Shown: piece after piece, positions 1 through 58,873 of the stretch
Numbering within the stretch: position 1 is the stretch's first letter
Layout: every line of letters begins with the position of its first letter
From: Candidatus Woesearchaeota archaeon
Lineage (GTDB): Archaea; Nanobdellota; Nanobdellia; Woesearchaeales; DSVV01
Assembly: GCA_016192995.1 (NCBI GenBank)
Contig: JACPTB010000010.1
Coordinates: forward strand, 1 to 58,873
Direction: 5' to 3'
DNA length: 58,873 nt
Program-made: the position numbers and the translations under genes
Notes under the pieces: generated by a model
What the model was told of the DNA's origin: nothing
Databases searched by the model: none
Seen by the model: the letters and a program-made list of their open reading frames with translations, nothing else

Positions 1-426
1 TATCCATAAGCTCACGGTATATTTTGATACATCTATTGGTTGTGTTGTTGTAATTCCAGTATTTGCTGTAAAATAATATGCACCTTTACTATCATAGCCA
101 TCTGTTGGCTTGAACAAAGCTCCGTTGACAACAGCATCATTATTATTTGTCGAGTAATCTTTTGCCTTCGTTGCAGATTCAGCATGCGCTTCAAAAGGCA
201 GATTAAGCGAAGCAATTGAAATTCCATTCAATCTCCAATCAATGATATTTGTATACGGTTCTTCAGCTAAACCTGTTAAATATAAATCTGCATCATCGCT
301 ATTAATTGGAGTATCAGTTGAAGTAAGAATTGGATCAAAACCTGAAACAATTGCTGACAACAATAATAGGAATAACAATGAATAGGATTGTTTGTGTATT
401 TGAGATAATAATTTATGATCTTTCAT
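1..426 (-). CDS. LamG-like secreted protein, N-terminal part (runs off window)
   Basis: Open frame of 142 codons from an ATG at 426 to the left edge of the window; the C-terminus lies outside. The N-terminus has a basic start and a hydrophobic segment (about residues 14-25), read as a signal peptide or anchor. Residues from about 60 on (LNLPFEAH, KDYS-TNNND, VVNGA, GAYYFTAN, YTVSLWI) fit the first strands of LamG/concanavalin-A-like domains common in archaeal surface proteins. The LamG assignment is from remembered family pattern. Substrate is unknown. It is divergent from the SdpI-like gene, with a fold-back repeat between them. Confidence 0.65.
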   Translation of the reverse strand, partial: MKDHKLLSQIHKQSYSLLFLLLLSAIVSGFDPILTSTDTPINSDDADLYLTGLAEEPYTNIIDWRLNGISIASLNLPFEAHAESATKAKDYSTNNNDAVVNGALFKPTDGYDSKGAYYFTANTGITTTQPIDVSKYTVSLWI

Positions 427-513
427 CTTATTTACCCCAAGATAGGTATTGCATGATTGTATATAAATGTTCCTGTTAATTACTAAGTAGGTGTGAATAA
501 AGAGATACCATCA

Positions 514-667
514 GTACGTAATAAGTCTTCTATAGTTTTAGCGCCGGTTCAGCTTAAACGTATTATTTCGCTTGGATTTTTCTCTCTGGAACTCCGAAAA
601 ATCCCCACAATTAGTATGAGAAGAGCTTCACAAAAGTAGGCGCTAAAACCCATGACTTATTACGTAC
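514..667 (+). repeat. Fold-back repeat, copy 1 (type-1 arms)
   Basis: Imperfect palindrome with outer arms GTACGTAATAAGTC (514) and GACTTATTACGTAC (654). The core stem is GCGCC (541) against GGCGC (629-643 region). The apical hairpin is GGATTTTTC 574-582 and GAAAAATCC 596-604 around the loop TCTCTGGAACTCC. It lies between two divergent genes. No clear target duplication is seen at this copy. Confidence 0.9.
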
Positions 668-711
668 TTCTTAAAGTAAAATATTTATATTCCATTACTT
701 ATTTATATTTC

Positions 712-1374
712 ATGAAGCTTCAAAACTGGTGTATTCTGATCATTTTTCTGATACTGTTTGGCATAAGTTTTTACTTTTATCAAAAAATGCCAGCTCAAGT
801 ACCTATTGATTGGGATGAAAATGGAACTATTCAAGATTACGGTTCAAAAACATTTTGGATTTTCTTTATTCCTGAATTAAGTGTATTTTTGTTTTTACTC
901 CTTTATTATTTGCCTAGATATGATCCAATTCATAAAAATTTTGAGGGATTCAGAAATGCTTATGACTGGCTCATCGTAAGTTTCCTTGTTTTCTTCAGCT
1001 ATGTTCATACTTTGTTATTATTGGCTATGATCAATGTTAAACTTGATTTTTCACTGTTCTTCATGTTTGGAATAGGGATATTATTTTTTGCCATAGGTAG
1101 TGTTATGAAATATTTTAAAAGAAATTATTTTGCCGGGATTAGAACACCATGGACCTTGGAAAGCGATGTTGTTTGGGAAAAAACACATATGCTCGGAGGA
1201 ACTTTGTTTAAGATAAGCGGCATTATTACTTTAGTAAGCAGTTTCTTTTCTCCTTATGGGATATGGGTTGTTTTAGCTACTGCAATCGGTTCAACAATAG
1301 TTCTAATATGGTATTCTTATTATATTTATAAGAGAACTTTTCAAAACTCTCTAAAACACACCAACAAAAAATAA
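712..1374 (+). CDS. SdpI/DUF1648-family membrane protein
   Basis: About 220 aa. The N-terminal part has the DUF1648 pattern (MPAQVPIDWDENG then YGSK), followed by several membrane segments. The C-terminal half has the SdpI pattern (NYFAGIRTPWTL then VWEKTHMLGG). SdpI is the immunity protein against the SDP toxin in Bacillus, but most homologues have no tested function. The start chosen is the ATG at 712, because a TATA-like box (about 678-691) lies some 27 nt upstream. The longer frame from 652 would begin inside the fold-back repeat. The 3' end overlaps the convergent VTT gene by 24 nt. Confidence 0.8.
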   Translation: MKLQNWCILIIFLILFGISFYFYQKMPAQVPIDWDENGTIQDYGSKTFWIFFIPELSVFLFLLLYYLPRYDPIHKNFEGFRNAYDWLIVSFLVFFSYVHTLLLLAMINVKLDFSLFFMFGIGILFFAIGSVMKYFKRNYFAGIRTPWTLESDVVWEKTHMLGGTLFKISGIITLVSSFFSPYGIWVVLATAIGSTIVLIWYSYYIYKRTFQNSLKHTNKK

Positions 1375-2064
1375 TGCAACCATTAGATACCGCAAAGTTC
1401 TTGGGACAATCGCATATAGGATGAATTCTTTTAAGGTTAAATTAAATACACCGCCTAACATAGGAACATAAGGAACAGGTGTTGTAGCTCCCAATACCAT
1501 TAACCATTTTCCATGCTGTTCAAATTGGCTGCTCCATTTCAAATATTTAACTGTTCCATACATCCTGATTAATCCATGTTTTCCGTAGAGAATACCAAGA
1601 TAATAACCAGTAAAGCTCGCAATAGTACTGCCTATCAGCACTGCAGCAAGCACTGAATACCATGGCAAACCACCCAGAATACCAAAAATTAAAGCAATAT
1701 CCGGCGCAAGAGGAATTATCAAAGTATCAAGAATAAAAGACACTACCATGATCCCTCCATACCCATAGTTTTGAATAAATTCTTGAATTTCAGCTTCAAA
1801 TGTTCTATATCTGAAAAGCACATAGGAAAACAATATTATGATGCTGATTACAAGTATTGTTGTCAATAATTTGAAGTTTCTCCTAAAACGCTCATTTCTT
1901 GTAGCTTGAATTATCTTTTCTCCATATTCAATAACAATTTCTTCTCCCTTAATTACTATCATTTTTGTTCCTTGAACGGTTCTCACTACTGCATTCTTTG
2001 TATTTTGATGCGCTTTTGAAACAATCCGTCTGCTATGATGGTGAATATTTTGAGCGATATTCAT
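1351..2064 (-). CDS. VTT/DedA (SNARE-associated) family membrane protein
   Basis: 237 aa. The N-terminal 60 residues are basic and soluble. A membrane segment follows at about 68-86, then the VTT core: a hydrophobic segment with PLAPDIALIFGILGG, then GSTIASFTGYYLGILYGKHG, and TTPVPYVPMLGG in the usual proline-rich re-entrant region. DedA/VTT proteins are linked to lipid scrambling or lipid-carrier recycling; which applies here is unknown. Its ATG overlaps the stop of the upstream 573-aa gene by 4 nt, suggesting translational coupling. Confidence 0.8.
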   Translation of the reverse strand: MNIAQNIHHHSRRIVSKAHQNTKNAVVRTVQGTKMIVIKGEEIVIEYGEKIIQATRNERFRRNFKLLTTILVISIIILFSYVLFRYRTFEAEIQEFIQNYGYGGIMVVSFILDTLIIPLAPDIALIFGILGGLPWYSVLAAVLIGSTIASFTGYYLGILYGKHGLIRMYGTVKYLKWSSQFEQHGKWLMVLGATTPVPYVPMLGGVFNLTLKEFILYAIVPRTLRYLMVALFFVGVF

Positions 2065-3782
2065 AATAATCTGCCTGCTGCTTTTTTAATTTCCCATAAA
2101 AAGAATCCTGTTCCTAAAATATAAAAGAGTATCGTAATCATAAAAAAGACTAAAAAAAAGATCCCGGTAAAAAACGAATGGATTTGAAATTGCGAAATAA
2201 CAGCATTGATGAAAAAGCTGCTATAACTCATGAAAAAATAATAAACATATAGTATGAAATAAATCATTGCAGCTATAATTAAAAAATGTTGGATATGATT
2301 ATGAAAAAAATTATTCATATTGCAAATGAGAACAATAATTATTAACCCTAAAGCGAGGAGAAGACTAATGTGCAACTGAGTTATGTTGCTGCTGACAGAT
2401 CTTGTTAGAATATCAACACCTATAAATCCTGGTGTTTTAATAGAAGCTATCTTAAACACAGGATTTACTAAAAAGACAACTAATCCTCCTAAAAAAAGGT
2501 ACTGAAAAGCTGGAGGTATTTTAAGGGATTCTTTTCGATATATTGCGTACCATATCAACGCAGGAAATACAAAGAGAAACACGATAGCTATAATGTTCAG
2601 AAGATACCCTCCTATTATAAACATCGTTTCTGGAAAGGAAGCAGATGCAAGGTCACTGATCAGCAAACCATGGGCTTGCGTTGTAAATAACTCCTTGAAA
2701 TTAAAAATGATCGTATGCCCTGCCCCAAGATAATCAAAGTACATCCGGTCATGGACATGAATTAAATAAGGAATAAGGAAGTTACCAACATCAGTTAAAA
2801 GATGCAGCACCAGCATTCCTGTTACTCCAAATATTAAGCCCTGCCTTGAATGAAACATCGTTATAAAATGTTCATAAAAAGATTCTCCTAAACTCCCCAT
2901 TTTAAAAATAAAAGAATGAGGATGGAATTTGTCATGATGCTTTAATAATAATAACAGATAGGTGAATATAGCAATAATCAAAAGAGGAGCGTCAATAGCA
3001 AGCCCAAGCCATTCCATAATTAAATTAAATATTATGATAAAAAATCCAACAAGCACTATGAAAATCACCAAAGCCCTTACCATATATTTCCATTTTTTAT
3101 TCAAAGAACCTTCTTCATGTATAACATGCAACAAACTCGGTGATTTTATAGTATACCTATAACCAAAATATAATGATAATCCTATCAGAATAATACCGCC
3201 CATGATAAAACTGATTTTGTCAATAAGCGCAGCATGTTTGACAACGGTATTAATAAAAGGAATAAGAAAAGAATCAACGTCAGTAACAAGAAACCGCGAT
3301 GCTTTTCCATCAGTAATATGAACCACTACTTCAGGATTTGATAAGGTGATCCCATTGAATATGTTTTGCATCACTTCTTTGCTGAAATCTGCTGTTGTCA
3401 GATGCTGCAAGTCTGCAACCCTGATAGTAATATAACTCATCCCAGCAGTTAATTTTGTTTCTGCAAATGAAATAAGTTCTGAAGCTTTATGGAGAAGCTC
3501 TGTCTGGCTAAGCTGAGCTGCATTAATTAAATTCTTCATTATCATAAGAAAATAAGCAATAACAAGAGCGCCATCACCTATTTTATGCTTTTCTCCGAAG
3601 AATAGCTTAGTCAATGAAACGCGATATAAGAGGTATCCTAATGCAACCCAGGATACCAGCTTGTCAATATAATCCCATTCAGGAGTAATAATCTCGAGAA
3701 AATCGAGGATGTTAATAAAAATAAGAACTGCAAGAATAATTTCTTCGATATAACATCCAAGTTTATAGACTATACCCATCAT
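2061..3782 (-). CDS. Large multi-pass membrane protein of unknown function
   Basis: 573 aa. Two hydrophobic segments lie near the N-terminus (about 14-58). A soluble, probably extracytoplasmic stretch follows (about 90-185), and then some nine to ten membrane segments to the end. I recognise no catalytic motif. Starts at MMGIVYK; a TATA-like region lies upstream around 3800-3830. It is coupled by ATGA to the VTT-family gene, which suggests a shared membrane role. Function not assigned. Confidence 0.75.
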   Translation of the reverse strand: MMGIVYKLGCYIEEIILAVLIFINILDFLEIITPEWDYIDKLVSWVALGYLLYRVSLTKLFFGEKHKIGDGALVIAYFLMIMKNLINAAQLSQTELLHKASELISFAETKLTAGMSYITIRVADLQHLTTADFSKEVMQNIFNGITLSNPEVVVHITDGKASRFLVTDVDSFLIPFINTVVKHAALIDKISFIMGGIILIGLSLYFGYRYTIKSPSLLHVIHEEGSLNKKWKYMVRALVIFIVLVGFFIIIFNLIMEWLGLAIDAPLLIIAIFTYLLLLLKHHDKFHPHSFIFKMGSLGESFYEHFITMFHSRQGLIFGVTGMLVLHLLTDVGNFLIPYLIHVHDRMYFDYLGAGHTIIFNFKELFTTQAHGLLISDLASASFPETMFIIGGYLLNIIAIVFLFVFPALIWYAIYRKESLKIPPAFQYLFLGGLVVFLVNPVFKIASIKTPGFIGVDILTRSVSSNITQLHISLLLALGLIIIVLICNMNNFFHNHIQHFLIIAAMIYFILYVYYFFMSYSSFFINAVISQFQIHSFFTGIFFLVFFMITILFYILGTGFFLWEIKKAAGRLL

Positions 3783-3918
3783 ATTCTTTATGATGGGTAT
3801 AGTTTATAAACTTTTCATAACATTTAAATATACTTGAAATAACTCTCGACTTCATACTCAACTGATAAGGCTTACTAAGCTAAATCATTTGTTAATAATG
3901 AGTACGGAGGTTAAAACT

Positions 3919-3981
3919 ATGGAATGGCATATATTAGGAGATGACGAGGATGATAATTCTAATGACTGGGATGATGAATAG
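3919..3981 (+). CDS. Possible 20-aa acidic micropeptide
   Basis: A 21-codon frame with a strong Shine-Dalgarno (GGAGG at 3906-3910) eight bases before its ATG. The product has ten Asp/Glu and two Trp in 20 residues. A TATA-like stretch lies at about 3818-3830. Nothing else explains the good ribosome site in this intergenic gap. It is convergent with the gene ending at 4012. Function unknown; coding status is inferred from the ribosome site only. Confidence 0.4.
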   Translation: MEWHILGDDEDDNSNDWDDE

Positions 3982-4011
3982 ATAATTCATCACCTATTTT
4001 TTTCTTATTAT

Positions 4012-4605
4012 TTATTTCATAGTAATTGCTACTGCAATATCCTGATTAATCCCAAGAATGTTCTCTTTTGCTTGATATATTTTAAATTCTGGATCAAGAA
4101 AGTAATGCACGGTATCATTAACCATACGCTTAAGAATAGGGATGCCTTTTACAATTAAGTTAGATATATACAGAGAAACTAAATCAACTGACAATCCAAC
4201 TTTTCTTGCAACTTCAAAATTAGCAATACCATTTTTTTCATAGGTGTAAAGAGCCATAAACACTTCTTGCTCATTTCTTGTTAATTTATCAACGTGATAT
4301 TTTTTTTGCTGCTTACCTGATACTTGACCAATAAACAATACTAACTCATCTACACGCTCAGTAAGCTTTTCTATCTTAGCGTCTAAACGACAGAGATATT
4401 CATAATTTGTTTGAAGTTCATTAGTATTTTCATTAATGCTTTCTCTATGGTCGTTTAATTCGAGTTTGATCTTAGTAAATGCTTTTCTTATTTGTTCCTT
4501 TAAGTCCTCTAACATTGCTGTACCTACTAATCCCAAACCGTACACCCCCAAATAGTTTTTATAATCGAAGGGATATAAATACGTTTCTATTTTTGCGTAA
4601 TTCAT
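4012..4605 (-). CDS. Coiled-coil plus winged-helix protein
   Basis: 197 aa. Residues about 31-95 are strongly helical and charged (coiled coil), including LTERVDELVLFIGQVSG. Residues about 105-165 fit a winged helix (LTRNEQEVFMALYTYEKN then FEVARKVGLSVDLVSLYISNL). It is probably a DNA-binding or TrmB-like regulator, though the family is not named with certainty. The start at 4605 keeps an N-terminal YPFDYKNYLG segment; an internal Met at 4515 is an alternative. It lies 16 nt downstream of the metalloprotease gene on the same strand. Confidence 0.65.
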   Translation of the reverse strand: MNYAKIETYLYPFDYKNYLGVYGLGLVGTAMLEDLKEQIRKAFTKIKLELNDHRESINENTNELQTNYEYLCRLDAKIEKLTERVDELVLFIGQVSGKQQKKYHVDKLTRNEQEVFMALYTYEKNGIANFEVARKVGLSVDLVSLYISNLIVKGIPILKRMVNDTVHYFLDPEFKIYQAKENILGINQDIAVAITMK

Positions 4606-4621
4606 TACTGGCAGATGAAAA

Positions 4622-5320
4622 TTAAAATGCTAATGACATTGTCAACCTGTGTAGAGAAGAGTATATTCTTCTTTTTATAAGAAAATTCCGCAGCTTATTT
4701 TCCATTTCATCATACTTATTAAATTTAGATTCATCCTGTTTGAATAAAGCAGTGTGATGATATGATCTCCCTGAAGTGCAATTAAATTTATGCTTTTTAT
4801 GAAGCAATTCATGATACATCACATAATCCAATAGTTCTTCAGGAGCATTTCTTAACACTGAACTGATAATAATTTTATCAGAACCATATTCATAACTCCC
4901 CAGTTTCCTTGTTGATTGCTGACCCCAAACTAGATTAGGCGCATCAACTAAACCATTACAGTAAATATTATTCACCCGGTCAAATGATTGCTTTAGAATA
5001 GCGTCTTGCTTTGATTTAGGGATTGCTAGATGGATATTTTTAAGAAAGGTATTATATAATTCTAAATTCAACGTAGAGGGCGCTTGCGCATTTTCTCTGC
5101 CAAATACCTTTAACATAAGGCTTTGCAATAAACCAATTTTAATCTCATCACTGATTTTTCTCCAATGTTTGCTTAAATAAAATTCCATTTTAGAACGATT
5201 GTACTTAACATTAGCATTATATGATCTAAATCTTCCGGAGTAGGTTAAATCAAATTCATACACCGATGCTTTTTCCGGATAGAGTTCTTTCAATGCTTCT
5301 TGAATAAGTTCTGACATCAA
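4622..5320 (-). CDS. HExxH metalloprotease, SprT/YgjP-like
   Basis: 232 aa. Residues around 168-180 read YHELLHKKHKF, a zincin HExxH motif with a further histidine nearby. The later histidine pair in SYHHTALF can give a third ligand. The preceding part (SDKIIISSVLRNAPEELLDYVMYHE) has the strand-then-helix layout of SprT/YgjP-type zincins. The first 100 residues are not recognised. A role in proteolysis is inferred from the motif only. It appears to lead an operon with the winged-helix gene. Confidence 0.7.
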   Translation of the reverse strand: MMSELIQEALKELYPEKASVYEFDLTYSGRFRSYNANVKYNRSKMEFYLSKHWRKISDEIKIGLLQSLMLKVFGRENAQAPSTLNLELYNTFLKNIHLAIPKSKQDAILKQSFDRVNNIYCNGLVDAPNLVWGQQSTRKLGSYEYGSDKIIISSVLRNAPEELLDYVMYHELLHKKHKFNCTSGRSYHHTALFKQDESKFNKYDEMENKLRNFLIKRRIYSSLHRLTMSLAF

Positions 5321-5390
5321 GTTTATGTGAAAGAATTTTATTTATATGTTTATTGATTTCAGTTTTTTCTTACTTTGAGAAAATTATAAT

Positions 5391-5477
5391 GCAGAACATA
5401 AATAATTAATGAAAGTGTTATGTTCTGCAAACATAATAGCGAACAGAACAATATTAAAAATATAGGTTCGCTATTAT
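5391..5477. repeat. Two tandem perfect hairpins
   Basis: The first stem is GCAGAACATAA (5391-5401) with TTATGTTCTGC (5418-5428), 11 bp. The second is ATAATAGCGAAC (5433-5444) with GTTCGCTATTAT (5466-5477), 12 bp. Both are perfect and only four bases apart. They fill the gap between the metalloprotease and the toxin gene. They could be terminators, a structured RNA or a decayed mobile repeat. Confidence 0.8.
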
Positions 5478-5516
5478 AGATTACTACATGATAGAGTAAA
5501 ACATAAGGGTGTAGCG

Positions 5517-5870
5517 CTAGATTCCTCTATAACCAAACTTTTTATCATATTCTTTATGGTCAATAATATCGAGAACAAAAGCAATAATTTCTATTTCACT
5601 TTCTCCCTCAGTTAAAGTGTACAACATTCTCCAAAAAGCAGGGAGTTCTACTCGAAAGAGATTTACTACAGAATATCTTTGTTTATATTCCTCAGGAATT
5701 TTGTCTTTTCCTATGGGATCGCCGTAGTGGGGATTAGTCTTAATAAGTTCTACTTTTTGATTAACTGCTTTGAGAATCATCCGTTCCGTTTTTGAAGTTG
5801 GTGCTTCTTCATTGAGGTATTTGTACACCTCTTCAGCTTCTGGAGATAATTTTACACGCACTATCTTCAT
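5517..5870 (-). CDS. RelE/ParE-superfamily toxin
   Basis: 117 aa. The fold order fits RelE: VKLSPEAEEVYKYL at the N-terminus, KVELIKTNPHYGDPI in the middle, then YSVVNLFRVELPAFWRMLYTL and IEIIAFVLDIIDHKEYDK at the end. RelE/ParE toxins cleave mRNA on ribosomes or block gyrase; the target here is unknown. Its ATG overlaps the stop of the upstream antitoxin-like gene by 4 nt, the usual toxin-antitoxin layout. Confidence 0.75.
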   Translation of the reverse strand: MKIVRVKLSPEAEEVYKYLNEEAPTSKTERMILKAVNQKVELIKTNPHYGDPIGKDKIPEEYKQRYSVVNLFRVELPAFWRMLYTLTEGESEIEIIAFVLDIIDHKEYDKKFGYRGI

Positions 5871-6127
5871 AATTCAAGTCCCTCTGCGATTGCTTTTTGG
5901 AGATTTGGATTAGGGTTGTGTATCCAGGTTATGCCTCGCATGGTAACTAGGATTTTATTGCTGAGTTCAAGGTATTCAAGAATGACTTTAAGAGTATTAT
6001 GGTTTACTTGGCGTGGAAGGTGGTGTTTAAGCTCTGCAACGGTTATGACGCTTTCGTTCATGTTTTTTAGTGTATCTTCTACCATAAGGACGGTATTCAA
6101 TGTGGGGGAATGTTTGAGTTCTTGCAT
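5867..6127 (-). CDS. Antitoxin-like winged-helix protein
   Basis: 86 aa from the ATG at 6127. A GGTGA site stands six bases upstream, so this start is preferred over the in-frame GTG at 6136. The sequence (VITVAELKHHLPRQVNHNTLKVILEYLEL then ILVTMRGITWI) fits a small winged helix. Placement just before the RelE-like toxin with ATGA overlap makes it the likely antitoxin and autoregulator. A TATA-rich stretch lies upstream at about 6155-6185. Confidence 0.65.
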   Translation of the reverse strand: MQELKHSPTLNTVLMVEDTLKNMNESVITVAELKHHLPRQVNHNTLKVILEYLELSNKILVTMRGITWIHNPNPNLQKAIAEGLEL

Positions 6128-6312
6128 TTTAATCACCTATAGTTATTAACTTGTAACTATTATATACTAACTTATATATAAATATTTTGCTACTTTTTTG
6201 CTGTTTTCCACAGAATGTCAAAATATAAACTGTATTTACCGAATAAAAAAGAACTTGAACTCTTTGCCAAGTTTAGGTAAATCAATATAAACAGAGATCA
6301 TATCCTTCGGTT

Positions 6313-6576
6313 ATGGATGACTTATTAGCTGATGAGGCAGTACAGAAAGCATGGAGTAGAGAAGGAATTGAATTTTATAGAATAGGAATGAGAGTTACTA
6401 CGAGAGAAATGGTAGATGATATTAGATCTCCAAATAGTAAGGGAATTTCATATCAAGCAGATGAAAATGCAAGAAGAAATCCAATAGTAAGCCAATTGGG
6501 TCAGTTGCACGAAAATCTTGGAAATGGGTTAATGCGTGTTTATCAGGGAATGAAGAGAGATATTTCCTTAAAATAA
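6313..6576 (+). CDS. Hypothetical 87-aa protein
   Basis: A basic and acidic mixed small protein with no membrane segment. A TATA-like box (about 6282-6291) lies roughly 26 nt before the ATG, which supports expression as a leaderless mRNA. No family is recognised. It lies between the toxin-antitoxin promoter and the convergent aRF1 gene. Confidence 0.5.
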   Translation: MDDLLADEAVQKAWSREGIEFYRIGMRVTTREMVDDIRSPNSKGISYQADENARRNPIVSQLGQLHENLGNGLMRVYQGMKRDISLK

Positions 6577-6607
6577 TCATTTCTATCTTAGTTTTACCAT
6601 AGACTAA

Positions 6608-7711
6608 TTATTGTCCACTAACATCATATCTTAATATTGCTCCCACTTTACCTAAATCCCTTAATTGCACGCCTTCTCTTGTTTCTGTTGATATTAATTT
6701 AACTATGGTGTTAAATTGCTTTGCTGCTTCTTCAAATGCTTCTATTTTTGCATCATCTAATTGCTCTGATAATAACAAAGTGTCAACCACACCATTTTTA
6801 ACATGCGCCATGCAATCTTTTTCTCCATAAGCAACTTTACCCTGCTCAGTGCTGAACATACTGAAAAATTTCTGCATGATCTTTTTTTCTTCTGCTATTT
6901 CTTCAGAAGCAAGAACATCTTCGCATTTATCAACTAATTCCTGCAATCCAAACTCTTCAGTATATCCTAAATCTTTAATAGCGAGAATCTTCTTTTTAAC
7001 TTCATTAGTAATAAAATCTCCTTCAACAAACTCATATTTTGTTGGGCCAGGACCGCCTACTAAAATCCCTTTAATTTCACTTCGCCCTAAAAATTGATCT
7101 TTCATATAATCCCCAACTTTATTATAATGATCTTTTGCTGAAAGCTCTCGGTTGCGTGCGAAACGGACTGAACTCTGACCACCGGCCTTAAACTTTCCTG
7201 GAACCTCGGAATGCGTTTTAACTAAGGGAATTATTGTTTTTCCTTTAAGCAATGCTATAATTGCATCCCTTCTATCAAGAACCACTAATCCATACACTGC
7301 TTTTGATTCACACATCTCTTTTAATGGCTCAAGAATAAATTCTTTATCACATCTATACAACCGCAAGTTTAAAGGCACTGGCGGTTCAATACTCCAAACT
7401 TGAATATCTGACTGACCTTCACGCTCAGCCACGTTGCCTGCAAATGCAGCTAAACCATTTGCCGGAGTTCTTCCTACAATCCGTAAATGCTGAATCATCT
7501 TTTCTAAAGCAGCAGTGACATTGTCTCTTGTCTGCTTAGATTTAATGTTCTTGGCAGTACCCTGCTCTTGAGCAAGATGATTCATAATTTTAGTCATTTC
7601 ATAACCGACAGGAACATAGACAGTCACTAATTCAGTATGCCTGCCTCTATATTGTTCCAGAGTTTTGATAATTTTATTCAGTTTAAATCGTTCAGCTGCT
7701 GAGATTGACAT
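6608..7711 (-). CDS. prf1: Peptide chain release factor aRF1
   Basis: 367 aa. All landmarks of class-1 archaeal/eukaryotic release factors are present: NIKS (residues 55-58) and YRCDKEF (119-125, the YxCxxxF motif) for stop-codon reading, and GGQ (177-179) for peptidyl-tRNA hydrolysis, followed by GPGPTK. At 367 aa it is somewhat shorter than typical aRF1 (about 400-420). The deficit seems to lie in the C-terminal domain, where the small inserted subdomain seems missing. A TATA-like box lies about 27 nt upstream, fitting a leaderless transcript. Confidence 0.95.
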   Translation of the reverse strand: MSISAAERFKLNKIIKTLEQYRGRHTELVTVYVPVGYEMTKIMNHLAQEQGTAKNIKSKQTRDNVTAALEKMIQHLRIVGRTPANGLAAFAGNVAEREGQSDIQVWSIEPPVPLNLRLYRCDKEFILEPLKEMCESKAVYGLVVLDRRDAIIALLKGKTIIPLVKTHSEVPGKFKAGGQSSVRFARNRELSAKDHYNKVGDYMKDQFLGRSEIKGILVGGPGPTKYEFVEGDFITNEVKKKILAIKDLGYTEEFGLQELVDKCEDVLASEEIAEEKKIMQKFFSMFSTEQGKVAYGEKDCMAHVKNGVVDTLLLSEQLDDAKIEAFEEAAKQFNTIVKLISTETREGVQLRDLGKVGAILRYDVSGQ

Positions 7712-7734
7712 GATCTATAAGAACTGGAGATGAT

Positions 7735-8037
7735 TTATAAAGTTAATTTATTCAAATCCATTTGTATTAAAACAATGGGTATGATCGGAATAAACCACAT
7801 GAAAAAAAACCATAGTACTGGACTGTTGTCTTTTCGTACATAATTTGAAAACCCTTCTGCATATCTAAAAAGCCAATAAAGGCAAACAATAGGAATAATA
7901 AGCAACCATGCTGTTGGAATTTGAGCGCCCTGGGATTTTATCTCTTCTTTTGTTTTTACAAACCAATAGATACCATAAATTCCTAACGTGATTATCATAA
8001 AGATAATCACTAATGCTGGATTTCTTCGCTTAACCAT
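7735..8037 (-). CDS. DUF4234-like small membrane protein
   Basis: 100 aa from the ATG at 8037, chosen because GAGGTG stands about eight bases before it. The longer frame to 8079 has no such site. The N-terminus is basic (MVKRRNP), then two to three membrane segments with TLGIYGIYWFVKTKEEI, the DUF4234 hallmark, and later YWLFRYAEGFSNYV. Function unknown. Its 3' end lies 23 nt from the aRF1 start on the same strand. Confidence 0.7.
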   Translation of the reverse strand: MVKRRNPALVIIFMIITLGIYGIYWFVKTKEEIKSQGAQIPTAWLLIIPIVCLYWLFRYAEGFSNYVRKDNSPVLWFFFMWFIPIIPIVLIQMDLNKLTL

Positions 8038-8102
8038 GACTAACACCTCTGTTATGTTAACTATTTGAGTGGGCAGCATATTTATTGTTCTGTCTTGTCG
8101 AA

Positions 8103-8189
8103 AAAAATAATATTATTGGCAGGCAAACCGCTTTTACTGCGGTAAAAGCTCGGCATGATACATGCCGTTTGCGCCAATATTATTTTTTT
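8103..8189. repeat. Three-way-junction palindrome
   Basis: An outer stem AATAATATTATTGGC closes with GCCAATATTATT. A second stem GCAAA/TTTGC follows. Inside are two hairpins: CCGC-TTTTACT-GCGG and CGGCAT-GATA-ATGCCG-like. The whole forms a closed three-way junction of about 87 nt between two minus-strand genes. It does not carry the GTTCCAG loop of the other repeats here. It could be a structured RNA, an attenuator or a mobile palindrome. Confidence 0.75.
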
Positions 8190-8265
8190 CTCTCCGTCAA
8201 ATTATGCTATTCACTACGAATAATTCCTACCTACCTGATTAGATTATTAGATCACATTAGAGTGA

Positions 8266-8481
8266 CTAATTTAATGCATATATCCTTACAAACCCATAGA
8301 GAACTAACAAGACAATGATAGCTATAATTGTTTTTGTCACTCCCATAGGTATAAGGAAAATAAGGATAAAAAGTACTAAGAAGAAACTATTAAGCCCAAA
8401 AAGATTCCGCTTACTGTGCTTGTATCTTTCTGCATCTTCTTCAAGGCTTTCTTTATATGCTTCTGCACCAATTCCTGACAT
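8266..8481 (-). CDS. Small two-segment membrane protein
   Basis: 71 aa. A charged N-terminal third (EAYKESLEEDAERYKHSKRN) precedes two hydrophobic segments (about 29-66). No family is recognised. It lies 54 nt downstream of gatE on the same strand and may be co-transcribed. Coding is supported by composition and the lack of a competing frame. Confidence 0.5.
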   Translation of the reverse strand: MSGIGAEAYKESLEEDAERYKHSKRNLFGLNSFFLVLFILIFLIPMGVTKTIIAIIVLLVLYGFVRIYALN

Positions 8482-8535
8482 AATTAGTTAGGAACTTTTT
8501 GGCTTTTTATATTTAACTGTTTCAATCATTAAAGA

Positions 8536-10359
8536 TTATATAAATTTATGAAGAATTTCACTAACTAATTTACCATCTACGTTGCCTTGGTATCTTTTCA
8601 TCACTAAACCCATTATAGCTCCAACTGGCTTGCCTTTGTTGCTAGCAATAATCTCTTTTATTGCTCTTTCTAACTCAGCTCTTGATATTCCTTTGAATTT
8701 CCCATAATTGACTTCTTTACCTTGAGCATACTGCAAAAAAATCTCTTCAACACTGCTTTTAACTATAGAGCCCTGATTAAGATGCCCTAGTAATAATTTG
8801 ATCTGGGGCTGAGTAATTTTATCAATGTCAACATTGTACTTTCTCTTCACTTCCAATAGCTTAGGCAATAACACTTCAGCAATAAATGCAGGCTTGAGAT
8901 TTTTGTAATGAGCTACACATGTTTCAAAAAATGCAACATCGCCTTTTTTAACTAACAATTCAGCTAAATCATTGCTTAAACCAAGCGTTTCTAATCTTGT
9001 TTGCTTTGCTTCAAGAGTTTCCGGCAAAGACAATAATTTCAAATATTGTTCAGTTATTGGAATTGAAGGAATATCTGTTTCTGGATACATTCTTGCACTT
9101 CCTGGCATTGGCCGCATATATTTTGAAGTTGCTTCCTGCGTTGCTGCGCGAACTTCTGAAATAACACCACTGCGCAATAAATTGATCTGTTCAATAATTA
9201 TTTCAAAGACTATTTTAGCATGGTCATGTTTAACTGCGCTTAAGACAAAAGCATCATCTTTGTTACAAGAAAGTTTTTCCCTGATCACAGCAACTTCTTT
9301 GTCTGTAATACCGAATTTAGGCAGTTCATCTGAATGCACTATTCCTGCTCCAGTTAATAGTTTAGTTTTGTCTGAAATTTCAGTTCCAACACGATGATTT
9401 GGCATTAATTCACTGCCAAATATCCCAGCAAAACATGGGATTTTCAAGCCATAAATTCCTTTCCCCTCTTTGATTGCTTTCTGTAAAAAAGCGCATTGCG
9501 TGTTGGTGAATATTTGCGTTAAGTTTTGAGCAGCTTGTTGTTTGAGCAGAGGAATACGCTGCAACTTTTCAGTTAACGCAAGCATATTCTGCTGGCGTTG
9601 AACCTCGTACTCTACAATTTTAGGAATCAAATGCAAATCCTGTGCGCCTTTGATTTCTACTCGTGGACAGCCTTTAATCGAGATATTAAGGTCCTGTCGA
9701 ATAGTTCCTAAACCACGCTTCACTGCATTAGTTGCCCGAAGCAGCATACCAATCTTTTCTGCTACTTCTTTTACTTGTTCAGGACTATGCATGTCTGGAG
9801 CTGTTGCAATTTCAATTAAAGGAATGCCCAATCTTGAGAGATTGTACACTGCATAATCAGTGTGTTTTTCAATAATTTTAGCAGAATCTTCTTCTAAACA
9901 AATCGTTGGTATTGATACTTTACCAAAACTTGTTTCAATGAAGCCATCAGTGGCTACCAATGCTGTTCTTTGAAAACCTGAAACATTGCTCCCGTCAATA
10001 ACTGTTTTCCGCATAAATTGAATTTCATCAACTACTTTTGCATCCAATAATTTTGCTGCAATTAAACAAGTTTTCAATGCTGTTTTGTTGACTGGATGAG
10101 GCGGCTCTTCATCAATCTCAACAAGACAGGTATTTTTATGGTAAAGATGATAACGATAATATTTTTGTTTTTTTTGCTCATGGGAAGCTGCTATATCAAT
10201 CTCACCAGTTTCTCCTTCAACTGCACGTAATACACGTTCGACTATTGCATCTGGTTGAGCATCAATGATTTCAGTTGGACAAGCGCAGAATAATTTATTG
10301 CCTTCTAACTGCTGATGAATTTCAATGCCTGAGATTAAACCGAGCTGATGGTAGTTCAT
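8536..10359 (-). CDS. gatE: Glu-tRNA(Gln) amidotransferase subunit E
   Basis: 607 aa, the usual GatE length. GatE with GatD converts Glu-tRNA(Gln) to Gln-tRNA(Gln) in archaea. The N-terminal half is the GatB/E cradle (GLISGIEIHQQL, CLVEIDEEPPHPVN, VIDGSNVSGFQRT, IRQDLNISIKG, RVEIKGAQDL). A middle insert (about 265-400) is the AspRS-type GAD domain seen only in GatE. The tail ends in the YqeY-like region (MGLVMKRYQGNVDGKLV). The partner gatD is 10 kb away rather than adjacent. A TATA-like box lies about 27 nt upstream of the ATG. Confidence 0.95.
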   Translation of the reverse strand: MNYHQLGLISGIEIHQQLEGNKLFCACPTEIIDAQPDAIVERVLRAVEGETGEIDIAASHEQKKQKYYRYHLYHKNTCLVEIDEEPPHPVNKTALKTCLIAAKLLDAKVVDEIQFMRKTVIDGSNVSGFQRTALVATDGFIETSFGKVSIPTICLEEDSAKIIEKHTDYAVYNLSRLGIPLIEIATAPDMHSPEQVKEVAEKIGMLLRATNAVKRGLGTIRQDLNISIKGCPRVEIKGAQDLHLIPKIVEYEVQRQQNMLALTEKLQRIPLLKQQAAQNLTQIFTNTQCAFLQKAIKEGKGIYGLKIPCFAGIFGSELMPNHRVGTEISDKTKLLTGAGIVHSDELPKFGITDKEVAVIREKLSCNKDDAFVLSAVKHDHAKIVFEIIIEQINLLRSGVISEVRAATQEATSKYMRPMPGSARMYPETDIPSIPITEQYLKLLSLPETLEAKQTRLETLGLSNDLAELLVKKGDVAFFETCVAHYKNLKPAFIAEVLLPKLLEVKRKYNVDIDKITQPQIKLLLGHLNQGSIVKSSVEEIFLQYAQGKEVNYGKFKGISRAELERAIKEIIASNKGKPVGAIMGLVMKRYQGNVDGKLVSEILHKFI

Positions 10360-10422
10360 ATAATGCTATGATTAATGGTTGTTTATAAAGATTAAGAATA
10401 AAAAAGAGGAAAAAAGAAAATA

Positions 10423-12396
10423 TTATTGCGTGCTGCCCATCATACCTGTTTTAGATGAACCGCCACTTTCCTGCATTGCTGAACCTGAGGAGGAACTTTC
10501 ATCCATCATAGCACCGCTTGATTCACCACCTTTTGCTGCTTCACTTGATTGATCAGCTTGTGATCCAGCTTCTTCTGCGCCTTCAGCTCCTGCTGTTCCA
10601 CTTGATTCCATATCAGGAGATGGATCTGTCCACATTCCTTGAATTGGGAATATTAATGCCTGACTTGGTTTAGCACATGGATGTCCTGCATTTGGATCAG
10701 TGTCAATTGGTTTGCCTTTAAGCGATTCTATGAACTGTGTACAAGTTGGTGACAAACCAGCACAAGCAGCACCTAGTACTTTCCCTTGTTGTGGATTACC
10801 ACTAGTTGGATCTTGATCTGGATTACCACCACCAGCACCTGTTATTATAACAGCAGCTCCAGTCATCTTATCTCCACCAGCACCTTTCTCTTTTTGGCAT
10901 GCTGCTAATTTATCTAAGAGCATATCATTTTCAGATTTCCCTAAAACCCCTGCACTAAAACAACCCATAACATTGTTTGCAAGACTTCCGCATGGATTAA
11001 ATGAGTCTTCATCTGGATTAGAACCTTTACCAGTTTCTTTAGGTGGTGTATTTTTAACCTCTCCCTTATCTTTATTTTTAGGACCAGCATCTCCACCTTT
11101 GCCTTTTGCGTCTGCAGTTGCAGCTTTATTGACATTATCATTAAGTTTTGCACTATCACTAACAGTTCCCGCGAATGTACCACCAACATTACCTGAAAAT
11201 GCATCTCCTTTATACGACCCTGTTGTAGTACTTCCTCCTACTGTTTTACCCCCTACTTCTGTTGTTGTTGTTGTTGTTTCTGTTACTTTACCGGTAACTA
11301 CTCCTCCACCTTCACTACTATAACCATCTGGCGTAAATTTAACAGTTTTTTCAACGGTAGTTTTTGCACTTCCTTTTGTAGTAGTTGTTGTAGATTTTAC
11401 ACTCCAACCAAACGATTTTTCAAGAGCTGCTTTATATGCTGACGTAGCACCTTGTGCTGCATAACCACCGAGTTCACCTAAATTAATTCCAAAACATCCT
11501 TTTGCTTTAACCTCTTTCTTGTCTGGCGCCATACCACCTTGACCAGCAACTGCACCACTACCTGCTTCACCTGAAGTTGCAACTGAACCAGGTGTTCCTG
11601 CTCCTCCACTTGGGCCGCCTGCACCTGGAGGCAAATTTGATCCTGGCTTATTTTTCATTGCGTCTGTTGCGCAACTTACTGTTGACCAAAGATTACCACC
11701 AGACTTGGCACCTTTTGAACCTTTGTCTCCACCCTTGCTTTTAGAGCCTTCAAGTCCAGTACCTTTACTACCTTTTTTACCTCCCGTTGGACTTTGAGGT
11801 AATCCCACAGCCTTTTCTTTTTGAACTTGACCTCTGCCACCAATACCCTCTTTATTTTTTAACATAGCCATAACCCCTTCAGGATCCATTGGCATGATTA
11901 ATTCCTGCGCTGTTAATTCCCTCCCGAGAACAATTTGTTTTAAACTTGGTTCGGCACCTGTCAACCATGCAGACTGTTTAAAATCAGAAGCTGTAAATTT
12001 TTTCTTTCCTGCATTATCATTTACTTTATTTTCAATAAAGCCTTTGACTTTTTTGTTTGTTTCTTGATCAGGTGATGTATGTAATGTTTTACACCACATT
12101 AACCAATCATATTCTCCATCACCAAAATCTATTAACGCTGTATTACTTGCACAAAGACGCTTCCAAAATTCATCTTCACTTAATCCTAAATCCATCATTT
12201 GCTTTTTTAAGAATTCAAACGGTGTTGTACCTTCTTTTTGTTTCGGTGAACCAAGCTGTTGCAAACCTTTTTGAGATTTTACTGCATATCCTGTTGCTTT
12301 CCCAGCAGTATTTGACATCTGAAACATTGCAACCATTGCAACAACACCAACAACAAGAACTAATAATAAACCATAGCTTAATGCTTTTTTATCCAT
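10423..12396 (-). CDS. Large low-complexity membrane-anchored surface protein
   Basis: 657 aa from the ATG at 12396, chosen because GGTGA lies just upstream; the longer frame to 12447 has no such site. One N-terminal membrane segment (KALSYGLLLVLVVGVVAMVA) matches those of other exported proteins in this window. The rest is rich in Gly, Ser, Thr, Lys and Glu, with long repeats of TTTTT-type and GGKGSKG-type residues and a few spaced cysteines. The first 130 residues may hold a folded domain (FWKRLCASNTALIDFGDGEYDWLMWC). It is probably surface-exposed. No enzyme motif is recognised. Confidence 0.75.
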   Translation of the reverse strand: MDKKALSYGLLLVLVVGVVAMVAMFQMSNTAGKATGYAVKSQKGLQQLGSPKQKEGTTPFEFLKKQMMDLGLSEDEFWKRLCASNTALIDFGDGEYDWLMWCKTLHTSPDQETNKKVKGFIENKVNDNAGKKKFTASDFKQSAWLTGAEPSLKQIVLGRELTAQELIMPMDPEGVMAMLKNKEGIGGRGQVQKEKAVGLPQSPTGGKKGSKGTGLEGSKSKGGDKGSKGAKSGGNLWSTVSCATDAMKNKPGSNLPPGAGGPSGGAGTPGSVATSGEAGSGAVAGQGGMAPDKKEVKAKGCFGINLGELGGYAAQGATSAYKAALEKSFGWSVKSTTTTTKGSAKTTVEKTVKFTPDGYSSEGGGVVTGKVTETTTTTTEVGGKTVGGSTTTGSYKGDAFSGNVGGTFAGTVSDSAKLNDNVNKAATADAKGKGGDAGPKNKDKGEVKNTPPKETGKGSNPDEDSFNPCGSLANNVMGCFSAGVLGKSENDMLLDKLAACQKEKGAGGDKMTGAAVIITGAGGGNPDQDPTSGNPQQGKVLGAACAGLSPTCTQFIESLKGKPIDTDPNAGHPCAKPSQALIFPIQGMWTDPSPDMESSGTAGAEGAEEAGSQADQSSEAAKGGESSGAMMDESSSSGSAMQESGGSSKTGMMGSTQ

Positions 12397-12474
12397 GAAA
12401 TCACCTATTTTAAAATAATAATATATTATAGTATAGTTTCTTGACAAGGCGGTATATATATTTTGTGGAATATA

Positions 12475-12628
12475 GTGCGTAATAAGTCTTCTTAAGTTTT
12501 AGCGCCGGTTCAGCTTTTGAAGTTCATATCGATTGGATTTTTCTCTCTGGCACTCCGAAAAATCCCCATTGTAAAGATAGAAGAGCTTCACAAAATAGGC
12601 GCTAAAACCCCAGACTTATATTACGTAC
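12475..12628 (+). repeat. Fold-back repeat, copy 2, with exact 8-bp flanking duplication
   Basis: Type-1 arms: GTGCGTAATAAGTC on the left and GACTTATATTACGTAC on the right. Core stem GCGCC/GGCGC, apical hairpin GGATTTTTC/GAAAAATCC with loop TCTCTGGCACTCC. The eight bases on each side are identical: GGAATATA at 12467-12474 and 12629-12636. This is a clear sign of transposition-type insertion. Confidence 0.92.
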
Positions 12629-12655
12629 GGAATATATTAAAGAAAAACATAACAT

Positions 12656-12740
12656 TACTCCAACTCATACACCACATTCACATTAACCATAACGGTAACA
12701 TCCTGCGGATTAATGGTTGTTGGTTCTGCTGATGCTTCTG
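12656..12740 (-). pseudogene. Duplicated 3' end of the SIMPL-domain gene
   Basis: 12656-12729 is identical over 74 bases to 14101-14174, the last codons of the intact SIMPL gene. The reading frame continues a few codons further with a similar but not identical sequence (AEASAEP against AATAEP), then breaks off. There is no start, so this is a gene fragment. It and the real gene end flank the STAS-like/HATPase pair as direct repeats. Confidence 0.85.
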
Positions 12741-12761
12741 CACATATCTTCTCTAAACAAA

Positions 12762-13073
12762 TTACAAACTAACTGCTTTTATTCTTTTTATGTCAAGTAT
12801 CTGTATTTTATCTTGTGGTTCATTCACTATATCAAACATTTTTCTTACATTTTCAGGAACATTAATCTCACTGATATTCTGTTTCATTATTTTTTTCCTT
12901 GTTATATACTCATGCGCAAAAGAACGTGATATTGATTTTACACCTTTGAAATCTACAGAAATATATTTAGTAGATAACCTTGCAATTTCTTGAAAGAACT
13001 TTTTTGCAGATTCTCTCAGTGCTAAATCTACTGAAATCTTATCTTTGATAATAACTTTAGTTGAGGTGTTCAT
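12762..13073 (-). CDS. STAS-like (DUF4325-type) protein
   Basis: 103 aa. The pattern KKFFQEIARLSTKYISVDFKGV then SISRSFAHEYI fits the STAS-like DUF4325 family, in which SRSFADE-type residues follow a buried strand. Such proteins are usually paired with a GHKL ATPase, as here, and resemble the anti-sigma/anti-anti-sigma switch of bacteria. It starts 17 nt inside the end of the upstream HATPase gene, so the two are translationally linked. Confidence 0.65.
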   Translation of the reverse strand: MNTSTKVIIKDKISVDLALRESAKKFFQEIARLSTKYISVDFKGVKSISRSFAHEYITRKKIMKQNISEINVPENVRKMFDIVNEPQDKIQILDIKRIKAVSL

Positions 13074-13857
13074 ATAAATCCACTTTTGGAGCTGGTAATG
13101 GTATTCTAATGCTTATTAATGTACCTTCTAGTGTATATATCTGTTTAAGTATATATAATTTTTCTAAATTCTTCCCAATATATAAGGCTCCTGCCCTTGA
13201 AACAATTAGAACTTCTCCATTCATGCCCTTAGTGAATATGTCTAAATTAGTACTAAGTCCATATCCTCTGTCTTTACTTTTTGTTGAAAGACCATTAACA
13301 GCTCTTACTATGGCTTCATGATCATTAAAAATTAAACCAGCCTTTTGAAAACTACCTGGAATAGTTATGCCATCATCAAAAAAACAAATCTCTACAAAAC
13401 CTTTCTTATCATAACGTTGCGCCATAACTAAAGCATTATGAAATTCTGAATGTTGATAAATATTATCTACTAACTCACTCACTAAATACTTAAATACGTT
13501 TTCACCACCATATTCTTTGCCATTTTTGTGCAATTTAAAGATAAATTCTAAGATATCTATTACTTTTTCACGTTTATTAGGTAATTGAACACATGGTACA
13601 TAAGATTTATTTTCAAGTTCTTCAATCTTAATAACTCCTCTTACTAAACCCACGTAATTTGCTACATTATGGTTATAAGGCGGTAAATATTTCATCGTTT
13701 GATTTTTCTTTATGAAATCTCCTAATAGCAATAACGTTGTTGGGAAAAGCCAACTGCATGAGCTTAAATCAATTACTTTAGTAGAAGTAGCACGTTCCCT
13801 ATAATTGCAAAACGTAAGATAATTGTTCACTAAATCAGGTACTTGAAGTTCAGGCAT
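13057..13857 (-). CDS. GHKL (HATPase) regulator with N-terminal STAS-like region
   Basis: 266 aa. Residues about 20-50 (STKVIDLSSCSWLFPTTLLLLGDF) resemble a STAS-like strand and helix. Residues about 125-255 are a GHKL ATPase: N-box YLVSELVDNIYQHSE, G1 box FFDDGITIPG, and a later KDRGYGLS glycine box. It is probably a Ser/Thr kinase of the anti-sigma type or a related switch, acting on the downstream STAS-like protein. No sigma factor exists in archaea, so the final target is unknown. Confidence 0.7.
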   Translation of the reverse strand: MPELQVPDLVNNYLTFCNYRERATSTKVIDLSSCSWLFPTTLLLLGDFIKKNQTMKYLPPYNHNVANYVGLVRGVIKIEELENKSYVPCVQLPNKREKVIDILEFIFKLHKNGKEYGGENVFKYLVSELVDNIYQHSEFHNALVMAQRYDKKGFVEICFFDDGITIPGSFQKAGLIFNDHEAIVRAVNGLSTKSKDRGYGLSTNLDIFTKGMNGEVLIVSRAGALYIGKNLEKLYILKQIYTLEGTLISIRIPLPAPKVDLYEHLN

Positions 13858-13902
13858 ACTAAGTTACTGAATTTTCTTATTTAAGAATATTTCTGAATTG
13901 AA

Positions 13903-14064
13903 GGCTCTATAGAAAATCTCGGCATAGCCTCGGTTTTGGTGCCGTGATTATCTCACTTGTTTACAATAAGGAAAAAATTCCTACTGGAACTTCCTTTTTT
14001 CCCACGTACTAATTTGAAGGATAATCACCAGCATGGCACCAAAAACTACATTTTCTACAGAGCC
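13903..14064 (+). repeat. Fold-back repeat, class C copy 1, with exact 9-bp flanking duplication
   Basis: Outer arms GGCTCTATAGAAAAT and ATTTTCTACAGAGCC. Core stems GGTGCC/GGCACC and GTGATTATC/GATAATCAC, with a six-base bulge on one strand. The apical hairpin is GGAAAAAA/TTTTTTCC, whose loop on the minus strand contains GGAAGTTCCAGTAGG. The nine bases TGAATTGAA occur at 13894-13902 and again at 14065-14073. Confidence 0.92.
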
Positions 14065-14099
14065 TGAATTGAATTAAAAAAATAAAAGATCAGTTGGAT

Positions 14100-14873
14100 T
14101 TACTCCAACTCATACACCACATTCACATTAACCATAACGGTAACATCCTGCGGATTAATGGTTGTTGGTTCTGCAGTTGCTGCCATCTCTGCAACAGCAT
14201 ATTTTCGATAGTCATTATAATATACTGGTGTATATCCTGTTGATTGCCCTAAAGAAAGCACTTTTCCCAGATTCATGCCTGCAGCTTCTGCTAGTGTTTG
14301 TGCCCGAGCTTTAGCATCTTTGGTTGCTTCTGCTAATAACTGCAATTCAACTTCTTTCTGCTTTTTATCTGATAATTTGAATTGGATATTATCAACATTA
14401 TTAGCTCCTGCTTTTATGGCAGTATCAAGCACTTTCCCTACAAGCTCAATATCATTGGTAGTAACGACAAGGCGATGGCTTACTTGATAGCCATTATCAA
14501 TGTATTTTTTGGTTTCATAATCCCACTGGCGATCTTGATAGATATTATAATTATCTGTCTGCAAGTTTTTGTCTTTTAAGCCCAATGATTTTAAGTTATT
14601 AATTACCACATTCATCTTTTCTTTGTTTTGCGTTTGCGCTTCAACAACATCTTTATGTTTGGTTTGCACACTAATATAAACAACTGCCTCATCAGGCGCT
14701 TCTTTAGATTCTGCTTTTCCAGCCATATTAATAGTAGAAGTATCTGAAGTTACACCATTACTATTAACGACTGACGGAGTTTTAGTGTACGCCAATATAC
14801 CTAATACCAAAATACCTATCGTTAAAAGCACTACAATCCATTTAATACCAGATTCTTTATTTGTTTCAGTCAT
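14100..14873 (-). CDS. SIMPL-domain (DUF541) protein with N-terminal membrane anchor
   Basis: 257 aa from the ATG at 14873. AGGAGG lies ten bases upstream; the in-frame TTG at 14882 is too close to that site. One membrane segment at about 12-30 is followed by a SIMPL domain (GKAESKEAPDEAVVYISVQT, LKSLGLKDKNLQTDNYNIY, NGYQVSHRLVVTTNDIE, ATKDAKARAQTLAEAAG). SIMPL/DUF541 proteins are periplasmic or surface proteins whose biochemical role is mostly unknown. The final 74 bases are repeated exactly at 12656. Confidence 0.85.
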   Translation of the reverse strand: MTETNKESGIKWIVVLLTIGILVLGILAYTKTPSVVNSNGVTSDTSTINMAGKAESKEAPDEAVVYISVQTKHKDVVEAQTQNKEKMNVVINNLKSLGLKDKNLQTDNYNIYQDRQWDYETKKYIDNGYQVSHRLVVTTNDIELVGKVLDTAIKAGANNVDNIQFKLSDKKQKEVELQLLAEATKDAKARAQTLAEAAGMNLGKVLSLGQSTGYTPVYYNDYRKYAVAEMAATAEPTTINPQDVTVMVNVNVVYELE

Positions 14874-14993
14874 AATGATCAATCCTCCTAGGCTTATAGA
14901 AAGATGTTCATTTATATAAATACTGTTTAGACTCTAGATGGAATTAAAGTTATCGCCACAATATTTAAAAACATACACTTTTTTTCCCAGACT

Positions 14994-16061
14994 ATGGTTG
15001 ATTTTAGCACTATACTTACTCAAACATACTTTGATAATACGGTTTTACAGTATCTCATAGCATTAGGTATAATTGCGGCGGGATATATAGCTGGAAAGAT
15101 TGCTTATTATATTATTAAAAACATTTTAATTAAGTTTGCTGAGAAAACTGAGACCAAGTTTGATGATATTCTTATTAACTCAATTCATGGACCATTAGTT
15201 TTCTTATTATTTGTTATATCCTTGAATATTGCTTATCGCACCTTAATCTTAAGCCAGGGAATATTGACTTTTTTTGAGCGTATAACTTCAGTGTTGGTTA
15301 TAATTAACATTGTATGGTTTTTAATTAAATTCCTTGATGAGATCATTGTCCAGTATTTACAACCCTTGGCTGCTAAAACTGCTTCTGATTTAGATGACCA
15401 TCTTGTTCCGATCTTAAGAAGAATTGTTAAAATCATCTTAGTCATTATTGCCGGCATTATGATTCTTGATGATTTTGGGTATAATGTTAACTCCATTCTT
15501 GCAGGATTAGGAATAGGCGGATTAGCATTTGCTTTTGCAGCAAAAGATGTTCTTGCTAATATGTTCGGAGGAATAACGATCATTGCCGACAAGCCATTTA
15601 AAATTGGGCAGCGAATTAAAATTGACACTTATGATGGCATTGTTGAAGAAGTTGGCCTGCGTTCAACTAAAATAAGAACCCTTGATAAGACTGAAGTGAT
15701 TATCCCTAATCTCAAGTTTACTGACCAAATTATAGAAAATATTACCCGCGAACCTGCTCGAAAAATAAAATGCATCCTTGGATTAGTTTACAGCACTCCT
15801 ACTAAAAAACTAGAGCAGGCAATTGAAATAGTTAAAGATATTATAGAAAAACATAAACTTACTACCAAAAATTATCACGTGTTTTTTGATGAATTTGCAG
15901 CGTATTCACTCAATATAAAAGTTATGTATTATATTAACAGCAAAGACGGCGATGTTATTTTTAGAACACAGAACGAGATTAATTTTGAGATAAAACGAAG
16001 ATTTGAGCAATACAGAATTGAATTTGCCTTCCCTACCCAGACTATTGAGATGAAGAAGTAG
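14994..16061 (+). CDS. MscS-family mechanosensitive channel
   Basis: 355 aa. Several membrane segments (about 18-40, 60-80, 92-110, 138-160) precede the pore helix, with GLGIGGLAFAFAAKDVLANMFGG at about 170-190. The beta domain follows (DKPFKIGQRIKI, GIVEEVGLRSTKIRTLD, VIIPNLKFTD) and then an alpha/beta C-terminal domain. It should release solutes under hypo-osmotic stress. A TATA-like box lies about 28 nt before the ATG. Confidence 0.92.
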   Translation: MVDFSTILTQTYFDNTVLQYLIALGIIAAGYIAGKIAYYIIKNILIKFAEKTETKFDDILINSIHGPLVFLLFVISLNIAYRTLILSQGILTFFERITSVLVIINIVWFLIKFLDEIIVQYLQPLAAKTASDLDDHLVPILRRIVKIILVIIAGIMILDDFGYNVNSILAGLGIGGLAFAFAAKDVLANMFGGITIIADKPFKIGQRIKIDTYDGIVEEVGLRSTKIRTLDKTEVIIPNLKFTDQIIENITREPARKIKCILGLVYSTPTKKLEQAIEIVKDIIEKHKLTTKNYHVFFDEFAAYSLNIKVMYYINSKDGDVIFRTQNEINFEIKRRFEQYRIEFAFPTQTIEMKK

Positions 16062-16109
16062 AACAATTATTAGATTAAATAATTCTATTTTTCCGTAATC
16101 TTTCCGATT

Positions 16110-16187
16110 GTCCAGTGTGAATTTTCGAATAAGGCTAAAAATAGTGAATTCTCCACTTTAAAGCACTCGACACTTTTGCCACTGGAC
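16110..16187. repeat. Structured intergenic element closed by an 8-bp stem
   Basis: GTCCAGTG (16110-16117) pairs with CACTGGAC (16180-16187). Shorter inner pairings such as GTGT/ACAC and AGTG/CACT are possible between them. It lies between the MscS gene and the BRO-N gene promoter. It may be a 3' end structure or a decayed palindromic repeat. Confidence 0.5.
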
Positions 16188-16230
16188 ATGGTGGCGTAGG
16201 ATATATAAAGGCAAAGAGTTTAGTGAAGTT

Positions 16231-17100
16231 ATGGATAAAAATAATGCTTTAGTAGTTTTTCAAGATAAGAAAATACGAAGGATTTGGTATAATGAAGAAT
16301 GGTATTTTTCAGTAATAGATGTTATAGCTGCATTAGAAGCTAGTACTGTACCTAAAAGATATTGGTCTGACTTAAAAACAAAGCTTTCTACTGAAGGTTT
16401 TGAACCGTACGATAATATCGTACAGTTGAAATTACTTGCAGAAGACGGTAAATTAAGAGAGACAGACTGTGCAAATACTAAGAATATGTTCAGAGTCATT
16501 CAATCAATTCCATCTCTTAAAGCAGAACCATTCAAACAATGGTTGGCACAAGTAGGTTATGAACGAGTTCAAGAAATAGAGGATCCAGAGCTTACTCAAA
16601 AAAGAATGAAAGAACTGTATAGGTTAAAAGGATATTCTGATGATTGGATTGAGAAAAGAGTTAGAGGAATTGCTATAAGGCAGGAATTAACTGATGAATG
16701 GAAAAAACGCGGTGTTGAAGAAAGTAGGGAATTTGCCATCTTAACCAATGAAATCAGTAAAGCAACATTTGGCAAAACAGTTGAGGAGTATAAACAATTC
16801 AAAGGATTAAATAAAGGAAATTTACGCGATCACATGAATGATTTAGAATTAATATTTACTATGCTTGGAGAAAGGGTAACTACTGAGATTACTAAAACAG
16901 AAGATACACCTGGATTTAATAAATGTAAAAATGCCAGCCAAAGAGGCGGAAAAGTAGCAGGCAATGCACGAAAAGAAACTGAAAAAGAGTTAAGACGTTC
17001 AATTGTATCTGATGAAAATTATATCTCTGAGTCTGAAAACAAGAAGAAGCTGTTGGTAAAAAATGAAAAGAGTAAGAAGCAAGACAATGCCTCATTGTGA
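16231..17100 (+). CDS. BRO-N / DinD-like phage antirepressor-type protein
   Basis: 289 aa. The N-terminal domain (residues 5-115) fits BRO-N: KKIRRIWYNEEWYFSVIDV, KRYWSDLKTKL, then TDCANTKNMFRVIQSIPS and EPFKQWLAQVGYERVQE. The C-terminal half resembles DinD-like proteins (QKRMKELYRLKGYSDDWIEKR, REFAILTNEISKATFGKTVEEYK). Such proteins are common in viruses and mobile islands. A TATA-like box (GGATATATAAAGG) precedes the ATG by about 28 nt. It suggests a past viral or mobile contribution to this region. Confidence 0.8.
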   Translation: MDKNNALVVFQDKKIRRIWYNEEWYFSVIDVIAALEASTVPKRYWSDLKTKLSTEGFEPYDNIVQLKLLAEDGKLRETDCANTKNMFRVIQSIPSLKAEPFKQWLAQVGYERVQEIEDPELTQKRMKELYRLKGYSDDWIEKRVRGIAIRQELTDEWKKRGVEESREFAILTNEISKATFGKTVEEYKQFKGLNKGNLRDHMNDLELIFTMLGERVTTEITKTEDTPGFNKCKNASQRGGKVAGNARKETEKELRRSIVSDENYISESENKKKLLVKNEKSKKQDNASL

Positions 17101-17260
17101 TTATAGAGGAACTTGTAATAATAAAGCATATGGAGAAGTTTATCCTAGTTTAATGAAAGGAAAACATAAGGATAGCGGATGGAGCTATCTTTGCAGAAAA
17201 CATTATTATCAAGAACAAAAAAGAGTTCATTGGAAACTTCCTGCAGGTGGTCTTGATTAA
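17063..17260 (+). CDS. Small Cys/His protein downstream of BRO-N gene
   Basis: 65 aa from 17063, or 57 aa from a second ATG at 17087. It overlaps the 3' end of the BRO-N gene in another frame. The pattern CDYRGTC ... YLCRKHYYQEQ gives three Cys and a His that could bind zinc. The compact aromatic C-terminus (HWKLPAGGLD) looks like real protein. Function unknown; likely co-transcribed with the BRO-N gene. Confidence 0.55.
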   Translation: MKRVRSKTMPHCDYRGTCNNKAYGEVYPSLMKGKHKDSGWSYLCRKHYYQEQKRVHWKLPAGGLD

Positions 17261-17274
17261 TAGAAAACTACTTA

Positions 17275-17391
17275 TTATTTCTTAAGAACTGGTTCATCTT
17301 CATTGAAATTTTCTTTAAAGAAAATTCTACTTCTTATTTTAGGTTCTTCAGTACAGACATTATCTTTATTTTGTGTTTTAATATTAGGCAT
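17275..17391 (-). CDS. Hidden 38-aa small protein
   Basis: A short frame starting ten bases after the stop of the upstream gene. Its ribosome site GGTGA partly occupies that spacer. The product is charged (MPNIKTQNKDNVCTEEP then KIRSRIFFKENF). It is probably the second gene of a two-gene operon with the membrane protein ending at 17401. Function unknown. Confidence 0.5.
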   Translation of the reverse strand: MPNIKTQNKDNVCTEEPKIRSRIFFKENFNEDEPVLKK

Positions 17392-17400
17392 TTGTTCACC

Positions 17401-17739
17401 TTAAATCATTATTACAAATAATAAATTACCTACTACTAAAATGATTCCTATTTTTATAAATGTTTCGGCATTTCGAACAGATTCTCGCTTTTTTTCAATT
17501 TGGGAGAGATTACGTTCTAAATCCCGTTTATAACTTTTAATTACAGCTGTTTTAACATCAATAGATTTATATTTATTTATTGATAAAAAAATATCTTCAA
17601 AATAAGGAATAATTAAAGAACAAACTACTAATAATATTTCACTTTTCTTCTTGATATCATCGAATCCTTCCAAAAAAATCCCATACTGTTCTTTAATCTC
17701 ATCTAAACAAAAATCAATAGACTTTTCTTTATCACTCAT
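17401..17739 (-). CDS. Helical protein with C-terminal membrane segment
   Basis: 112 aa. Charged helices fill the N-terminal 85 residues, including a hydrophobic helix at about 33-50 (EILLVVCSLIIPYFEDIFL). The last 18 residues are a membrane segment (IGIILVVGNLLFVIMI) with almost no tail beyond it. I do not recognise a family. A GGTGA site at its 3' end serves the next small gene. Confidence 0.55.
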   Translation of the reverse strand: MSDKEKSIDFCLDEIKEQYGIFLEGFDDIKKKSEILLVVCSLIIPYFEDIFLSINKYKSIDVKTAVIKSYKRDLERNLSQIEKKRESVRNAETFIKIGIILVVGNLLFVIMI

Positions 17740-17777
17740 CCCTATTTAAGGAAAATATTTGTATTTTATAAAGATGT

Positions 17778-18560
17778 TCAATTAATCGCCCGTTTCTTAA
17801 ACGCCTTTAAGCCTAATACCATAAATAAAGCTGCAAAAATGGTTAATCCTAACAAACAATAACCTAAAGGCAAGCTTCCTTGATGAGCAGTTAATAAACT
17901 GCGCAATGCTTCATTAGTATAAATATTAGGAATAACATAGAGAATGTAACTAGCATATTTGTTAATTGAGCTAATGATTGCCAATGAAAAAAAGGTTCCG
18001 CCAAAAAACATAAAGGTTGTAACCACTAAGTTAAATGACTCAAACATTAACGCTGGAATTCTAAATACACTTGAAACTATTAATCCAAGAGACGCAAAGA
18101 TTGCTGACGTTAAGATCATGACTAATAATAAGGGAAATATATTAATGAGTTTTATAGAAAATACATTATTTAATAAAAATAGTTCTAATAATAAAATAAT
18201 TACTCCTGAAAATACTCCTTGAAATACGCCAAATAGTATTTTTTCCAATCCTAATAGTTCAATGCTTATTGGAACCTGGATTTGCGACCGTATTTCTTTA
18301 TCTCTGAAAAAACTTAATCCTACTAAGGCAACAACACCAAAGCCTGCTGAAAACATCAAGCCGATCGTAATAATGCCTGGCGCCATGATTGATGAAAAAT
18401 TTTCTGGAACAATTCCTGCTTTTGCTAAAATAATCCCAAATACAACGATAAAAAAGAGCGGCTGAAGGATTACTCTCAACATATTGCTTCTAAAATTACG
18501 AAAAAACACGTGCAAATCACGTTTGAATAATGCAATAAAACTAGTGAAACTATTTGGCAT
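17778..18560 (-). CDS. ABC-2 type exporter permease
   Basis: About 260 aa from the ATG at 18560, which has a GGTGAGGAG site before it; the upstream in-frame start at 18575 is less likely. Six hydrophobic segments in the ABC-2 order, with FFRDKEIRSQIQVPIS after the second segment and IPNIYTNEALRSLL near the end, fit DrrB/NodJ-type permeases. It overlaps the ATPase gene by 11 nt, so the two make one transporter. The substrate is not shown by sequence. Confidence 0.88.
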   Translation of the reverse strand: MPNSFTSFIALFKRDLHVFFRNFRSNMLRVILQPLFFIVVFGIILAKAGIVPENFSSIMAPGIITIGLMFSAGFGVVALVGLSFFRDKEIRSQIQVPISIELLGLEKILFGVFQGVFSGVIILLLELFLLNNVFSIKLINIFPLLLVMILTSAIFASLGLIVSSVFRIPALMFESFNLVVTTFMFFGGTFFSLAIISSINKYASYILYVIPNIYTNEALRSLLTAHQGSLPLGYCLLGLTIFAALFMVLGLKAFKKRAIN

Positions 18561-19503
18561 CCCGCATCTCCTCACCGGTTAGTCTAATGAAGACATCTTC
18601 CAACGACATATCTTTAATCCCCATGTGCAATAATGCTGTATGTTTTTTTATTGTTTTATCAATCTGAATAATGCAATCTGCTACATTATTTGCAAAAATA
18701 ATGATGTGCTTCTCATCTTGATGATCGTGACATTTTACTTCAACAACATGCTCAATAGTTTTTAACTCCTCTTCAAGTTTTGGTGGCAAAGAAGAAACTT
18801 TTATTTCAACTCTTGATTCTGACAATACTTTTTTCTTAAGATGATGGGGTGTATCAATCATCAATATCTTACCATGGTCAATAATGCCAATTCTGTCGCA
18901 TAGTTCGTCAGCTTCATCAAGATAATGTGTTGTCAATAGGATAGTGATGCCTTTTTTTCTGAATTCATTGATATATTCCCATATTTTTCTTCGCACTTGA
19001 GGATCCAATCCAATCGTCGGTTCGTCAAGAATTAAGAATTTTGGCTCTGTTACCAAGGCGCGGGCAAGGAGCAAACGCTGTTTCATACCTCCTGAAAAAC
19101 CTGCAATATTTTCATCTTTTCTTTCCAACAAACCAATTAATTTCAAAAGTTCTAATGCTACTGGTTTTGATTGCATTTCAGGAATGCTGTAATAAGAAGC
19201 ATAAAAAGTTAAATTTTGCAGCGCTGTAATTTCTTCATCAAGGGAATTAAATTGCGGAACTAAACCGAGTTGTTGTTTTACTTTTTGAGGCTCCTTTTTA
19301 ACATTATAACCGTATACAGTAATCTCACCGTTATTTGGGACACTTAAGCAAGAGATCATGTTGATAGTTGTTGTTTTACCTGCGCCGTTCGGACCTAATA
19401 ATCCAAAGATTTCTCCTTTTTTAATCGTAAAGCTAATGCTATCAACTGCCTTTATGCTGCCAAAAGATTTTTCTAAGTTTTTTATAACAACTACATCTTC
19501 CAT
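18550..19503 (-). CDS. ABC exporter ATPase, DrrA-like
   Basis: 317 aa. Walker A GLLGPNGAGKTT (about 33-44), Q-loop GLVPQFNSLDEEIT, signature FSGGMKQRLLLARAL, Walker B FLILDEPTIGLDP, and the H-loop LLTTHYLDEADELCDR are all intact. The last 90 residues form the accessory domain typical of DrrA-like exporters. It powers the adjoining ABC-2 permease. Confidence 0.92.
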   Translation of the reverse strand: MEDVVVIKNLEKSFGSIKAVDSISFTIKKGEIFGLLGPNGAGKTTTINMISCLSVPNNGEITVYGYNVKKEPQKVKQQLGLVPQFNSLDEEITALQNLTFYASYYSIPEMQSKPVALELLKLIGLLERKDENIAGFSGGMKQRLLLARALVTEPKFLILDEPTIGLDPQVRRKIWEYINEFRKKGITILLTTHYLDEADELCDRIGIIDHGKILMIDTPHHLKKKVLSESRVEIKVSSLPPKLEEELKTIEHVVEVKCHDHQDEKHIIIFANNVADCIIQIDKTIKKHTALLHMGIKDMSLEDVFIRLTGEEMRDAK

Positions 19504-19554
19504 GAGATGAGAAAGTGAGTTATGATTTATAATAATTGTTATTATTTTAAAAAC

Positions 19555-19869
19555 TCAAATAGTTAACTGTTTCAGTTTTCCATTTAGCGCTTCGTAAAGC
19601 TGTTTCTTTTTCTCTTTTGATAATGAAAATAAGGTTTTCTCAATCATCATTTTTGAAACAGTAAATATATAATTTACTTTGATGATGCTATCTTTTATTG
19701 CACCTTCTTTTTTGGTGAGCAATATTCCATCCATAGATATATTGCTTGTAATTCCTGCAATAACCACGTTCCCATATTCTTCAAATAAAACTACTGCTGG
19801 CCGTTTTTTAATTTCAAAAGTATCAGTAAACTGCATATGCGCAAGGATAACATCGCCTGATTTAAGCAT
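19555..19869 (-). CDS. MazF/PemK-like toxin
   Basis: 104 aa from the ATG at 19869, which overlaps the antitoxin stop by 8 nt. The order KSGDVILAHMQFTDT, KKRPAVVLFEE, VVIAGITSN, then TVSKMMIEKTLFSLSKEKKKQLYEAL is the PemK/MazF pattern (GDV..., RPavvl, TS, K.L.LS). MazF-type proteins are sequence-specific RNases. The pairing with a small upstream antitoxin supports the call. Confidence 0.8.
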   Translation of the reverse strand: MLKSGDVILAHMQFTDTFEIKKRPAVVLFEEYGNVVIAGITSNISMDGILLTKKEGAIKDSIIKVNYIFTVSKMMIEKTLFSLSKEKKKQLYEALNGKLKQLTI

Positions 19870-20086
19870 CTTCCCATGCCTCATCTTCCTTGTTATTCCA
19901 CAACTCTTTCATTTTAGCTTGTTGTATTTTATGAAGAAATTCATCGTATTGATTATGTTTTTTTACCGTTTTATACGTATGAATCATTTTTTTTAAGAGT
20001 TCATTATAGGTTTGCCTAGGATAATCCCGCACTTCACTCAAGTTTTTTACAATCGATTTATCAATTTGTATTGTTGTAGCTTTCAT
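19862..20086 (-). CDS. Antitoxin of MazF-like module
   Basis: 74 aa. It begins with KATTIQIDKSIVKNLSEVRDYPRQTYNELLKKMI, a ribbon-helix-helix-like N-terminus that would bind its own promoter. The charged C-terminal half would bind the toxin. The ATG follows a TATA-rich stretch (about 20098-20125). It precedes and overlaps the toxin gene. Confidence 0.7.
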   Translation of the reverse strand: MKATTIQIDKSIVKNLSEVRDYPRQTYNELLKKMIHTYKTVKKHNQYDEFLHKIQQAKMKELWNNKEDEAWEDA

Positions 20087-20198
20087 TATATATCACTTAT
20101 AGTATGTATATAATTAGTTATATATAAATGTTATTGAATGAATAAGAAGGCAGTTAATTAGAAAGATTTATATATAACAAATACATCACATAATGTAG

Positions 20199-20549
20199 TT
20201 GAAAAGATGTTATATTTGTGAGAAAGGAGAGCTACTTTCTGTAGAAGATATTCTTTTAGAATTACATGGCTATGTTTTTGTTGTAAAAGGAGAACGATGC
20301 AACAAATGCAATGAAGAGATTCCTTACGAAGAAGAAACACAAAAAACAATAACTACTGCACGAAAATTAGGTGTTTGGCCAGAACCATTAAAATTACATA
20401 GGCGTTTTTCTAGGAGTGGCGGCGGACTTGTTTTTCGAGTACCAAATGATTTAGAAAAACAGATGCACCTTACAGAAAATACAGAGATTGGCATTACAAA
20501 GTTAGGTAAAAAGATTATTATTGAATTATTAGAAGATGATTCTACTTAA
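20199..20549 (+). CDS. MqsA/YgiT-type zinc finger plus AbrB-like protein
   Basis: 116 aa with a TTG start. The start is supported because the first CxxC (CYIC) begins three residues later and a TATA-like box lies about 28 nt upstream. Two CxxC pairs (CYIC, CNKC) form a YgiT-type zinc finger at residues 4-40. The second half (GGLVFRVPNDLEKQMHLTENTEIGITKLGKKIIIELL) is a SpoVT/AbrB swapped-hairpin. This is an antitoxin-type regulator, but no toxin gene is adjacent, so it may act alone. Confidence 0.75.
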   Translation: MKRCYICEKGELLSVEDILLELHGYVFVVKGERCNKCNEEIPYEEETQKTITTARKLGVWPEPLKLHRRFSRSGGGLVFRVPNDLEKQMHLTENTEIGITKLGKKIIIELLEDDST

Positions 20550-20566
20550 AATTTCATGATATGGAA

Positions 20567-21871
20567 TTACTCAATATATTCATCAACCGAAATTCTTGAA
20601 TTTATTTCTCCTCTCAAATTTTCCGTCATCAACTGTTTTACTTCTTCTGGTTTGTAGTTGCCTAATAACCATGCTAATTTGATAAACGCTGTTTCAGTGA
20701 GCATATCATTGCCTTCAATAATTCCTATCTCTTTTTCTTTTCTTAAATTAGAATAAACATCCATCATCACTTTGCCGAATATAGCTTGCGAGCTCATAAC
20801 AACAATGCACCCACTATTGATCAGTTTTTTAACTGCATTAATGATTTCATCTTTTGCCTCGTGAATGTAGATAGGCATATGGCCAAGACCTGTGCCTTCA
20901 ATAATAAGCCCTTTGTATTTTTTTTCACGATAAAAATCAAAGATTTCAGGCAGCATATTTGGGTAAACTTTAACTATGCCTACTTTATCTTCAAAATTCG
21001 GCTTATATTCTAATTTTCCTTTAACTTCTTTGCAATAATCCTGTTTAAGATATTCAACTTTGCCTGTTTTCATATGCACTTTTGCAATCGGCGTATCATT
21101 TATTGCTTTGAATGCATCCCTTCGCGACGTATGCATTTTTTTTGTTTTTGTTGCTGGTAAAATAGCTCCATATTCATCGTTAGTAGTATCATGCATGCAA
21201 ATCCCTATGCCTTTAAAATCTGTATGGGCAATAAATTGCGCTGCGCATATTAGATTCATTGCTGCATCGGTTGAACCTCGATCAGTAGAACGCTGAGAAC
21301 CAACAATTAAAACAGGAATAGCAAGGTTTTCAAACATAAAGCTTAATGCTACTGCTGTAAACTGCAAAGTATCAGTGCCATGACCAATAATAATGCCATT
21401 AACACCTTGTTTTATCTGCTCGCTTATTGCATCTGCTAATGTTTTATAAAAAGGAAACCGCATATTTTCAGACATCATATTGGCAACTTGTTTTGTTGTT
21501 ATGTTTGCTATTGTTTTTAGTTCTGGAACTAAAGATAAGAGATCATGAACACTGAATTTTGCCGTAACTGCGCCTGTTGCATAATCAACTTTGCTGGCAA
21601 TAGTACCCCCTGTATGGAGAACTGCTATTGTTTTTAATTGAGGATTTAAAGTATTAGTTGCTGTTTTTTCTTGTTTTTCAATTGCTTTTTTGATTAAAGT
21701 TATAGTTTTTATAGTAGTATTGTTAATGCCTATGTTGTAACCTGTATTGAGCTTGATAAAAGTAGAAGTTTTACTTTGTTGAGGCATCAAAATACCTTCA
21801 TAGGTAGAATCTGTTGTTGTTATTTTAACTACATCACCAGATGATGCTTCAACTAGGGATTTTTTGGTCAT
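20567..21871 (-). CDS. gatD: Glu-tRNA(Gln) amidotransferase subunit D
   Basis: 434 aa, normal for GatD. The first 80 residues form the small N-terminal beta domain (GDVVKITTTDSTYEGILMP). The L-asparaginase-like domain follows, with catalytic TGGTIASK (about 100-107) and GHGTDTL (about 175-181), and SQRSTDRGSTDA. GatD releases ammonia from glutamine and passes it to GatE. Its separation from gatE by 10 kb is unusual only in layout. Confidence 0.95.
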   Translation of the reverse strand: MTKKSLVEASSGDVVKITTTDSTYEGILMPQQSKTSTFIKLNTGYNIGINNTTIKTITLIKKAIEKQEKTATNTLNPQLKTIAVLHTGGTIASKVDYATGAVTAKFSVHDLLSLVPELKTIANITTKQVANMMSENMRFPFYKTLADAISEQIKQGVNGIIIGHGTDTLQFTAVALSFMFENLAIPVLIVGSQRSTDRGSTDAAMNLICAAQFIAHTDFKGIGICMHDTTNDEYGAILPATKTKKMHTSRRDAFKAINDTPIAKVHMKTGKVEYLKQDYCKEVKGKLEYKPNFEDKVGIVKVYPNMLPEIFDFYREKKYKGLIIEGTGLGHMPIYIHEAKDEIINAVKKLINSGCIVVMSSQAIFGKVMMDVYSNLRKEKEIGIIEGNDMLTETAFIKLAWLLGNYKPEEVKQLMTENLRGEINSRISVDEYIE

Positions 21872-21959
21872 AGAAGGTTAGGATATTAGGAGTTTTTTAA
21901 AGGTTGTGATTAATCTGAGTTACATAAGTTTTTATAAGTAATTCATATTCTCAGTTATT

Positions 21960-22544
21960 ATGAGAATTGGTGTGGATTTAGATAATGTACTTGCAGATCA
22001 TATGTCTGCATTAATCGCATATTATAATAGGATATATTCCAATTCTTTGAACCGAGATGGTTTTAAATCACTTAAATTCTGGGAAACATGGGGAGGAACA
22101 AGAGAACAAGCAATTGACCTAGTGCATGATTTTTATGCATCACCTGAGTTTGAAGCTATGCTACCAGTTGATGGAGCACAGGAAGGCATTAACCTTCTTA
22201 AATCTGACCATAGATTAGAAATAATAACTGCCCGACCGAGTGATCTGATACCTATTACTTCTCAGTGGCTTAACAAATATTTCCCTGAGACATTTGCTGG
22301 AGCATATTTCGCAAATCATTATGCTAGAAATGGGTGGCATTCCAGCTCTAAACGTGAATTATGTGGATTATTTGATATAGATTTGTTAGTTGAAGATTCT
22401 TTAGAACATGCTATAGAATGTGTTGATCAAATAAGACCAGTTGTATTGCTTGACAATCCATGGAATCAAACACCCTCATTACCAACTGGCATTTACCGTG
22501 TTGGTTCCTGGAAAGAAGTTGTTGCGGTTATTAGGAGATATTGA
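21960..22544 (+). CDS. 5'(3')-deoxyribonucleotidase-like HAD phosphatase
   Basis: 194 aa. Motif I is GVDLDNVLADH at residues 3-13, motif II is the Thr in LEIITARPSD, and motif III is in LLVEDSLEHA. The small cap and FWETWGGTREQ region fit the NT5C family. It likely removes phosphate from nucleoside monophosphates. A TATA-like box lies about 30 nt upstream. Its stop overlaps the start of a tiny downstream frame by ATGA. Confidence 0.8.
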   Translation: MRIGVDLDNVLADHMSALIAYYNRIYSNSLNRDGFKSLKFWETWGGTREQAIDLVHDFYASPEFEAMLPVDGAQEGINLLKSDHRLEIITARPSDLIPITSQWLNKYFPETFAGAYFANHYARNGWHSSSKRELCGLFDIDLLVEDSLEHAIECVDQIRPVVLLDNPWNQTPSLPTGIYRVGSWKEVVAVIRRY

Positions 22545-22651
22545 TGCTTAAACTCCATAAGAGAACTTTGCAAAATTATAGTTACTGCCTATTTTGTGAG
22601 CATTTTCGAAATACTTATCTTTCTCATCATAATGAAAATAATAAACATTAG
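22544..22651 (+). CDS. Possible 35-aa C2H2 zinc-finger microprotein
   Basis: Its ATG overlaps the TGA of the nucleotidase gene (TGATG arrangement), pointing to translational coupling. The product is basic and contains YCLFCEHFRNTYLSHHNENNKH-type spacing: Cys15, Cys18, His28/29 and His35. This resembles a single C2H2 finger, though the Cys-His spacing is two residues short of the classic 12. Coding is inferred from the coupling and residue pattern. Confidence 0.4.
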   Translation: MLKLHKRTLQNYSYCLFCEHFRNTYLSHHNENNKH

Positions 22652-22721
22652 TTATGTGCAATTGAAAATTCTGGTCAACTGCGAAAAACTTATATAAGGC
22701 TTTATTTTCTTAATAATTACT

Positions 22722-23078
22722 ATGAAAAATTTAGCACCAAGCATCACAAGACAAAGATTGTTAATTGAGGGATTCTATAAAATTGATGCAAACAAAAGCC
22801 TCATTATAGATTACTTCAAAATAATTACCAAATCCCTTAATCTTAGAATGTATCGGGGACCAATAATTTTTTCTCCATGTGGTGAGGGTAAAGATATTAA
22901 TCAGGGATATGATGCTTTTGTCCCGTTGATTGATTCTGGAATATCTGTTTATGTTTGGTCTAATACTAAATTTTTATCCTTAATAATTTACACCTGTAAA
23001 AGCTTTGACAAAAATAAAGCCATTGAAGTAACTAAGAGATTTTGGAAAATTGATAAAATAGAATCGCAGTCATTCTAA
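22722..23078 (+). CDS. S-adenosylmethionine decarboxylase-like protein (divergent)
   Basis: 118 aa, the length of bacterial/archaeal SpeH-type AdoMetDC. The central stretch LIDSGISVYVWSNTKFLSLIIYTCKSFD aligns by eye with the family's ESHISIHTWPE ... AVDIFTCG. The Ser that would form the pyruvoyl group follows Asp, not Glu. The usual His is Tyr, and the Cys in YTCK is kept. It may be inactive, have changed substrate, or only share the fold. A TATA-like box (CTTATATAAGG) lies about 28 nt upstream. Confidence 0.5.
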   Translation: MKNLAPSITRQRLLIEGFYKIDANKSLIIDYFKIITKSLNLRMYRGPIIFSPCGEGKDINQGYDAFVPLIDSGISVYVWSNTKFLSLIIYTCKSFDKNKAIEVTKRFWKIDKIESQSF

Positions 23079-23125
23079 CGCCAGAACTTATAATATAAGT
23101 CTTCGGAATTTTTCACTTCTTCTAC

Positions 23126-23339
23126 TACGTAATAAGTCTTCTATGGTTTTAGCGTCGGTTCAGCTTTTCAAGTGCATCTCAATTCGATTTTTCTCTCTGG
23201 AACTTCGAAAAATCCCCACATACAAACATGAAGAGCCTCACAAAAAGATGCCAAAAACTATACGAATCAAAGAAAGTGTTGAACTACATTTGACTTTCTT
23301 TGATGGTATATTGCTGTGCAATATATTTTCACCAGAGCC
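23126..23339 (+). repeat. Fold-back repeat, copy 3 (chimeric arms)
   Basis: The left arm is type 1 (TACGTAATAAGTC, GGTTTTAGCGTC) but the right arm is type 2 (GATGCCAAAAAC then TTTTCACCAGAGCC). The left core is GCGTC rather than GCGCC and so still pairs with GATGC through one wobble. The apical hairpin is GGATTTTTC/GAAAAATCC with loop TCTCTGGAACTTC. The right arm holds two extra hairpins (ATCAAAGAAAG/CTTTCTTTGAT and ATATTGC/GCAATAT), as in copy 6. The flanks show no duplication, as expected for a recombinant. Confidence 0.88.
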
Positions 23340-23360
23340 GATTAATATATAAGAAGTGTA

Positions 23361-23732
23361 TTATATCAAAACCATGTCAAGTTGAGGAATTTTCTTGAAA
23401 TCATTATCACTTGTTATTAACATAAGCTTATGTACTCTGCAAATACCCGCAATAAAAATATCTAATTTACCTATTTTGCTTCCCTTTTTCGTAAGTTCTT
23501 CTTCAATTTTTACGCTTTCTATTGCAGCTTGTTCATCAAACGGAATTATCTCAACTGATTTCATAAACTCATAGATTATTTGTTTTTTTGCTTGACGAGC
23601 ATCGATAAGTAACTCATTAATACTGATAGAACTAATGGCAACTGATTGTGTTGCAATTATTTCCTGTAATTGTTTATAGTTACCTTTACCTGAAAGAAGG
23701 TCAATTACTGCACAAGTATCAAGAAGTATCAT
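23361..23732 (-). CDS. vapC: VapC-type PIN-domain toxin
   Basis: About 123 aa from the ATG at 23732, which overlaps the antitoxin stop (ATGA). The acidic PIN residues are seen in LLDTCAVIDLL (first Asp), ISINELLIDA (Glu), KIGKLDIFIAGICR (Asp) and TSDNDF (final Asp). VapC toxins are Mg-dependent RNases. An ATG six bases upstream is an alternative start. Confidence 0.85.
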   Translation of the reverse strand: MILLDTCAVIDLLSGKGNYKQLQEIIATQSVAISSISINELLIDARQAKKQIIYEFMKSVEIIPFDEQAAIESVKIEEELTKKGSKIGKLDIFIAGICRVHKLMLITSDNDFKKIPQLDMVLI

Positions 23733-23986
23733 CCACATCTACTCTTTGACTTTCTTGAACGCCCAATAAATTCATGATTTATTTCAGATCTCCTTTTCTC
23801 TATCTGCTGTTTCCATTGTTTAACTTCAGTATCATTCATCTTGAAAACACCTGCAAATTTTGCAGCTGCGCCTATTTTATTCGTTGAGACTCGGAGAATA
23901 ACATCACTGAAACTTTCATCTACTGATTTAATGGTTTTTAATGCATTATAGGCATCTTCAGTAATAGTTAACGATTTGATAACCAT
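23729..23986 (-). CDS. vapB: VapB-type antitoxin (DUF217-like)
   Basis: 85 aa from the ATG at 23986; the longer frame reaches into the radical SAM gene and lacks promoter support. The N-terminus (SLTITEDAYNALKTIKSVDESFSDVILRV) fits archaeal VapB antitoxins of the DUF217 type. A TATA-like stretch (about 24005-24018) precedes the start. It is the first gene of the vapBC pair. Confidence 0.78.
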   Translation of the reverse strand: MVIKSLTITEDAYNALKTIKSVDESFSDVILRVSTNKIGAAAKFAGVFKMNDTEVKQWKQQIEKRRSEINHEFIGRSRKSKSRCG

Positions 23987-24038
23987 ATTACACTTAAGGG
24001 TACACTTATATTTAAATGTTACTGACCTACGCTCGATA

Positions 24039-25247
24039 TTATATAAGCACACCCATATACAATCCATGCTTACTTTGAACTAATCTGATCTTAACTTTAC
24101 CATGCTCTTTTGGGCAATTTAATACTAATACTGCGCGTTGCTTTGCAACTGCTATTTTATCGTTCTTCATTCTTCCCAATGCTTTTATTTCAACTTCAAT
24201 AACATCTCCTTTTTTAAAAGGCTTTGGATATTCGTTTGTTTTCTCAATTTTACCTAATTCCTGTATTAATGGAACAGCTGTTTGATCTTGTAATCGCTGC
24301 AATTCTGCAAAAAACTGTTCCCATGACTGCTCCTTGATGGGATTTCTCCCAAATTTGTTTGTTGTAAATTTTTGAATTTGGATTTTTATGTTGTGTTTTT
24401 TGCAGAAGATCAAAATATCTTTCATTTCTTCTTCATTATAACCTTTAACATAGACTGGCGTAACTGTAACCTTCATTTTTTTTGCTGCATATTGCATCTC
24501 TTCTAAAACTCTTTCAATACTGTAAGCTTTGCTTCCCATCATCTGCTTTCCTTTTTCTGAAGAAAATCCGCTTATGGAAACATTTAATTCACCTTTATTA
24601 CATTTAGATAATTGATCTATGATAGGTTTATTGAGAAGAACGCCGTTAGTAATAATATGGATTTCTTTAACCTGCGGCATCGCATTGATATCTCCAACTA
24701 ATTCTGCCAATGGCGCATATAAAAATGGTTCGCCGCTTGGATTAATCCAAATATTTGCTTTATTTTCTTCCTGTTTGTATTTGAACTCCAATAATTTTTT
24801 GAGTTCTTGAACCAGATAATCTTTCTCAACAACAAAATCAATCTGCTTTCGTGAATCTGGCCCTTCATCAACACTGCAAAAAATGCAGTTCATATTGCAA
24901 TTGGTTATTGGGCGAACCTCAATCATTTCACTGCCTTTGTCAACAATCCCAATAAACTGCAAACCTATCAACGGAATGCCTGAATTTTGATGAAGGTACA
25001 TTACTGGATTACCATTGAGCTTACTTTTTAATTGTTTCATGTATTTCTCAAGCAAAAAAAGAAATTTTGTTCTGAGTTTGTTGTCTTCTAAACCTTTAAC
25101 TGCAATGCTATTTTTTTGTAGTTGCCATGAACCTAATACATCCAGCTCATTGAAAGGTATTTCAAAATAGAATAGATTATAGAGTGTTACAACTACAGTA
25201 TTTGTTTCTTTGTTTTTTTCAAATATTAAGTCTATGAAGGTTAGCAT
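24039..25247 (-). CDS. Radical SAM protein with C-terminal TRAM-like domain
   Basis: 402 aa. The [4Fe-4S] cluster motif CNMNCIFC is at about 116-123, preceded by MIEVRPIT. Later SAM-core features include NPSGEPFLY and HIITNGVLL. Residues about 340-400 (FKKGDVIEVEIKALGRMKND then VLVLNCPKEHGKVKIRLV) resemble a TRAM RNA-binding domain. This pairing suggests tRNA or rRNA modification, but the reaction is not clear from sequence. Its 3' end overlaps only the discarded longer vapB frame. Confidence 0.8.
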   Translation of the reverse strand: MLTFIDLIFEKNKETNTVVVTLYNLFYFEIPFNELDVLGSWQLQKNSIAVKGLEDNKLRTKFLFLLEKYMKQLKSKLNGNPVMYLHQNSGIPLIGLQFIGIVDKGSEMIEVRPITNCNMNCIFCSVDEGPDSRKQIDFVVEKDYLVQELKKLLEFKYKQEENKANIWINPSGEPFLYAPLAELVGDINAMPQVKEIHIITNGVLLNKPIIDQLSKCNKGELNVSISGFSSEKGKQMMGSKAYSIERVLEEMQYAAKKMKVTVTPVYVKGYNEEEMKDILIFCKKHNIKIQIQKFTTNKFGRNPIKEQSWEQFFAELQRLQDQTAVPLIQELGKIEKTNEYPKPFKKGDVIEVEIKALGRMKNDKIAVAKQRAVLVLNCPKEHGKVKIRLVQSKHGLYMGVLI

Positions 25248-25258
25248 AGTGAAAAGAA

Positions 25259-25900
25259 TTAGGTAGTAGTTATAAAAGTTGTTGCCAACAATCTATTGTT
25301 TATACTATCAGGTGTGATACCATACTGCTTTAATCTTCTTCGAAAGTTAGACCTATCATCTCCAATTTTTCGAGCTGCTGAAGAAATGCATCCACCAGTG
25401 GCAGTCATAAGTAACTTTAGATACTGTGCCTCAATAACATGAGCAACATGTTCACGATGATAATAAACTCCACCTCTTTCCAGCATTTGAATTGGCACTC
25501 CTTCATCAGAAGGAGCAGGTTCAGAAAGCAACCGATCCATATCTAAACCATACTGCTTTAATCTTCTTCGAAAGTTAGACCTATCGTCAGCTGTATACCG
25601 TGCAGCATTACTCATAGTTGCTACACCATATCTTCTTCTAACTTCCAACAAATATGAAGCGTAAAATTTTCTCATTTCCGCCTCTGTGATACGCTTCCTT
25701 ATTTGATCATAAGGTTGTTTTTCGTCAAAAGCATTCTTAACTTCAGTTGCTATTCTTTGTTCTAAACGAGCATGAAATTGAATTTCAATACCAGAATGTA
25801 AACCAGGTTCTTGTTGATTATCCATTGTTTTTACCTCATCAATTACAATAGGTGGTGCTAAAGTCGTTAATTTATAAAATGTATTAATTTTCCTTATCAT
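25259..25900 (-). CDS. Double Fis-type helix-turn-helix protein
   Basis: 213 aa. Two copies of a Fis/NtrC-type C-terminal helix-turn-helix are seen at about 84-118 and 158-194, each ending in DDRSNFRRRLKQYG. A 37-base stretch of this motif is repeated exactly at 25321-25357 and 25549-25585. The N-terminal 80 residues are not recognised. Single chains with two Fis motifs could bind DNA as a built-in dimer. The ATG overlaps the stop of a truncated RelE-like frame; an internal Met (26) is an alternative start. Confidence 0.7.
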   Translation of the reverse strand: MIRKINTFYKLTTLAPPIVIDEVKTMDNQQEPGLHSGIEIQFHARLEQRIATEVKNAFDEKQPYDQIRKRITEAEMRKFYASYLLEVRRRYGVATMSNAARYTADDRSNFRRRLKQYGLDMDRLLSEPAPSDEGVPIQMLERGGVYYHREHVAHVIEAQYLKLLMTATGGCISSAARKIGDDRSNFRRRLKQYGITPDSINNRLLATTFITTT

Positions 25901-26019
25901 TCAGCTTTGTGAGAATTATTTGTAGATGTTATCATGATAATTTCATATTGTTTTTTATTTTTCTTGTAAAGTTTAGCAAATATTTTATCTACTTCTGGTT
26001 TAATTGAAAGAATGTACAT
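25897..26019 (-). pseudogene. Truncated RelE-like toxin (first 40 residues)
   Basis: A 40-codon frame starting directly after the stop of the antitoxin-like gene. It reads MYILSIKPEVDKIFAKLYKKNKKQYEII, the usual N-terminus of archaeal RelE toxins, then ends early in MITSTNNSHKAE. The catalytic C-terminal strands are missing. It is probably a decayed toxin, although a short functional peptide cannot be excluded. Confidence 0.65.
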
Positions 26020-26265
26020 CTATTCATACCTCTTTCTTAAATTTGCCAGACTGCCTACTTTTACTGTTTTTTCTAACATTATTTTCTTTGCTTTAATAAT
26101 ATATTCAGGTCTTAATTCAGGCTCTAACATATCTTCCCCATATTCTTTTACCACTAAATCAATAGCTTCTGATTTGTCACGGAGATTATGCTTTGCTTTT
26201 ACAATATTCAATACTTGATTTGTTTCTTCTGAGATATTAATCATTGCTTGTACCATATATACCAC
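26020..26265 (-). CDS. DUF2683-like antitoxin
   Basis: 81 aa (78 or 74 if later Met codons are used). Residues INISEETNQVLNIVKAKHNLRDKSEAIDLVVKEYG form a ribbon-helix-helix of the archaeal DUF2683 type. These usually precede a RelE toxin, here truncated. It shares a short divergent promoter region with the protein kinase gene. Confidence 0.7.
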   Translation of the reverse strand: MVYMVQAMINISEETNQVLNIVKAKHNLRDKSEAIDLVVKEYGEDMLEPELRPEYIIKAKKIMLEKTVKVGSLANLRKRYE

Positions 26266-26314
26266 CTATATTCAATGTATATACAACATATATTTAAATG
26301 TTTTGCTCAGAATA

Positions 26315-27889
26315 ATGGCAATGAAGCGAGTAAACATAAGTAATCACAAGAAAGTGTTTATAAATCAAAATCTATTTCTTTGTGTTATGAAAGCAGTGAT
26401 AGATAGTAAAGATGAAGTTGAGTTAGAGTATATTGGAGAAGGAGCTACTGGTACGACTTATCGAGGTATTGTTGGTGAAAAAATTAGTCTTGTCAAAATA
26501 CTTAATGCTTCACTACCACAAGATGCGCCACCTGAAAGAACAGCAGCTCTTGTGCAAACTATTGAAGGTGAAGTAGATGTTCTTAAACGATTAGATCATC
26601 CACGGGTTCCAAAATATTATGGCAGTGGTATTATTGAACTTTCTCCTACTGACAGAAGAATTTATTCTGCACGTGAATTTAAAGAAGGTCAGAGTTTAGA
26701 ACAAGTAATTAAGGATCATGGACCATTATCAGAAACTGAAGCAACTAGACTTTTGATCCAAATGCTTGAATTACTTTCAGTATTACATGCACAATCTACG
26801 CCGGTTATTCATCGTGATATCAAACCAGAAAATATTATTCTTGATGGCAGTGAATCAAGCCTTATTGATTTTGGTGTTGCAACTCAACCATTTAATACAC
26901 TTATTGGTATACGCACTCTTTATGGCACTCCCGGATATATGGCTCCTGAGCAAGCTATGGGAAAAGCTGCAGATCAAAGAACAGATATTTATGGATTAGG
27001 GGCAACGCTCATTAGGTGTATAACTAACCAGCATCCAGGATTGCTATTGGATGATACTAGTCGTATTAATTTTAGAGATAGAGTTGCAGGAAGATATAGT
27101 GAAAACTTACTCCATGTTCTTGAAAAAATGACGCAATCAAATGCACGAGAAAGATATCAATTTGCTGGAGAAGCACTTGCAGATTTAACAGAACTTCCAC
27201 CATTGACAAAACACAGAATCGGAGAAATACTTAGTGAAAAAGGTTATAGTCCAGTAGTCATAGAAGAGGCATTATCAAGAAATTTAACTGATGCTTCAGC
27301 ACTGGGTGATTTAGAAAAAAATCTTGCGCAAAAAGAAGCTGAGATTTTAGAAACCTTGAGAGAGTTTGTTGAATTTTATCATCGAACACGAGTCAAGTCA
27401 CTAATTATTCCTGATACCAGCACTGATTATGACGCAAAAGACGCTATTAGAAATCCAACGTTCCATATCTCTTTAGGACAAAATGATGATTTAAGTGGTG
27501 TTGAGATATGTTTAAGATTCAACTATGTTTTAAGAAAACAACCTCATGAAAACAGCGTAGGTTTTGAAATTAAATATAGATATACCAAAATAAGGAGACG
27601 AAAATTAAGCACCCTCTTGTTGACAACCTCTGTTGATGAACTTGAAAGTGCAAATGCGACCTTAGGAATATTTAATAATACCAACTCCATCGGAATAATC
27701 AAAGAACCATTTGTATATGCACCGTTACAAAGATTATTACATGGCGCTGTTCAATTTCAACAATCTGGATCAGAACATCAAGATTATCGATTTATCTTAC
27801 CTGCACTTTTGAATTTGAGAACTGCTGTTTATGGAGGATTACGACAACAAGGAGAAGCTCTTTCTCAATATAAAACAACTGACAGATAG
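26315..27889 (+). CDS. Hanks-type Ser/Thr protein kinase
   Basis: 524 aa from the ATG at 26315, placed about 25 nt after a TATA-like box; an in-frame TTG lies 12 nt upstream and a Met 24 residues further in. Kinase landmarks: GEGATGTTY glycine loop (about 41-49), VKI lysine (about 61), HRDIKPENIIL (166-176), LIDFGVA (184-190) and GTPGYMAPEQ (204-213). About 230 residues follow the kinase core and are not recognised. Bacterial-type PknB-like layout suggests transfer. Substrates are unknown. Confidence 0.88.
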   Translation: MAMKRVNISNHKKVFINQNLFLCVMKAVIDSKDEVELEYIGEGATGTTYRGIVGEKISLVKILNASLPQDAPPERTAALVQTIEGEVDVLKRLDHPRVPKYYGSGIIELSPTDRRIYSAREFKEGQSLEQVIKDHGPLSETEATRLLIQMLELLSVLHAQSTPVIHRDIKPENIILDGSESSLIDFGVATQPFNTLIGIRTLYGTPGYMAPEQAMGKAADQRTDIYGLGATLIRCITNQHPGLLLDDTSRINFRDRVAGRYSENLLHVLEKMTQSNARERYQFAGEALADLTELPPLTKHRIGEILSEKGYSPVVIEEALSRNLTDASALGDLEKNLAQKEAEILETLREFVEFYHRTRVKSLIIPDTSTDYDAKDAIRNPTFHISLGQNDDLSGVEICLRFNYVLRKQPHENSVGFEIKYRYTKIRRRKLSTLLLTTSVDELESANATLGIFNNTNSIGIIKEPFVYAPLQRLLHGAVQFQQSGSEHQDYRFILPALLNLRTAVYGGLRQQGEALSQYKTTDR

Positions 27890-27950
27890 TTACCCTTACA
27901 AATAATCATAAACCACAACATTTAAATAGTTTGTAAGTGTACCATTCTTC

Positions 27951-28820
27951 ATGGCAATTGTAAAAAGGAAAAAAGGCACTAAAGAATATTTTTATCTCAA
28001 GCATTCGACTCGAGAAGGAGATAAAGTTATTACCAAAGAACAATATCTTGGAGATAGAATTCCTGATAATATTAAAGAGTTGGAAAAACAATTTATGAAA
28101 AAACACTCGCAGTTTTTGTATAGAAAACTGCTATTCATAAAAAATGTTTTCCAAAAAGAATGGCAGAAACTTCCACCGTCAATAAAAGAAAAAGAACTCC
28201 AAGAAATTGCTATTGCTTTTACTTATAATACTAATGCGATTGAAGGATCAACTATTACTTTAGATGAAACAAGGGACATTGTTAAAGACCATATTGCTCC
28301 TCGAAAATCATTGGATGATATTAAAGAAACTGAACTGCATGCAAAAGTATTTCTTGAAATAATAAGAGAGAGAAAAATATTGCATAATGAACTTTTGCTA
28401 CAATGGCATAAGGGTATTTTTGGCGAAACTAAGCCAGATCTAGCCGACAAATGGAGGGATTATCATGTTCGTGTTGGCTATTATCGAGCTCCTGACTGGC
28501 AGGATGTTCCAAAATTAATGACAACTTTCGAGAAGTTTTTGAGATCTAAACAAAAAATAAATCCAGTGGAATTTGCAGGAAGAGTACATTATCAATTTGA
28601 AAAAGTTCATCCATTTGGCGATGGCAATGGAAGAATTGGAAGGCTTATTATTAATCATATGTTATGGCATACTCATTATCCTATGATTATTTTTGAATTC
28701 AAAAAAAGAAAACAGTATTATCATGCCCTTGAAAAAGATGAAGAAGGATTTGCGCAGTGGTTTATGAGGATGTATTTGAGAGTTCATAAGAAAAGGATAG
28801 TTAATTCGTGCTTTAAATAG
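27951..28820 (+). CDS. Fic-domain protein with inhibitory helix
   Basis: 289 aa. The Fic motif HPFGDGNGRIGR is complete at residues 220-231, so it should transfer AMP or a similar group. The self-inhibitory motif is TNAIEGS at 94-100, within the same chain (class II). The N-terminal 60 residues are basic. A TATA-like box (CATTTAAATAG) lies about 27 nt upstream. Target proteins are unknown. Confidence 0.9.
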   Translation: MAIVKRKKGTKEYFYLKHSTREGDKVITKEQYLGDRIPDNIKELEKQFMKKHSQFLYRKLLFIKNVFQKEWQKLPPSIKEKELQEIAIAFTYNTNAIEGSTITLDETRDIVKDHIAPRKSLDDIKETELHAKVFLEIIRERKILHNELLLQWHKGIFGETKPDLADKWRDYHVRVGYYRAPDWQDVPKLMTTFEKFLRSKQKINPVEFAGRVHYQFEKVHPFGDGNGRIGRLIINHMLWHTHYPMIIFEFKKRKQYYHALEKDEEGFAQWFMRMYLRVHKKRIVNSCFK

Positions 28821-28864
28821 AAGAAAGCAAAGAAATTTAAATAAGTTGTTACCTATTATTAACT

Positions 28865-28999
28865 ATGGAAACAATAACTATTACTAAAAGAGAATACCAA
28901 CGATTGAAAGAATTAGAGCAAGTTGATTGGGAACTAGTAGGTAAATTTAAGAGAAGTTTAGAAGACGTTAAAGCTGGAAGAGTGAGAAGGATTAGATAA
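28865..28999 (+). CDS. Orphan RelB-like antitoxin peptide
   Basis: 44 aa. METITITKREYQRLKEL then WELVGKFKRSLEDVKAGRVRRIR is the usual make-up of short archaeal antitoxins that precede RelE toxins. A TATA-like stretch (about 28831-28840) lies roughly 28 nt upstream. No toxin follows; the next gene is convergent. It is likely a remnant or an orphan regulator. Confidence 0.55.
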   Translation: METITITKREYQRLKELEQVDWELVGKFKRSLEDVKAGRVRRIR

Positions 29000-29027
29000 A
29001 TTTTTCATTAATACTTTAAATTTTATT

Positions 29028-30032
29028 CTACAACTCGTTTAATTTTTTCCAAAGAGTTTCCGTTATATCTATACACTTATTTTTCCTATGTTTGTTTTCC
29101 AACTCAAATGCTTTGTCTCCAGGAACAGATACTTTGCTATAACCACGCCTTTGTTTAGTCGTTCTTATTTCTTCAGATAGTTTATTATTCATCTTTCTAA
29201 AAGTATCAAGAGTGGTAGAAAATGTTGGATTAATAATTACGATCACTGCGCCTCTCAGCAGTTTTAAATAACCTTTCTTTTCACTTTTTTGTTGATTCAT
29301 CGGCATATTGACAAGGGACCCTGTTAAAATCTCGATAAATAAGGCAAGCACGAATCCTTTATAATCACCAAAAGGAATGACAGAAACAGCTTCATGAGGA
29401 TTAACGGTAAATTCTCCTTTATCATTCAAGTAGGTTTCCGACGGCAAATCAACATTATTTAATGCTGCATTTCGCACCTCGCCCCATGCTCGTTTTGAAG
29501 TAGCCATGTCAACAAGAATATTATGTTGTTCAGAAGGTATGCCTATTCCTATTGGATTTGTGCCAACTCTCGGCTCATATCCTCCTGGTGGAGCTATCAT
29601 CGGATTGCCGCCACTGTTCACTACAAAACCAACCATATCTTTTTCTGCAATATCCTGAGCAATGCTGCCTGGTCTTAACCAGCTGATCATATTCCTTATC
29701 AGAATCATAGAAATACCATTGTTTTTTGCCATCTCTATGCCATGATCTAAATATTTTCTTGTAACAACTCCGCCTAAATTACTTTTAGCGTCAATGAGCA
29801 GCGCAGAAGGTGTCTTTTTATCAATGACAGGAGATTCTTGTTTTAAAGGAAGAATTTCAAATAGTGATGGAAATGCCAGCAGTCCATGAGTATATTTACC
29901 CTGCAATTCTCCACGAAGATAATCTTCAGCTATTATTTCAGCATGTTCTTTTGATAAACCTCTACTGAGAAGTTTGTTTATGAGAAGTGTTTTTACATCA
30001 TTAATTTTTACTTTGATCATTTTGTTTAGCAT
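29028..30032 (-). CDS. Ldh2/malate-type NAD(P)-dependent dehydrogenase
   Basis: 334 aa, the family's usual length. Features of the LDH2/MDG2 family are clear: GLSKEHAEIIAEDYLRGELQGKYTHGL, NNGISMILIRNMISW, NPMIAPPGGYEPRVGTNPIGIGIP, VDMATSKRAWGEV, and GDYKGFVLALFIEILTG. Substrates in the family include malate, lactate, sulfolactate and ureidoglycolate; which applies here is not clear. The usual catalytic His region is partly changed (YTHGLLAFP kept). It lies 12 nt downstream of cdc48. Confidence 0.85.
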   Translation of the reverse strand: MLNKMIKVKINDVKTLLINKLLSRGLSKEHAEIIAEDYLRGELQGKYTHGLLAFPSLFEILPLKQESPVIDKKTPSALLIDAKSNLGGVVTRKYLDHGIEMAKNNGISMILIRNMISWLRPGSIAQDIAEKDMVGFVVNSGGNPMIAPPGGYEPRVGTNPIGIGIPSEQHNILVDMATSKRAWGEVRNAALNNVDLPSETYLNDKGEFTVNPHEAVSVIPFGDYKGFVLALFIEILTGSLVNMPMNQQKSEKKGYLKLLRGAVIVIINPTFSTTLDTFRKMNNKLSEEIRTTKQRRGYSKVSVPGDKAFELENKHRKNKCIDITETLWKKLNEL

Positions 30033-30044
30033 ATTAACCTATCA

Positions 30045-33000
30045 TCATCCATAATAACTTGGTCTATTCTCCTGCATTTCTTTACCACGGGCTGATCTGA
30101 AGAACTTCTGGATTTCTTTATATGCTTCTTCAATATCTTTAGTCATGGAAGGTCGTACTTTTTCAAGCGCTTTTTCAAAGTATTTCTTAGGCACTTTTTT
30201 CGTCTTCATATCATCACGCAAAGCCATGATTGCTGCTTCCCGGCAAATAGCTTCAATATCTGCTCCGACATACCCTTCAGTTTTTTGCGCAAGCTCTTTA
30301 ATATCAACATCATCTTCAACCGGCATATTTTTCATATGCACCCTGAAAATGGCTTCACGTGTTTCTTGCGTTGAAACACTTGCTAAGATGATACGATCAA
30401 ATCTTCCTGGTCTGAGCAATGCTGTATCAATAATATCAGGCCTATTGGTAGCAGCAATAACAACGACATCATGCAAGTCTTCCAACCCGTCCATCTCAGT
30501 TAAAAGTTGATTTACTACGCGTTCAGTTACATCAAGATCTGCTGATGAACCTCGGCGCGGTGCAAGACTATCAATTTCATCAAAGAAAATAATTGTTGGA
30601 GAGGTCTGGCGAGCTTTTTTGAAGATTTTTCTTACTGCTCGTTCGCTTTCACCAACCCATTTTGAAAGAAGCTCAGGTCCTTTAACAAGAATAAAATTAG
30701 CTTCAGTCTCATTTGCTACTGCTTTTGCCAACAAGGTCTTACCTGCGCCAGGCGGACCGTATAATAAAATTCCTTTAGGAGGTTTTACTCCAAGACGTTT
30801 GAAGGCATCGGGAAACTTTAACGGCCATTCAACAGCTTCTTTTAATTCCTGCTTTACTTCATCTAAGCCGCCAATGTCATTCCACTTGACATTAGGAATT
30901 TCAACTAATACCTCGCGCATAGCACTTGGACGAACAACTTTAAGAGCTTCTTTAAAATCATTCATACCAATTTTTAGTTTTTCTAATAAGGTAGGAGGAA
31001 TTGGCTCATCTTCACGCAGCACCATTTCCGGCAATAATCTTCTTAGTACTACCATTGCTGCTTCTTTTGCCAATGAAGATAAATCTGCACCGACAAAACC
31101 ATGCGTAATATCTGCAATATGTTTTAAATCCACATCTTTATCAAGCGGCATATTCCTCGTATGAATTTTTAAGATGCTTAATCGTGATGTTTTTCCCGGA
31201 ACACCTATTTCAATCTCCCGATCAAATCTTCCTGGCCTGCGCAATGCTGGATCTATTGAATCAGGAATATTGGTTGCTGCAATCACCACTACTTTGCCGC
31301 GCGCCTGCAAACCATCCATCATCGCAAGAAGCTGTGCAACAACTCTTCTCTCAACTTCCCCATGCACTTCTTCTCTTTTGCTTGCAATAGCATCAATTTC
31401 ATCAATAAAAATAATTGCTGGAGCGTTTTTCTCTGCATCTTCAAATTTCTTTCGAAGATTGGCTTCAGATTGGCCGTAGAATTTGCTGTTATGCAAAACA
31501 GTTAACGGCGATCCGCCTAAGAAATTTTCATGGAATTTCATACTTATATCATATAACGTTCTGCTTTCACCTTGTTTGATCTCTGTTATTATATCCCAAC
31601 GAAGAACACCTTTTGCAATGTTCCTTAATTTGTTCAACTCGTTTTCGACATTTGGTTGTTTATGTTTTTCAAAAATGGCAAGCAGTTCTTTTAATTTTCT
31701 TCGTGTTAAAGGAACTCTTCCTGAAATAATAGGTTCATATTTTGCTTCTGAAATTTCATGATTATACCTTAACTGCAATGATTCTTTTATGTTATGCAAG
31801 AGTTTGCTAAGATCAGGAAGACGTTCATTGGAATCAAATTTTACTCTTTGCCCCTGCCATTGCTGATATACGCTGTTTTTTACCATTGGTTTTACAATAG
31901 TATAAAATTCCTCAATGCATCCGCTATCAGTTATTTCAAGAGCATGCATTAATGATAATTTAGTTTTCCACTCTTTAACTGTTGAGACAATCCCTATGCG
32001 CAAAAGAAGTATCTGCATATCCAACAACAGCTGTTTGCTTTTAGAATATATTCTTGGTGTAGGATACTTTGATGCAGATGCACCTTGTGTGCCATCACCA
32101 TGATAATATCCACGAATAAAAGCAGCTATTGTTTCTTCATTGCATAACAACAGCCAACGAGGCAAAGAATAGTTGTCTTGTTTTTTATTTATTTCCAATC
32201 CAAATCCTTTTACCAGCATTTCAGATAATGCAGAAGAATAAACAGTCACTTTATCGGCAACTGTCTTGACATGTGTTATACCAAATAATTCTTTAAAGTA
32301 AGAAATGTATAACTCTTGAAGTGTTTTATCCATTCCTGCAATAGCAATTTCCTCCTCTAAAATATAACCTTCACTTATCATTGCTCCAATAAATTCAGCA
32401 AAAAGAGGAGTAATAGCAGTTATAGGTTTTATGTAATTCACTCTTTCCTTTGCTTGGCGCTTAGCATAAGCAAACGTTTTAATATCTGCAGTGCTTGAAA
32501 CATCTGCCAATGGCAAAATTGAACCATCGTTTAACTCGACAGAAATGCTGTTTTTATCTAGTTTGTTCCAAAAATCAATTTTTGGATTTTCTTTTGAACC
32601 ATTGATTTTTCCTGCAATTGCAATAAGATCTCCTTTATGCAATTCTTCAGCTTTTTTCCAAATAAGTTCGCCTTCTTGAGAAAGGGCTGCAAACGGCTGA
32701 TTCTTACTAGTAATAAACTCTCCTTTTCTCTTTGTTTTTACCGAATATGTTTTGTCGCAGTTTATTTTAGTTATGTATTGAACTTCTTGAGGAACAATTT
32801 CCATGTGTTCATTTACTGAAAAAAGTTTTATTGGTTCATCAGGTTCAATAACTTCTTTATGATTATCACGGTGAATTATTCTTCCTTTTTTTTGCGCTGT
32901 TTCAAACAAATCTTCTACTGTTTTTCTTCCCTTAGGATTAGTAAGCAATTCAGTTGAACCATCAACACACATTATCTCAGGTCCATTAATCAAAATAAAA

Positions 33001-33809
33001 TACGAGTTGGTTTCATTAGCTACTGCTTTTGCCAGCAATGTTTTACCAGTTCCTGGGGGGCCATGCAAAAGAACTCCTTTAGGCGGTTCAATACCTAAAC
33101 GCTCGAATATTTCAGGATGCTTTAGAGGCAATTCAACCATTTCACGAATTTTTTTAAGCTCGTCTTTTAAGCCACCAACATCTTCATAGGTAACTTCAAG
33201 CACTTTTTCTTCTTTTAATTCAACAGCTTCAGGATTAAATCTTACTTCAGTTAAATCAGTGATAATAACTGCCTGTTTTGGATCAGTTTCTGCGACAATA
33301 AATTTAAGATCGCTAAACCCAAAACCTGCAATACTTTCATCAAGCATAGAAAAGATATCATTAAAAAAAGGACTATCGCTTAACGTGTTTCTTCTTCGCG
33401 AAGTTCCACCTAAACTCACAATATCGCCTTTTTTTACTGCCCTTCCTAAAAGACCTTGCTTAAATATCTGCGGAGATGCTCTTACGACAACACCTTTCTG
33501 CGCAGGCGCAATAGTGACCCGTTTTGCTTCTTTGATTTGCGCTTTTTTAACAATAACAATTTCTCCAATACCAGTTTTTGCATTTCTTCGCAAAACACCA
33601 TCCATACGAATAATATTCAACCCAATATCTCCTGGATATGCGCGATCAGCTATCCCTACCGTAGGCCTTTCACCAGAAATCTCAACAATATCGCCTGGAC
33701 GAATACCTATTTCATGCATGTAACTTGAATCAATTCTGACAATACCTTTATTGACATCATCCTGAATTGCTTCTGCAACTTTTAGTTTAAGCTGTTTTTC
33801 TTCAGTCAT
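30045..33809 (-). CDS. cdc48: CDC48/VCP AAA+ ATPase, intein-containing
   Basis: 1254 aa precursor; the spliced product would be 760 aa. The N-domain is a double-psi barrel (about 1-190). D1 Walker A is GPPGTGKT (about 250-257). D1 Walker [13 protein letters not shown] comes after the intein. D2 has GPPGAGKT and [13 protein letters not shown]. The enzyme unfolds proteins for degradation or complex disassembly. The intein interrupts [14 protein letters not shown], right at D1 pore loop 1. The C-terminus ends in SYYG, which could dock to a proteasome. Unspliced protein should be inactive. Confidence 0.95.
31488..32969 (-). mobile_element. Intein with LAGLIDADG endonuclease in CDC48
   Basis: Residues 281-774 of the precursor (494 aa). 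It begins with Cys (CVDGSTELL) and ends with VLHN before Ser+1. Two LAGLIDADG-like motifs are seen: [11 protein letters not shown] (about 473-483) and [10 protein letters not shown] (564-573). The block-B position reads TSKNQPF, with Asn where inteins usually have the His of TxxH. The splicing ends are otherwise normal. Confidence 0.93.
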
Positions 33810-33941
33810 AGTTATCCTTTTGGTTGGAAATCGGAAGCCTCATACGTTTATAAATATTATTGTCTTTCTACTGAGGATTTTTATTAAACAACTCTGTGCA
33901 GAATATAACTCATTACTCAATGATAATAAAAATAAAAAATC

Positions 33942-34355
33942 TTATTTATTTGCAATCTTCACTTTAGGCAATGGAATTGGCGAAGGTAAATTTACATCGC
34001 GTGATAAGATTAATGCTTGGACATTGCAGCGCGCCAAGACAACATTTAATACTTCAGTCATAACTTCTTTTGGCAGGCGTTTGCCTTTTTTCCACATATC
34101 TAAAATTTCTTCTACTTGTTCTTTTGCTTCAATCACAATTAAATTTCCCACTAATTCAATAGCACCAACTTCTGGATCAAATTTTGAAACAAATTTGAAG
34201 CTAAATTTAACGGTTTCCTGGCTGTCCTGACCAAGAGCAAAGTTTGACTTTTCAACACTCTCAATTGCAACATTGTTGCTGATTCTAATTTTACCTCTGG
34301 AGAGTTCTTTTTTAACTGCAGTAATATTTGTGAAATTAAATCCAACAATTGCCAT
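33942..34355 (-). CDS. Conserved archaeal protein of unknown function
   Basis: 137 aa. It begins MAIVGFNFTNITAVKKE and has VKFSFKFVSKFDPEVGAIELVGNLIV followed by a helical segment and a C-terminal IPLPKVKI. The mixed beta-then-helix layout suggests a small folded domain, perhaps SecB-like, but I cannot name the family. A GGTGATC ribosome site and a TATA-like box precede the ATG. It is divergent from the Nudix gene. Confidence 0.65.
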   Translation of the reverse strand: MAIVGFNFTNITAVKKELSRGKIRISNNVAIESVEKSNFALGQDSQETVKFSFKFVSKFDPEVGAIELVGNLIVIEAKEQVEEILDMWKKGKRLPKEVMTEVLNVVLARCNVQALILSRDVNLPSPIPLPKVKIANK

Positions 34356-34442
34356 GTATGATCACCAATTCAGCGAAAATTAAGGTTATTTATAAAGTTA
34401 TTTGTCGAAAGATATTAATACTATCTATTATTTTGTAGCTTT

Positions 34443-34979
34443 ATGAAAAGAACAACAAGCGCAGGCGGCATAGTACTCAGGGATAATCTTGTTCTCGTGG
34501 TTAATCAGCATGGCAGAGCATGGTCACTGCCTAAAGGGCATGTTGAAAAAGATGAAAATCCTCTACAAGCTAGCCAACGAGAGATTTATGAAGAATCTGG
34601 GATTAAGGATTTGCACTTTGTTAAGGAACTCGGAAGTTATCAACGCTATAAAATCAACAAAACTGGCGGAGATGATACCTCTGAGTTAAAAACAATTATG
34701 ATGTTTTTGTTTACGACAAACGAGAAGATACTGAAACCACAAGATCCTGATAATCCAGAAGCACGATGGGTTGCAAAAGATAAAGTTGCTCGATTATTAA
34801 CACATCGAAAGGATAAGAAATTTTATCAGAGTGTTGTTGATACATTAATGATACCTAACGAAAATAAAAAGAGTAATGTAAAAAAACAATTTTGGAATAG
34901 ATTCTTTATCATTAAAATAATTATTTCTGTTATTTGCTTAAGTATATTTGCGTATTTCTTTATCAAATACTTATACTAA
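34443..34979 (+). CDS. Nudix hydrolase with C-terminal membrane anchor
   Basis: 178 aa. The Nudix box is complete: GHVEKDENPLQASQREIYEESGI at about 39-61 (G-x5-E-x7-RE-x2-EE-x-G). The N-terminal RTTSAGGIVLRD and RAWSLPKG are standard. After the domain (about residue 140) a basic linker leads to one membrane segment (152-177). Nudix enzymes cleave nucleoside diphosphates linked to another group. Anchoring suggests action near the membrane. Confidence 0.85.
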   Translation: MKRTTSAGGIVLRDNLVLVVNQHGRAWSLPKGHVEKDENPLQASQREIYEESGIKDLHFVKELGSYQRYKINKTGGDDTSELKTIMMFLFTTNEKILKPQDPDNPEARWVAKDKVARLLTHRKDKKFYQSVVDTLMIPNENKKSNVKKQFWNRFFIIKIIISVICLSIFAYFFIKYLY

Positions 34980-35001
34980 GAGATATAATCTCTTAGTATA
35001 A

Positions 35002-35514
35002 CTACACAATTCTCTCTTCCAACTTACGATGCCAGAAATGATAGACAATGTATGGCGCTAAGAAAAATATCATAAATACAAATACTGCTGCATCATAATT
35101 GTAGTCAACCGTAAATAACACTTTTAACCAATTCATAAACAATCGAATAATAAATATATCAATCAATGCCATCACCGGAACTAACAAGAGAATGACCTTG
35201 TGGTGTTCTTCTTCCAAGCCTTCTAATTCCAGCATCAGAAATTTGAAGAAAAAGCCCATCAAAAAACCAAGAACAAGAGCAGATAAAAATACTAAAGGAC
35301 CCTGCAAGAGAATTAAAAAAGGTATAATGAAAATAGACATGATCACATTAATCACTGCAACACCCAACATTAATGTCCAGAAACTGATGTTACTAAGATG
35401 CTGATTGATATGGTGATGTTTTTTATTTTCTTCCTTCATCAAGTGATCTACATAGATAAGATCTTCTTTTCTCCATCCTTTTTCAGATAGCCTCTTTTTT
35501 GCTGCTTCATCCAT
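35002..35514 (-). CDS. Four-segment membrane protein
   Basis: 170 aa. The N-terminal 40 residues are charged and His-rich (MKEENKKHHHINQH). Four membrane segments follow in pairs (about 45-65, 70-90, 105-125, 138-158), with EGLEEEHHK between the pairs. No family is recognised. It is convergent with the Nudix gene and transcribed away from fold-back copy 4. Confidence 0.6.
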   Translation of the reverse strand: MDEAAKKRLSEKGWRKEDLIYVDHLMKEENKKHHHINQHLSNISFWTLMLGVAVINVIMSIFIIPFLILLQGPLVFLSALVLGFLMGFFFKFLMLELEGLEEEHHKVILLLVPVMALIDIFIIRLFMNWLKVLFTVDYNYDAAVFVFMIFFLAPYIVYHFWHRKLEERIV

Positions 35515-35554
35515 GGTAAAATAGTTGTATCAAGAGTATAATAATCTTACGATC

Positions 35555-35714
35555 GCACTGGTGAAAATCTCGGCATAACCTCGGTTTTGGCATCAGTTCG
35601 GCTTGTTAAGAGTATATTTCATTGGATTTTTCTCTCTGGAACCTCGAAAAATCCTCACATATAAACTTGAAGAGCCTCACCAAAAGATGCCAAAAACTAC
35701 ATTTTCACCAGTGC
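35555..35714 (+). repeat. Fold-back repeat, copy 4 (type-2 arms)
   Basis: Outer arms GCACTGGTGAAAAT and ATTTTCACCAGTGC. Core GGCATC ... GATGCC, with GGCT against AGCC where type-1 copies have AGCT against AGCT. The apical hairpin is GGATTTTTC/GAAAAATCC with loop TCTCTGGAACCTC. Flanks are TTACGATC (35547-35554) and TTACGATG (35715-35722), seven of eight identical. Confidence 0.9.
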
Positions 35715-35729
35715 TTACGATGATATATG

Positions 35730-36530
35730 CTATATTAACCCAAAATCATGCAATGTCTGCTTTAAAATTGTTTTTTTTACTGAAATGTTTTCCAATTCTT
35801 CAGGAGCTGCTTTTTCAGCATGATAGGTTGTTCCTGCTAAGTTTGATGCTAATTTTTTGAAGGCTATTGTTGAACGCGCATCGGGAAAGGCATATACTAC
35901 TGGCTGCCGAAGGAATACAGCATTCCTAATATCATTGTCATAAGGTATCCTTCCTACAACCTTTGTAGATAAAAAGCTTTCGATTGCTTCTGGCTTCATA
36001 TCTAGAGCATCTCCCCTCCACTTATTCACCACAACCCCTAAAATGTTTTTTTTATAATCGCGCGCCAATTTTATCGTGCGCAAACAGTCAGTTGCTGCAG
36101 TCAATTCAGGAGCTGTTACTAAGAGAACATTATCCATTAATTTCATCAGGTTAGAGGTCGAACTTTGAAACCCTGCTGAAGTATCAACCATTACAATATC
36201 AAATCCCTCAATTTCACAGAGCACTTTTTCCAGAAGATCTACATCACTAATTGTTGCATCATGATAGGCTATGCTCCCCACAATGCATCTTAACCCAGAT
36301 TCATGCAACGTGATAACTTCATTAAGCTTGGCTTCGCCTTTTAAGATGCTGTGGATAGTATTCTTTGTCCCCAATAAACCGAGGTAAATGGGAATATTAG
36401 GAGAGCTGAAATCACAATCAAGAACCAGCACATTATAACCAATATGCTGCAAAGCATGAGCTAAATTAATCGTAACTTGTGTTCTTCCAACACCGCCTTT
36501 TGCGCACATAACACCAATAAATTTAGTCAT
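35730..36530 (-). CDS. MinD/ParA-like ATPase with altered Walker A
   Basis: 266 aa from the ATG at 36530. The deviant Walker A is AKGGVGRTQ at residues 10-18: the signature Lys11 is kept, but the P-loop Lys is Arg16. Other motifs are good: VLDCDFSSPNIPIYLGL, IVMVDTSAGF, LLVTAPELTAATDCLRTIKLA and VVNKWRGDA. It probably positions or partitions a complex at the membrane. It is the last gene of a three-gene operon. Confidence 0.85.
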   Translation of the reverse strand: MTKFIGVMCAKGGVGRTQVTINLAHALQHIGYNVLVLDCDFSSPNIPIYLGLLGTKNTIHSILKGEAKLNEVITLHESGLRCIVGSIAYHDATISDVDLLEKVLCEIEGFDIVMVDTSAGFQSSTSNLMKLMDNVLLVTAPELTAATDCLRTIKLARDYKKNILGVVVNKWRGDALDMKPEAIESFLSTKVVGRIPYDNDIRNAVFLRQPVVYAFPDARSTIAFKKLASNLAGTTYHAEKAAPEELENISVKKTILKQTLHDFGLI

Positions 36531-36534
36531 GGGA

Positions 36535-36987
36535 TTACCCAACAATTTCTATTAAGTGCTCCATCAACTGCATTGCTTTTTTATAATACTCAGTAACCAG
36601 ATCAATGCATACTTCAATAGTTTCGCCATCTACTTCGATGATAAAAGCAACATGACGCCTGAATTCATTAATAGAATCATACTCTTCATTTTTTGCAATT
36701 TTTCTCAGCAAAATATAGAAATCTATAAACTCATTGATTACTTCATTCTGAGGATATAATTTTTTAACTTCTTCGCATTTATGGATTGCAGGCTGAGGAA
36801 TTTCAAATAAAATTCCTTTCTCATGGGCTTCTTTTACTATGCCGTTAATAAGAATCTCAAAAGAATTAACTAAACGCAAAATAACATTTTTTAAAACATC
36901 AACCGTTCGTGTATATTTTAAACTTACATAGATCAAGTGATCAACGCGCTTTAGTTCATCTTTGAACTCTTCAACATATTCTTTCAT
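36535..36987 (-). CDS. All-helical protein in MinD-like operon (second gene)
   Basis: 150 aa, almost entirely predicted helix, starting KEYVEEFKDELKRVDHLIYVSLKYTRTVDVLKN. It starts one base after the stop of the gene before it and ends four bases before the MinD-like ATG. The middle resembles HEPN-like helical bundles (LRLVNSFEILINGIV), but this is a weak impression. Likely a partner of the ATPase. Confidence 0.65.
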   Translation of the reverse strand: MKEYVEEFKDELKRVDHLIYVSLKYTRTVDVLKNVILRLVNSFEILINGIVKEAHEKGILFEIPQPAIHKCEEVKKLYPQNEVINEFIDFYILLRKIAKNEEYDSINEFRRHVAFIIEVDGETIEVCIDLVTEYYKKAMQLMEHLIEIVG

Positions 36988-36988
36988 A

Positions 36989-37468
36989 TTAATCAGCAGC
37001 TCCCTTCATAATCATTTTCTCAACATCCACAATAAACGATTTTGTTTTTTCTAAAGCTTCACGCAAAAATTTCTTTGAAATAACATCAGTCTTATATTCA
37101 TCTGAACAAATAACATAGTTCTCTTTTCTGACAAATTCTACCGGACTTGTCTTATGATGCTGTGTAATTTCATACACTTGATGAATGGCATCCACATACG
37201 CTGGATTAAATTGATAACGCCTGCTGCATCTTACCTTGAACATTGAAAACATGTCAAGAAAATCTTCTTTGAAAGATGGAATCCGGCGTTGATAAACTTC
37301 ATATAACAATACTGACTTTATAGCTGCGGCCTGAGCTGCTAATAATTTCTCTGCCACCACAACTAATAATTTTGGATCATTAACTACATTATAGGTAACC
37401 ATCACCATATGGTCTGCTATTTTCGCTGCGTCCTTTGCTTCTTGTAATGCAACGAAATGTTCTTCCAT
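36989..37468 (-). CDS. All-helical protein in MinD-like operon (first gene)
   Basis: 159 aa, predicted helical throughout. Its N-terminal half (AKIADHMVMVTYNVVNDPKLLVVVAEKLLAAQAAAIKSVL) parallels the second gene in layout, so the two may be distant paralogues. A TATA-like stretch lies at about 37480-37500. It leads the operon, which suggests a role in common with the MinD-like ATPase. Family not recognised. Confidence 0.65.
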   Translation of the reverse strand: MEEHFVALQEAKDAAKIADHMVMVTYNVVNDPKLLVVVAEKLLAAQAAAIKSVLLYEVYQRRIPSFKEDFLDMFSMFKVRCSRRYQFNPAYVDAIHQVYEITQHHKTSPVEFVRKENYVICSDEYKTDVISKKFLREALEKTKSFIVDVEKMIMKGAAD

Positions 37469-37563
37469 GGTTCATATAAGATAGATTATAGAGCTATATA
37501 AAAGTTTCTATTTATTATGAATGAGTAACAACTAAAAAAGAAAGAGAAAGAGACATAGTAAAA

Positions 37564-37740
37564 TCAAGTACACGATGCCCCTTTGTTGTTTACTGCACAT
37601 TTTTTATTAAGGAAATCACAATCATACTTTAAAGTGTTTGTAGTACCAGTCAATGTACTTTTTGAAATATTGACTTGCCAACTTCCATCACAATAAGAAT
37701 CAACTAATTCTTGCTTAATACATCCTATGTTTTCCTGACA
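37564..37740 (-). pseudogene. N-terminally truncated Cys-rich secreted protein
   Basis: 58 codons with six Cys (CQENIGCIKQE, YCDGSW, YDCDFLNKKC, SCT) ending in TGA at 37566-37564. Upstream in frame there is a stop at 37755-37753 and no start codon between. The Cys spacing resembles the exported proteins at 44-50 kb. The sequence just upstream (37741-37830) matches the promoter region of the intact exported gene at 51140. So the signal peptide and N-terminus seem deleted, joining promoter to C-terminus. Confidence 0.6.
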
Positions 37741-37829
37741 GATGATTAATGATTACTTATGTATTCTTGAGAAACTGGTATTTAAATATATATATATATA
37801 TATATCAACATATAGTTTGTAGAATATAT
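37741..37829. promoter_or_regulatory. Shared promoter block before DUF4143 ATPase 1
   Basis: GATGATTAATGATTA, CTTGAGAAACTGGTATTTAA, a (TA)n run and CATATAGTTTGTAGAATA follow one another, nearly identical to 51166-51249. The ATTTAAATA box can serve the minus-strand gene. The CATATAGTTTGTAGAATA part recurs before the other two ATPases. Confidence 0.8.
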
Positions 37830-37905
37830 AATTGACCGAAATCACCACAATATTTATAAATATGTATGCTATTATTCAATTAAAAGTAATTTTAGCAGGG
37901 TTAAA

Positions 37906-39114
37906 ATGTATATTAAAAGAATTTTAGAAGGAATACTAGAGCAGTATCTGCCTAAGAAAGAGATCATAGCTATTATAGGTCCACGACAGAGTGGAAAAAC
38001 AACGCTTCTCCAACACATCAGAAAAAATCTTGATAATGCTCAGTTTATAGATTTTGAAGATAGACAATTATTAGAACTATTCACTACAGATTTATCTTCG
38101 TTTATTGAATTATATGTTAAACCTTATAAGTATTTGTTTATTGATGAATTTCAATATGCTCTTGATGGTGGTAAAAACCTAAAGTATATTTATGATCATT
38201 ATTCAACTAAAATAATTATCTCTGGCTCTTCAGCAACTGCACTCTCCATACACGGCATCAAATACTTAGTGGGAAGGATTTTTATTTTTACTCTCTATCC
38301 TTTTTCATTTGAAGAGTATCTTGCCTACAAAGAACCCTTACTGTTTAAGAATATTTATACGGGAAAAACATTAACGAACCCTATTATTGAAAAGATTTTC
38401 CCCTATTTTGAAGAATTTTGTATTTATGGAGGTTATCCTCGTGTTATTACTACTGAAAATAAAGAGGAAAAAGAAATAGTTTTAAGAAATATTTATAATA
38501 CCTATTTTCTTAAAGAAGTTAAAGAAATTTTAAATATCGCTGACGATTATACTTTGAGCAGATTGCTCTATGTGCTGGCTTTACAAGTGGGCAATATTAT
38601 TAATTACCATGAATTAGCACAAATAACCAATTTATCTCATAAACAGGTACTTGACAAACTAAATATATTAGAAAAAACGTTCATGTGCATTAAAAGTTAT
38701 CCTTTCTACACTAATAAACGAACTGAAGTAGTGAAAGCACCTAAAATCTTTTTCTTTGATAATGGTTTTCGTAATATTGTGATACGATCTCTTGATAGAT
38801 TAAAGTTTCGCCAAGACAAAGGAACTCTTTATGAAAATTTTGTTGCATCTGAACTGATAAAAGCTGAAAAACAAATAAAATACTGGCGAAGTAAATCAAA
38901 AGCTGAAGTAGATTTTGTCTTAGAAGAAAAAAGGGATATTATCCCTATCGAAGTAAAATCACATTTAACATCTCCTGTAACCACACGATCGTTTACCAGT
39001 TTTCTTGAGAAGTATAAACCTAAAAAAGCTATCATACTTTCTGAAAAACTGCTGGCAAAGAAAGGCAAGCTTAAATGTATACCTATTTTCTATGTGATGA
39101 ATGAAATAAAATAA
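37906..39114 (+). CDS. DUF4143-type AAA ATPase 1
   Basis: 402 aa. Walker A GPRQSGKTT (K31), Walker B YLFIDEFQYA (about 85), sensor-type SGSSATAL. A winged-helix region follows (about 225-265), then a C-terminal PD-(D/E)xK-like fold (AEVDFVLEEK then PIEVKS). Proteins of this kind are numerous in archaea; their function is unsettled. The upstream block is shared with two others in the window. Confidence 0.88.
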   Translation: MYIKRILEGILEQYLPKKEIIAIIGPRQSGKTTLLQHIRKNLDNAQFIDFEDRQLLELFTTDLSSFIELYVKPYKYLFIDEFQYALDGGKNLKYIYDHYSTKIIISGSSATALSIHGIKYLVGRIFIFTLYPFSFEEYLAYKEPLLFKNIYTGKTLTNPIIEKIFPYFEEFCIYGGYPRVITTENKEEKEIVLRNIYNTYFLKEVKEILNIADDYTLSRLLYVLALQVGNIINYHELAQITNLSHKQVLDKLNILEKTFMCIKSYPFYTNKRTEVVKAPKIFFFDNGFRNIVIRSLDRLKFRQDKGTLYENFVASELIKAEKQIKYWRSKSKAEVDFVLEEKRDIIPIEVKSHLTSPVTTRSFTSFLEKYKPKKAIILSEKLLAKKGKLKCIPIFYVMNEIK

Positions 39115-39165
39115 TACTCTCTTGAGAAAGAGATATTTAAATATATATATATATATATATATATT

Positions 39166-39247
39166 AACATATAGTTTGTAGAATATTCTCACTAATAATG
39201 AGAATTAATTAATATTTTCATTAATAATAATGAGAACATTTAAATAG
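39166..39247 (+). promoter_or_regulatory. ATPase 2 promoter: shared motif, dyads and TATA
   Basis: CATATAGTTTGTAGAATA (from 39168) is followed by the dyad TTCTCA-n7-TGAGAA, a second CATTAATAATAATGAGAAC stretch, and the TATA-like ATTTAAATA about 30 nt before the ATG. The dyads look like operators. The same order occurs before ATPase 3 with a different dyad. Confidence 0.65.
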
Positions 39248-39269
39248 CAGTTAAATAGTTACCATAAAT

Positions 39270-40538
39270 ATGATACCTAAAGATAGATTAAAACAAACAC
39301 TGGTAGAACAAAGAGAAGCAATTTTACAAAGACCATTAGGGGTAGAAAGAACTATTTTAAATCTGATAAAAAAAAAGGCAAAATTACCTCATGTAGTAGT
39401 TCTCACGGGTTTAAGACGTAGTGGAAAATCCACGCTTCTGAGACAATTGATAAAAAAACAGTATAATGATCTCGATTTTTACTATGTCAACTTTGAGGAT
39501 GAACGATTATTTAATTTCAACGCAGAAGATTTCAATATAATATATGAAACACTAGTGGAATTATTTGGTGAGAAAAAGACTTTTTTTATTGATGAAATAC
39601 AGAATATAGCTCACTTTGAAAATTTTGTCAGAAGATTTTATGATGAAGGATTTAAATTTTTTATAACCGGTTCCAGCGCCAAACTATTAAGCAAAGAAAT
39701 TGGAACAAAGCTTACCGGAAGGCATATTGATATCATAGTAAGACCATTTTCATTTAGGGAATTTTTAGTTGCAAGAAAATTTAGCGTTGACAAAGATGCG
39801 CTTTTCAGGACAGTGAGTAAGGCAGAGATTAAAAAACATTTTACCGTCTTTTTAGTTGAAGGAGGAATGCCTGAATACGTGCATTTCCAAGATCCAGACA
39901 TTTTAACCAGAGTGTATGAAGATATTGTAGTTAAAGATGTCATAGTAATATATAATGTTGATGGCGTGACCGAATTAAAAGAACTTTACCGATATCTCAT
40001 AACAACCATATCGCAAAGATTTAGTTATAATTCTCTTAAAAAATTTATTAAAATAAACAGCGCCAACACTATTAAAAAATATATTGATTATTTAGAAGAG
40101 ACTTATTTTGTGAGTCAGGTCAGCAAATTTGATTACAGTTTTAAAAAACAAATAATAAATGATAAGAAAATATATGTTGTAGATAATGGTTTTATTTCAA
40201 AAATTTCTACTAAATTTACTAAAGATGACGGATGGCTGTTGGAAAATGTAGTTTTTACAGAATTAAAAAATAAAGGAGAAGTATTTTATTTTTCAGAAAA
40301 ATTCGAATGTGATTTTGTAGTGGCAGAAAATAAGGTAGTGAAAGAGGTAGTTCAGGTTTGTTGGAACTTAACTGAAATAAACAAAGAAAGAGAGCTAAAT
40401 GGCCTGCTCGAAGCAATGGACAAATTTAAAATTAAAACCGGCCTGATTTTAACCAATGATGATGAACAAGAAATTGAAATAAACAAAAAGAAAATAATTG
40501 TTAAGCCTGTTTGGAAATGGCTCTTGGAAACAAACTAA
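39270..40538 (+). CDS. DUF4143-type AAA ATPase 2
   Basis: 422 aa. Walker A GLRRSGKST (K53), Walker B FFIDEIQNI, sensor ITGSSAKLLS. The winged-helix part is at about 235-285. In the C-terminal domain the nuclease-like residues are changed (CDFVVAENK then VVQVCWNL), the common non-catalytic variant. It lies in tandem after ATPase 1. Role unknown. Confidence 0.88.
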   Translation: MIPKDRLKQTLVEQREAILQRPLGVERTILNLIKKKAKLPHVVVLTGLRRSGKSTLLRQLIKKQYNDLDFYYVNFEDERLFNFNAEDFNIIYETLVELFGEKKTFFIDEIQNIAHFENFVRRFYDEGFKFFITGSSAKLLSKEIGTKLTGRHIDIIVRPFSFREFLVARKFSVDKDALFRTVSKAEIKKHFTVFLVEGGMPEYVHFQDPDILTRVYEDIVVKDVIVIYNVDGVTELKELYRYLITTISQRFSYNSLKKFIKINSANTIKKYIDYLEETYFVSQVSKFDYSFKKQIINDKKIYVVDNGFISKISTKFTKDDGWLLENVVFTELKNKGEVFYFSEKFECDFVVAENKVVKEVVQVCWNLTEINKERELNGLLEAMDKFKIKTGLILTNDDEQEIEINKKKIIVKPVWKWLLETN

Positions 40539-40541
40539 CTT

Positions 40542-40967
40542 TTATGGATAAGCTTCAACACCCTGAAATAAACTCATCAAACCTGTTTCTAATGATGCTT
40601 TGTCTGAAATTGAATTGTGTGTTGAAGGATAAATAATCCATTTCTTTTCTCCTAATGCCTGCGGGTTAACAAAAAATATGCTCAACAAAGGAAATATAAT
40701 TATTTTATCCCATGCTTTAATCATTGCTTCAACAAATTGCTTTTGATTAGGAACTATTAATGAAAGATGCGTATTGTCTTTTACTATGTTTAAATGATCA
40801 AGAAGTTTAATTGCATCAGTAACAATAATATAAACATGTTTTTTTGTTTTATATTGTACGCTAATTATAGATGGTTTATCATCTATCTTAATAATATCTT
40901 GTTTCATCAAATTCCGATGTTTGATGTACTCTTTCAGCCATTCATGTAATGCTTCCTCTTTTTGCAT
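40542..40967 (-). CDS. Conserved hypothetical protein
   Basis: 141 aa from the ATG at 40967, which follows a TATA-like box (ATATATAAATG) by about 27 nt. Alternating strands and helices (IISVQYKTKKHVYIIVTD, LSLIVPNQKQFVEAMIKAWDKI) suggest a Rossmann-like small domain. No motif identifies a function. It is convergent with ATPase 2 with four bases between stops. Confidence 0.6.
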   Translation of the reverse strand: MQKEEALHEWLKEYIKHRNLMKQDIIKIDDKPSIISVQYKTKKHVYIIVTDAIKLLDHLNIVKDNTHLSLIVPNQKQFVEAMIKAWDKIIIFPLLSIFFVNPQALGEKKWIIYPSTHNSISDKASLETGLMSLFQGVEAYP

Positions 40968-41014
40968 CAATAAATTGAATCATTTATCATTTATATATTT
41001 TAAGAAAAGTTATC

Positions 41015-41410
41015 TCAATGCTGTTCTCTTCTGTATTCCTGCATCCACAATAACCCTATCTTCATCATTACTTTGTTAAATCTATCACTAATCCTATAGG
41101 TTTTTTTATAAAGATCATAATCTATCAAACCCATGCCCTTCATTGGCGTTAAAATACGGTCATAAAATTGCCGTTTATTATAACTTAATTTTACCTGCTT
41201 GCCTTTAAATTCAGGTTCATCTAACGTTGCAACCATGTTTCCTTCATGCAAAACTGTGGCAAAATGCGACATTTCTGTCTTAGTCATAGTGCCTTGATTC
41301 TTTTTCATTTCATTAATAAGAAGCTTACCAACTATCTTTTGCTGCTTTGTAGCAAATATGATTTCATACACATCTTCAGGCAAATTGTAAAGGTCAAATA
41401 ACAGGACCAT
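41015..41410 (-). CDS. Small winged-helix-like protein
   Basis: 131 aa. MTKTEMSHFATVLHEGNMVATLDE then FYDRILTPMKGMGLIDYDLYKKTYRISDRF fits a winged helix followed by a C-terminal helix. It may be a regulator or a DNA-associated scaffold. A TATA-like box (TTTATATATTGG) precedes the ATG by about 27 nt. Same strand as the gene after it, 44 nt apart. Confidence 0.6.
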   Translation of the reverse strand: MVLLFDLYNLPEDVYEIIFATKQQKIVGKLLINEMKKNQGTMTKTEMSHFATVLHEGNMVATLDEPEFKGKQVKLSYNKRQFYDRILTPMKGMGLIDYDLYKKTYRISDRFNKVMMKIGLLWMQEYRREQH

Positions 41411-41570
41411 GCCATTCTTTTAGATACGCCAATATATAAATGTTGTGTTTTAGGATATTAGTATGGCTTTTTGTATATTAGTTGGTGAAAAGTCAAAGTA
41501 TATAATATAGTGTTACTTAATAGTGATTAAGGAGAAAATTATATAACCTAGTATTGTTATTCAATAACTT

Positions 41571-41741
41571 ATGGAAGACACAAAACTCATATTAAATAAA
41601 TTAGATACTATTAAGCAAGAATTGGATTATATAAAAGAACGCATGATTGATCCTGATACTATTCTAACAATAGATGATTTGGATTCTTTACGAGAAGCTG
41701 AAGAAGATTTAAAGAAAGGAAAGATAAAGAGGCTTGTTTAA
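41571..41741 (+). CDS. RelB-like antitoxin
   Basis: 56 aa. A helical, charged peptide (ILNKLDTIKQELDYIKERMIDPDTILTIDDLDSLREAEEDLKKGK) typical of short archaeal antitoxins. A GGAGA-type site lies at about 41530-41535, far upstream, and a TATA-like ATTATATAA lies about 30 nt before the ATG. It overlaps the RelE toxin start by 8 nt. Confidence 0.7.
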   Translation: MEDTKLILNKLDTIKQELDYIKERMIDPDTILTIDDLDSLREAEEDLKKGKIKRLV

Positions 41742-42006
41742 GTTGTATTTTGTTGACTTATCTCAACGTGCTGACAAATTTCTTGATAAATTACCGAACC
41801 AACAAAAAGAACGTATACAAGATCGACTTAAGCGCCTTAAAGATAATCCAGTTCCCAATGACGTAAAATTTATTGGGAGGGATGGTGATGGAGAAAAAAT
41901 ATTTCGCTATCGAATAGGAGATTATCGAGCATTGTATAAAATAAAAGATAAAGAAAAAATAGTTCTTATAACTAAAATAGATCGAAGACCTCATGTTTAT
42001 GACTAA
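41734..42006 (+). CDS. RelE-family toxin
   Basis: 90 aa with a TTG start (41734); another TTG at 41743 is possible. The order FVDLSQRADKFLDKLPNQQKERIQDRLKRLKDNP, then GEKIFRYRIGDYRALYKI and IVLITKIDRRPHVY is the full RelE/YafQ pattern, including the C-terminal DRR...Y residues. It should cleave mRNA. It is paired with the antitoxin before it. Confidence 0.88.
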   Translation: MFKLYFVDLSQRADKFLDKLPNQQKERIQDRLKRLKDNPVPNDVKFIGRDGDGEKIFRYRIGDYRALYKIKDKEKIVLITKIDRRPHVYD

Positions 42007-42032
42007 GACTTGTTAAAGTAATGCCTAAAAAC

Positions 42033-42194
42033 GGCTTCGGTGAAAATGTAGTTTTTGGTGCCATGCTGGTGATTATCCTTCAAATTAGTACGTGGGAAAA
42101 AAGGAAGTTCCAGTAGGAATTTTTTCCTTATTATACATAAGTAAGATAATCACGGCACCAAAACCGAGGCTATGCCGAGATTTTCACCGAAGCC
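42033..42194 (-). repeat. Fold-back repeat, class C copy 2, with exact 9-bp flanking duplication
   Basis: Arms GGCTTCGGTGAAAAT and ATTTTCACCGAAGCC. Core GGTGCC/GGCACC plus GTGATTATC/GATAATCAC, apical GGAAAAAA/TTTTTTCC with GGAAGTTCCAGTAGG in the loop. It is the same element as 13903 in opposite orientation. Flanks CCTAAAAAC at 42024-42032 and 42195-42203 are identical. It lies between two convergent genes. Confidence 0.93.
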
Positions 42195-42195
42195 C

Positions 42196-44016
42196 CTAAA
42201 AACTAATAGTATCCATAATCAATTTCTTGTCAAACTTTAATAAATCTGCATATCTTTGTCCGACACCTAAATATAAAATAGGTTTGCCCGTAACATAACT
42301 TACTGAAATAGCTGCTCCGCCTTTGTCATCAACATCTGCTTTGCAAAGAATAATACCATCAATCCCTATTGCTTTATTAAACTGCTTTGCTTGTTCAATA
42401 CAATCATTGCCGGTAATAGCCTCACCAATAAATATTTTCAAATCCGGCTTTGCTATTCTGATAATTTTCTTCATTTCATCCATGAGATTAGTATTACTGT
42501 GCAATCTGCCGGCAGTATCTATTAAAACACAATCAATACTTTTTGCTTGTGCATATTTTATTGCGTCAAAAGCAACTGCCGCAGGATCTGCGCCATAATC
42601 ATGCTTGATTAATTTTACTCCTATTTTCTCAGCATGTTCTTCAAGCTGTTGAATAGCAGCTGCTCTAAAAGTATCAGAAGCTGCAATAATGCAGGAAACA
42701 TTGTTCATCTTTAACATATGAGCAATCTTTGCAATGGTCGTTGTTTTCCCAGAACCATTAATCCCAACAAAAGAAATGATGTATGGTTTTTTAACACGGA
42801 CAGCTTGGACAAGATCAAAACCAGCAACATTAAATAAATCCTCAATGGAATGCTGCAATGCTGCTCTGATAATATCTAAGCTTTTTCCCCGTTGAATTTT
42901 CTTATTGACTAAAACAGCTTTTAAATCTCCTTTAATTTTATCAATAACTTCAACAGCTACATTATTTTCCATCAACGCAACTTCCAGCTCCCAGAATAAT
43001 TCTTCAAATTTTTCTTCAGATAAGGTTGTTTTAGTAACAACATCTGCTATTTTTGCGAAAAATCCGCGTTTTTCTTCCTGTTCTTCATCAACGTATTCAG
43101 GAATTCTTACCGCTCTTTTCGGCGGTTCAAGACTTATTTCATGATACCCTTCTTGCTTCAATTCTTCAAGCTCATCATCAACCTTCTGTGGTTTTACTTC
43201 TATTTCTTCTTTCTTTTTCTCAATTACTTGTTTGACTGGTTCTTCAATTTCAATTGGCGAAGGAGGCTGCTCTATTTCTTTTGCTAATTCCTGAATTTCC
43301 TGATCTTGAGGAGAAATAGCTGTTTCCTCTTCAAATCCCTCTTCTTCAGGCTCTTTTTCTTTGCCAATTATCTTTTCTTTTAATCGTGAAAAGAATCCTT
43401 TCTTTACTTCTTTTACTTCTGGTTTTATTTCAGGGATGCGTTGTTTTGGTTCTTGTTTCTTTTCTGGTTCTTTGACTTCTCCTTCAACTTCCTCAACAGG
43501 AGGCGGGACATCAAGGAGTTCTTCAGATTGTTTTTTAGGTTTACTTTTTGATTGTTCAGGGATTACAGCGTCCTTGGTAAGCATATCAGGAAGTAATTCA
43601 GAAGATGCTCCTGATTCCGGTTCATATTCCGCTTTTTCTTCTCCTTCTTCTTGCTCTAATTCTTTAAGAACTTCTTTATCAATGTCTGGAATATCTTTCG
43701 CAGCCTGCGTTACTGCTTCTTGTTCAATTTTCTCTTCTTCACCTTGTTCTTCTTCAAATGTTTCTTCAAAAGTAATTTCTTCAACCGGTTCTTCCTTAGC
43801 TGGTTTCTTGTTAAGAACAGACTTAAGCTCAGGTTTATCTTCTCTGATAATAACATGTTCTTTGCTTTCTTGAGAAGGATATTTCTTTTTAAGTATTGCC
43901 GGCGCTTCATCTTCAAGCTCTTTAACTGTTTCTTCAACTTCTTTTGATTCATGATCTACCTCTTTAGAGAATTTTTTAAAAGCATCTTTTAATTTGTCTT
44001 TCAGGAATTTAAACAT
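42196..44016 (-). CDS. ftsY: Signal recognition particle receptor FtsY
   Basis: 606 aa. The C-terminal 300 residues are the NG domain: GINGSGKTTTIAKIAH, DTFRAAAIQQLEEHAEK, DTAGRLHSNTNLM and ITGNDCIEQAKQFN. The first 300 residues are an acidic, Glu/Lys-rich extension, longer than usual for archaea, which may aid membrane or translocon contact. It receives SRP-ribosome complexes. It lies 17 nt after pfdA. Its last bases overlap the right flanking duplication of the class C repeat, so insertion was at the very 3' end of ftsY. Confidence 0.95.
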   Translation of the reverse strand: MFKFLKDKLKDAFKKFSKEVDHESKEVEETVKELEDEAPAILKKKYPSQESKEHVIIREDKPELKSVLNKKPAKEEPVEEITFEETFEEEQGEEEKIEQEAVTQAAKDIPDIDKEVLKELEQEEGEEKAEYEPESGASSELLPDMLTKDAVIPEQSKSKPKKQSEELLDVPPPVEEVEGEVKEPEKKQEPKQRIPEIKPEVKEVKKGFFSRLKEKIIGKEKEPEEEGFEEETAISPQDQEIQELAKEIEQPPSPIEIEEPVKQVIEKKKEEIEVKPQKVDDELEELKQEGYHEISLEPPKRAVRIPEYVDEEQEEKRGFFAKIADVVTKTTLSEEKFEELFWELEVALMENNVAVEVIDKIKGDLKAVLVNKKIQRGKSLDIIRAALQHSIEDLFNVAGFDLVQAVRVKKPYIISFVGINGSGKTTTIAKIAHMLKMNNVSCIIAASDTFRAAAIQQLEEHAEKIGVKLIKHDYGADPAAVAFDAIKYAQAKSIDCVLIDTAGRLHSNTNLMDEMKKIIRIAKPDLKIFIGEAITGNDCIEQAKQFNKAIGIDGIILCKADVDDKGGAAISVSYVTGKPILYLGVGQRYADLLKFDKKLIMDTISF

Positions 44017-44033
44017 TGCATCACTCTTTAGTT

Positions 44034-44462
44034 TTACTTGCTTTTTTCTTTTTCTGCAGAGGCGAGAAGCTCTTTTTCAAGATGCTGCGCATGCGCCATT
44101 AACATGCTGAGATTTTCAAGAACCTTCATTTTATATTTTTCAATTTCAACTATCTGCTCCTGAACCATTGATCTTGTTTGCATGTTTGTTTTTTTCACCG
44201 CTACATTGCTGCCAACATTGACAACTAATGATTCAGCATCAACTAGATTTGTTTTGACAAATATCCCATTAGTTAAAGGAACAAGAATTTCAGTCCCTTT
44301 TGGAGCAGCCTGAAGATCATCTAAATATTGTTTAACATTGTGAAGTTCAACTGACTGCGTTTCGAACTTTTCCAACTGCTCCTGCATCTGCTTAACCTGC
44401 TGCTCAATCATCTTATATTCCATATATTTACGCTGCATTAATTCTTCTTTTTGTTTTGCCAT
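44034..44462 (-). CDS. pfdA: Prefoldin subunit alpha
   Basis: 142 aa from the ATG at 44462, with AGGTG a few bases before; the in-frame TTG at 44465 is less likely. Coiled coils at both ends (residues 5-45 and 100-138) enclose the beta hairpins (TEILVPLTNGIFVKTNL, LVVNVGSNVAVKK). It forms a hexameric chaperone with a beta subunit that is not in the window. Prefoldin alpha next to ftsY is a common archaeal order. Confidence 0.93.
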   Translation of the reverse strand: MAKQKEELMQRKYMEYKMIEQQVKQMQEQLEKFETQSVELHNVKQYLDDLQAAPKGTEILVPLTNGIFVKTNLVDAESLVVNVGSNVAVKKTNMQTRSMVQEQIVEIEKYKMKVLENLSMLMAHAQHLEKELLASAEKEKSK

Positions 44463-44553
44463 CAATACACCTATATTATTTAGTTATTATGAGAAAAGGA
44501 GGCAGTTTTATTTATAAATGTTTACTCAAAATAAAAAGAAAAAAACAGTATTC

Positions 44554-45042
44554 TTACTTATAACATGCTCCTGATTTACAAATGTAACTTGCAGGACATG
44601 CAATATCTTTGTATTCTATTACCGTCTGGCCATTATTATTTAGTCTGCAATACCATTCTCTTACATTTCTTGACGCAGCTACAACGTTTCCTTTAGTATC
44701 AACACATTCGTCAACTGGGCCTGAACTGCTCGAAGGACTGATAGTAACCATTCCTTTTTCAAAGAGATTAACATAAGTATATTTTTTCAAGTCTAATCCT
44801 CCATAGTTTTTAGTAGTTTTGTCTGAATCTTCACATCCTGTTTTCAACTGAACAGGTGGTGGATTTTCTATTCCTGCAAAAGGCATACCTTTAATTGCCT
44901 CACCACTGAGGTCTGCTTCATTTCCATTAAATTCTGCTGAAAACCGAGGCTGTGTTACTTGCCACATTACAACTATTGCAACAGCTGCTACTGCTACAAC
45001 TAACCAAACTCCATAATTGGTTGATTTGTTATCTTGTTTCAT
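44554..45042 (-). CDS. Secreted Cys-rich protein A
   Basis: 162 aa. One N-terminal membrane segment (about 11-28) then a domain with the repeated Cys plan: CEDSDKT, a later VDECVD, VREWYC, and a C-terminal CPASYICKSGAC. Neighbours B and C and the gene at 49639 share the plan. A GGTGA site precedes the ATG. Such small disulfide-rich modules are frequent in DPANN exported proteins. Function unknown. Confidence 0.75.
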   Translation of the reverse strand: MKQDNKSTNYGVWLVVAVAAVAIVVMWQVTQPRFSAEFNGNEADLSGEAIKGMPFAGIENPPPVQLKTGCEDSDKTTKNYGGLDLKKYTYVNLFEKGMVTISPSSSSGPVDECVDTKGNVVAASRNVREWYCRLNNNGQTVIEYKDIACPASYICKSGACYK

Positions 45043-45080
45043 ACTATCACCTATTTTTTATTTAGGATCATTTGATTATT

Positions 45081-45545
45081 TTATTTCTTAATGCAAGCGC
45101 CATCTTGGCATTTTGTACCGTGAGGACATTTAAAACGCTCCTGGCCATGAATGATTTTACCGCCTGGCAGTAATTGGCAATACCATTCTTTGAGTTCTGA
45201 TGATTCATAGGTATTTTGCCCAAATTGATCAATACAAGCATCAGTAAGCGTTTCTGGTTTAATTTTACTATTGCCTTTTAATGAAATAGTACCTTTTGTC
45301 CCTAAGTTTACCCATTTATAGGTGTTTTTGCTCTTACCCATATCATTTTTTTTTGCTATATCACTATCAGAACAAGGACTGGTAAGCCATTCAGGAGCTG
45401 GTTTTTCTACACGATATGCTTTCACTGCATTGCCTGTTGGAGATGTATTAGATAATACATTAGAGGATGCAAATAAAGCAACCATTCCCACAAGCAAAAC
45501 AATACCAATTAACATACTTGAATAAGATAACAATTCTTTTTTCAT
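45081..45545 (-). CDS. Secreted Cys-rich protein B
   Basis: 154 aa. A membrane segment (about 9-30) precedes the same Cys plan: PCSDSDIAKKN, TDACIDQ, LKEWYC, and CPHGTKCQDGAC. A strong AGGAGG stands before the ATG. It lies 38 nt upstream of protein A and 17 nt downstream of protein C, so the three form an operon. Confidence 0.75.
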   Translation of the reverse strand: MKKELLSYSSMLIGIVLLVGMVALFASSNVLSNTSPTGNAVKAYRVEKPAPEWLTSPCSDSDIAKKNDMGKSKNTYKWVNLGTKGTISLKGNSKIKPETLTDACIDQFGQNTYESSELKEWYCQLLPGGKIIHGQERFKCPHGTKCQDGACIKK

Positions 45546-45562
45546 GATATTAAACCTCCTTA

Positions 45563-46000
45563 TTACTTACAAGCACCACTACTGCAGCCATTCTTGCATT
45601 CCTCAATTAAAGACTCAATAGTGGTGCTACCTTTAGGCAGTACACGACAATAATATTCTTTTACATAACCTGAAGCTGCAACAGGACCAGAACGTGAAAT
45701 ACAAGTATCAACGCCTTTGTTGCCATCTAATGCTACAGCAGTTCCTGCTACTTTAAGATTCACATATTGGAATTTATTAAGAGGGAAATTCTTGTAGTTT
45801 TTTTGAATAACATCAGAATCTGAACAACCTTCTAAAGTAATTGGCACTTGGACTTGGCTAATGCCTTTCGTTGGCATTCCTTTGACCATATAACCTTGAT
45901 AACTTAACGATGAATTATAAACTGAGAAAACAGCAACTACACCAACAAGAAGAACAATTAACCATAAAATTACATTATATGATAATGCTCTCTTGGACAT
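45563..46000 (-). CDS. Secreted Cys-rich protein C
   Basis: 145 aa. A membrane segment (about 8-26, from KRALSYNVILWLIVLLVGVV) precedes GCSDSDVIQKN, VDTCIS, VKEYYC and CKNGCSSGAC. It is the first gene of the three-gene operon; a TATA-like box lies about 30 nt before the ATG. The operon sits between ftsY and srp54. Confidence 0.75.
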   Translation of the reverse strand: MSKRALSYNVILWLIVLLVGVVAVFSVYNSSLSYQGYMVKGMPTKGISQVQVPITLEGCSDSDVIQKNYKNFPLNKFQYVNLKVAGTAVALDGNKGVDTCISRSGPVAASGYVKEYYCRVLPKGSTTIESLIEECKNGCSSGACK

Positions 46001-46046
46001 AGATTATTTTTGATGTTTGAGATTTATAAATTTTTTCTGAAATGTA

Positions 46047-46204
46047 GCTCTGGTGAAAATCTCGGCATAGCCTCGGTTTTGGCATCAGTTCGGCTTTTGA
46101 TATATTTATCGGGGATTTTTCGGAGTGCCAGAGAGAAAAATCCCCGATAAATATATGGGAAGAGCCTCACAAAAAGATGCCAAAAACTACATTTTCACCA
46201 GAGC
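46047..46204 (-). repeat. Fold-back repeat, copy 5 (apical hairpin inverted)
   Basis: Type-2 arms (GCTCTGGTGAAAAT and ATTTTCACCAGAGC) and core (GGCATC/GATGCC) match copy 4 in the same orientation. The apical part is reversed: GGATTTTTC then GGAGTGCCAGAGA then GAAAAATCC. The stem below it is extended and near perfect (ATATATTTATCGGG against CCGATAAATATAT). Flanks share TGAAA only. Confidence 0.88.
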
Positions 46205-46216
46205 CTTGAAACATCA

Positions 46217-49200
46217 TTATTTCATTCCTAATCCTGCCATGCCTGGCAAGCCTTTGAATTTCTTCATCATTTGCTGCATGTTGCCTGAACCTGCTCCCTT
46301 AAACATCTTCATCATCTTCTTACTTTGCTTGTAATGTTTCAGCAACTCTTTTACTTCTCCAGGTGAAGAGCCAGAACCATGCGCAATGCGCTCAATTCTG
46401 GCATTATCCAAATCTTCGGGATTTTCTAATTCATATTCTGTGCAAGAATCCATAATATATTTCCATTTCTTAAGCTTGTCTTCCTGTCCTGAAACTAATT
46501 CTTTAGGCAGTTGCATTGAAGACATTCCCGGAATCATCTCTAATACTTTTGATAAAGGCCCCAGTTTAGTCATTGCCTGCATTTGCTCGTATAAATCAAT
46601 AAGATTAAATTTACCTGATAAGAATTTCTTCCCTAAATCTTCAGCATCTTGTTCGGTGATTGCTTCTTTTGCTTTTGCTAATAAGGCTTCTAAATCGCCC
46701 ATCCCTAATAAACGGCCGACGAAGTTCTTTGGCTTAAATTCTTCCAAAGCATCAATTTTTTCTCCTACACCAATGAGTTTTACTGGAGCGCTAGTTACAG
46801 CGCAGGCAGTTAATGCTCCGCCACCTTTTGCTGTACCATCAAGTTTGGTGATGATGACTCCTGTAATATGCACCTGTTCTTTGAATACTTCTGCTTGTTT
46901 TTGCGCTGCCTGACCAAGATCTGCAGCCATAACAAGGATTGTTTCATCAGCATGAACTGTTGTGTTTAATTCTTTCAATTCATCAATCAATTCTTCATTT
47001 AATGCATCTCTTCCTGCTGTATCTACAATAACAACATCATAATTCTTGAATTTATATTTATATTCATTATAAATCTGACCTGGCTGTTTTGCTTTTTTAT
47101 TGCCATAAACATCAACATGAAGCTGCGCCCCTAATTGCTGCAACTGATCATAAGCAGCTGGACGCCAGGTATCTGTTTGTATAAGGGCAATTTTACTTCC
47201 GCGTTTCTGGAAGAATTTTGCTAGTTTACCTGCAGTTGTCGTGTTATGAACAATAACACCATCTGCTATGAAATTATGGTTATCTTCAACCGTAAGATCA
47301 TATACATATTCTGAAGAGTTACTAACTGGAACTGCCTTTGTTACCTTTGTCCATGAAATATCAGAGAATGCTAATCTTCTTAATTGCTCTAATTTATCAT
47401 TGACGCTGTTTTTATTCATATTTTGAACATAGTCTTTTCCTTTTTTTGTTAAGATTAGTTTAGTTGGCGAGTTTGTAACTTCAGCAAGCATACCTTTAGA
47501 TTTAAATTGACCAACTAAAGCATTGATTAAAGGCTGATTAAGCTGCAATTCATTTGATAAAGAAGCAACTTCTTTATTTTCAAGGACTCCAATCAATTTG
47601 GAGAAATTACCTATTTTATTTCTGTCATAAATAGCCACTAGTTTTTTTAATTGAGTTCTTGAGATACAGCCTTTTTGTTCATATAAACCATATGAAGATA
47701 CCTCTTGCTGTATTTGACTAATTGAATATCCTAAACCATTCCTGACTTCATTTAATAAAGTTCCAACGTGAATTAAGTCTTGTTTACCGTCTCCTTGCTT
47801 AATAGTCATTATAGAGTAACTTTCAAGCGCATCCTTTTTTCTCTTGATTAAAGAACCAATCTTTTTTCCAAATGCAACTGCATATCTTCCTTGAATAAAT
47901 AATCGATAGTATTCTTTATTTTTTATTTCTTTTTTAGATAATATACCTAAAATATTAAACCGCAAAAGCAAATGATGGACTTGCTGCAGCAATATTTTAC
48001 TTTCTGAAACAATTTCAATTTGCCTTTCCTTTTTATTAAAATAACCATCACAATCAAAATAAGCTCTTAAAAAAAGAGATACTGCATCTAAAGAAGACTC
48101 TTGCAGAATTCCTGGGCTTTCTAAATATCTTCCTTTTTTTCCTATAGGTATCTTAAACACTTGATGAAATATTTGCACTAAGGACTGTGAATTTAATCGC
48201 AAACAGACTAGTTTTTCTGATCTCTTATCTCTTGTTTCTGCTATTTTCTTTGAAAATAAAAATAGTGAAAGCTCTTTAATTCTGTCAATAATTTCTGAAT
48301 CTTCATTACTTATGTTAATTGATCCTTTTGAGAGATACCCATCTCCAATTACATACCCTGCAAATTCCGCTAATTCCGAACAAAATCGCGTTGGAAATTG
48401 CACCGCTTCAATAGAATCGTAATGTTTTAATGTAATTCTTTCTTCATTATAACCATTAATAAACTGAACAGGAACCTGACCATTTTTAAGAGAAAGAGTA
48501 AATTTTGCATAATTTCGCTTAAATGGCAGTGATTTTACTGCATTTTTTAACGTGGTATACTTTGCTTTAATGTCCTCCTTCACCCGTGATATATTTTTCT
48601 GTGGAAGATATAGGTCTACATTCATATTTTTTATTTGTTCAATAAAATACATGGTTTTTGATTCAGAAGGAACATACGCTGGAATTCCAACAAAATCGCC
48701 GTTAGTTAATTCATCTGCTCTTTTTTGCGTTATAGCACCATTATTAAGGATGAAAAAAGGGTGTTCATAAGTTGTTTTTACAGAAAAATTATTTCCATTA
48801 TCAAGAAAAACTTCCATTAAATTTTTTGCTTTTAGTTTCCACAAATAAGTTATTTTTTTCTTTTCTATTTTCAAGGTATTAACATTCATTGAAGGAACAT
48901 AGAGATCATCAGTGAGTGGAATAATAGAACCATCCTGCAATCCCATTTCTCCCTTTGATTGATGCTTAAGATATAGTTTTTCTGCAGTTATTGTTTGCCC
49001 ACTCCATAAAAGAATATTGGTATTTTTATCAACACATTTACCATTCCCAAATAAACCAACGAGCATGATGATGAAGGGCTTTTTCGTTAATTCTATTTTT
49101 GCCCCTTCAGCTCCAAGAAAATGAGTTAATTCTTCATAAACAATGTTGATGAGATATTCTTTTTTTGTTAATCCAGGAGGTGTTTCTTCTTTGAGAATTC

Positions 49201-49375
49201 TTTCTTTTATTTTTTTTGATAACTCAAAAACGAGTTTTACATTGACATCTGCCTGAAGCAAAGCACGCTGGATATCTTTGACTAATTCATTCACTAATTT
49301 TTCATCAACAAAGACCGCATTCGCTATTTTAGATAACGTGTTTCTCAGAGATTCTCCTAACTTGTCTAAGACCAT
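46217..49375 (-). CDS. srp54: Signal recognition particle protein SRP54, intein-containing
   Basis: 1052 aa precursor; the spliced product would be 454 aa, normal for archaeal SRP54. N domain about 1-95. G domain motifs: GLFGNGK/TTTAGK, DTWRPAAYDQL, DTAGRDALNEEL and TKLDGTAKGGG. The M domain ends with MMKKFKGLPGMAGLG. The intein splits the P-loop between Lys113 and the first Thr of TTT, so precursor cannot bind GTP. It recognises signal peptides and works with FtsY. A TATA-like box lies about 28 nt upstream. Confidence 0.96.
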   Translation of the reverse strand: MVLDKLGESLRNTLSKIANAVFVDEKLVNELVKDIQRALLQADVNVKLVFELSKKIKERILKEETPPGLTKKEYLINIVYEELTHFLGAEGAKIELTKKPFIIMLVGLFGNGKCVDKNTNILLWSGQTITAEKLYLKHQSKGEMGLQDGSIIPLTDDLYVPSMNVNTLKIEKKKITYLWKLKAKNLMEVFLDNGNNFSVKTTYEHPFFILNNGAITQKRADELTNGDFVGIPAYVPSESKTMYFIEQIKNMNVDLYLPQKNISRVKEDIKAKYTTLKNAVKSLPFKRNYAKFTLSLKNGQVPVQFINGYNEERITLKHYDSIEAVQFPTRFCSELAEFAGYVIGDGYLSKGSINISNEDSEIIDRIKELSLFLFSKKIAETRDKRSEKLVCLRLNSQSLVQIFHQVFKIPIGKKGRYLESPGILQESSLDAVSLFLRAYFDCDGYFNKKERQIEIVSESKILLQQVHHLLLRFNILGILSKKEIKNKEYYRLFIQGRYAVAFGKKIGSLIKRKKDALESYSIMTIKQGDGKQDLIHVGTLLNEVRNGLGYSISQIQQEVSSYGLYEQKGCISRTQLKKLVAIYDRNKIGNFSKLIGVLENKEVASLSNELQLNQPLINALVGQFKSKGMLAEVTNSPTKLILTKKGKDYVQNMNKNSVNDKLEQLRRLAFSDISWTKVTKAVPVSNSSEYVYDLTVEDNHNFIADGVIVHNTTTAGKLAKFFQKRGSKIALIQTDTWRPAAYDQLQQLGAQLHVDVYGNKKAKQPGQIYNEYKYKFKNYDVVIVDTAGRDALNEELIDELKELNTTVHADETILVMAADLGQAAQKQAEVFKEQVHITGVIITKLDGTAKGGGALTACAVTSAPVKLIGVGEKIDALEEFKPKNFVGRLLGMGDLEALLAKAKEAITEQDAEDLGKKFLSGKFNLIDLYEQMQAMTKLGPLSKVLEMIPGMSSMQLPKELVSGQEDKLKKWKYIMDSCTEYELENPEDLDNARIERIAHGSGSSPGEVKELLKHYKQSKKMMKMFKGAGSGNMQQMMKKFKGLPGMAGLGMK
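47243..49036 (-). mobile_element. Intein with LAGLIDADG endonuclease in SRP54 P-loop
   Basis: Residues 114-711 (598 aa). It starts CVDKNTNILL and ends GVIVHN before Thr+1. Block B is TTYEHPFF with the expected TxxH. LAGLIDADG-like motifs are FAGYVIGDGYL (about 338-348) and LRAYFDCDGYF (436-446). A helical region, probably winged helix, lies at about 605-650. All splicing residues are present, so it should be active. Confidence 0.95.
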
Positions 49376-49420
49376 GGAAAACTAGAGTTGCTATTTGTTT
49401 ATAAATAATATGGTTATTTA

Positions 49421-49636
49421 GGCTCTGGTGAAAATCTTTCAGGTTTTAGCGCCGGTTCAGCTTTTTAAGTGGATTTCGATTGGATTTTTCTCTCTGGCAC
49501 TCCGAAAAATCCCCAAAATAAAGTTAAGAAGAGCTTCACGAAATAGGCGCTAAAACTATACGAATCAAAGAAAGATTGAATAATATTTGACTTTCTTTGA
49601 TGGTATATTGCTACGCAATACATTTTCACCAGAGCC
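49421..49636 (+). repeat. Fold-back repeat, copy 6 (type-2 arms, type-1 core)
   Basis: Outer arms GGCTCTGGTGAAAAT and ATTTTCACCAGAGCC (type 2) enclose the type-1 core GCGCC/GGCGC with AGCT/AGCT. Apical loop TCTCTGGCACTCC. The right arm has the same two extra hairpins as copy 3. Flanks are GGTTATTTA (49412-49420) and GATTATTTA (49637-49645), eight of nine identical. Confidence 0.9.
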
Positions 49637-49638
49637 GA

Positions 49639-50160
49639 TTATTTATAGAGTTTTATATTACTTAAATCTCGAGGAACTTTTTCAATTCTTGCTTTTGCGC
49701 TTGAGGTAAGGCACCTTCCATCACTACAGATATACGGCGGGGGGCAATGAAGGGTTTCTTCTTTTGCAACCAACTCACCTTGTGAAAGTTTTTTACAATA
49801 ACCTTCTCGGTGCTTACACAATATCCCACTGCACAAAAGAACATCCCGTGGATTTGCATACTTGCCTTTGACATTGTCATATTGGACACAACTATCATCA
49901 TATCTTGTTCCGTTCATGTCTAAAACACTTCCTTTTTCATGCACATTCTGCTTGTCAGGAAGTTTGCTATCAGTATCTACACATTGTTCATCAATCAATA
50001 ATACTGGTTCTTTGTTTTCTATAACTTTTCTAATGTCAACAGTGGCGTAGGTTGTTACCTTATTAGTTCCTTGAAGTGAAAATATGCCAGCTCCAATAAC
50101 TATTGAAACAATTAGCGCAAGATACAACGCATGTTTTCGTGAATGGTATTTTTTCCCCAT
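49639..50160 (-). CDS. Secreted Cys-rich protein D
   Basis: 173 aa. One membrane segment (about 12-28) precedes a domain with at least eight Cys: QCVDTDSK, DDSCVQ, LLCSGILCKHREGYC, and CPPPYICSDGRC. This is the same plan as proteins A-C with an extra CSGILC loop. The C-terminal tail is basic. A TATA-like box lies about 35 nt upstream. Function unknown. Confidence 0.72.
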   Translation of the reverse strand: MGKKYHSRKHALYLALIVSIVIGAGIFSLQGTNKVTTYATVDIRKVIENKEPVLLIDEQCVDTDSKLPDKQNVHEKGSVLDMNGTRYDDSCVQYDNVKGKYANPRDVLLCSGILCKHREGYCKKLSQGELVAKEETLHCPPPYICSDGRCLTSSAKARIEKVPRDLSNIKLYK

Positions 50161-50267
50161 GTCGATTCTTTTAAAAGAATTGAGATTTATAAAAGTTTAG
50201 AAAATCAGTTATGAATAAAAAAAGAGAAAAGAAAAAAATAAAGAAAAATGTGGAAGAAAAGAAAAAA

Positions 50268-51140
50268 CTAGTTTATTACCTTTACAACCGTAAATTGCTC
50301 CCAAGGCCCAAGCACGGTTGCTTTTGCTTCTAAATGACCGTTATGCTCTGGAGGATTTGGTGGAATGCCTGTTACAAATCTTCCATGCACTGTTTTCAAA
50401 GCAAATGGTTGGTTATAATGTACTGTGCCTTTTGTTCCTTTTTTACCATCTGGGTCAAGAGGATAAACTACTTTGAATTCATGCCAAGTACCAACATACC
50501 AATCAGAATATCTTGCTTGCATAAGCCTCCAATCAAACGTATGTGAACCTTCCACTTCCAAACCACCTATCAAATTAAACACCGCTGCATTACCATCTTC
50601 AGCAATAACATACAACTCACCTGAAGTAACTATTTTATGACTAACGTCCCCTCCAGCAAATCCCTGGTATTTGGGATCAAATGCAAATTCGCTATCAGAT
50701 CTCATTGGGTGAATGAGAATTATATCTCCCCATTGTACTTTGGTACCCATCTTCTTCATATCAGGAATACTTGGATTTTTTGGATCAAGTTTTAAAATCA
50801 TGAACTTCTCCCACTCTCCAATAGTATCACGATCAGCCCTAGTTACGCGATAATAGTCAGAAAATGACTTTAGTCCATATTTGTGTTCATCTACGCCAGT
50901 TTCACTAACCCAATATTTGTTATGTGTTGTTTTTATAGCAACAACATCCCCATATTTAACATCATTTAACTGCACCGGTTGAGAAGTTTGTTTTACCGCA
51001 TAGCCGATACCATAATCAGAATCTCCCGTGACTTCATAACTTGTACTATTGTTGTTCGACATCATAACCATACTTACAACCGCAACAACACCAACAATAA
51101 GAACTAACACTAAACCATGACTTAATGCTTTTTTCATCAT
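50268..51140 (-). CDS. Exported fascin-like beta-trefoil protein
   Basis: 290 aa. The N-terminal segment KKALSHGLVLVLIVGVVAVVSM anchors or exports it and matches the 657-aa protein at 10423. Two fascin/MIR-like repeats follow: YGDVVAIKTTHNKYWVSE with GEWEKFMI, and FALKTVHGRFVTG with GPWEQFTVVKV. Such folds bind glycans or proteins. GAGGTG lies before the first of two adjacent Met codons. Confidence 0.72.
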   Translation of the reverse strand: MMKKALSHGLVLVLIVGVVAVVSMVMMSNNNSTSYEVTGDSDYGIGYAVKQTSQPVQLNDVKYGDVVAIKTTHNKYWVSETGVDEHKYGLKSFSDYYRVTRADRDTIGEWEKFMILKLDPKNPSIPDMKKMGTKVQWGDIILIHPMRSDSEFAFDPKYQGFAGGDVSHKIVTSGELYVIAEDGNAAVFNLIGGLEVEGSHTFDWRLMQARYSDWYVGTWHEFKVVYPLDPDGKKGTKGTVHYNQPFALKTVHGRFVTGIPPNPPEHNGHLEAKATVLGPWEQFTVVKVIN

Positions 51141-51221
51141 AATAATACACCTCTTTGATATATGATGATTAATGATTAGCTTATATTCTTGAGAAACTGG
51201 TATTTAAATATATATATATAT

Positions 51222-51249
51222 ATATGAACATATAGTTTGTAGAATATAT
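51222..51249 (+). repeat. 28-bp direct repeat, left copy (ATPase motif)
   Basis: ATATGAACATATAGTTTGTA followed by GAATATAT. It is identical to 51796-51823. The two copies flank the Doc cassette. Related copies lie at 37807 and 39166. Confidence 0.85.
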
Positions 51250-51266
51250 GATAATATTATTACGAT

Positions 51267-51365
51267 TTATAATTTACCCATTGCCTCTAAAAGCTTACGA
51301 TGCCCACTAATTAGCTTTTTAACATGTTCAATCTCATCAATTACTACCTTTGCTTTTAGCTTCAT
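51267..51365 (-). CDS. Possible 32-aa peptide overlapping Doc gene end
   Basis: An ATG frame starting 29 nt inside the 3' end of the Doc gene in another frame. The product (KLKAKVVIDEIEHVKKLISGHRKLLEAMGKL) is an amphipathic helix, which could bind the toxin. Antitoxins normally precede Doc, so this order would be unusual. Coding is inferred only. Confidence 0.35.
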   Translation of the reverse strand: MKLKAKVVIDEIEHVKKLISGHRKLLEAMGKL

Positions 51366-51747
51366 TGATTATCCACCCCCTAATCTCATTATCCATATAA
51401 TAATTTTCTCTAATTCCTAACATTACTCGTACATAATCAGGATTATCTTTAATTCCAAATGTATGATGATTTTTAACAATGAAATCTTTTGTTGTAATAA
51501 AAGCTGTTCTTCTATTCCCACTAGCAAATGGATGCTTTTGAACAATACCTTTTATCAAAACAACTGCTTTGTCATAAATATCACCTCTATTAAATTTACA
51601 TTCTTCAATTACTTGGAATAATTTAGCCGCACTTAGTGTTTTTTGCTGATCTCCTTTCTTTGCTTTTAGTAAGGTTAATATCAAATAATTATATTCAACC
51701 ACTTTTTCAACTTCTGGATAAAGTAGATTGTTTTCCATTGCATTCAT
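51337..51747 (-). CDS. doc: Doc/Fic-type toxin
   Basis: 136 aa from the ATG at 51747; a TATA-like box (about 51765-51775) lies the right distance upstream, so the longer frame to 51843 is rejected. The motif HPFASGNRRTAF is the Doc variant of Fic (kinase-type HPFxxGNRR). ECKFNRGDIYDKAVVLIKGI precedes it. Doc phosphorylates EF-Tu in bacteria. The gene lies between two exact 28-bp repeats. Confidence 0.85.
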   Translation of the reverse strand: MNAMENNLLYPEVEKVVEYNYLILTLLKAKKGDQQKTLSAAKLFQVIEECKFNRGDIYDKAVVLIKGIVQKHPFASGNRRTAFITTKDFIVKNHHTFGIKDNPDYVRVMLGIRENYYMDNEIRGWIINEAKSKGSN

Positions 51748-51795
51748 TTTAGAACTTACTTGTTTATATAGTTTTATTTTTGATGTATGCGTATG

Positions 51796-51850
51796 ATATG
51801 AACATATAGTTTGTAGAATATATCCGATTAGTAATCGGAACATTTATAAA
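51796..51850 (+). promoter_or_regulatory. 28-bp repeat (right copy), dyad and TATA before ATPase 3
   Basis: The repeat at 51796-51823 is followed by the dyad CCGATTA-G-TAATCGG (51824-51838) and then CATTTATAAAT, a TATA-like box about 22-26 nt before the ATG at 51867. The layout matches ATPase 2, so the dyad is probably an operator. Confidence 0.7.
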
Positions 51851-51866
51851 TAAGCTTGATTATCTT

Positions 51867-53078
51867 ATGATCATGGAACTCGAGACTATATTTGCACGTT
51901 TTAATCCTTGGTGGAATGAAGCATTTACTTCACCCGGGATTTTACGGGAAAAGTATCTCTTACTACTAAATAAAGAACTCAATGAAAAACAGGTTACCTT
52001 TGTCATGGGTTTGCGAAGAGTTGGAAAGACAACGTTGTTAAAGCAAGTAATCGCAATGTTATTAAAGCAAGGTGTACCTGCTAAAAATATTCTTTTCCTT
52101 TCGTTAGATCATAGTGGTTTAGCAACCTATTCACTCCTCAGCCTGGTAGAAAAATACCGTGAGTTACAAGCTATCTCCGTAAAAGAAAAGATATATCTTT
52201 TTTTAGATGAAGTTCAATATTTTAATGTTTTTGAACAAGACATAAAAATAATTCACGACCATGAAAATGCAAAGATAATTGCTTCTGGCTCAAATTCATT
52301 ATTGATCAAAGATAAAAAAGCTTTTCTTACCGGTAGAAATAAAGTTTTACTTATTAATCCACTTTCATTTGAAGAATATCTTTTATTTAGAAACATAAGC
52401 GTAGACAAAAGCGAAAGCCAGTTATTAAAACATTATTTCTCTGATTATCTGGTAACAGGTGGAATCCCTGAGTATATTCTTACGAATGATCCAGAGAAAA
52501 TAACTAATCTGGTTTCTAATATTATCTACAAAGATATTATTGGTAAACATAATATAAAAAACGCTAAAAAGATAGAAGAATTATTTTTATTATTATGCGA
52601 ACGAGTAGGAAAAAACCTAACATATAACAAATTAGCAAAAATTCTTGATCTAGATGTAGAAACCGTAAGTTCATATATTTCTTATTTCGAAGAAACATTT
52701 CTTATTTATCAAATACAACGATATACTAAGTCATATAACGAAGCACTGCGTTCTCCTAAAAAAATTTACATATGTGATAATGGCATAAAAACAACATTTG
52801 TGGGCAATAAGGATAAAGGCGCTTTATGGGAAAATTTTGTATTTTTAACTATAAAACAAAGAAAAGTAAATTATTTTTATCAAGACGATCATGAAATTGA
52901 TTTTATTATTCAACTAAAAAATAAACGTCTTATCGCTGTTGAAGCAAAATACAAAGACATACTTTCTGAAAAAGACAAACAAGCATTTGGAACCATACCT
53001 TTTAAAGAGAAAATATTAGTTAAAGATATTGATGATTTAAAAAAACTAAATAAAATTCTTAGCGATGAAAATAAATAA
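51867..53078 (+). CDS. DUF4143-type AAA ATPase 3
   Basis: 403 aa (401 if the second Met is used). Walker A GLRRVGKTT (K54), Walker B LFLDEVQYF, sensor IASGSNSLLI. A winged-helix region lies at about 240-285. The C-terminal domain keeps D/ExK-type residues (HEIDFIIQ then LIAVEAKY). Related to ATPases 1 and 2 in layout and in its 5' motif. Confidence 0.88.
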   Translation: MIMELETIFARFNPWWNEAFTSPGILREKYLLLLNKELNEKQVTFVMGLRRVGKTTLLKQVIAMLLKQGVPAKNILFLSLDHSGLATYSLLSLVEKYRELQAISVKEKIYLFLDEVQYFNVFEQDIKIIHDHENAKIIASGSNSLLIKDKKAFLTGRNKVLLINPLSFEEYLLFRNISVDKSESQLLKHYFSDYLVTGGIPEYILTNDPEKITNLVSNIIYKDIIGKHNIKNAKKIEELFLLLCERVGKNLTYNKLAKILDLDVETVSSYISYFEETFLIYQIQRYTKSYNEALRSPKKIYICDNGIKTTFVGNKDKGALWENFVFLTIKQRKVNYFYQDDHEIDFIIQLKNKRLIAVEAKYKDILSEKDKQAFGTIPFKEKILVKDIDDLKKLNKILSDENK

Positions 53079-53093
53079 TTAGATAGATAGGAT

Positions 53094-55019
53094 TTATAAT
53101 TTAAAATTCAACATTCTTTTATCAATCCCATTTTTAATGTGTTTAATAAAATCATCTAATTTAATACCAAACTTTACTTGACCATCCAATGTTCTTACTG
53201 CCAGTGTTTTAGCTTCTTTTTCTTTTTCACCAATAGTAATAATTAAAGGAATGTACTGCATTTGAGCATCACGCACTTTTTTATTGATCGTTTCCTGTTC
53301 CTTGTTGATTTCTGTCCGTATTTTCTGGGATTTTAATTGAGCTTTAACTTGCTCTGCGTACTCAACCACATTATCATTAATGGTTAATAACCGGACTTGC
53401 ACTGGGCTAAGCCATAAGGGAAATTTACCTGCACAATGTTCAATGAGAATCCCTATAAATCGATCCAAGGTACCGAGAACTGCACGATGGATCATAATAG
53501 GGGTATGTTTTTTTCCATCACTGCCTTCATACGTTAAACCAAATCTTGATGGCTGTTGAAAATCAACCTGTATCGTTGATAACTGCCATGATCTTCCTAA
53601 ACAATCTTTAATATGGAGATCAATTTTAGGGCCATAAAATGCTCCATCACCTGGATTTATTTTGTACGGCAACTTGCTTTTATCCAATGCTTCTTTCAAA
53701 ACACGTTCTGCTACATCCCATTGTTCTTTAGTGCCTATTGATTTTTCAGGCTTTGTGGAAAGTTCTAAACGAAATTCAAAGTCAAATGTTTTCGCATAGA
53801 CATAATTTGCAAAATCAATGCAGTTATCAAGTTCTTCAGCTAGTTGTTCTTCAGTGCAGAAAATATGGGCATCATCCTGGTGAAATTTTCTTACCCTTGT
53901 CATTCCGCCAATAACACCTTTAAGTTCATTTCTGTGCAATGCAGCAAAATCTGCAAATCGCAAAGGCAAATCACGGTAGCTTCTTGTTTGTGTTTTGTAA
54001 ATAAGACAATGGCTTGGACAATTCATCGGCTTTAAGCTCACTTCCTTGCCATCAACCATAAAGGTAAACATATTTTCCTTGTAAAATCCCCAATGCCCTG
54101 AAGTTTCCCAGAGAGATTTATCATAAACTAACGGTGTAATAACTTCACTAAATCCACGCTCCCAATATTGCTCCCGGATGAAGGTTTGTAATTCATTGAA
54201 AATAATAGCTCCTTTAGGATGAAAGAATATTGCACCCGGTGATTCTTCGTGAAAACTAGCCAAGTCTAGTTTTTTTGACAGTATGCGGTGATCACGTTTT
54301 TTTACTTCCTCCAAACGATGAAGATGTTCATCTAATTCTTTTTTGGTAAAAAATGCTGTACCATAAATTCGTGTCAGCATTTTATTTTTTTCATCGCCAC
54401 GCCAATAGGCGCCTGCAACTGACAAAAGCTTGAAATGCTGTACATGTTTGCCTGGATTAAAAAGATGCCCACCTTTACAGAGGTCTATAAAATGCCCTGC
54501 AGTGTAAAAGGTTAATTTTTTTCCTCCTTCTGCAAATTCATTAATCAGTTCTGTTTTGTATTTATTCCACTTAAATTGTTTTAATGCCTCATGGACAGTA
54601 ACTTGTTTTCCTTCCATAACACCCCATGTTTTGATAATTTCACGCATTTTCTCTTCTATTTTTGCAAAATCAGCTTCAGAAATCGGCTGCGGAAGTTCAA
54701 AGTCCTGGTAAAAACCATCTTCAATTGGCGGACCTATTGCGTTTTGCGCTCCCGGATATAATTCAATCATGGTTGCTGCCAACAAATGCGCGCAGGAATG
54801 ACGTAATGCCTCGAGAGATTCTTTGTCTTTGGTTGTAATCACTTTGAAAGCGCAGTCTTTATCAAGCTTTGTTTCCTGAAGCACTGAATGATCATTTACT
54901 TTAAAGTCTAATGCTGCTCTTGCAAGCCCTTCAGAAATTGATTTTGCTACCTCTAATACTGTTATCCCTTTTTTATATTCGCGTTTTGTGCCATCGGGAA
55001 AGGTTACTTTGATTGTCAT
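53094..55019 (-). CDS. thrS: Threonyl-tRNA synthetase (bacterial-type layout)
   Basis: 641 aa. TGS domain (1-60), editing SAD domain with HSCAH (74-78) and CKGGH (about 180), class II core with motif 1 region (FSEVITPLVY), motif 2 (FHQDDAHIF preceded by GGMTRVRK) and motif 3 (HRAVLGTLDRFIGILIEH), then the anticodon domain. Most euryarchaeal enzymes have a different N-terminal domain; this has the bacterial/eukaryotic TGS-SAD form, which suggests transfer or lineage-specific retention. Confidence 0.95.
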   Translation of the reverse strand: MTIKVTFPDGTKREYKKGITVLEVAKSISEGLARAALDFKVNDHSVLQETKLDKDCAFKVITTKDKESLEALRHSCAHLLAATMIELYPGAQNAIGPPIEDGFYQDFELPQPISEADFAKIEEKMREIIKTWGVMEGKQVTVHEALKQFKWNKYKTELINEFAEGGKKLTFYTAGHFIDLCKGGHLFNPGKHVQHFKLLSVAGAYWRGDEKNKMLTRIYGTAFFTKKELDEHLHRLEEVKKRDHRILSKKLDLASFHEESPGAIFFHPKGAIIFNELQTFIREQYWERGFSEVITPLVYDKSLWETSGHWGFYKENMFTFMVDGKEVSLKPMNCPSHCLIYKTQTRSYRDLPLRFADFAALHRNELKGVIGGMTRVRKFHQDDAHIFCTEEQLAEELDNCIDFANYVYAKTFDFEFRLELSTKPEKSIGTKEQWDVAERVLKEALDKSKLPYKINPGDGAFYGPKIDLHIKDCLGRSWQLSTIQVDFQQPSRFGLTYEGSDGKKHTPIMIHRAVLGTLDRFIGILIEHCAGKFPLWLSPVQVRLLTINDNVVEYAEQVKAQLKSQKIRTEINKEQETINKKVRDAQMQYIPLIITIGEKEKEAKTLAVRTLDGQVKFGIKLDDFIKHIKNGIDKRMLNFKL

Positions 55020-55102
55020 GCTATTCTAAAATAGCATGACGTTTATATAGATTATTATTTTAGTGCTGACATTGGTTGGGTAAAATGTGGAATTCTAATG
55101 AT

Positions 55103-55513
55103 TTAATTAATTTCAAACATTCGTATTAGTTCATGAGTAGCATAAATCGTAACATCATTTTGTTCTTTCAGTTTCTTTTCATTTGTCCAAATAGGGCAGT
55201 TTAGATAGAGTGCTAAAGCAAAATAAACCATATCTTTAGGATCTGGACAGATTTTATCGGCTTTTTCCCTATAACTAAGAAAGTCTTGCTCAGGAATTAT
55301 TTGAATACTATGAGCAAGTATGGTTAAAAGCCATTCGTATTCTTCTCTTATTAAACTTGATTTACTCATAAGTTCTTCTTTGTTTTGTTCTAGTTCTTCA
55401 AAAAGTAATTGAGGTGCAAAAATACTTAATCTACTGTCAAAAAATAGATCAATAGGTTTTCCTGGTTTTACCAGCATAGCTATGATGACATTAGCATCAA
55501 TGATAACTTGCAT
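55103..55513 (-). CDS. PIN-domain toxin
   Basis: 136 aa. The acidic residues of PIN domains are seen in VIIDANVIIAML, LLFEELEQNK, CPDPKDMVYFALAL, and PIWTNEKKL. It is probably an RNase. It follows a ribbon-helix-helix antitoxin by three bases, so the two form a VapBC-like pair. Confidence 0.82.
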   Translation of the reverse strand: MQVIIDANVIIAMLVKPGKPIDLFFDSRLSIFAPQLLFEELEQNKEELMSKSSLIREEYEWLLTILAHSIQIIPEQDFLSYREKADKICPDPKDMVYFALALYLNCPIWTNEKKLKEQNDVTIYATHELIRMFEIN

Positions 55514-55516
55514 TGA

Positions 55517-55741
55517 TTACATTCCCCTGAATTTCCTTGCCATGTTTTCATTGATTTTTTCAGAAATTTCTTTCGCATCTTTAGGTGTAAGTTTGCTTTT
55601 ACTGCTTAATTTCTTCATAATTACCACTTCTTTGAGCTTTTCTTCAAATGCTCTTCTCGCTACTGCTGACCAATTAATTTCCTGCATTTTAATCATTTGT
55701 TCCCTTAATTCATCAGGAACTGAAACGGACAATGTTCCCAT
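55517..55741 (-). CDS. VapB-like ribbon-helix-helix antitoxin
   Basis: 74 aa. GTLSVSVPDELREQMIKMQEINWSAVARRAFEEKL is a clear ribbon-helix-helix. The charged C-terminus would bind the toxin. AAGGTGA precedes the ATG by a few bases. First gene of the pair. Confidence 0.82.
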   Translation of the reverse strand: MGTLSVSVPDELREQMIKMQEINWSAVARRAFEEKLKEVVIMKKLSSKSKLTPKDAKEISEKINENMARKFRGM

Positions 55742-55852
55742 AGTTTCACCTTAGTTTAATTATTAATTTTGTTATTTATATTAATATTATTATAATTGTT
55801 ATAATTATTATTTAAGGCTTTCGGTTTTATCAGTAGATTCGAAAGTAACATC

Positions 55853-56005
55853 GTACGTATTAAGTCTGTGGTTTAGCGCCTACTTTTGTGAAGCTCTAAG
55901 AGTTTATGCATTGAGGATTTTTCGGAGTTCCAGAGAGAAAAATCCAATGTTAAATTACTTCTGAAGCTGAACTGGCGCTAAACCTGAAAAAGACTTAATA
56001 CGTAC
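55853..56005 (-). repeat. Fold-back repeat, copy 7 (reverse orientation)
   Basis: Arms GTACGTATTAAGTC and GACTTAATACGTAC, perfectly paired and different from other type-1 arms by a matched A:T to T:A swap. Core GGCGC/GCGCC. Apical GGATTTTTC-GGAGTTCCAGAGA-GAAAAATCC. No clear flanking duplication. It ends 36 bases from a transposase relic. Confidence 0.9.
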
Positions 56006-56040
56006 TTGCAGGAAATCCCATGTTTTAAAAAAAGAATGAT

Positions 56041-56488
56041 TTATCCGGTATCAAATCTCATTTTCAAAGAAATTTCTCTAATGAATTTGAAAATATAACA
56101 TACAAAATTCTTTAAAGTAATATTCAAACCAAACACATTTGCTAATTTCCAGAGATTATACCCCAAACAACAAAACATAACAAGGAAATATCTAATAATT
56201 TCGTTCTTTGTTGTTGTTTTAATGCCAATATTATCAAGAACTCGATCAAATAATGCTAATAGGTTTGAAAAACTGTTTTATTTCTTCAAAATTAGTATAT
56301 TTTAGACGAGAAAATACAGTTTCACCAGTAGGTCCATCAATTCTATGTGTGGTATTATTGATAAAATCAACATGTTCTGCTGCATCTGCAAGAACATGTA
56401 GAATATCATTGTTTTTGTAAGGTGAATTGCAAGAAACACCACAAAATATATCATTAGAATCCCTATTTAAACATATACTGAAATTCAT
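56041..56488 (-). pseudogene. Decayed DDE transposase (ISH3-like)
   Basis: Two pieces in different frames. The first (56246-56488) reads ILHVLADAAEHVDFINNTTHRIDGPTGETVFSRL, like the N-terminus of ISH3-type transposases. The second (56041-56265) reads ALFDRVLDNIGIKTTTKNEIIR and FLVMFCCLGYNLWKLANVF, a usual transposase C-terminus. The catalytic middle is deleted, and the join shifts frame. The family name is a tentative reading. Confidence 0.65.
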
Positions 56489-56654
56489 TACGTTTGCCAG
56501 TATTCTTGTATTTAACCATCTGGCTTTTACGCAATTTCTTTAAACTCATGGTTACTGAACCAATAGAAACATTAATTGCTTCGCTTATTTGCTTAGAGGT
56601 AAACCATTTACCCTTATTTTCTTTTAAAAAATTATACACTTCTTGTTGTCCCAT
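56463..56654 (-). CDS. Small winged-helix regulator
   Basis: 63 aa from the ATG at 56654; the longer frame to 56702 is hydrophobic and lacks a site. GKWFTSKQISEAINVSIGSVTMSLKKLRKSQMVKY is a MarR/ArsR-like winged helix. A GGGGA stretch precedes the ATG. Its 3' end overlaps the transposase relic by 26 nt in another frame, so the end may have been altered by insertion. Confidence 0.65.
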   Translation of the reverse strand: MGQQEVYNFLKENKGKWFTSKQISEAINVSIGSVTMSLKKLRKSQMVKYKNTGKRNEFQYMFK

Positions 56655-56812
56655 GTATATATCCCCTAACAATAAATATAATATAGCTATTAAAGGCTTC
56701 AAATATATAAACCTTTGGGTGCTGTTTAGAAGGGTTTATATGTGTAACTATAAGTAGATGGTAAAAGCTAGAATATAATAAAAATAGTAAAAAAAGAAAG
56801 AAATACCTTTAA

Positions 56813-56992
56813 CTAAAATTTTTTCATGCTTTGATAGCAATCTCTGCAGTAAACTGGTCTGCCTTCTCCTGGCTTGAAAGGAACTTCACATTCATTGCCA
56901 CACTTTGAGCAGGTTGTCTTGTGCATTTGACGTGGTTGAAAGTCTCGCTTAAAGCCTCCGCCACCGCCGCCGCCACGGTTAAAATTTCCCAT
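56813..56992 (-). CDS. Small CxxC-CxxC zinc-binding protein
   Basis: 59 aa from the ATG at 56992, which has GGAGGAG seven bases before it; the Met at 57007 is less likely. A Gly-rich N-terminus (NFNRGGGGGGGFKRD) resembles RGG-type nucleic-acid-binding tails. The domain TTCSKCGNECEVPFKPG then VYCRDCY holds two CxxC pairs of the type found in small archaeal and bacterial zinc proteins. Probably binds RNA or DNA; unproven. Confidence 0.75.
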   Translation of the reverse strand: MGNFNRGGGGGGGFKRDFQPRQMHKTTCSKCGNECEVPFKPGEGRPVYCRDCYQSMKKF

Positions 56993-57097
56993 ATTCTTCT
57001 CCTCCATATTCTCTATTACTTAAAAGAGAGACTATAATCTCAATTAAGTTATTTGCTGTTTGTAGTAGCTTCCTCTTTATAAGTGTTTTCTTTGAGA

Positions 57098-57251
57098 GTA
57101 CGTAATAAGTCTTCTATGGTTTTAGCGCCGGTTCAGCTTTTGAAGTGGATTTCGATTGGATTTTTCTCTCTGGAACCTCGAAAAATCCTCACAGTGAAAT
57201 TAAGAAAAGCTTCACAAAAGCAGGCGCTAAAACTACAGACTTATTACGTAC
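57098..57251 (+). repeat. Fold-back repeat, copy 8, with exact 8-bp flanking duplication
   Basis: Arms GTACGTAATAAGTC and GACTTATTACGTAC, core GCGCC/GGCGC, apical GGATTTTTC/GAAAAATCC with loop TCTCTGGAACCTC. Both flanks read CTTTGAGA (57090-57097 and 57252-57259). It is the cleanest copy of the type-1 form. Confidence 0.94.
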
Positions 57252-57273
57252 CTTTGAGAATTGTAGAAATATG

Positions 57274-57480
57274 CTATTTCAAATAAAGTACCGATAAGAA
57301 TTTTTTATGTGCCTCAGCACGGGTATTATTATCACTTTTGAACAGTTCTTCACGCGCTTGGATAAGATTATCAAGCAATTTTATCGTTGAAACTGGTTCC
57401 GATTTATTGCCCAGAATAATTGGTTTAATAGTTAATGATTCACGTTTCAATAAGGGAGATTCTTTGGTTATGTTTTCCAT
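57274..57480 (-). CDS. Hypothetical 68-aa protein
   Basis: A soluble, charged small protein with a helical C-terminal half (STIKLLDNLIQAREELFKSDNN then RAEAHKKFLSVLY). A TATA-like box (TTTTATATAAC) lies about 26 nt before the ATG. No family is recognised. It lies between fold-back copies 8 and 9. Confidence 0.55.
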   Translation of the reverse strand: MENITKESPLLKRESLTIKPIILGNKSEPVSTIKLLDNLIQAREELFKSDNNTRAEAHKKFLSVLYLK

Positions 57481-57554
57481 GATATGTTATAACTAGAGGT
57501 GTTATATAAAAGTTATCCCCCAGAGGCACAATCCAATTTGTAAGTGATATTGCG

Positions 57555-57680
57555 AAAAGTGCCACCATCTTTTTTGCGAGGCTTATCTGATGTTTCATCA
57601 AATGCTATCCGAGGTTCCAGAGAGGATAGCATCTTCCATAACAAACATCTACAGCCGAGCCGATGGTGGTTGCTGAGTGA
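57555..57680 (-). repeat. Diverged fold-back element with the same apical loop
   Basis: Outer stem CCACCATC (57562-57569) with GATGGTGG (57662-57669). Inner stems GAGGCT/AGCC and GATGTTT/AAACATC. The apical hairpin ATGCTATCC (57602-57610) and GGATAGCAT (57624-57632) encloses GAGGTTCCAGAGA. None of the stems match copies 1-8, but the loop and the GGCT/AGCC pair do. The ends are approximate. Confidence 0.8.
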
Positions 57681-57722
57681 AACGAACGCAACTAGGAAAA
57701 TAGTGATTTTCCCCCTAAATAA

Positions 57723-58352
57723 TTATGTTAATACATAAGGAATAATCTTCTCAACAATCAATAGAATAATCCCAAACCCCGCCATTATACCATACACTAT
57801 TTTATTCCAATCGAGGATTTTAACACCATCAAAATTCCCAAAGGGTAGGAGATTAAATAACCCAAGCCAGCTGTTAATCATAAAGCCATACAAGAATAAT
57901 AATCCTGTTGATGGAAACATAAGGAAAAGAGCTAAGAATAATAGGGCAAGCACATAGTTTGTTAGAGGACCTGCTAAGCTTATCTTACCATTTATTTCCC
58001 GTGTAATGGAATAACCTGTAATCATCACAGCACCAGGCGCTGCGAAAATAAAACCTCCAAATGATAATGCTATTGCCAAGCCAAGCATCATATAATCTGC
58101 TCTGAATTCTGCCCAACAATCATAATATTGCGCTACCATTTTATGCGCTAATTCATGGAGCAAAAATCCAGAACCAACTGCAACTACTGCAATAATAAAA
58201 GCAGAGAGGAAACTTCCTGTTGATCCCATGAGAAGAATGGTAAATGCTATGCTTAATCCTAACCATGCAAGTACAAGATCTTGCAGTTCTTTTTTTGAAG
58301 TTTTACATCGAAACAATGGTTTGCTTAAAGTAGTATTGTGAAGGTTATGCAT
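57723..58352 (-). CDS. Site-2-protease-like M50 metalloprotease
   Basis: 209 aa. HELAH (66-70) lies inside the second membrane segment, and NLLPFGNFDGVKIL gives the downstream zinc Asp motif. Five or six membrane segments fit the M50 core without a PDZ domain. It may cut membrane-bound regulators, or be a general archaeal M50 protein of unknown substrate. TATA-like TTTATAAAC lies about 27 nt upstream. Confidence 0.88.
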   Translation of the reverse strand: MHNLHNTTLSKPLFRCKTSKKELQDLVLAWLGLSIAFTILLMGSTGSFLSAFIIAVVAVGSGFLLHELAHKMVAQYYDCWAEFRADYMMLGLAIALSFGGFIFAAPGAVMITGYSITREINGKISLAGPLTNYVLALLFLALFLMFPSTGLLFLYGFMINSWLGLFNLLPFGNFDGVKILDWNKIVYGIMAGFGIILLIVEKIIPYVLT

Positions 58353-58391
58353 AGTAATTTAGGGGTGGTATTGGTTTATAAATTATTCTGC

Positions 58392-58440
58392 GAAGAATAA
58401 CTACCAGCATAGCACCAAAAACTTCATTCAAGACAGAGCC
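58392..58440 (+). repeat. Remnant of class C fold-back repeat (right half)
   Basis: TACCAGCATAGCACCAAAAA then CTTCATTCAAGACAGAGCC match the right half of the element at 13903 with several changes. The left half and apical hairpin are gone. It indicates turnover of these elements. Confidence 0.7.
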
Positions 58441-58476
58441 TGCAAAGAAAATAGAAGAAAATTAAAAAAAATAATT

Positions 58477-58659
58477 TTATTGCGCGCTTTTAACAACTAG
58501 ATATAAGCCTGTTAACACAAATAATGCTGTCCAACCATCAACGCTTAATGCAAATACGCTTAAATCTCTTAATAAAAATAAAACGCCAACTACTAATACT
58601 AACCATGCAAACCATGCGCATGACTGATTGCAGCATTTTCCCATATGTTCTTCTTTCAT
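58477..58659 (-). CDS. Small two-segment membrane protein
   Basis: 60 aa from the ATG at 58659, which has GAGGTG about six bases upstream; the frame to 58683 is rejected. A short Cys-rich head (MGKCCNQSCAW) precedes two membrane segments (about 15-30 and 38-56). Function unknown. Similar tiny proteins are common in this kind of genome. Confidence 0.6.
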   Translation of the reverse strand: MKEEHMGKCCNQSCAWFAWLVLVVGVLFLLRDLSVFALSVDGWTALFVLTGLYLVVKSAQ

Positions 58660-58873
58660 AATTAACACCTCGCTAGATTCCAATAATTAGTACTTGGGGA
58701 AGATTTATACTTTATAAAATTTGTTAGTAGTTGGCTGCGTAGAAATCCTATGCGTTCATGCGCTTAGCATCTTCAAAATTCTGGTTGAGTTTTTCTGAAG
58801 GAGCTACGTTCCCGAAGGGAGAAACCCGAGTTTGGTTAATAATTCAAACCAACTCGCAAGAGCTCTTGCGAGA
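58660..58873. other. Gene-free right end with a perfect 20-bp palindrome
   Basis: No convincing coding frame. CTCGCAAGAG/CTCTTGCGAG (58853-58872) is a perfect palindrome at the window's last bases. Just before it GAGTT/AACTC forms another short stem. A TATA-like stretch lies near 58706-58716. The structure may continue beyond the window. Confidence 0.45.

Follow-up and report, generated by a model that had tools for sequence, protein, structure and literature searches.

A kinase-STAS gene pair between two copies of a SIMPL gene end: a candidate gene-end cassette in Woesearchaeota

Why do the last codons of a complete gene occur a second time, on the far side of two other genes? The question is raised by a 58,873-nt stretch of DNA from a Candidatus Woesearchaeota archaeon (contig JACPTB010000010.1, GCA_016192995.1), referred to here as the window.

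The SIMPL gene end and its K-S cargo

Comparison of the window with itself reveals a 75-bp exact direct repeat (12655-12729 = 14100-14174), the copies lying 1445 bp apart, start to start. An exact repeat of the SIMPL gene end had been predicted with a length of 74 bp; it is present, and one base longer. The repeat comprises the final 75 nt of the SIMPL ORF 14100-14882 on the minus strand, including the stop codon, and the identity ends at the base after the stop. Extension to 12736/14181 gives 80 of 82 matches, and at the protein level the match continues as ASAEPTT versus ATAEPTT. Read in the SIMPL frame, the spacer 12730..12761 places A-E-A-S-A, a weakly SIMPL-like string, right before the orphan copy. 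Apart from MITE sequence, this is the sole long direct repeat at such a scale in the window, and the SIMPL gene end occurs only twice in the 1.6-Mb genome. The expectation of an exact repeat of this length arising by chance in 58.9 kb is ~1e-33. The features of the locus are as follows.

14100..14882, minus strand: SIMPL (DUF541), the putatively rebuilt host gene; PF04402, E=7.6e-50; last 75 nt duplicated
14100..14174, minus strand: functional 3'-end copy (attL-like), joined to SIMPL; exact 75-bp repeat
13902..14064 (163 bp), no strand: MITE of family B, inside the unit, upstream of the K TATA box; genome-wide family, TIR/TSD alignment
13057..13857, minus strand: K, 266 aa, STAS-like N-terminal region and GHKL kinase (CapK/VapK-like); HATPase_c 9.6e-5, motifs
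12762..13073, minus strand: S, single STAS-like protein, 103 aa; PF14213 (DUF4325) 2.5e-7; 17-nt overlap with K
12730..12761, minus strand: 32-bp spacer from the S stop to the orphan gene-end copy, seen in the sequence
12655..12729, minus strand: orphan copy of the SIMPL 3' end (attR-like) with the same stop codon; exact repeat, two genome copies
12475..12628 (154 bp), no strand: MITE of family A, just outside the orphan copy; genome-wide family, TIR/TSD alignment

The K and S genes and one MITE are located between the copies; these two are the only genes of the unit, and no integrase is found in it. The predicted STAS-like/HATPase two-gene module is borne out by the PF14213 match of S and the GHKL boxes of K. 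The score of K against Pfam HATPase_c is 23.2 bits, slightly under the 26.4-bit cut-off. Its N, G1 and G2 boxes are intact (motifs ELVDNIYQHS, DDGITIP and GLSTKSKDRGYGL), and the GHKL residues E128, N132, D161, G163, G189, R197, G198 and G200 are invariant among seven homologues. In S, the SRSxAxE motif is invariant, with S49 and S51 conserved in all eight homologues. Among solved proteins, Escherichia VapS (9z7o, E=0.0027) is the sole plausible match to the S profile, and the profile alignment stops at VapS S48. Single-sequence AlphaFold models were uninformative (pLDDT 48 and 34).

STAS-GHKL kinase genes followed by a gene for a STAS substrate are known from two systems. In CapK/CapS, a kinase activated by ssDNA phosphorylates a STAS protein that represses immune operons, and in VapK/VapS/VapC the STAS protein holds a toxin (PMC13373217). 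The K-S pair shares this gene order. Unlike CapK/CapS, it lacks the winged HTH of CapS and the N-terminal HTH of the kinase: no HTH was matched in K and no wHTH on S, which has a single STAS-like match. Unlike VapKSC, it has no VapC/PIN gene after S; the orphan gene-end copy follows 32 bp downstream. PADLOC and NCBIfam searches returned no clear system for K or S, with a DrmA match to K of only 17 bits, and Rfam gave no match. By analogy with the two known systems, K may be a CapK/VapK-like serine kinase that phosphorylates S upon DNA damage or phage stress. Phosphorylated S would then release whatever it holds, and its partner would be encoded outside the cassette.

A second, distant K-S pair is present in the same genome (G000:C1 24249-25597; L094:6250-7598) and has no gene-end copies. 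The K genes of several relatives (L112, L114, L117) contain in-frame TAA stops, suggesting that the pair is often decaying. A Bro-N/DinD-like protein encoded near the cassette (window 16231-17100) matches PDC-S13, a PADLOC candidate, very strongly.

K-S pairs at two other gene ends

A clear K homologue is found in 9 of 353 genomes of the order, a patchy distribution. We compared the 1 kb upstream with the 1 kb downstream of 18 K-S loci against shuffled controls, and in a second pass, at the protein level, compared gene C-termini with the flank on the other side. Three of the 18 loci are enclosed by copies of the 3' end of an adjacent gene: the window, L105 and L103, the latter two from the same archaeal order. 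No gene-end copies were detected at the remaining 15. The nucleotide score is 87 at L105 (shuffle maximum 31) and 48 at L103 (shuffle maximum 27), and the corresponding protein-level values are 89 versus 18 and 46 versus 19.

At L105, in genome G343, the last 59 nt of a gene for a 273-aa DUF483-like protein are repeated past S, and this gene end was found in two places. The copies differ at 8 of 60 nt. Seven of the eight differences are synonymous, where 24% would be expected (P=3e-4), and two of them make a TGA/TAG stop swap. The mostly synonymous pattern indicates that each copy had been a functional gene end in its own lineage before the two were brought together. An empty site is available in G344, a genome of the same genus, in which the target gene is 80% identical and neither K-S nor a second copy is present. 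In G344 a convergent cyclase gene lies 3 bp after the DUF483-like stop. In G343, but not in G344, one more ORF separates the far copy from the cyclase gene, so the difference between the two sites exceeds the cassette alone.

At L103, in G322, the module is convergent with the Top6A gene, and ~33 nt of the Top6A end are repeated beyond K. Past this first copy, an unrelated second two-gene operon is followed by a third copy of the gene end.

L103:7989-9517 (G322): second Top6A cassette; a 179-aa protein with a weak DUF6036 (nucleotidyltransferase) match and a 235-aa protein with no match

The second cargo is perhaps a toxin-antitoxin-like pair. The three tails around the two cassettes read EKIKNQEFID*, EQMKNQEFID* and EKRKNEEFID*, a variation comparable to that among Top6A orthologues. 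In both cassettes the last cargo gene stops 3-11 nt from a Top6A stop codon. Five genomes (G329, G326, G324, G011 and G327) provide empty Top6A sites, with one gene end, no K-S and Top6A 75-87% identical.

Two further features of L103 were considered. A 40-bp motif beside the Top6A gene-end copies (GTCCAGTGC..TTTTCCGACGAGAACGGAAG, L103:7905-7950) was tried as an attP arm and rejected, as further copies lie upstream of TATA boxes in other parts of G322. It is also present at L212, L213, L216, L217, L219 and L220 and adjoins TATA boxes; one copy lies beside a K gene and one near a XerC/D-like recombinase gene. The motif resembles an operator common to these sites. On the strand opposite K, a 170-aa open frame (L103:7476-7988) continues in frame into the copied Top6A tail, which is probably a GC-rich coincidence.

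No general habit of gene-end duplication was seen in 400 kb of the window genome or in 257 kb of G322. A scan of gene ends over ~1.2 Mb (551 + 665 ORFs) found no comparable duplication outside K-S loci, and the leftover background hits were weak or represented paralogues, MITE sequence or internal repeats. We left the window out of the enrichment test because it had been selected for its repeat. The other loci give 2 of ~16 against 0 of ~1,200 ORFs, a chance of ~2e-4 that rests on small numbers because two of the three loci came from scanning K-S loci. The unit lengths are 1207, 1340, 1275 (without MITE) and 1529 bp, the window unit measuring ~1.28 kb without its MITE. A few K-S matches were obtained on plasmids and phages as possible carriers, none of them with gene-end copies, and scans of viral contigs and genome contigs found no relatives.

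Possible routes of entry into gene ends

Taken together, the repeats, the three independent loci, the coding conservation of both copies, the tandem array and the empty sites for two of the three loci favor a mobile unit. We consider it probable, at roughly 60%, that K-S travels as cargo in a tiny mobile cassette, one that is non-autonomous and inserts at gene 3' ends with exchange of the gene end. As read from the DNA, such insertion has taken place at three unrelated genes, with stacking at one of them.

The cassette, ~1.2-1.3 kb without the MITE, would carry a host-gene end of its own, the last 30-75 nt including the stop codon. Entry would occur by recombination of this copy with the matching 3' end of the gene on the chromosome. 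That gene would remain complete, as the cassette copy would become its new end and the original end would be displaced to the far side of the cassette. Separate cassette lineages would use separate genes (SIMPL, the DUF483-like gene and Top6A), and a further cassette carrying different cargo could stack at one site. The exchange is probably performed by a tyrosine recombinase supplied in trans, and a circular form of the cassette is expected to exist.

Integration at the SIMPL 3' end with rebuilding of the gene, as originally predicted, is well supported by analogy: the same pair is found at two other gene ends with empty sites. For SIMPL itself, the relatives compared are at most 41% identical, and none of the neighborhoods examined has K-S beside SIMPL. 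The term island, which was used for the insert, overstates a two-gene unit. That the event is recent is reasonable for the window, where the copies are identical, compared with 8 of 60 nt differing at the DUF483-like locus. The identity points to an event that is younger or took place within a species. A look for an integrase elsewhere had also been proposed. Tyrosine recombinases are present in all three genomes, none of them tied to these gene ends, and no recombinase was found in or beside any cassette.

The main rival is ordinary homologous recombination, to which we assign a much smaller though real share of the probability. Here, circular or linear DNA carrying K-S and the gene end of a relative would enter by a single crossover within 30-75 nt, with no dedicated recombinase. 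The product would be identical to that of a cassette, the unit contains no recombinase, and the donor ends differ synonymously, as DNA from a relative should. However, three unrelated loci and a stacked cassette all use just the last 33-75 nt, whereas free homology should also give longer duplications and internal positions, and ~33 nt is a short homology. The differences between copies at L105 and L103, synonymous or resembling those among orthologues, fit a gene end that moved between lineages rather than duplication followed by drift.

It is also conceivable, though unlikely, that the unit is the remnant of a larger integrative element, an integrase-bearing island at a gene end from which all but K-S was deleted. 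Loss of the integrase after integration has been reported for archaeal elements (PMC8371274), and a K-S pair with a PIN-type effector travels as an insert in the prophage psiM100. Such an origin would require that three independent loci were reduced to the same two genes, with short spacers to both gene ends, and the second cassette at Top6A is just as compact.

A long target-site duplication, in which transposition or break repair duplicated the 75-bp target, would account for the identical copies in the window and is very improbable. No terminal inverted repeats were found in the sequence at the unit ends (12730 and 14099), which sets the unit apart from a transposon or MITE with a short, fixed TSD. 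The gene-end repeats also differ in length across the three loci (33-75 nt), unlike a fixed TSD, and the synonymous differences at L105 and L103 indicate that those copies derive from distinct functional genes.

Partial tandem duplication of SIMPL, with later insertion or replacement between the copies, was named in the original prediction as the outcome that would overturn integration. It is formally consistent with the window alone, but we find it hardly credible. Among 60 relatives searched, the 18 that bear SIMPL show no tandem arrangement and have a single copy each, except for one genome with a second, weak SIMPL match on another contig. The same series of events would also have had to occur independently at two other genes, each time with this cargo. 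Least credible of all is a metagenome assembly artefact in which two strain variants were joined at a 75-bp overlap: the genome is apparently a 16-contig draft and 75 bp is close to assembler k-mer sizes, but two unrelated assemblies show the same architecture, with copies that have diverged and are not identical.

Known elements and the MITEs around the unit

CIMEs and satellite islands consist of DNA that is flanked by att sites, lacks an integrase and has accreted at the 3' end of a gene; CIMEs occur together with a related autonomous ICE at that site. The cassettes described here are likewise flanked by att-like repeats at a gene 3' end and lack an integrase. Unlike CIMEs, they have no autonomous relative that we could find; in particular, no autonomous element sharing the SIMPL or DUF483-like gene end was detected.

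A survey of Thaumarchaeota has already established that elements integrate at the 3'-distal ends of protein genes, supply a new gene end and form tandem arrays (PMC6563490). In that survey, 14 of 68 mapped elements use protein genes, and sizes range from 2.6 to 140 kb, with the smallest, at 2.6 kb, encoding an integrase. The units described here share with these elements the direct repeats of a gene 3' end, the re-ended host gene and the tandem array, but they span only 1.2-1.5 kb, hold two cargo genes and lack an integrase. The novelty lies in the recurrence of an integrase-less unit of ~1.2-1.5 kb, with only two cargo genes, at gene ends that differ between lineages. Archaeal integron cassettes (PMC9668308) resemble the present units in having one or two genes, in stacking and in lacking a recombinase of their own. 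They differ in their boundary, which here is a host-gene end that varies by locus, with no folded attC. We found no integron platform.

The inserted fragment IFa of psiM100 (AF301375; L118:5694-8619), long unexplained, contains homologous K (38%) and S genes and encodes a VapKSC-like operon of K, S and the PIN-like PDC-M11A. The third gene is matched by PADLOC as PDC-M11A and has a PIN-like N-terminus. The insert is missing from phage psiM2, which shows that K-S pairs travel. Unlike the window unit, IFa has this third gene and no gene-end repeats, and its edge lies in 125-bp tandem repeats.

If the cassette reading is true, defense or stress gene pairs move between archaea as units that barely exceed two genes, leaving the entered genes undamaged and avoiding the cost of an integrase. 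Such mobility would account for the patchy distribution of kinase-STAS pairs. It would also provide a simple sequence test for further cassettes, namely the last codons of a gene repeated past a two-gene operon, and raise the question of which recombinase acts on the Top6A, SIMPL and DUF483-like gene ends. More tentatively, these archaea may harbor a whole class of gene-end cassettes without integrases. These would be two-gene operons, of a stress or toxin-antitoxin-like kind, with spare C-terminal codons of a conserved gene, shuttled by a trans-acting recombinase into unrelated conserved gene ends and stacking in an integron-like manner.

The palindromes beside the repeat were considered as attC-like sites and rejected, as they belong to two MITE families with 8-bp TSDs. 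The TSD of the family B copy is TGAATTGA (13894-13901 and 14065-14072), and that of the family A copy is GGAATATA (12467-12474 and 12629-12636). The terminal inverted repeats are GTACGTAATAAGTC in family A and GGCTCTGTAGAAAATC in family B. Each family counts at least 40 scored copies, with 159-195 candidates across the 1.6 Mb, many of the copies lying right upstream of archaeal TATA boxes. Both MITEs are later insertions, and neither is the cause of the 75-bp repeat. Hybrids with B ends and an A core exist, as do nested copies, and further MITE positions in the window include 49443-49556, 57108-57251, 524-667 and 42042-42185. A 39-bp exact direct repeat is located elsewhere in the window (25319-25357 and 25547-25585, 228 bp apart), within the ORF 25259-25900 on the minus strand.
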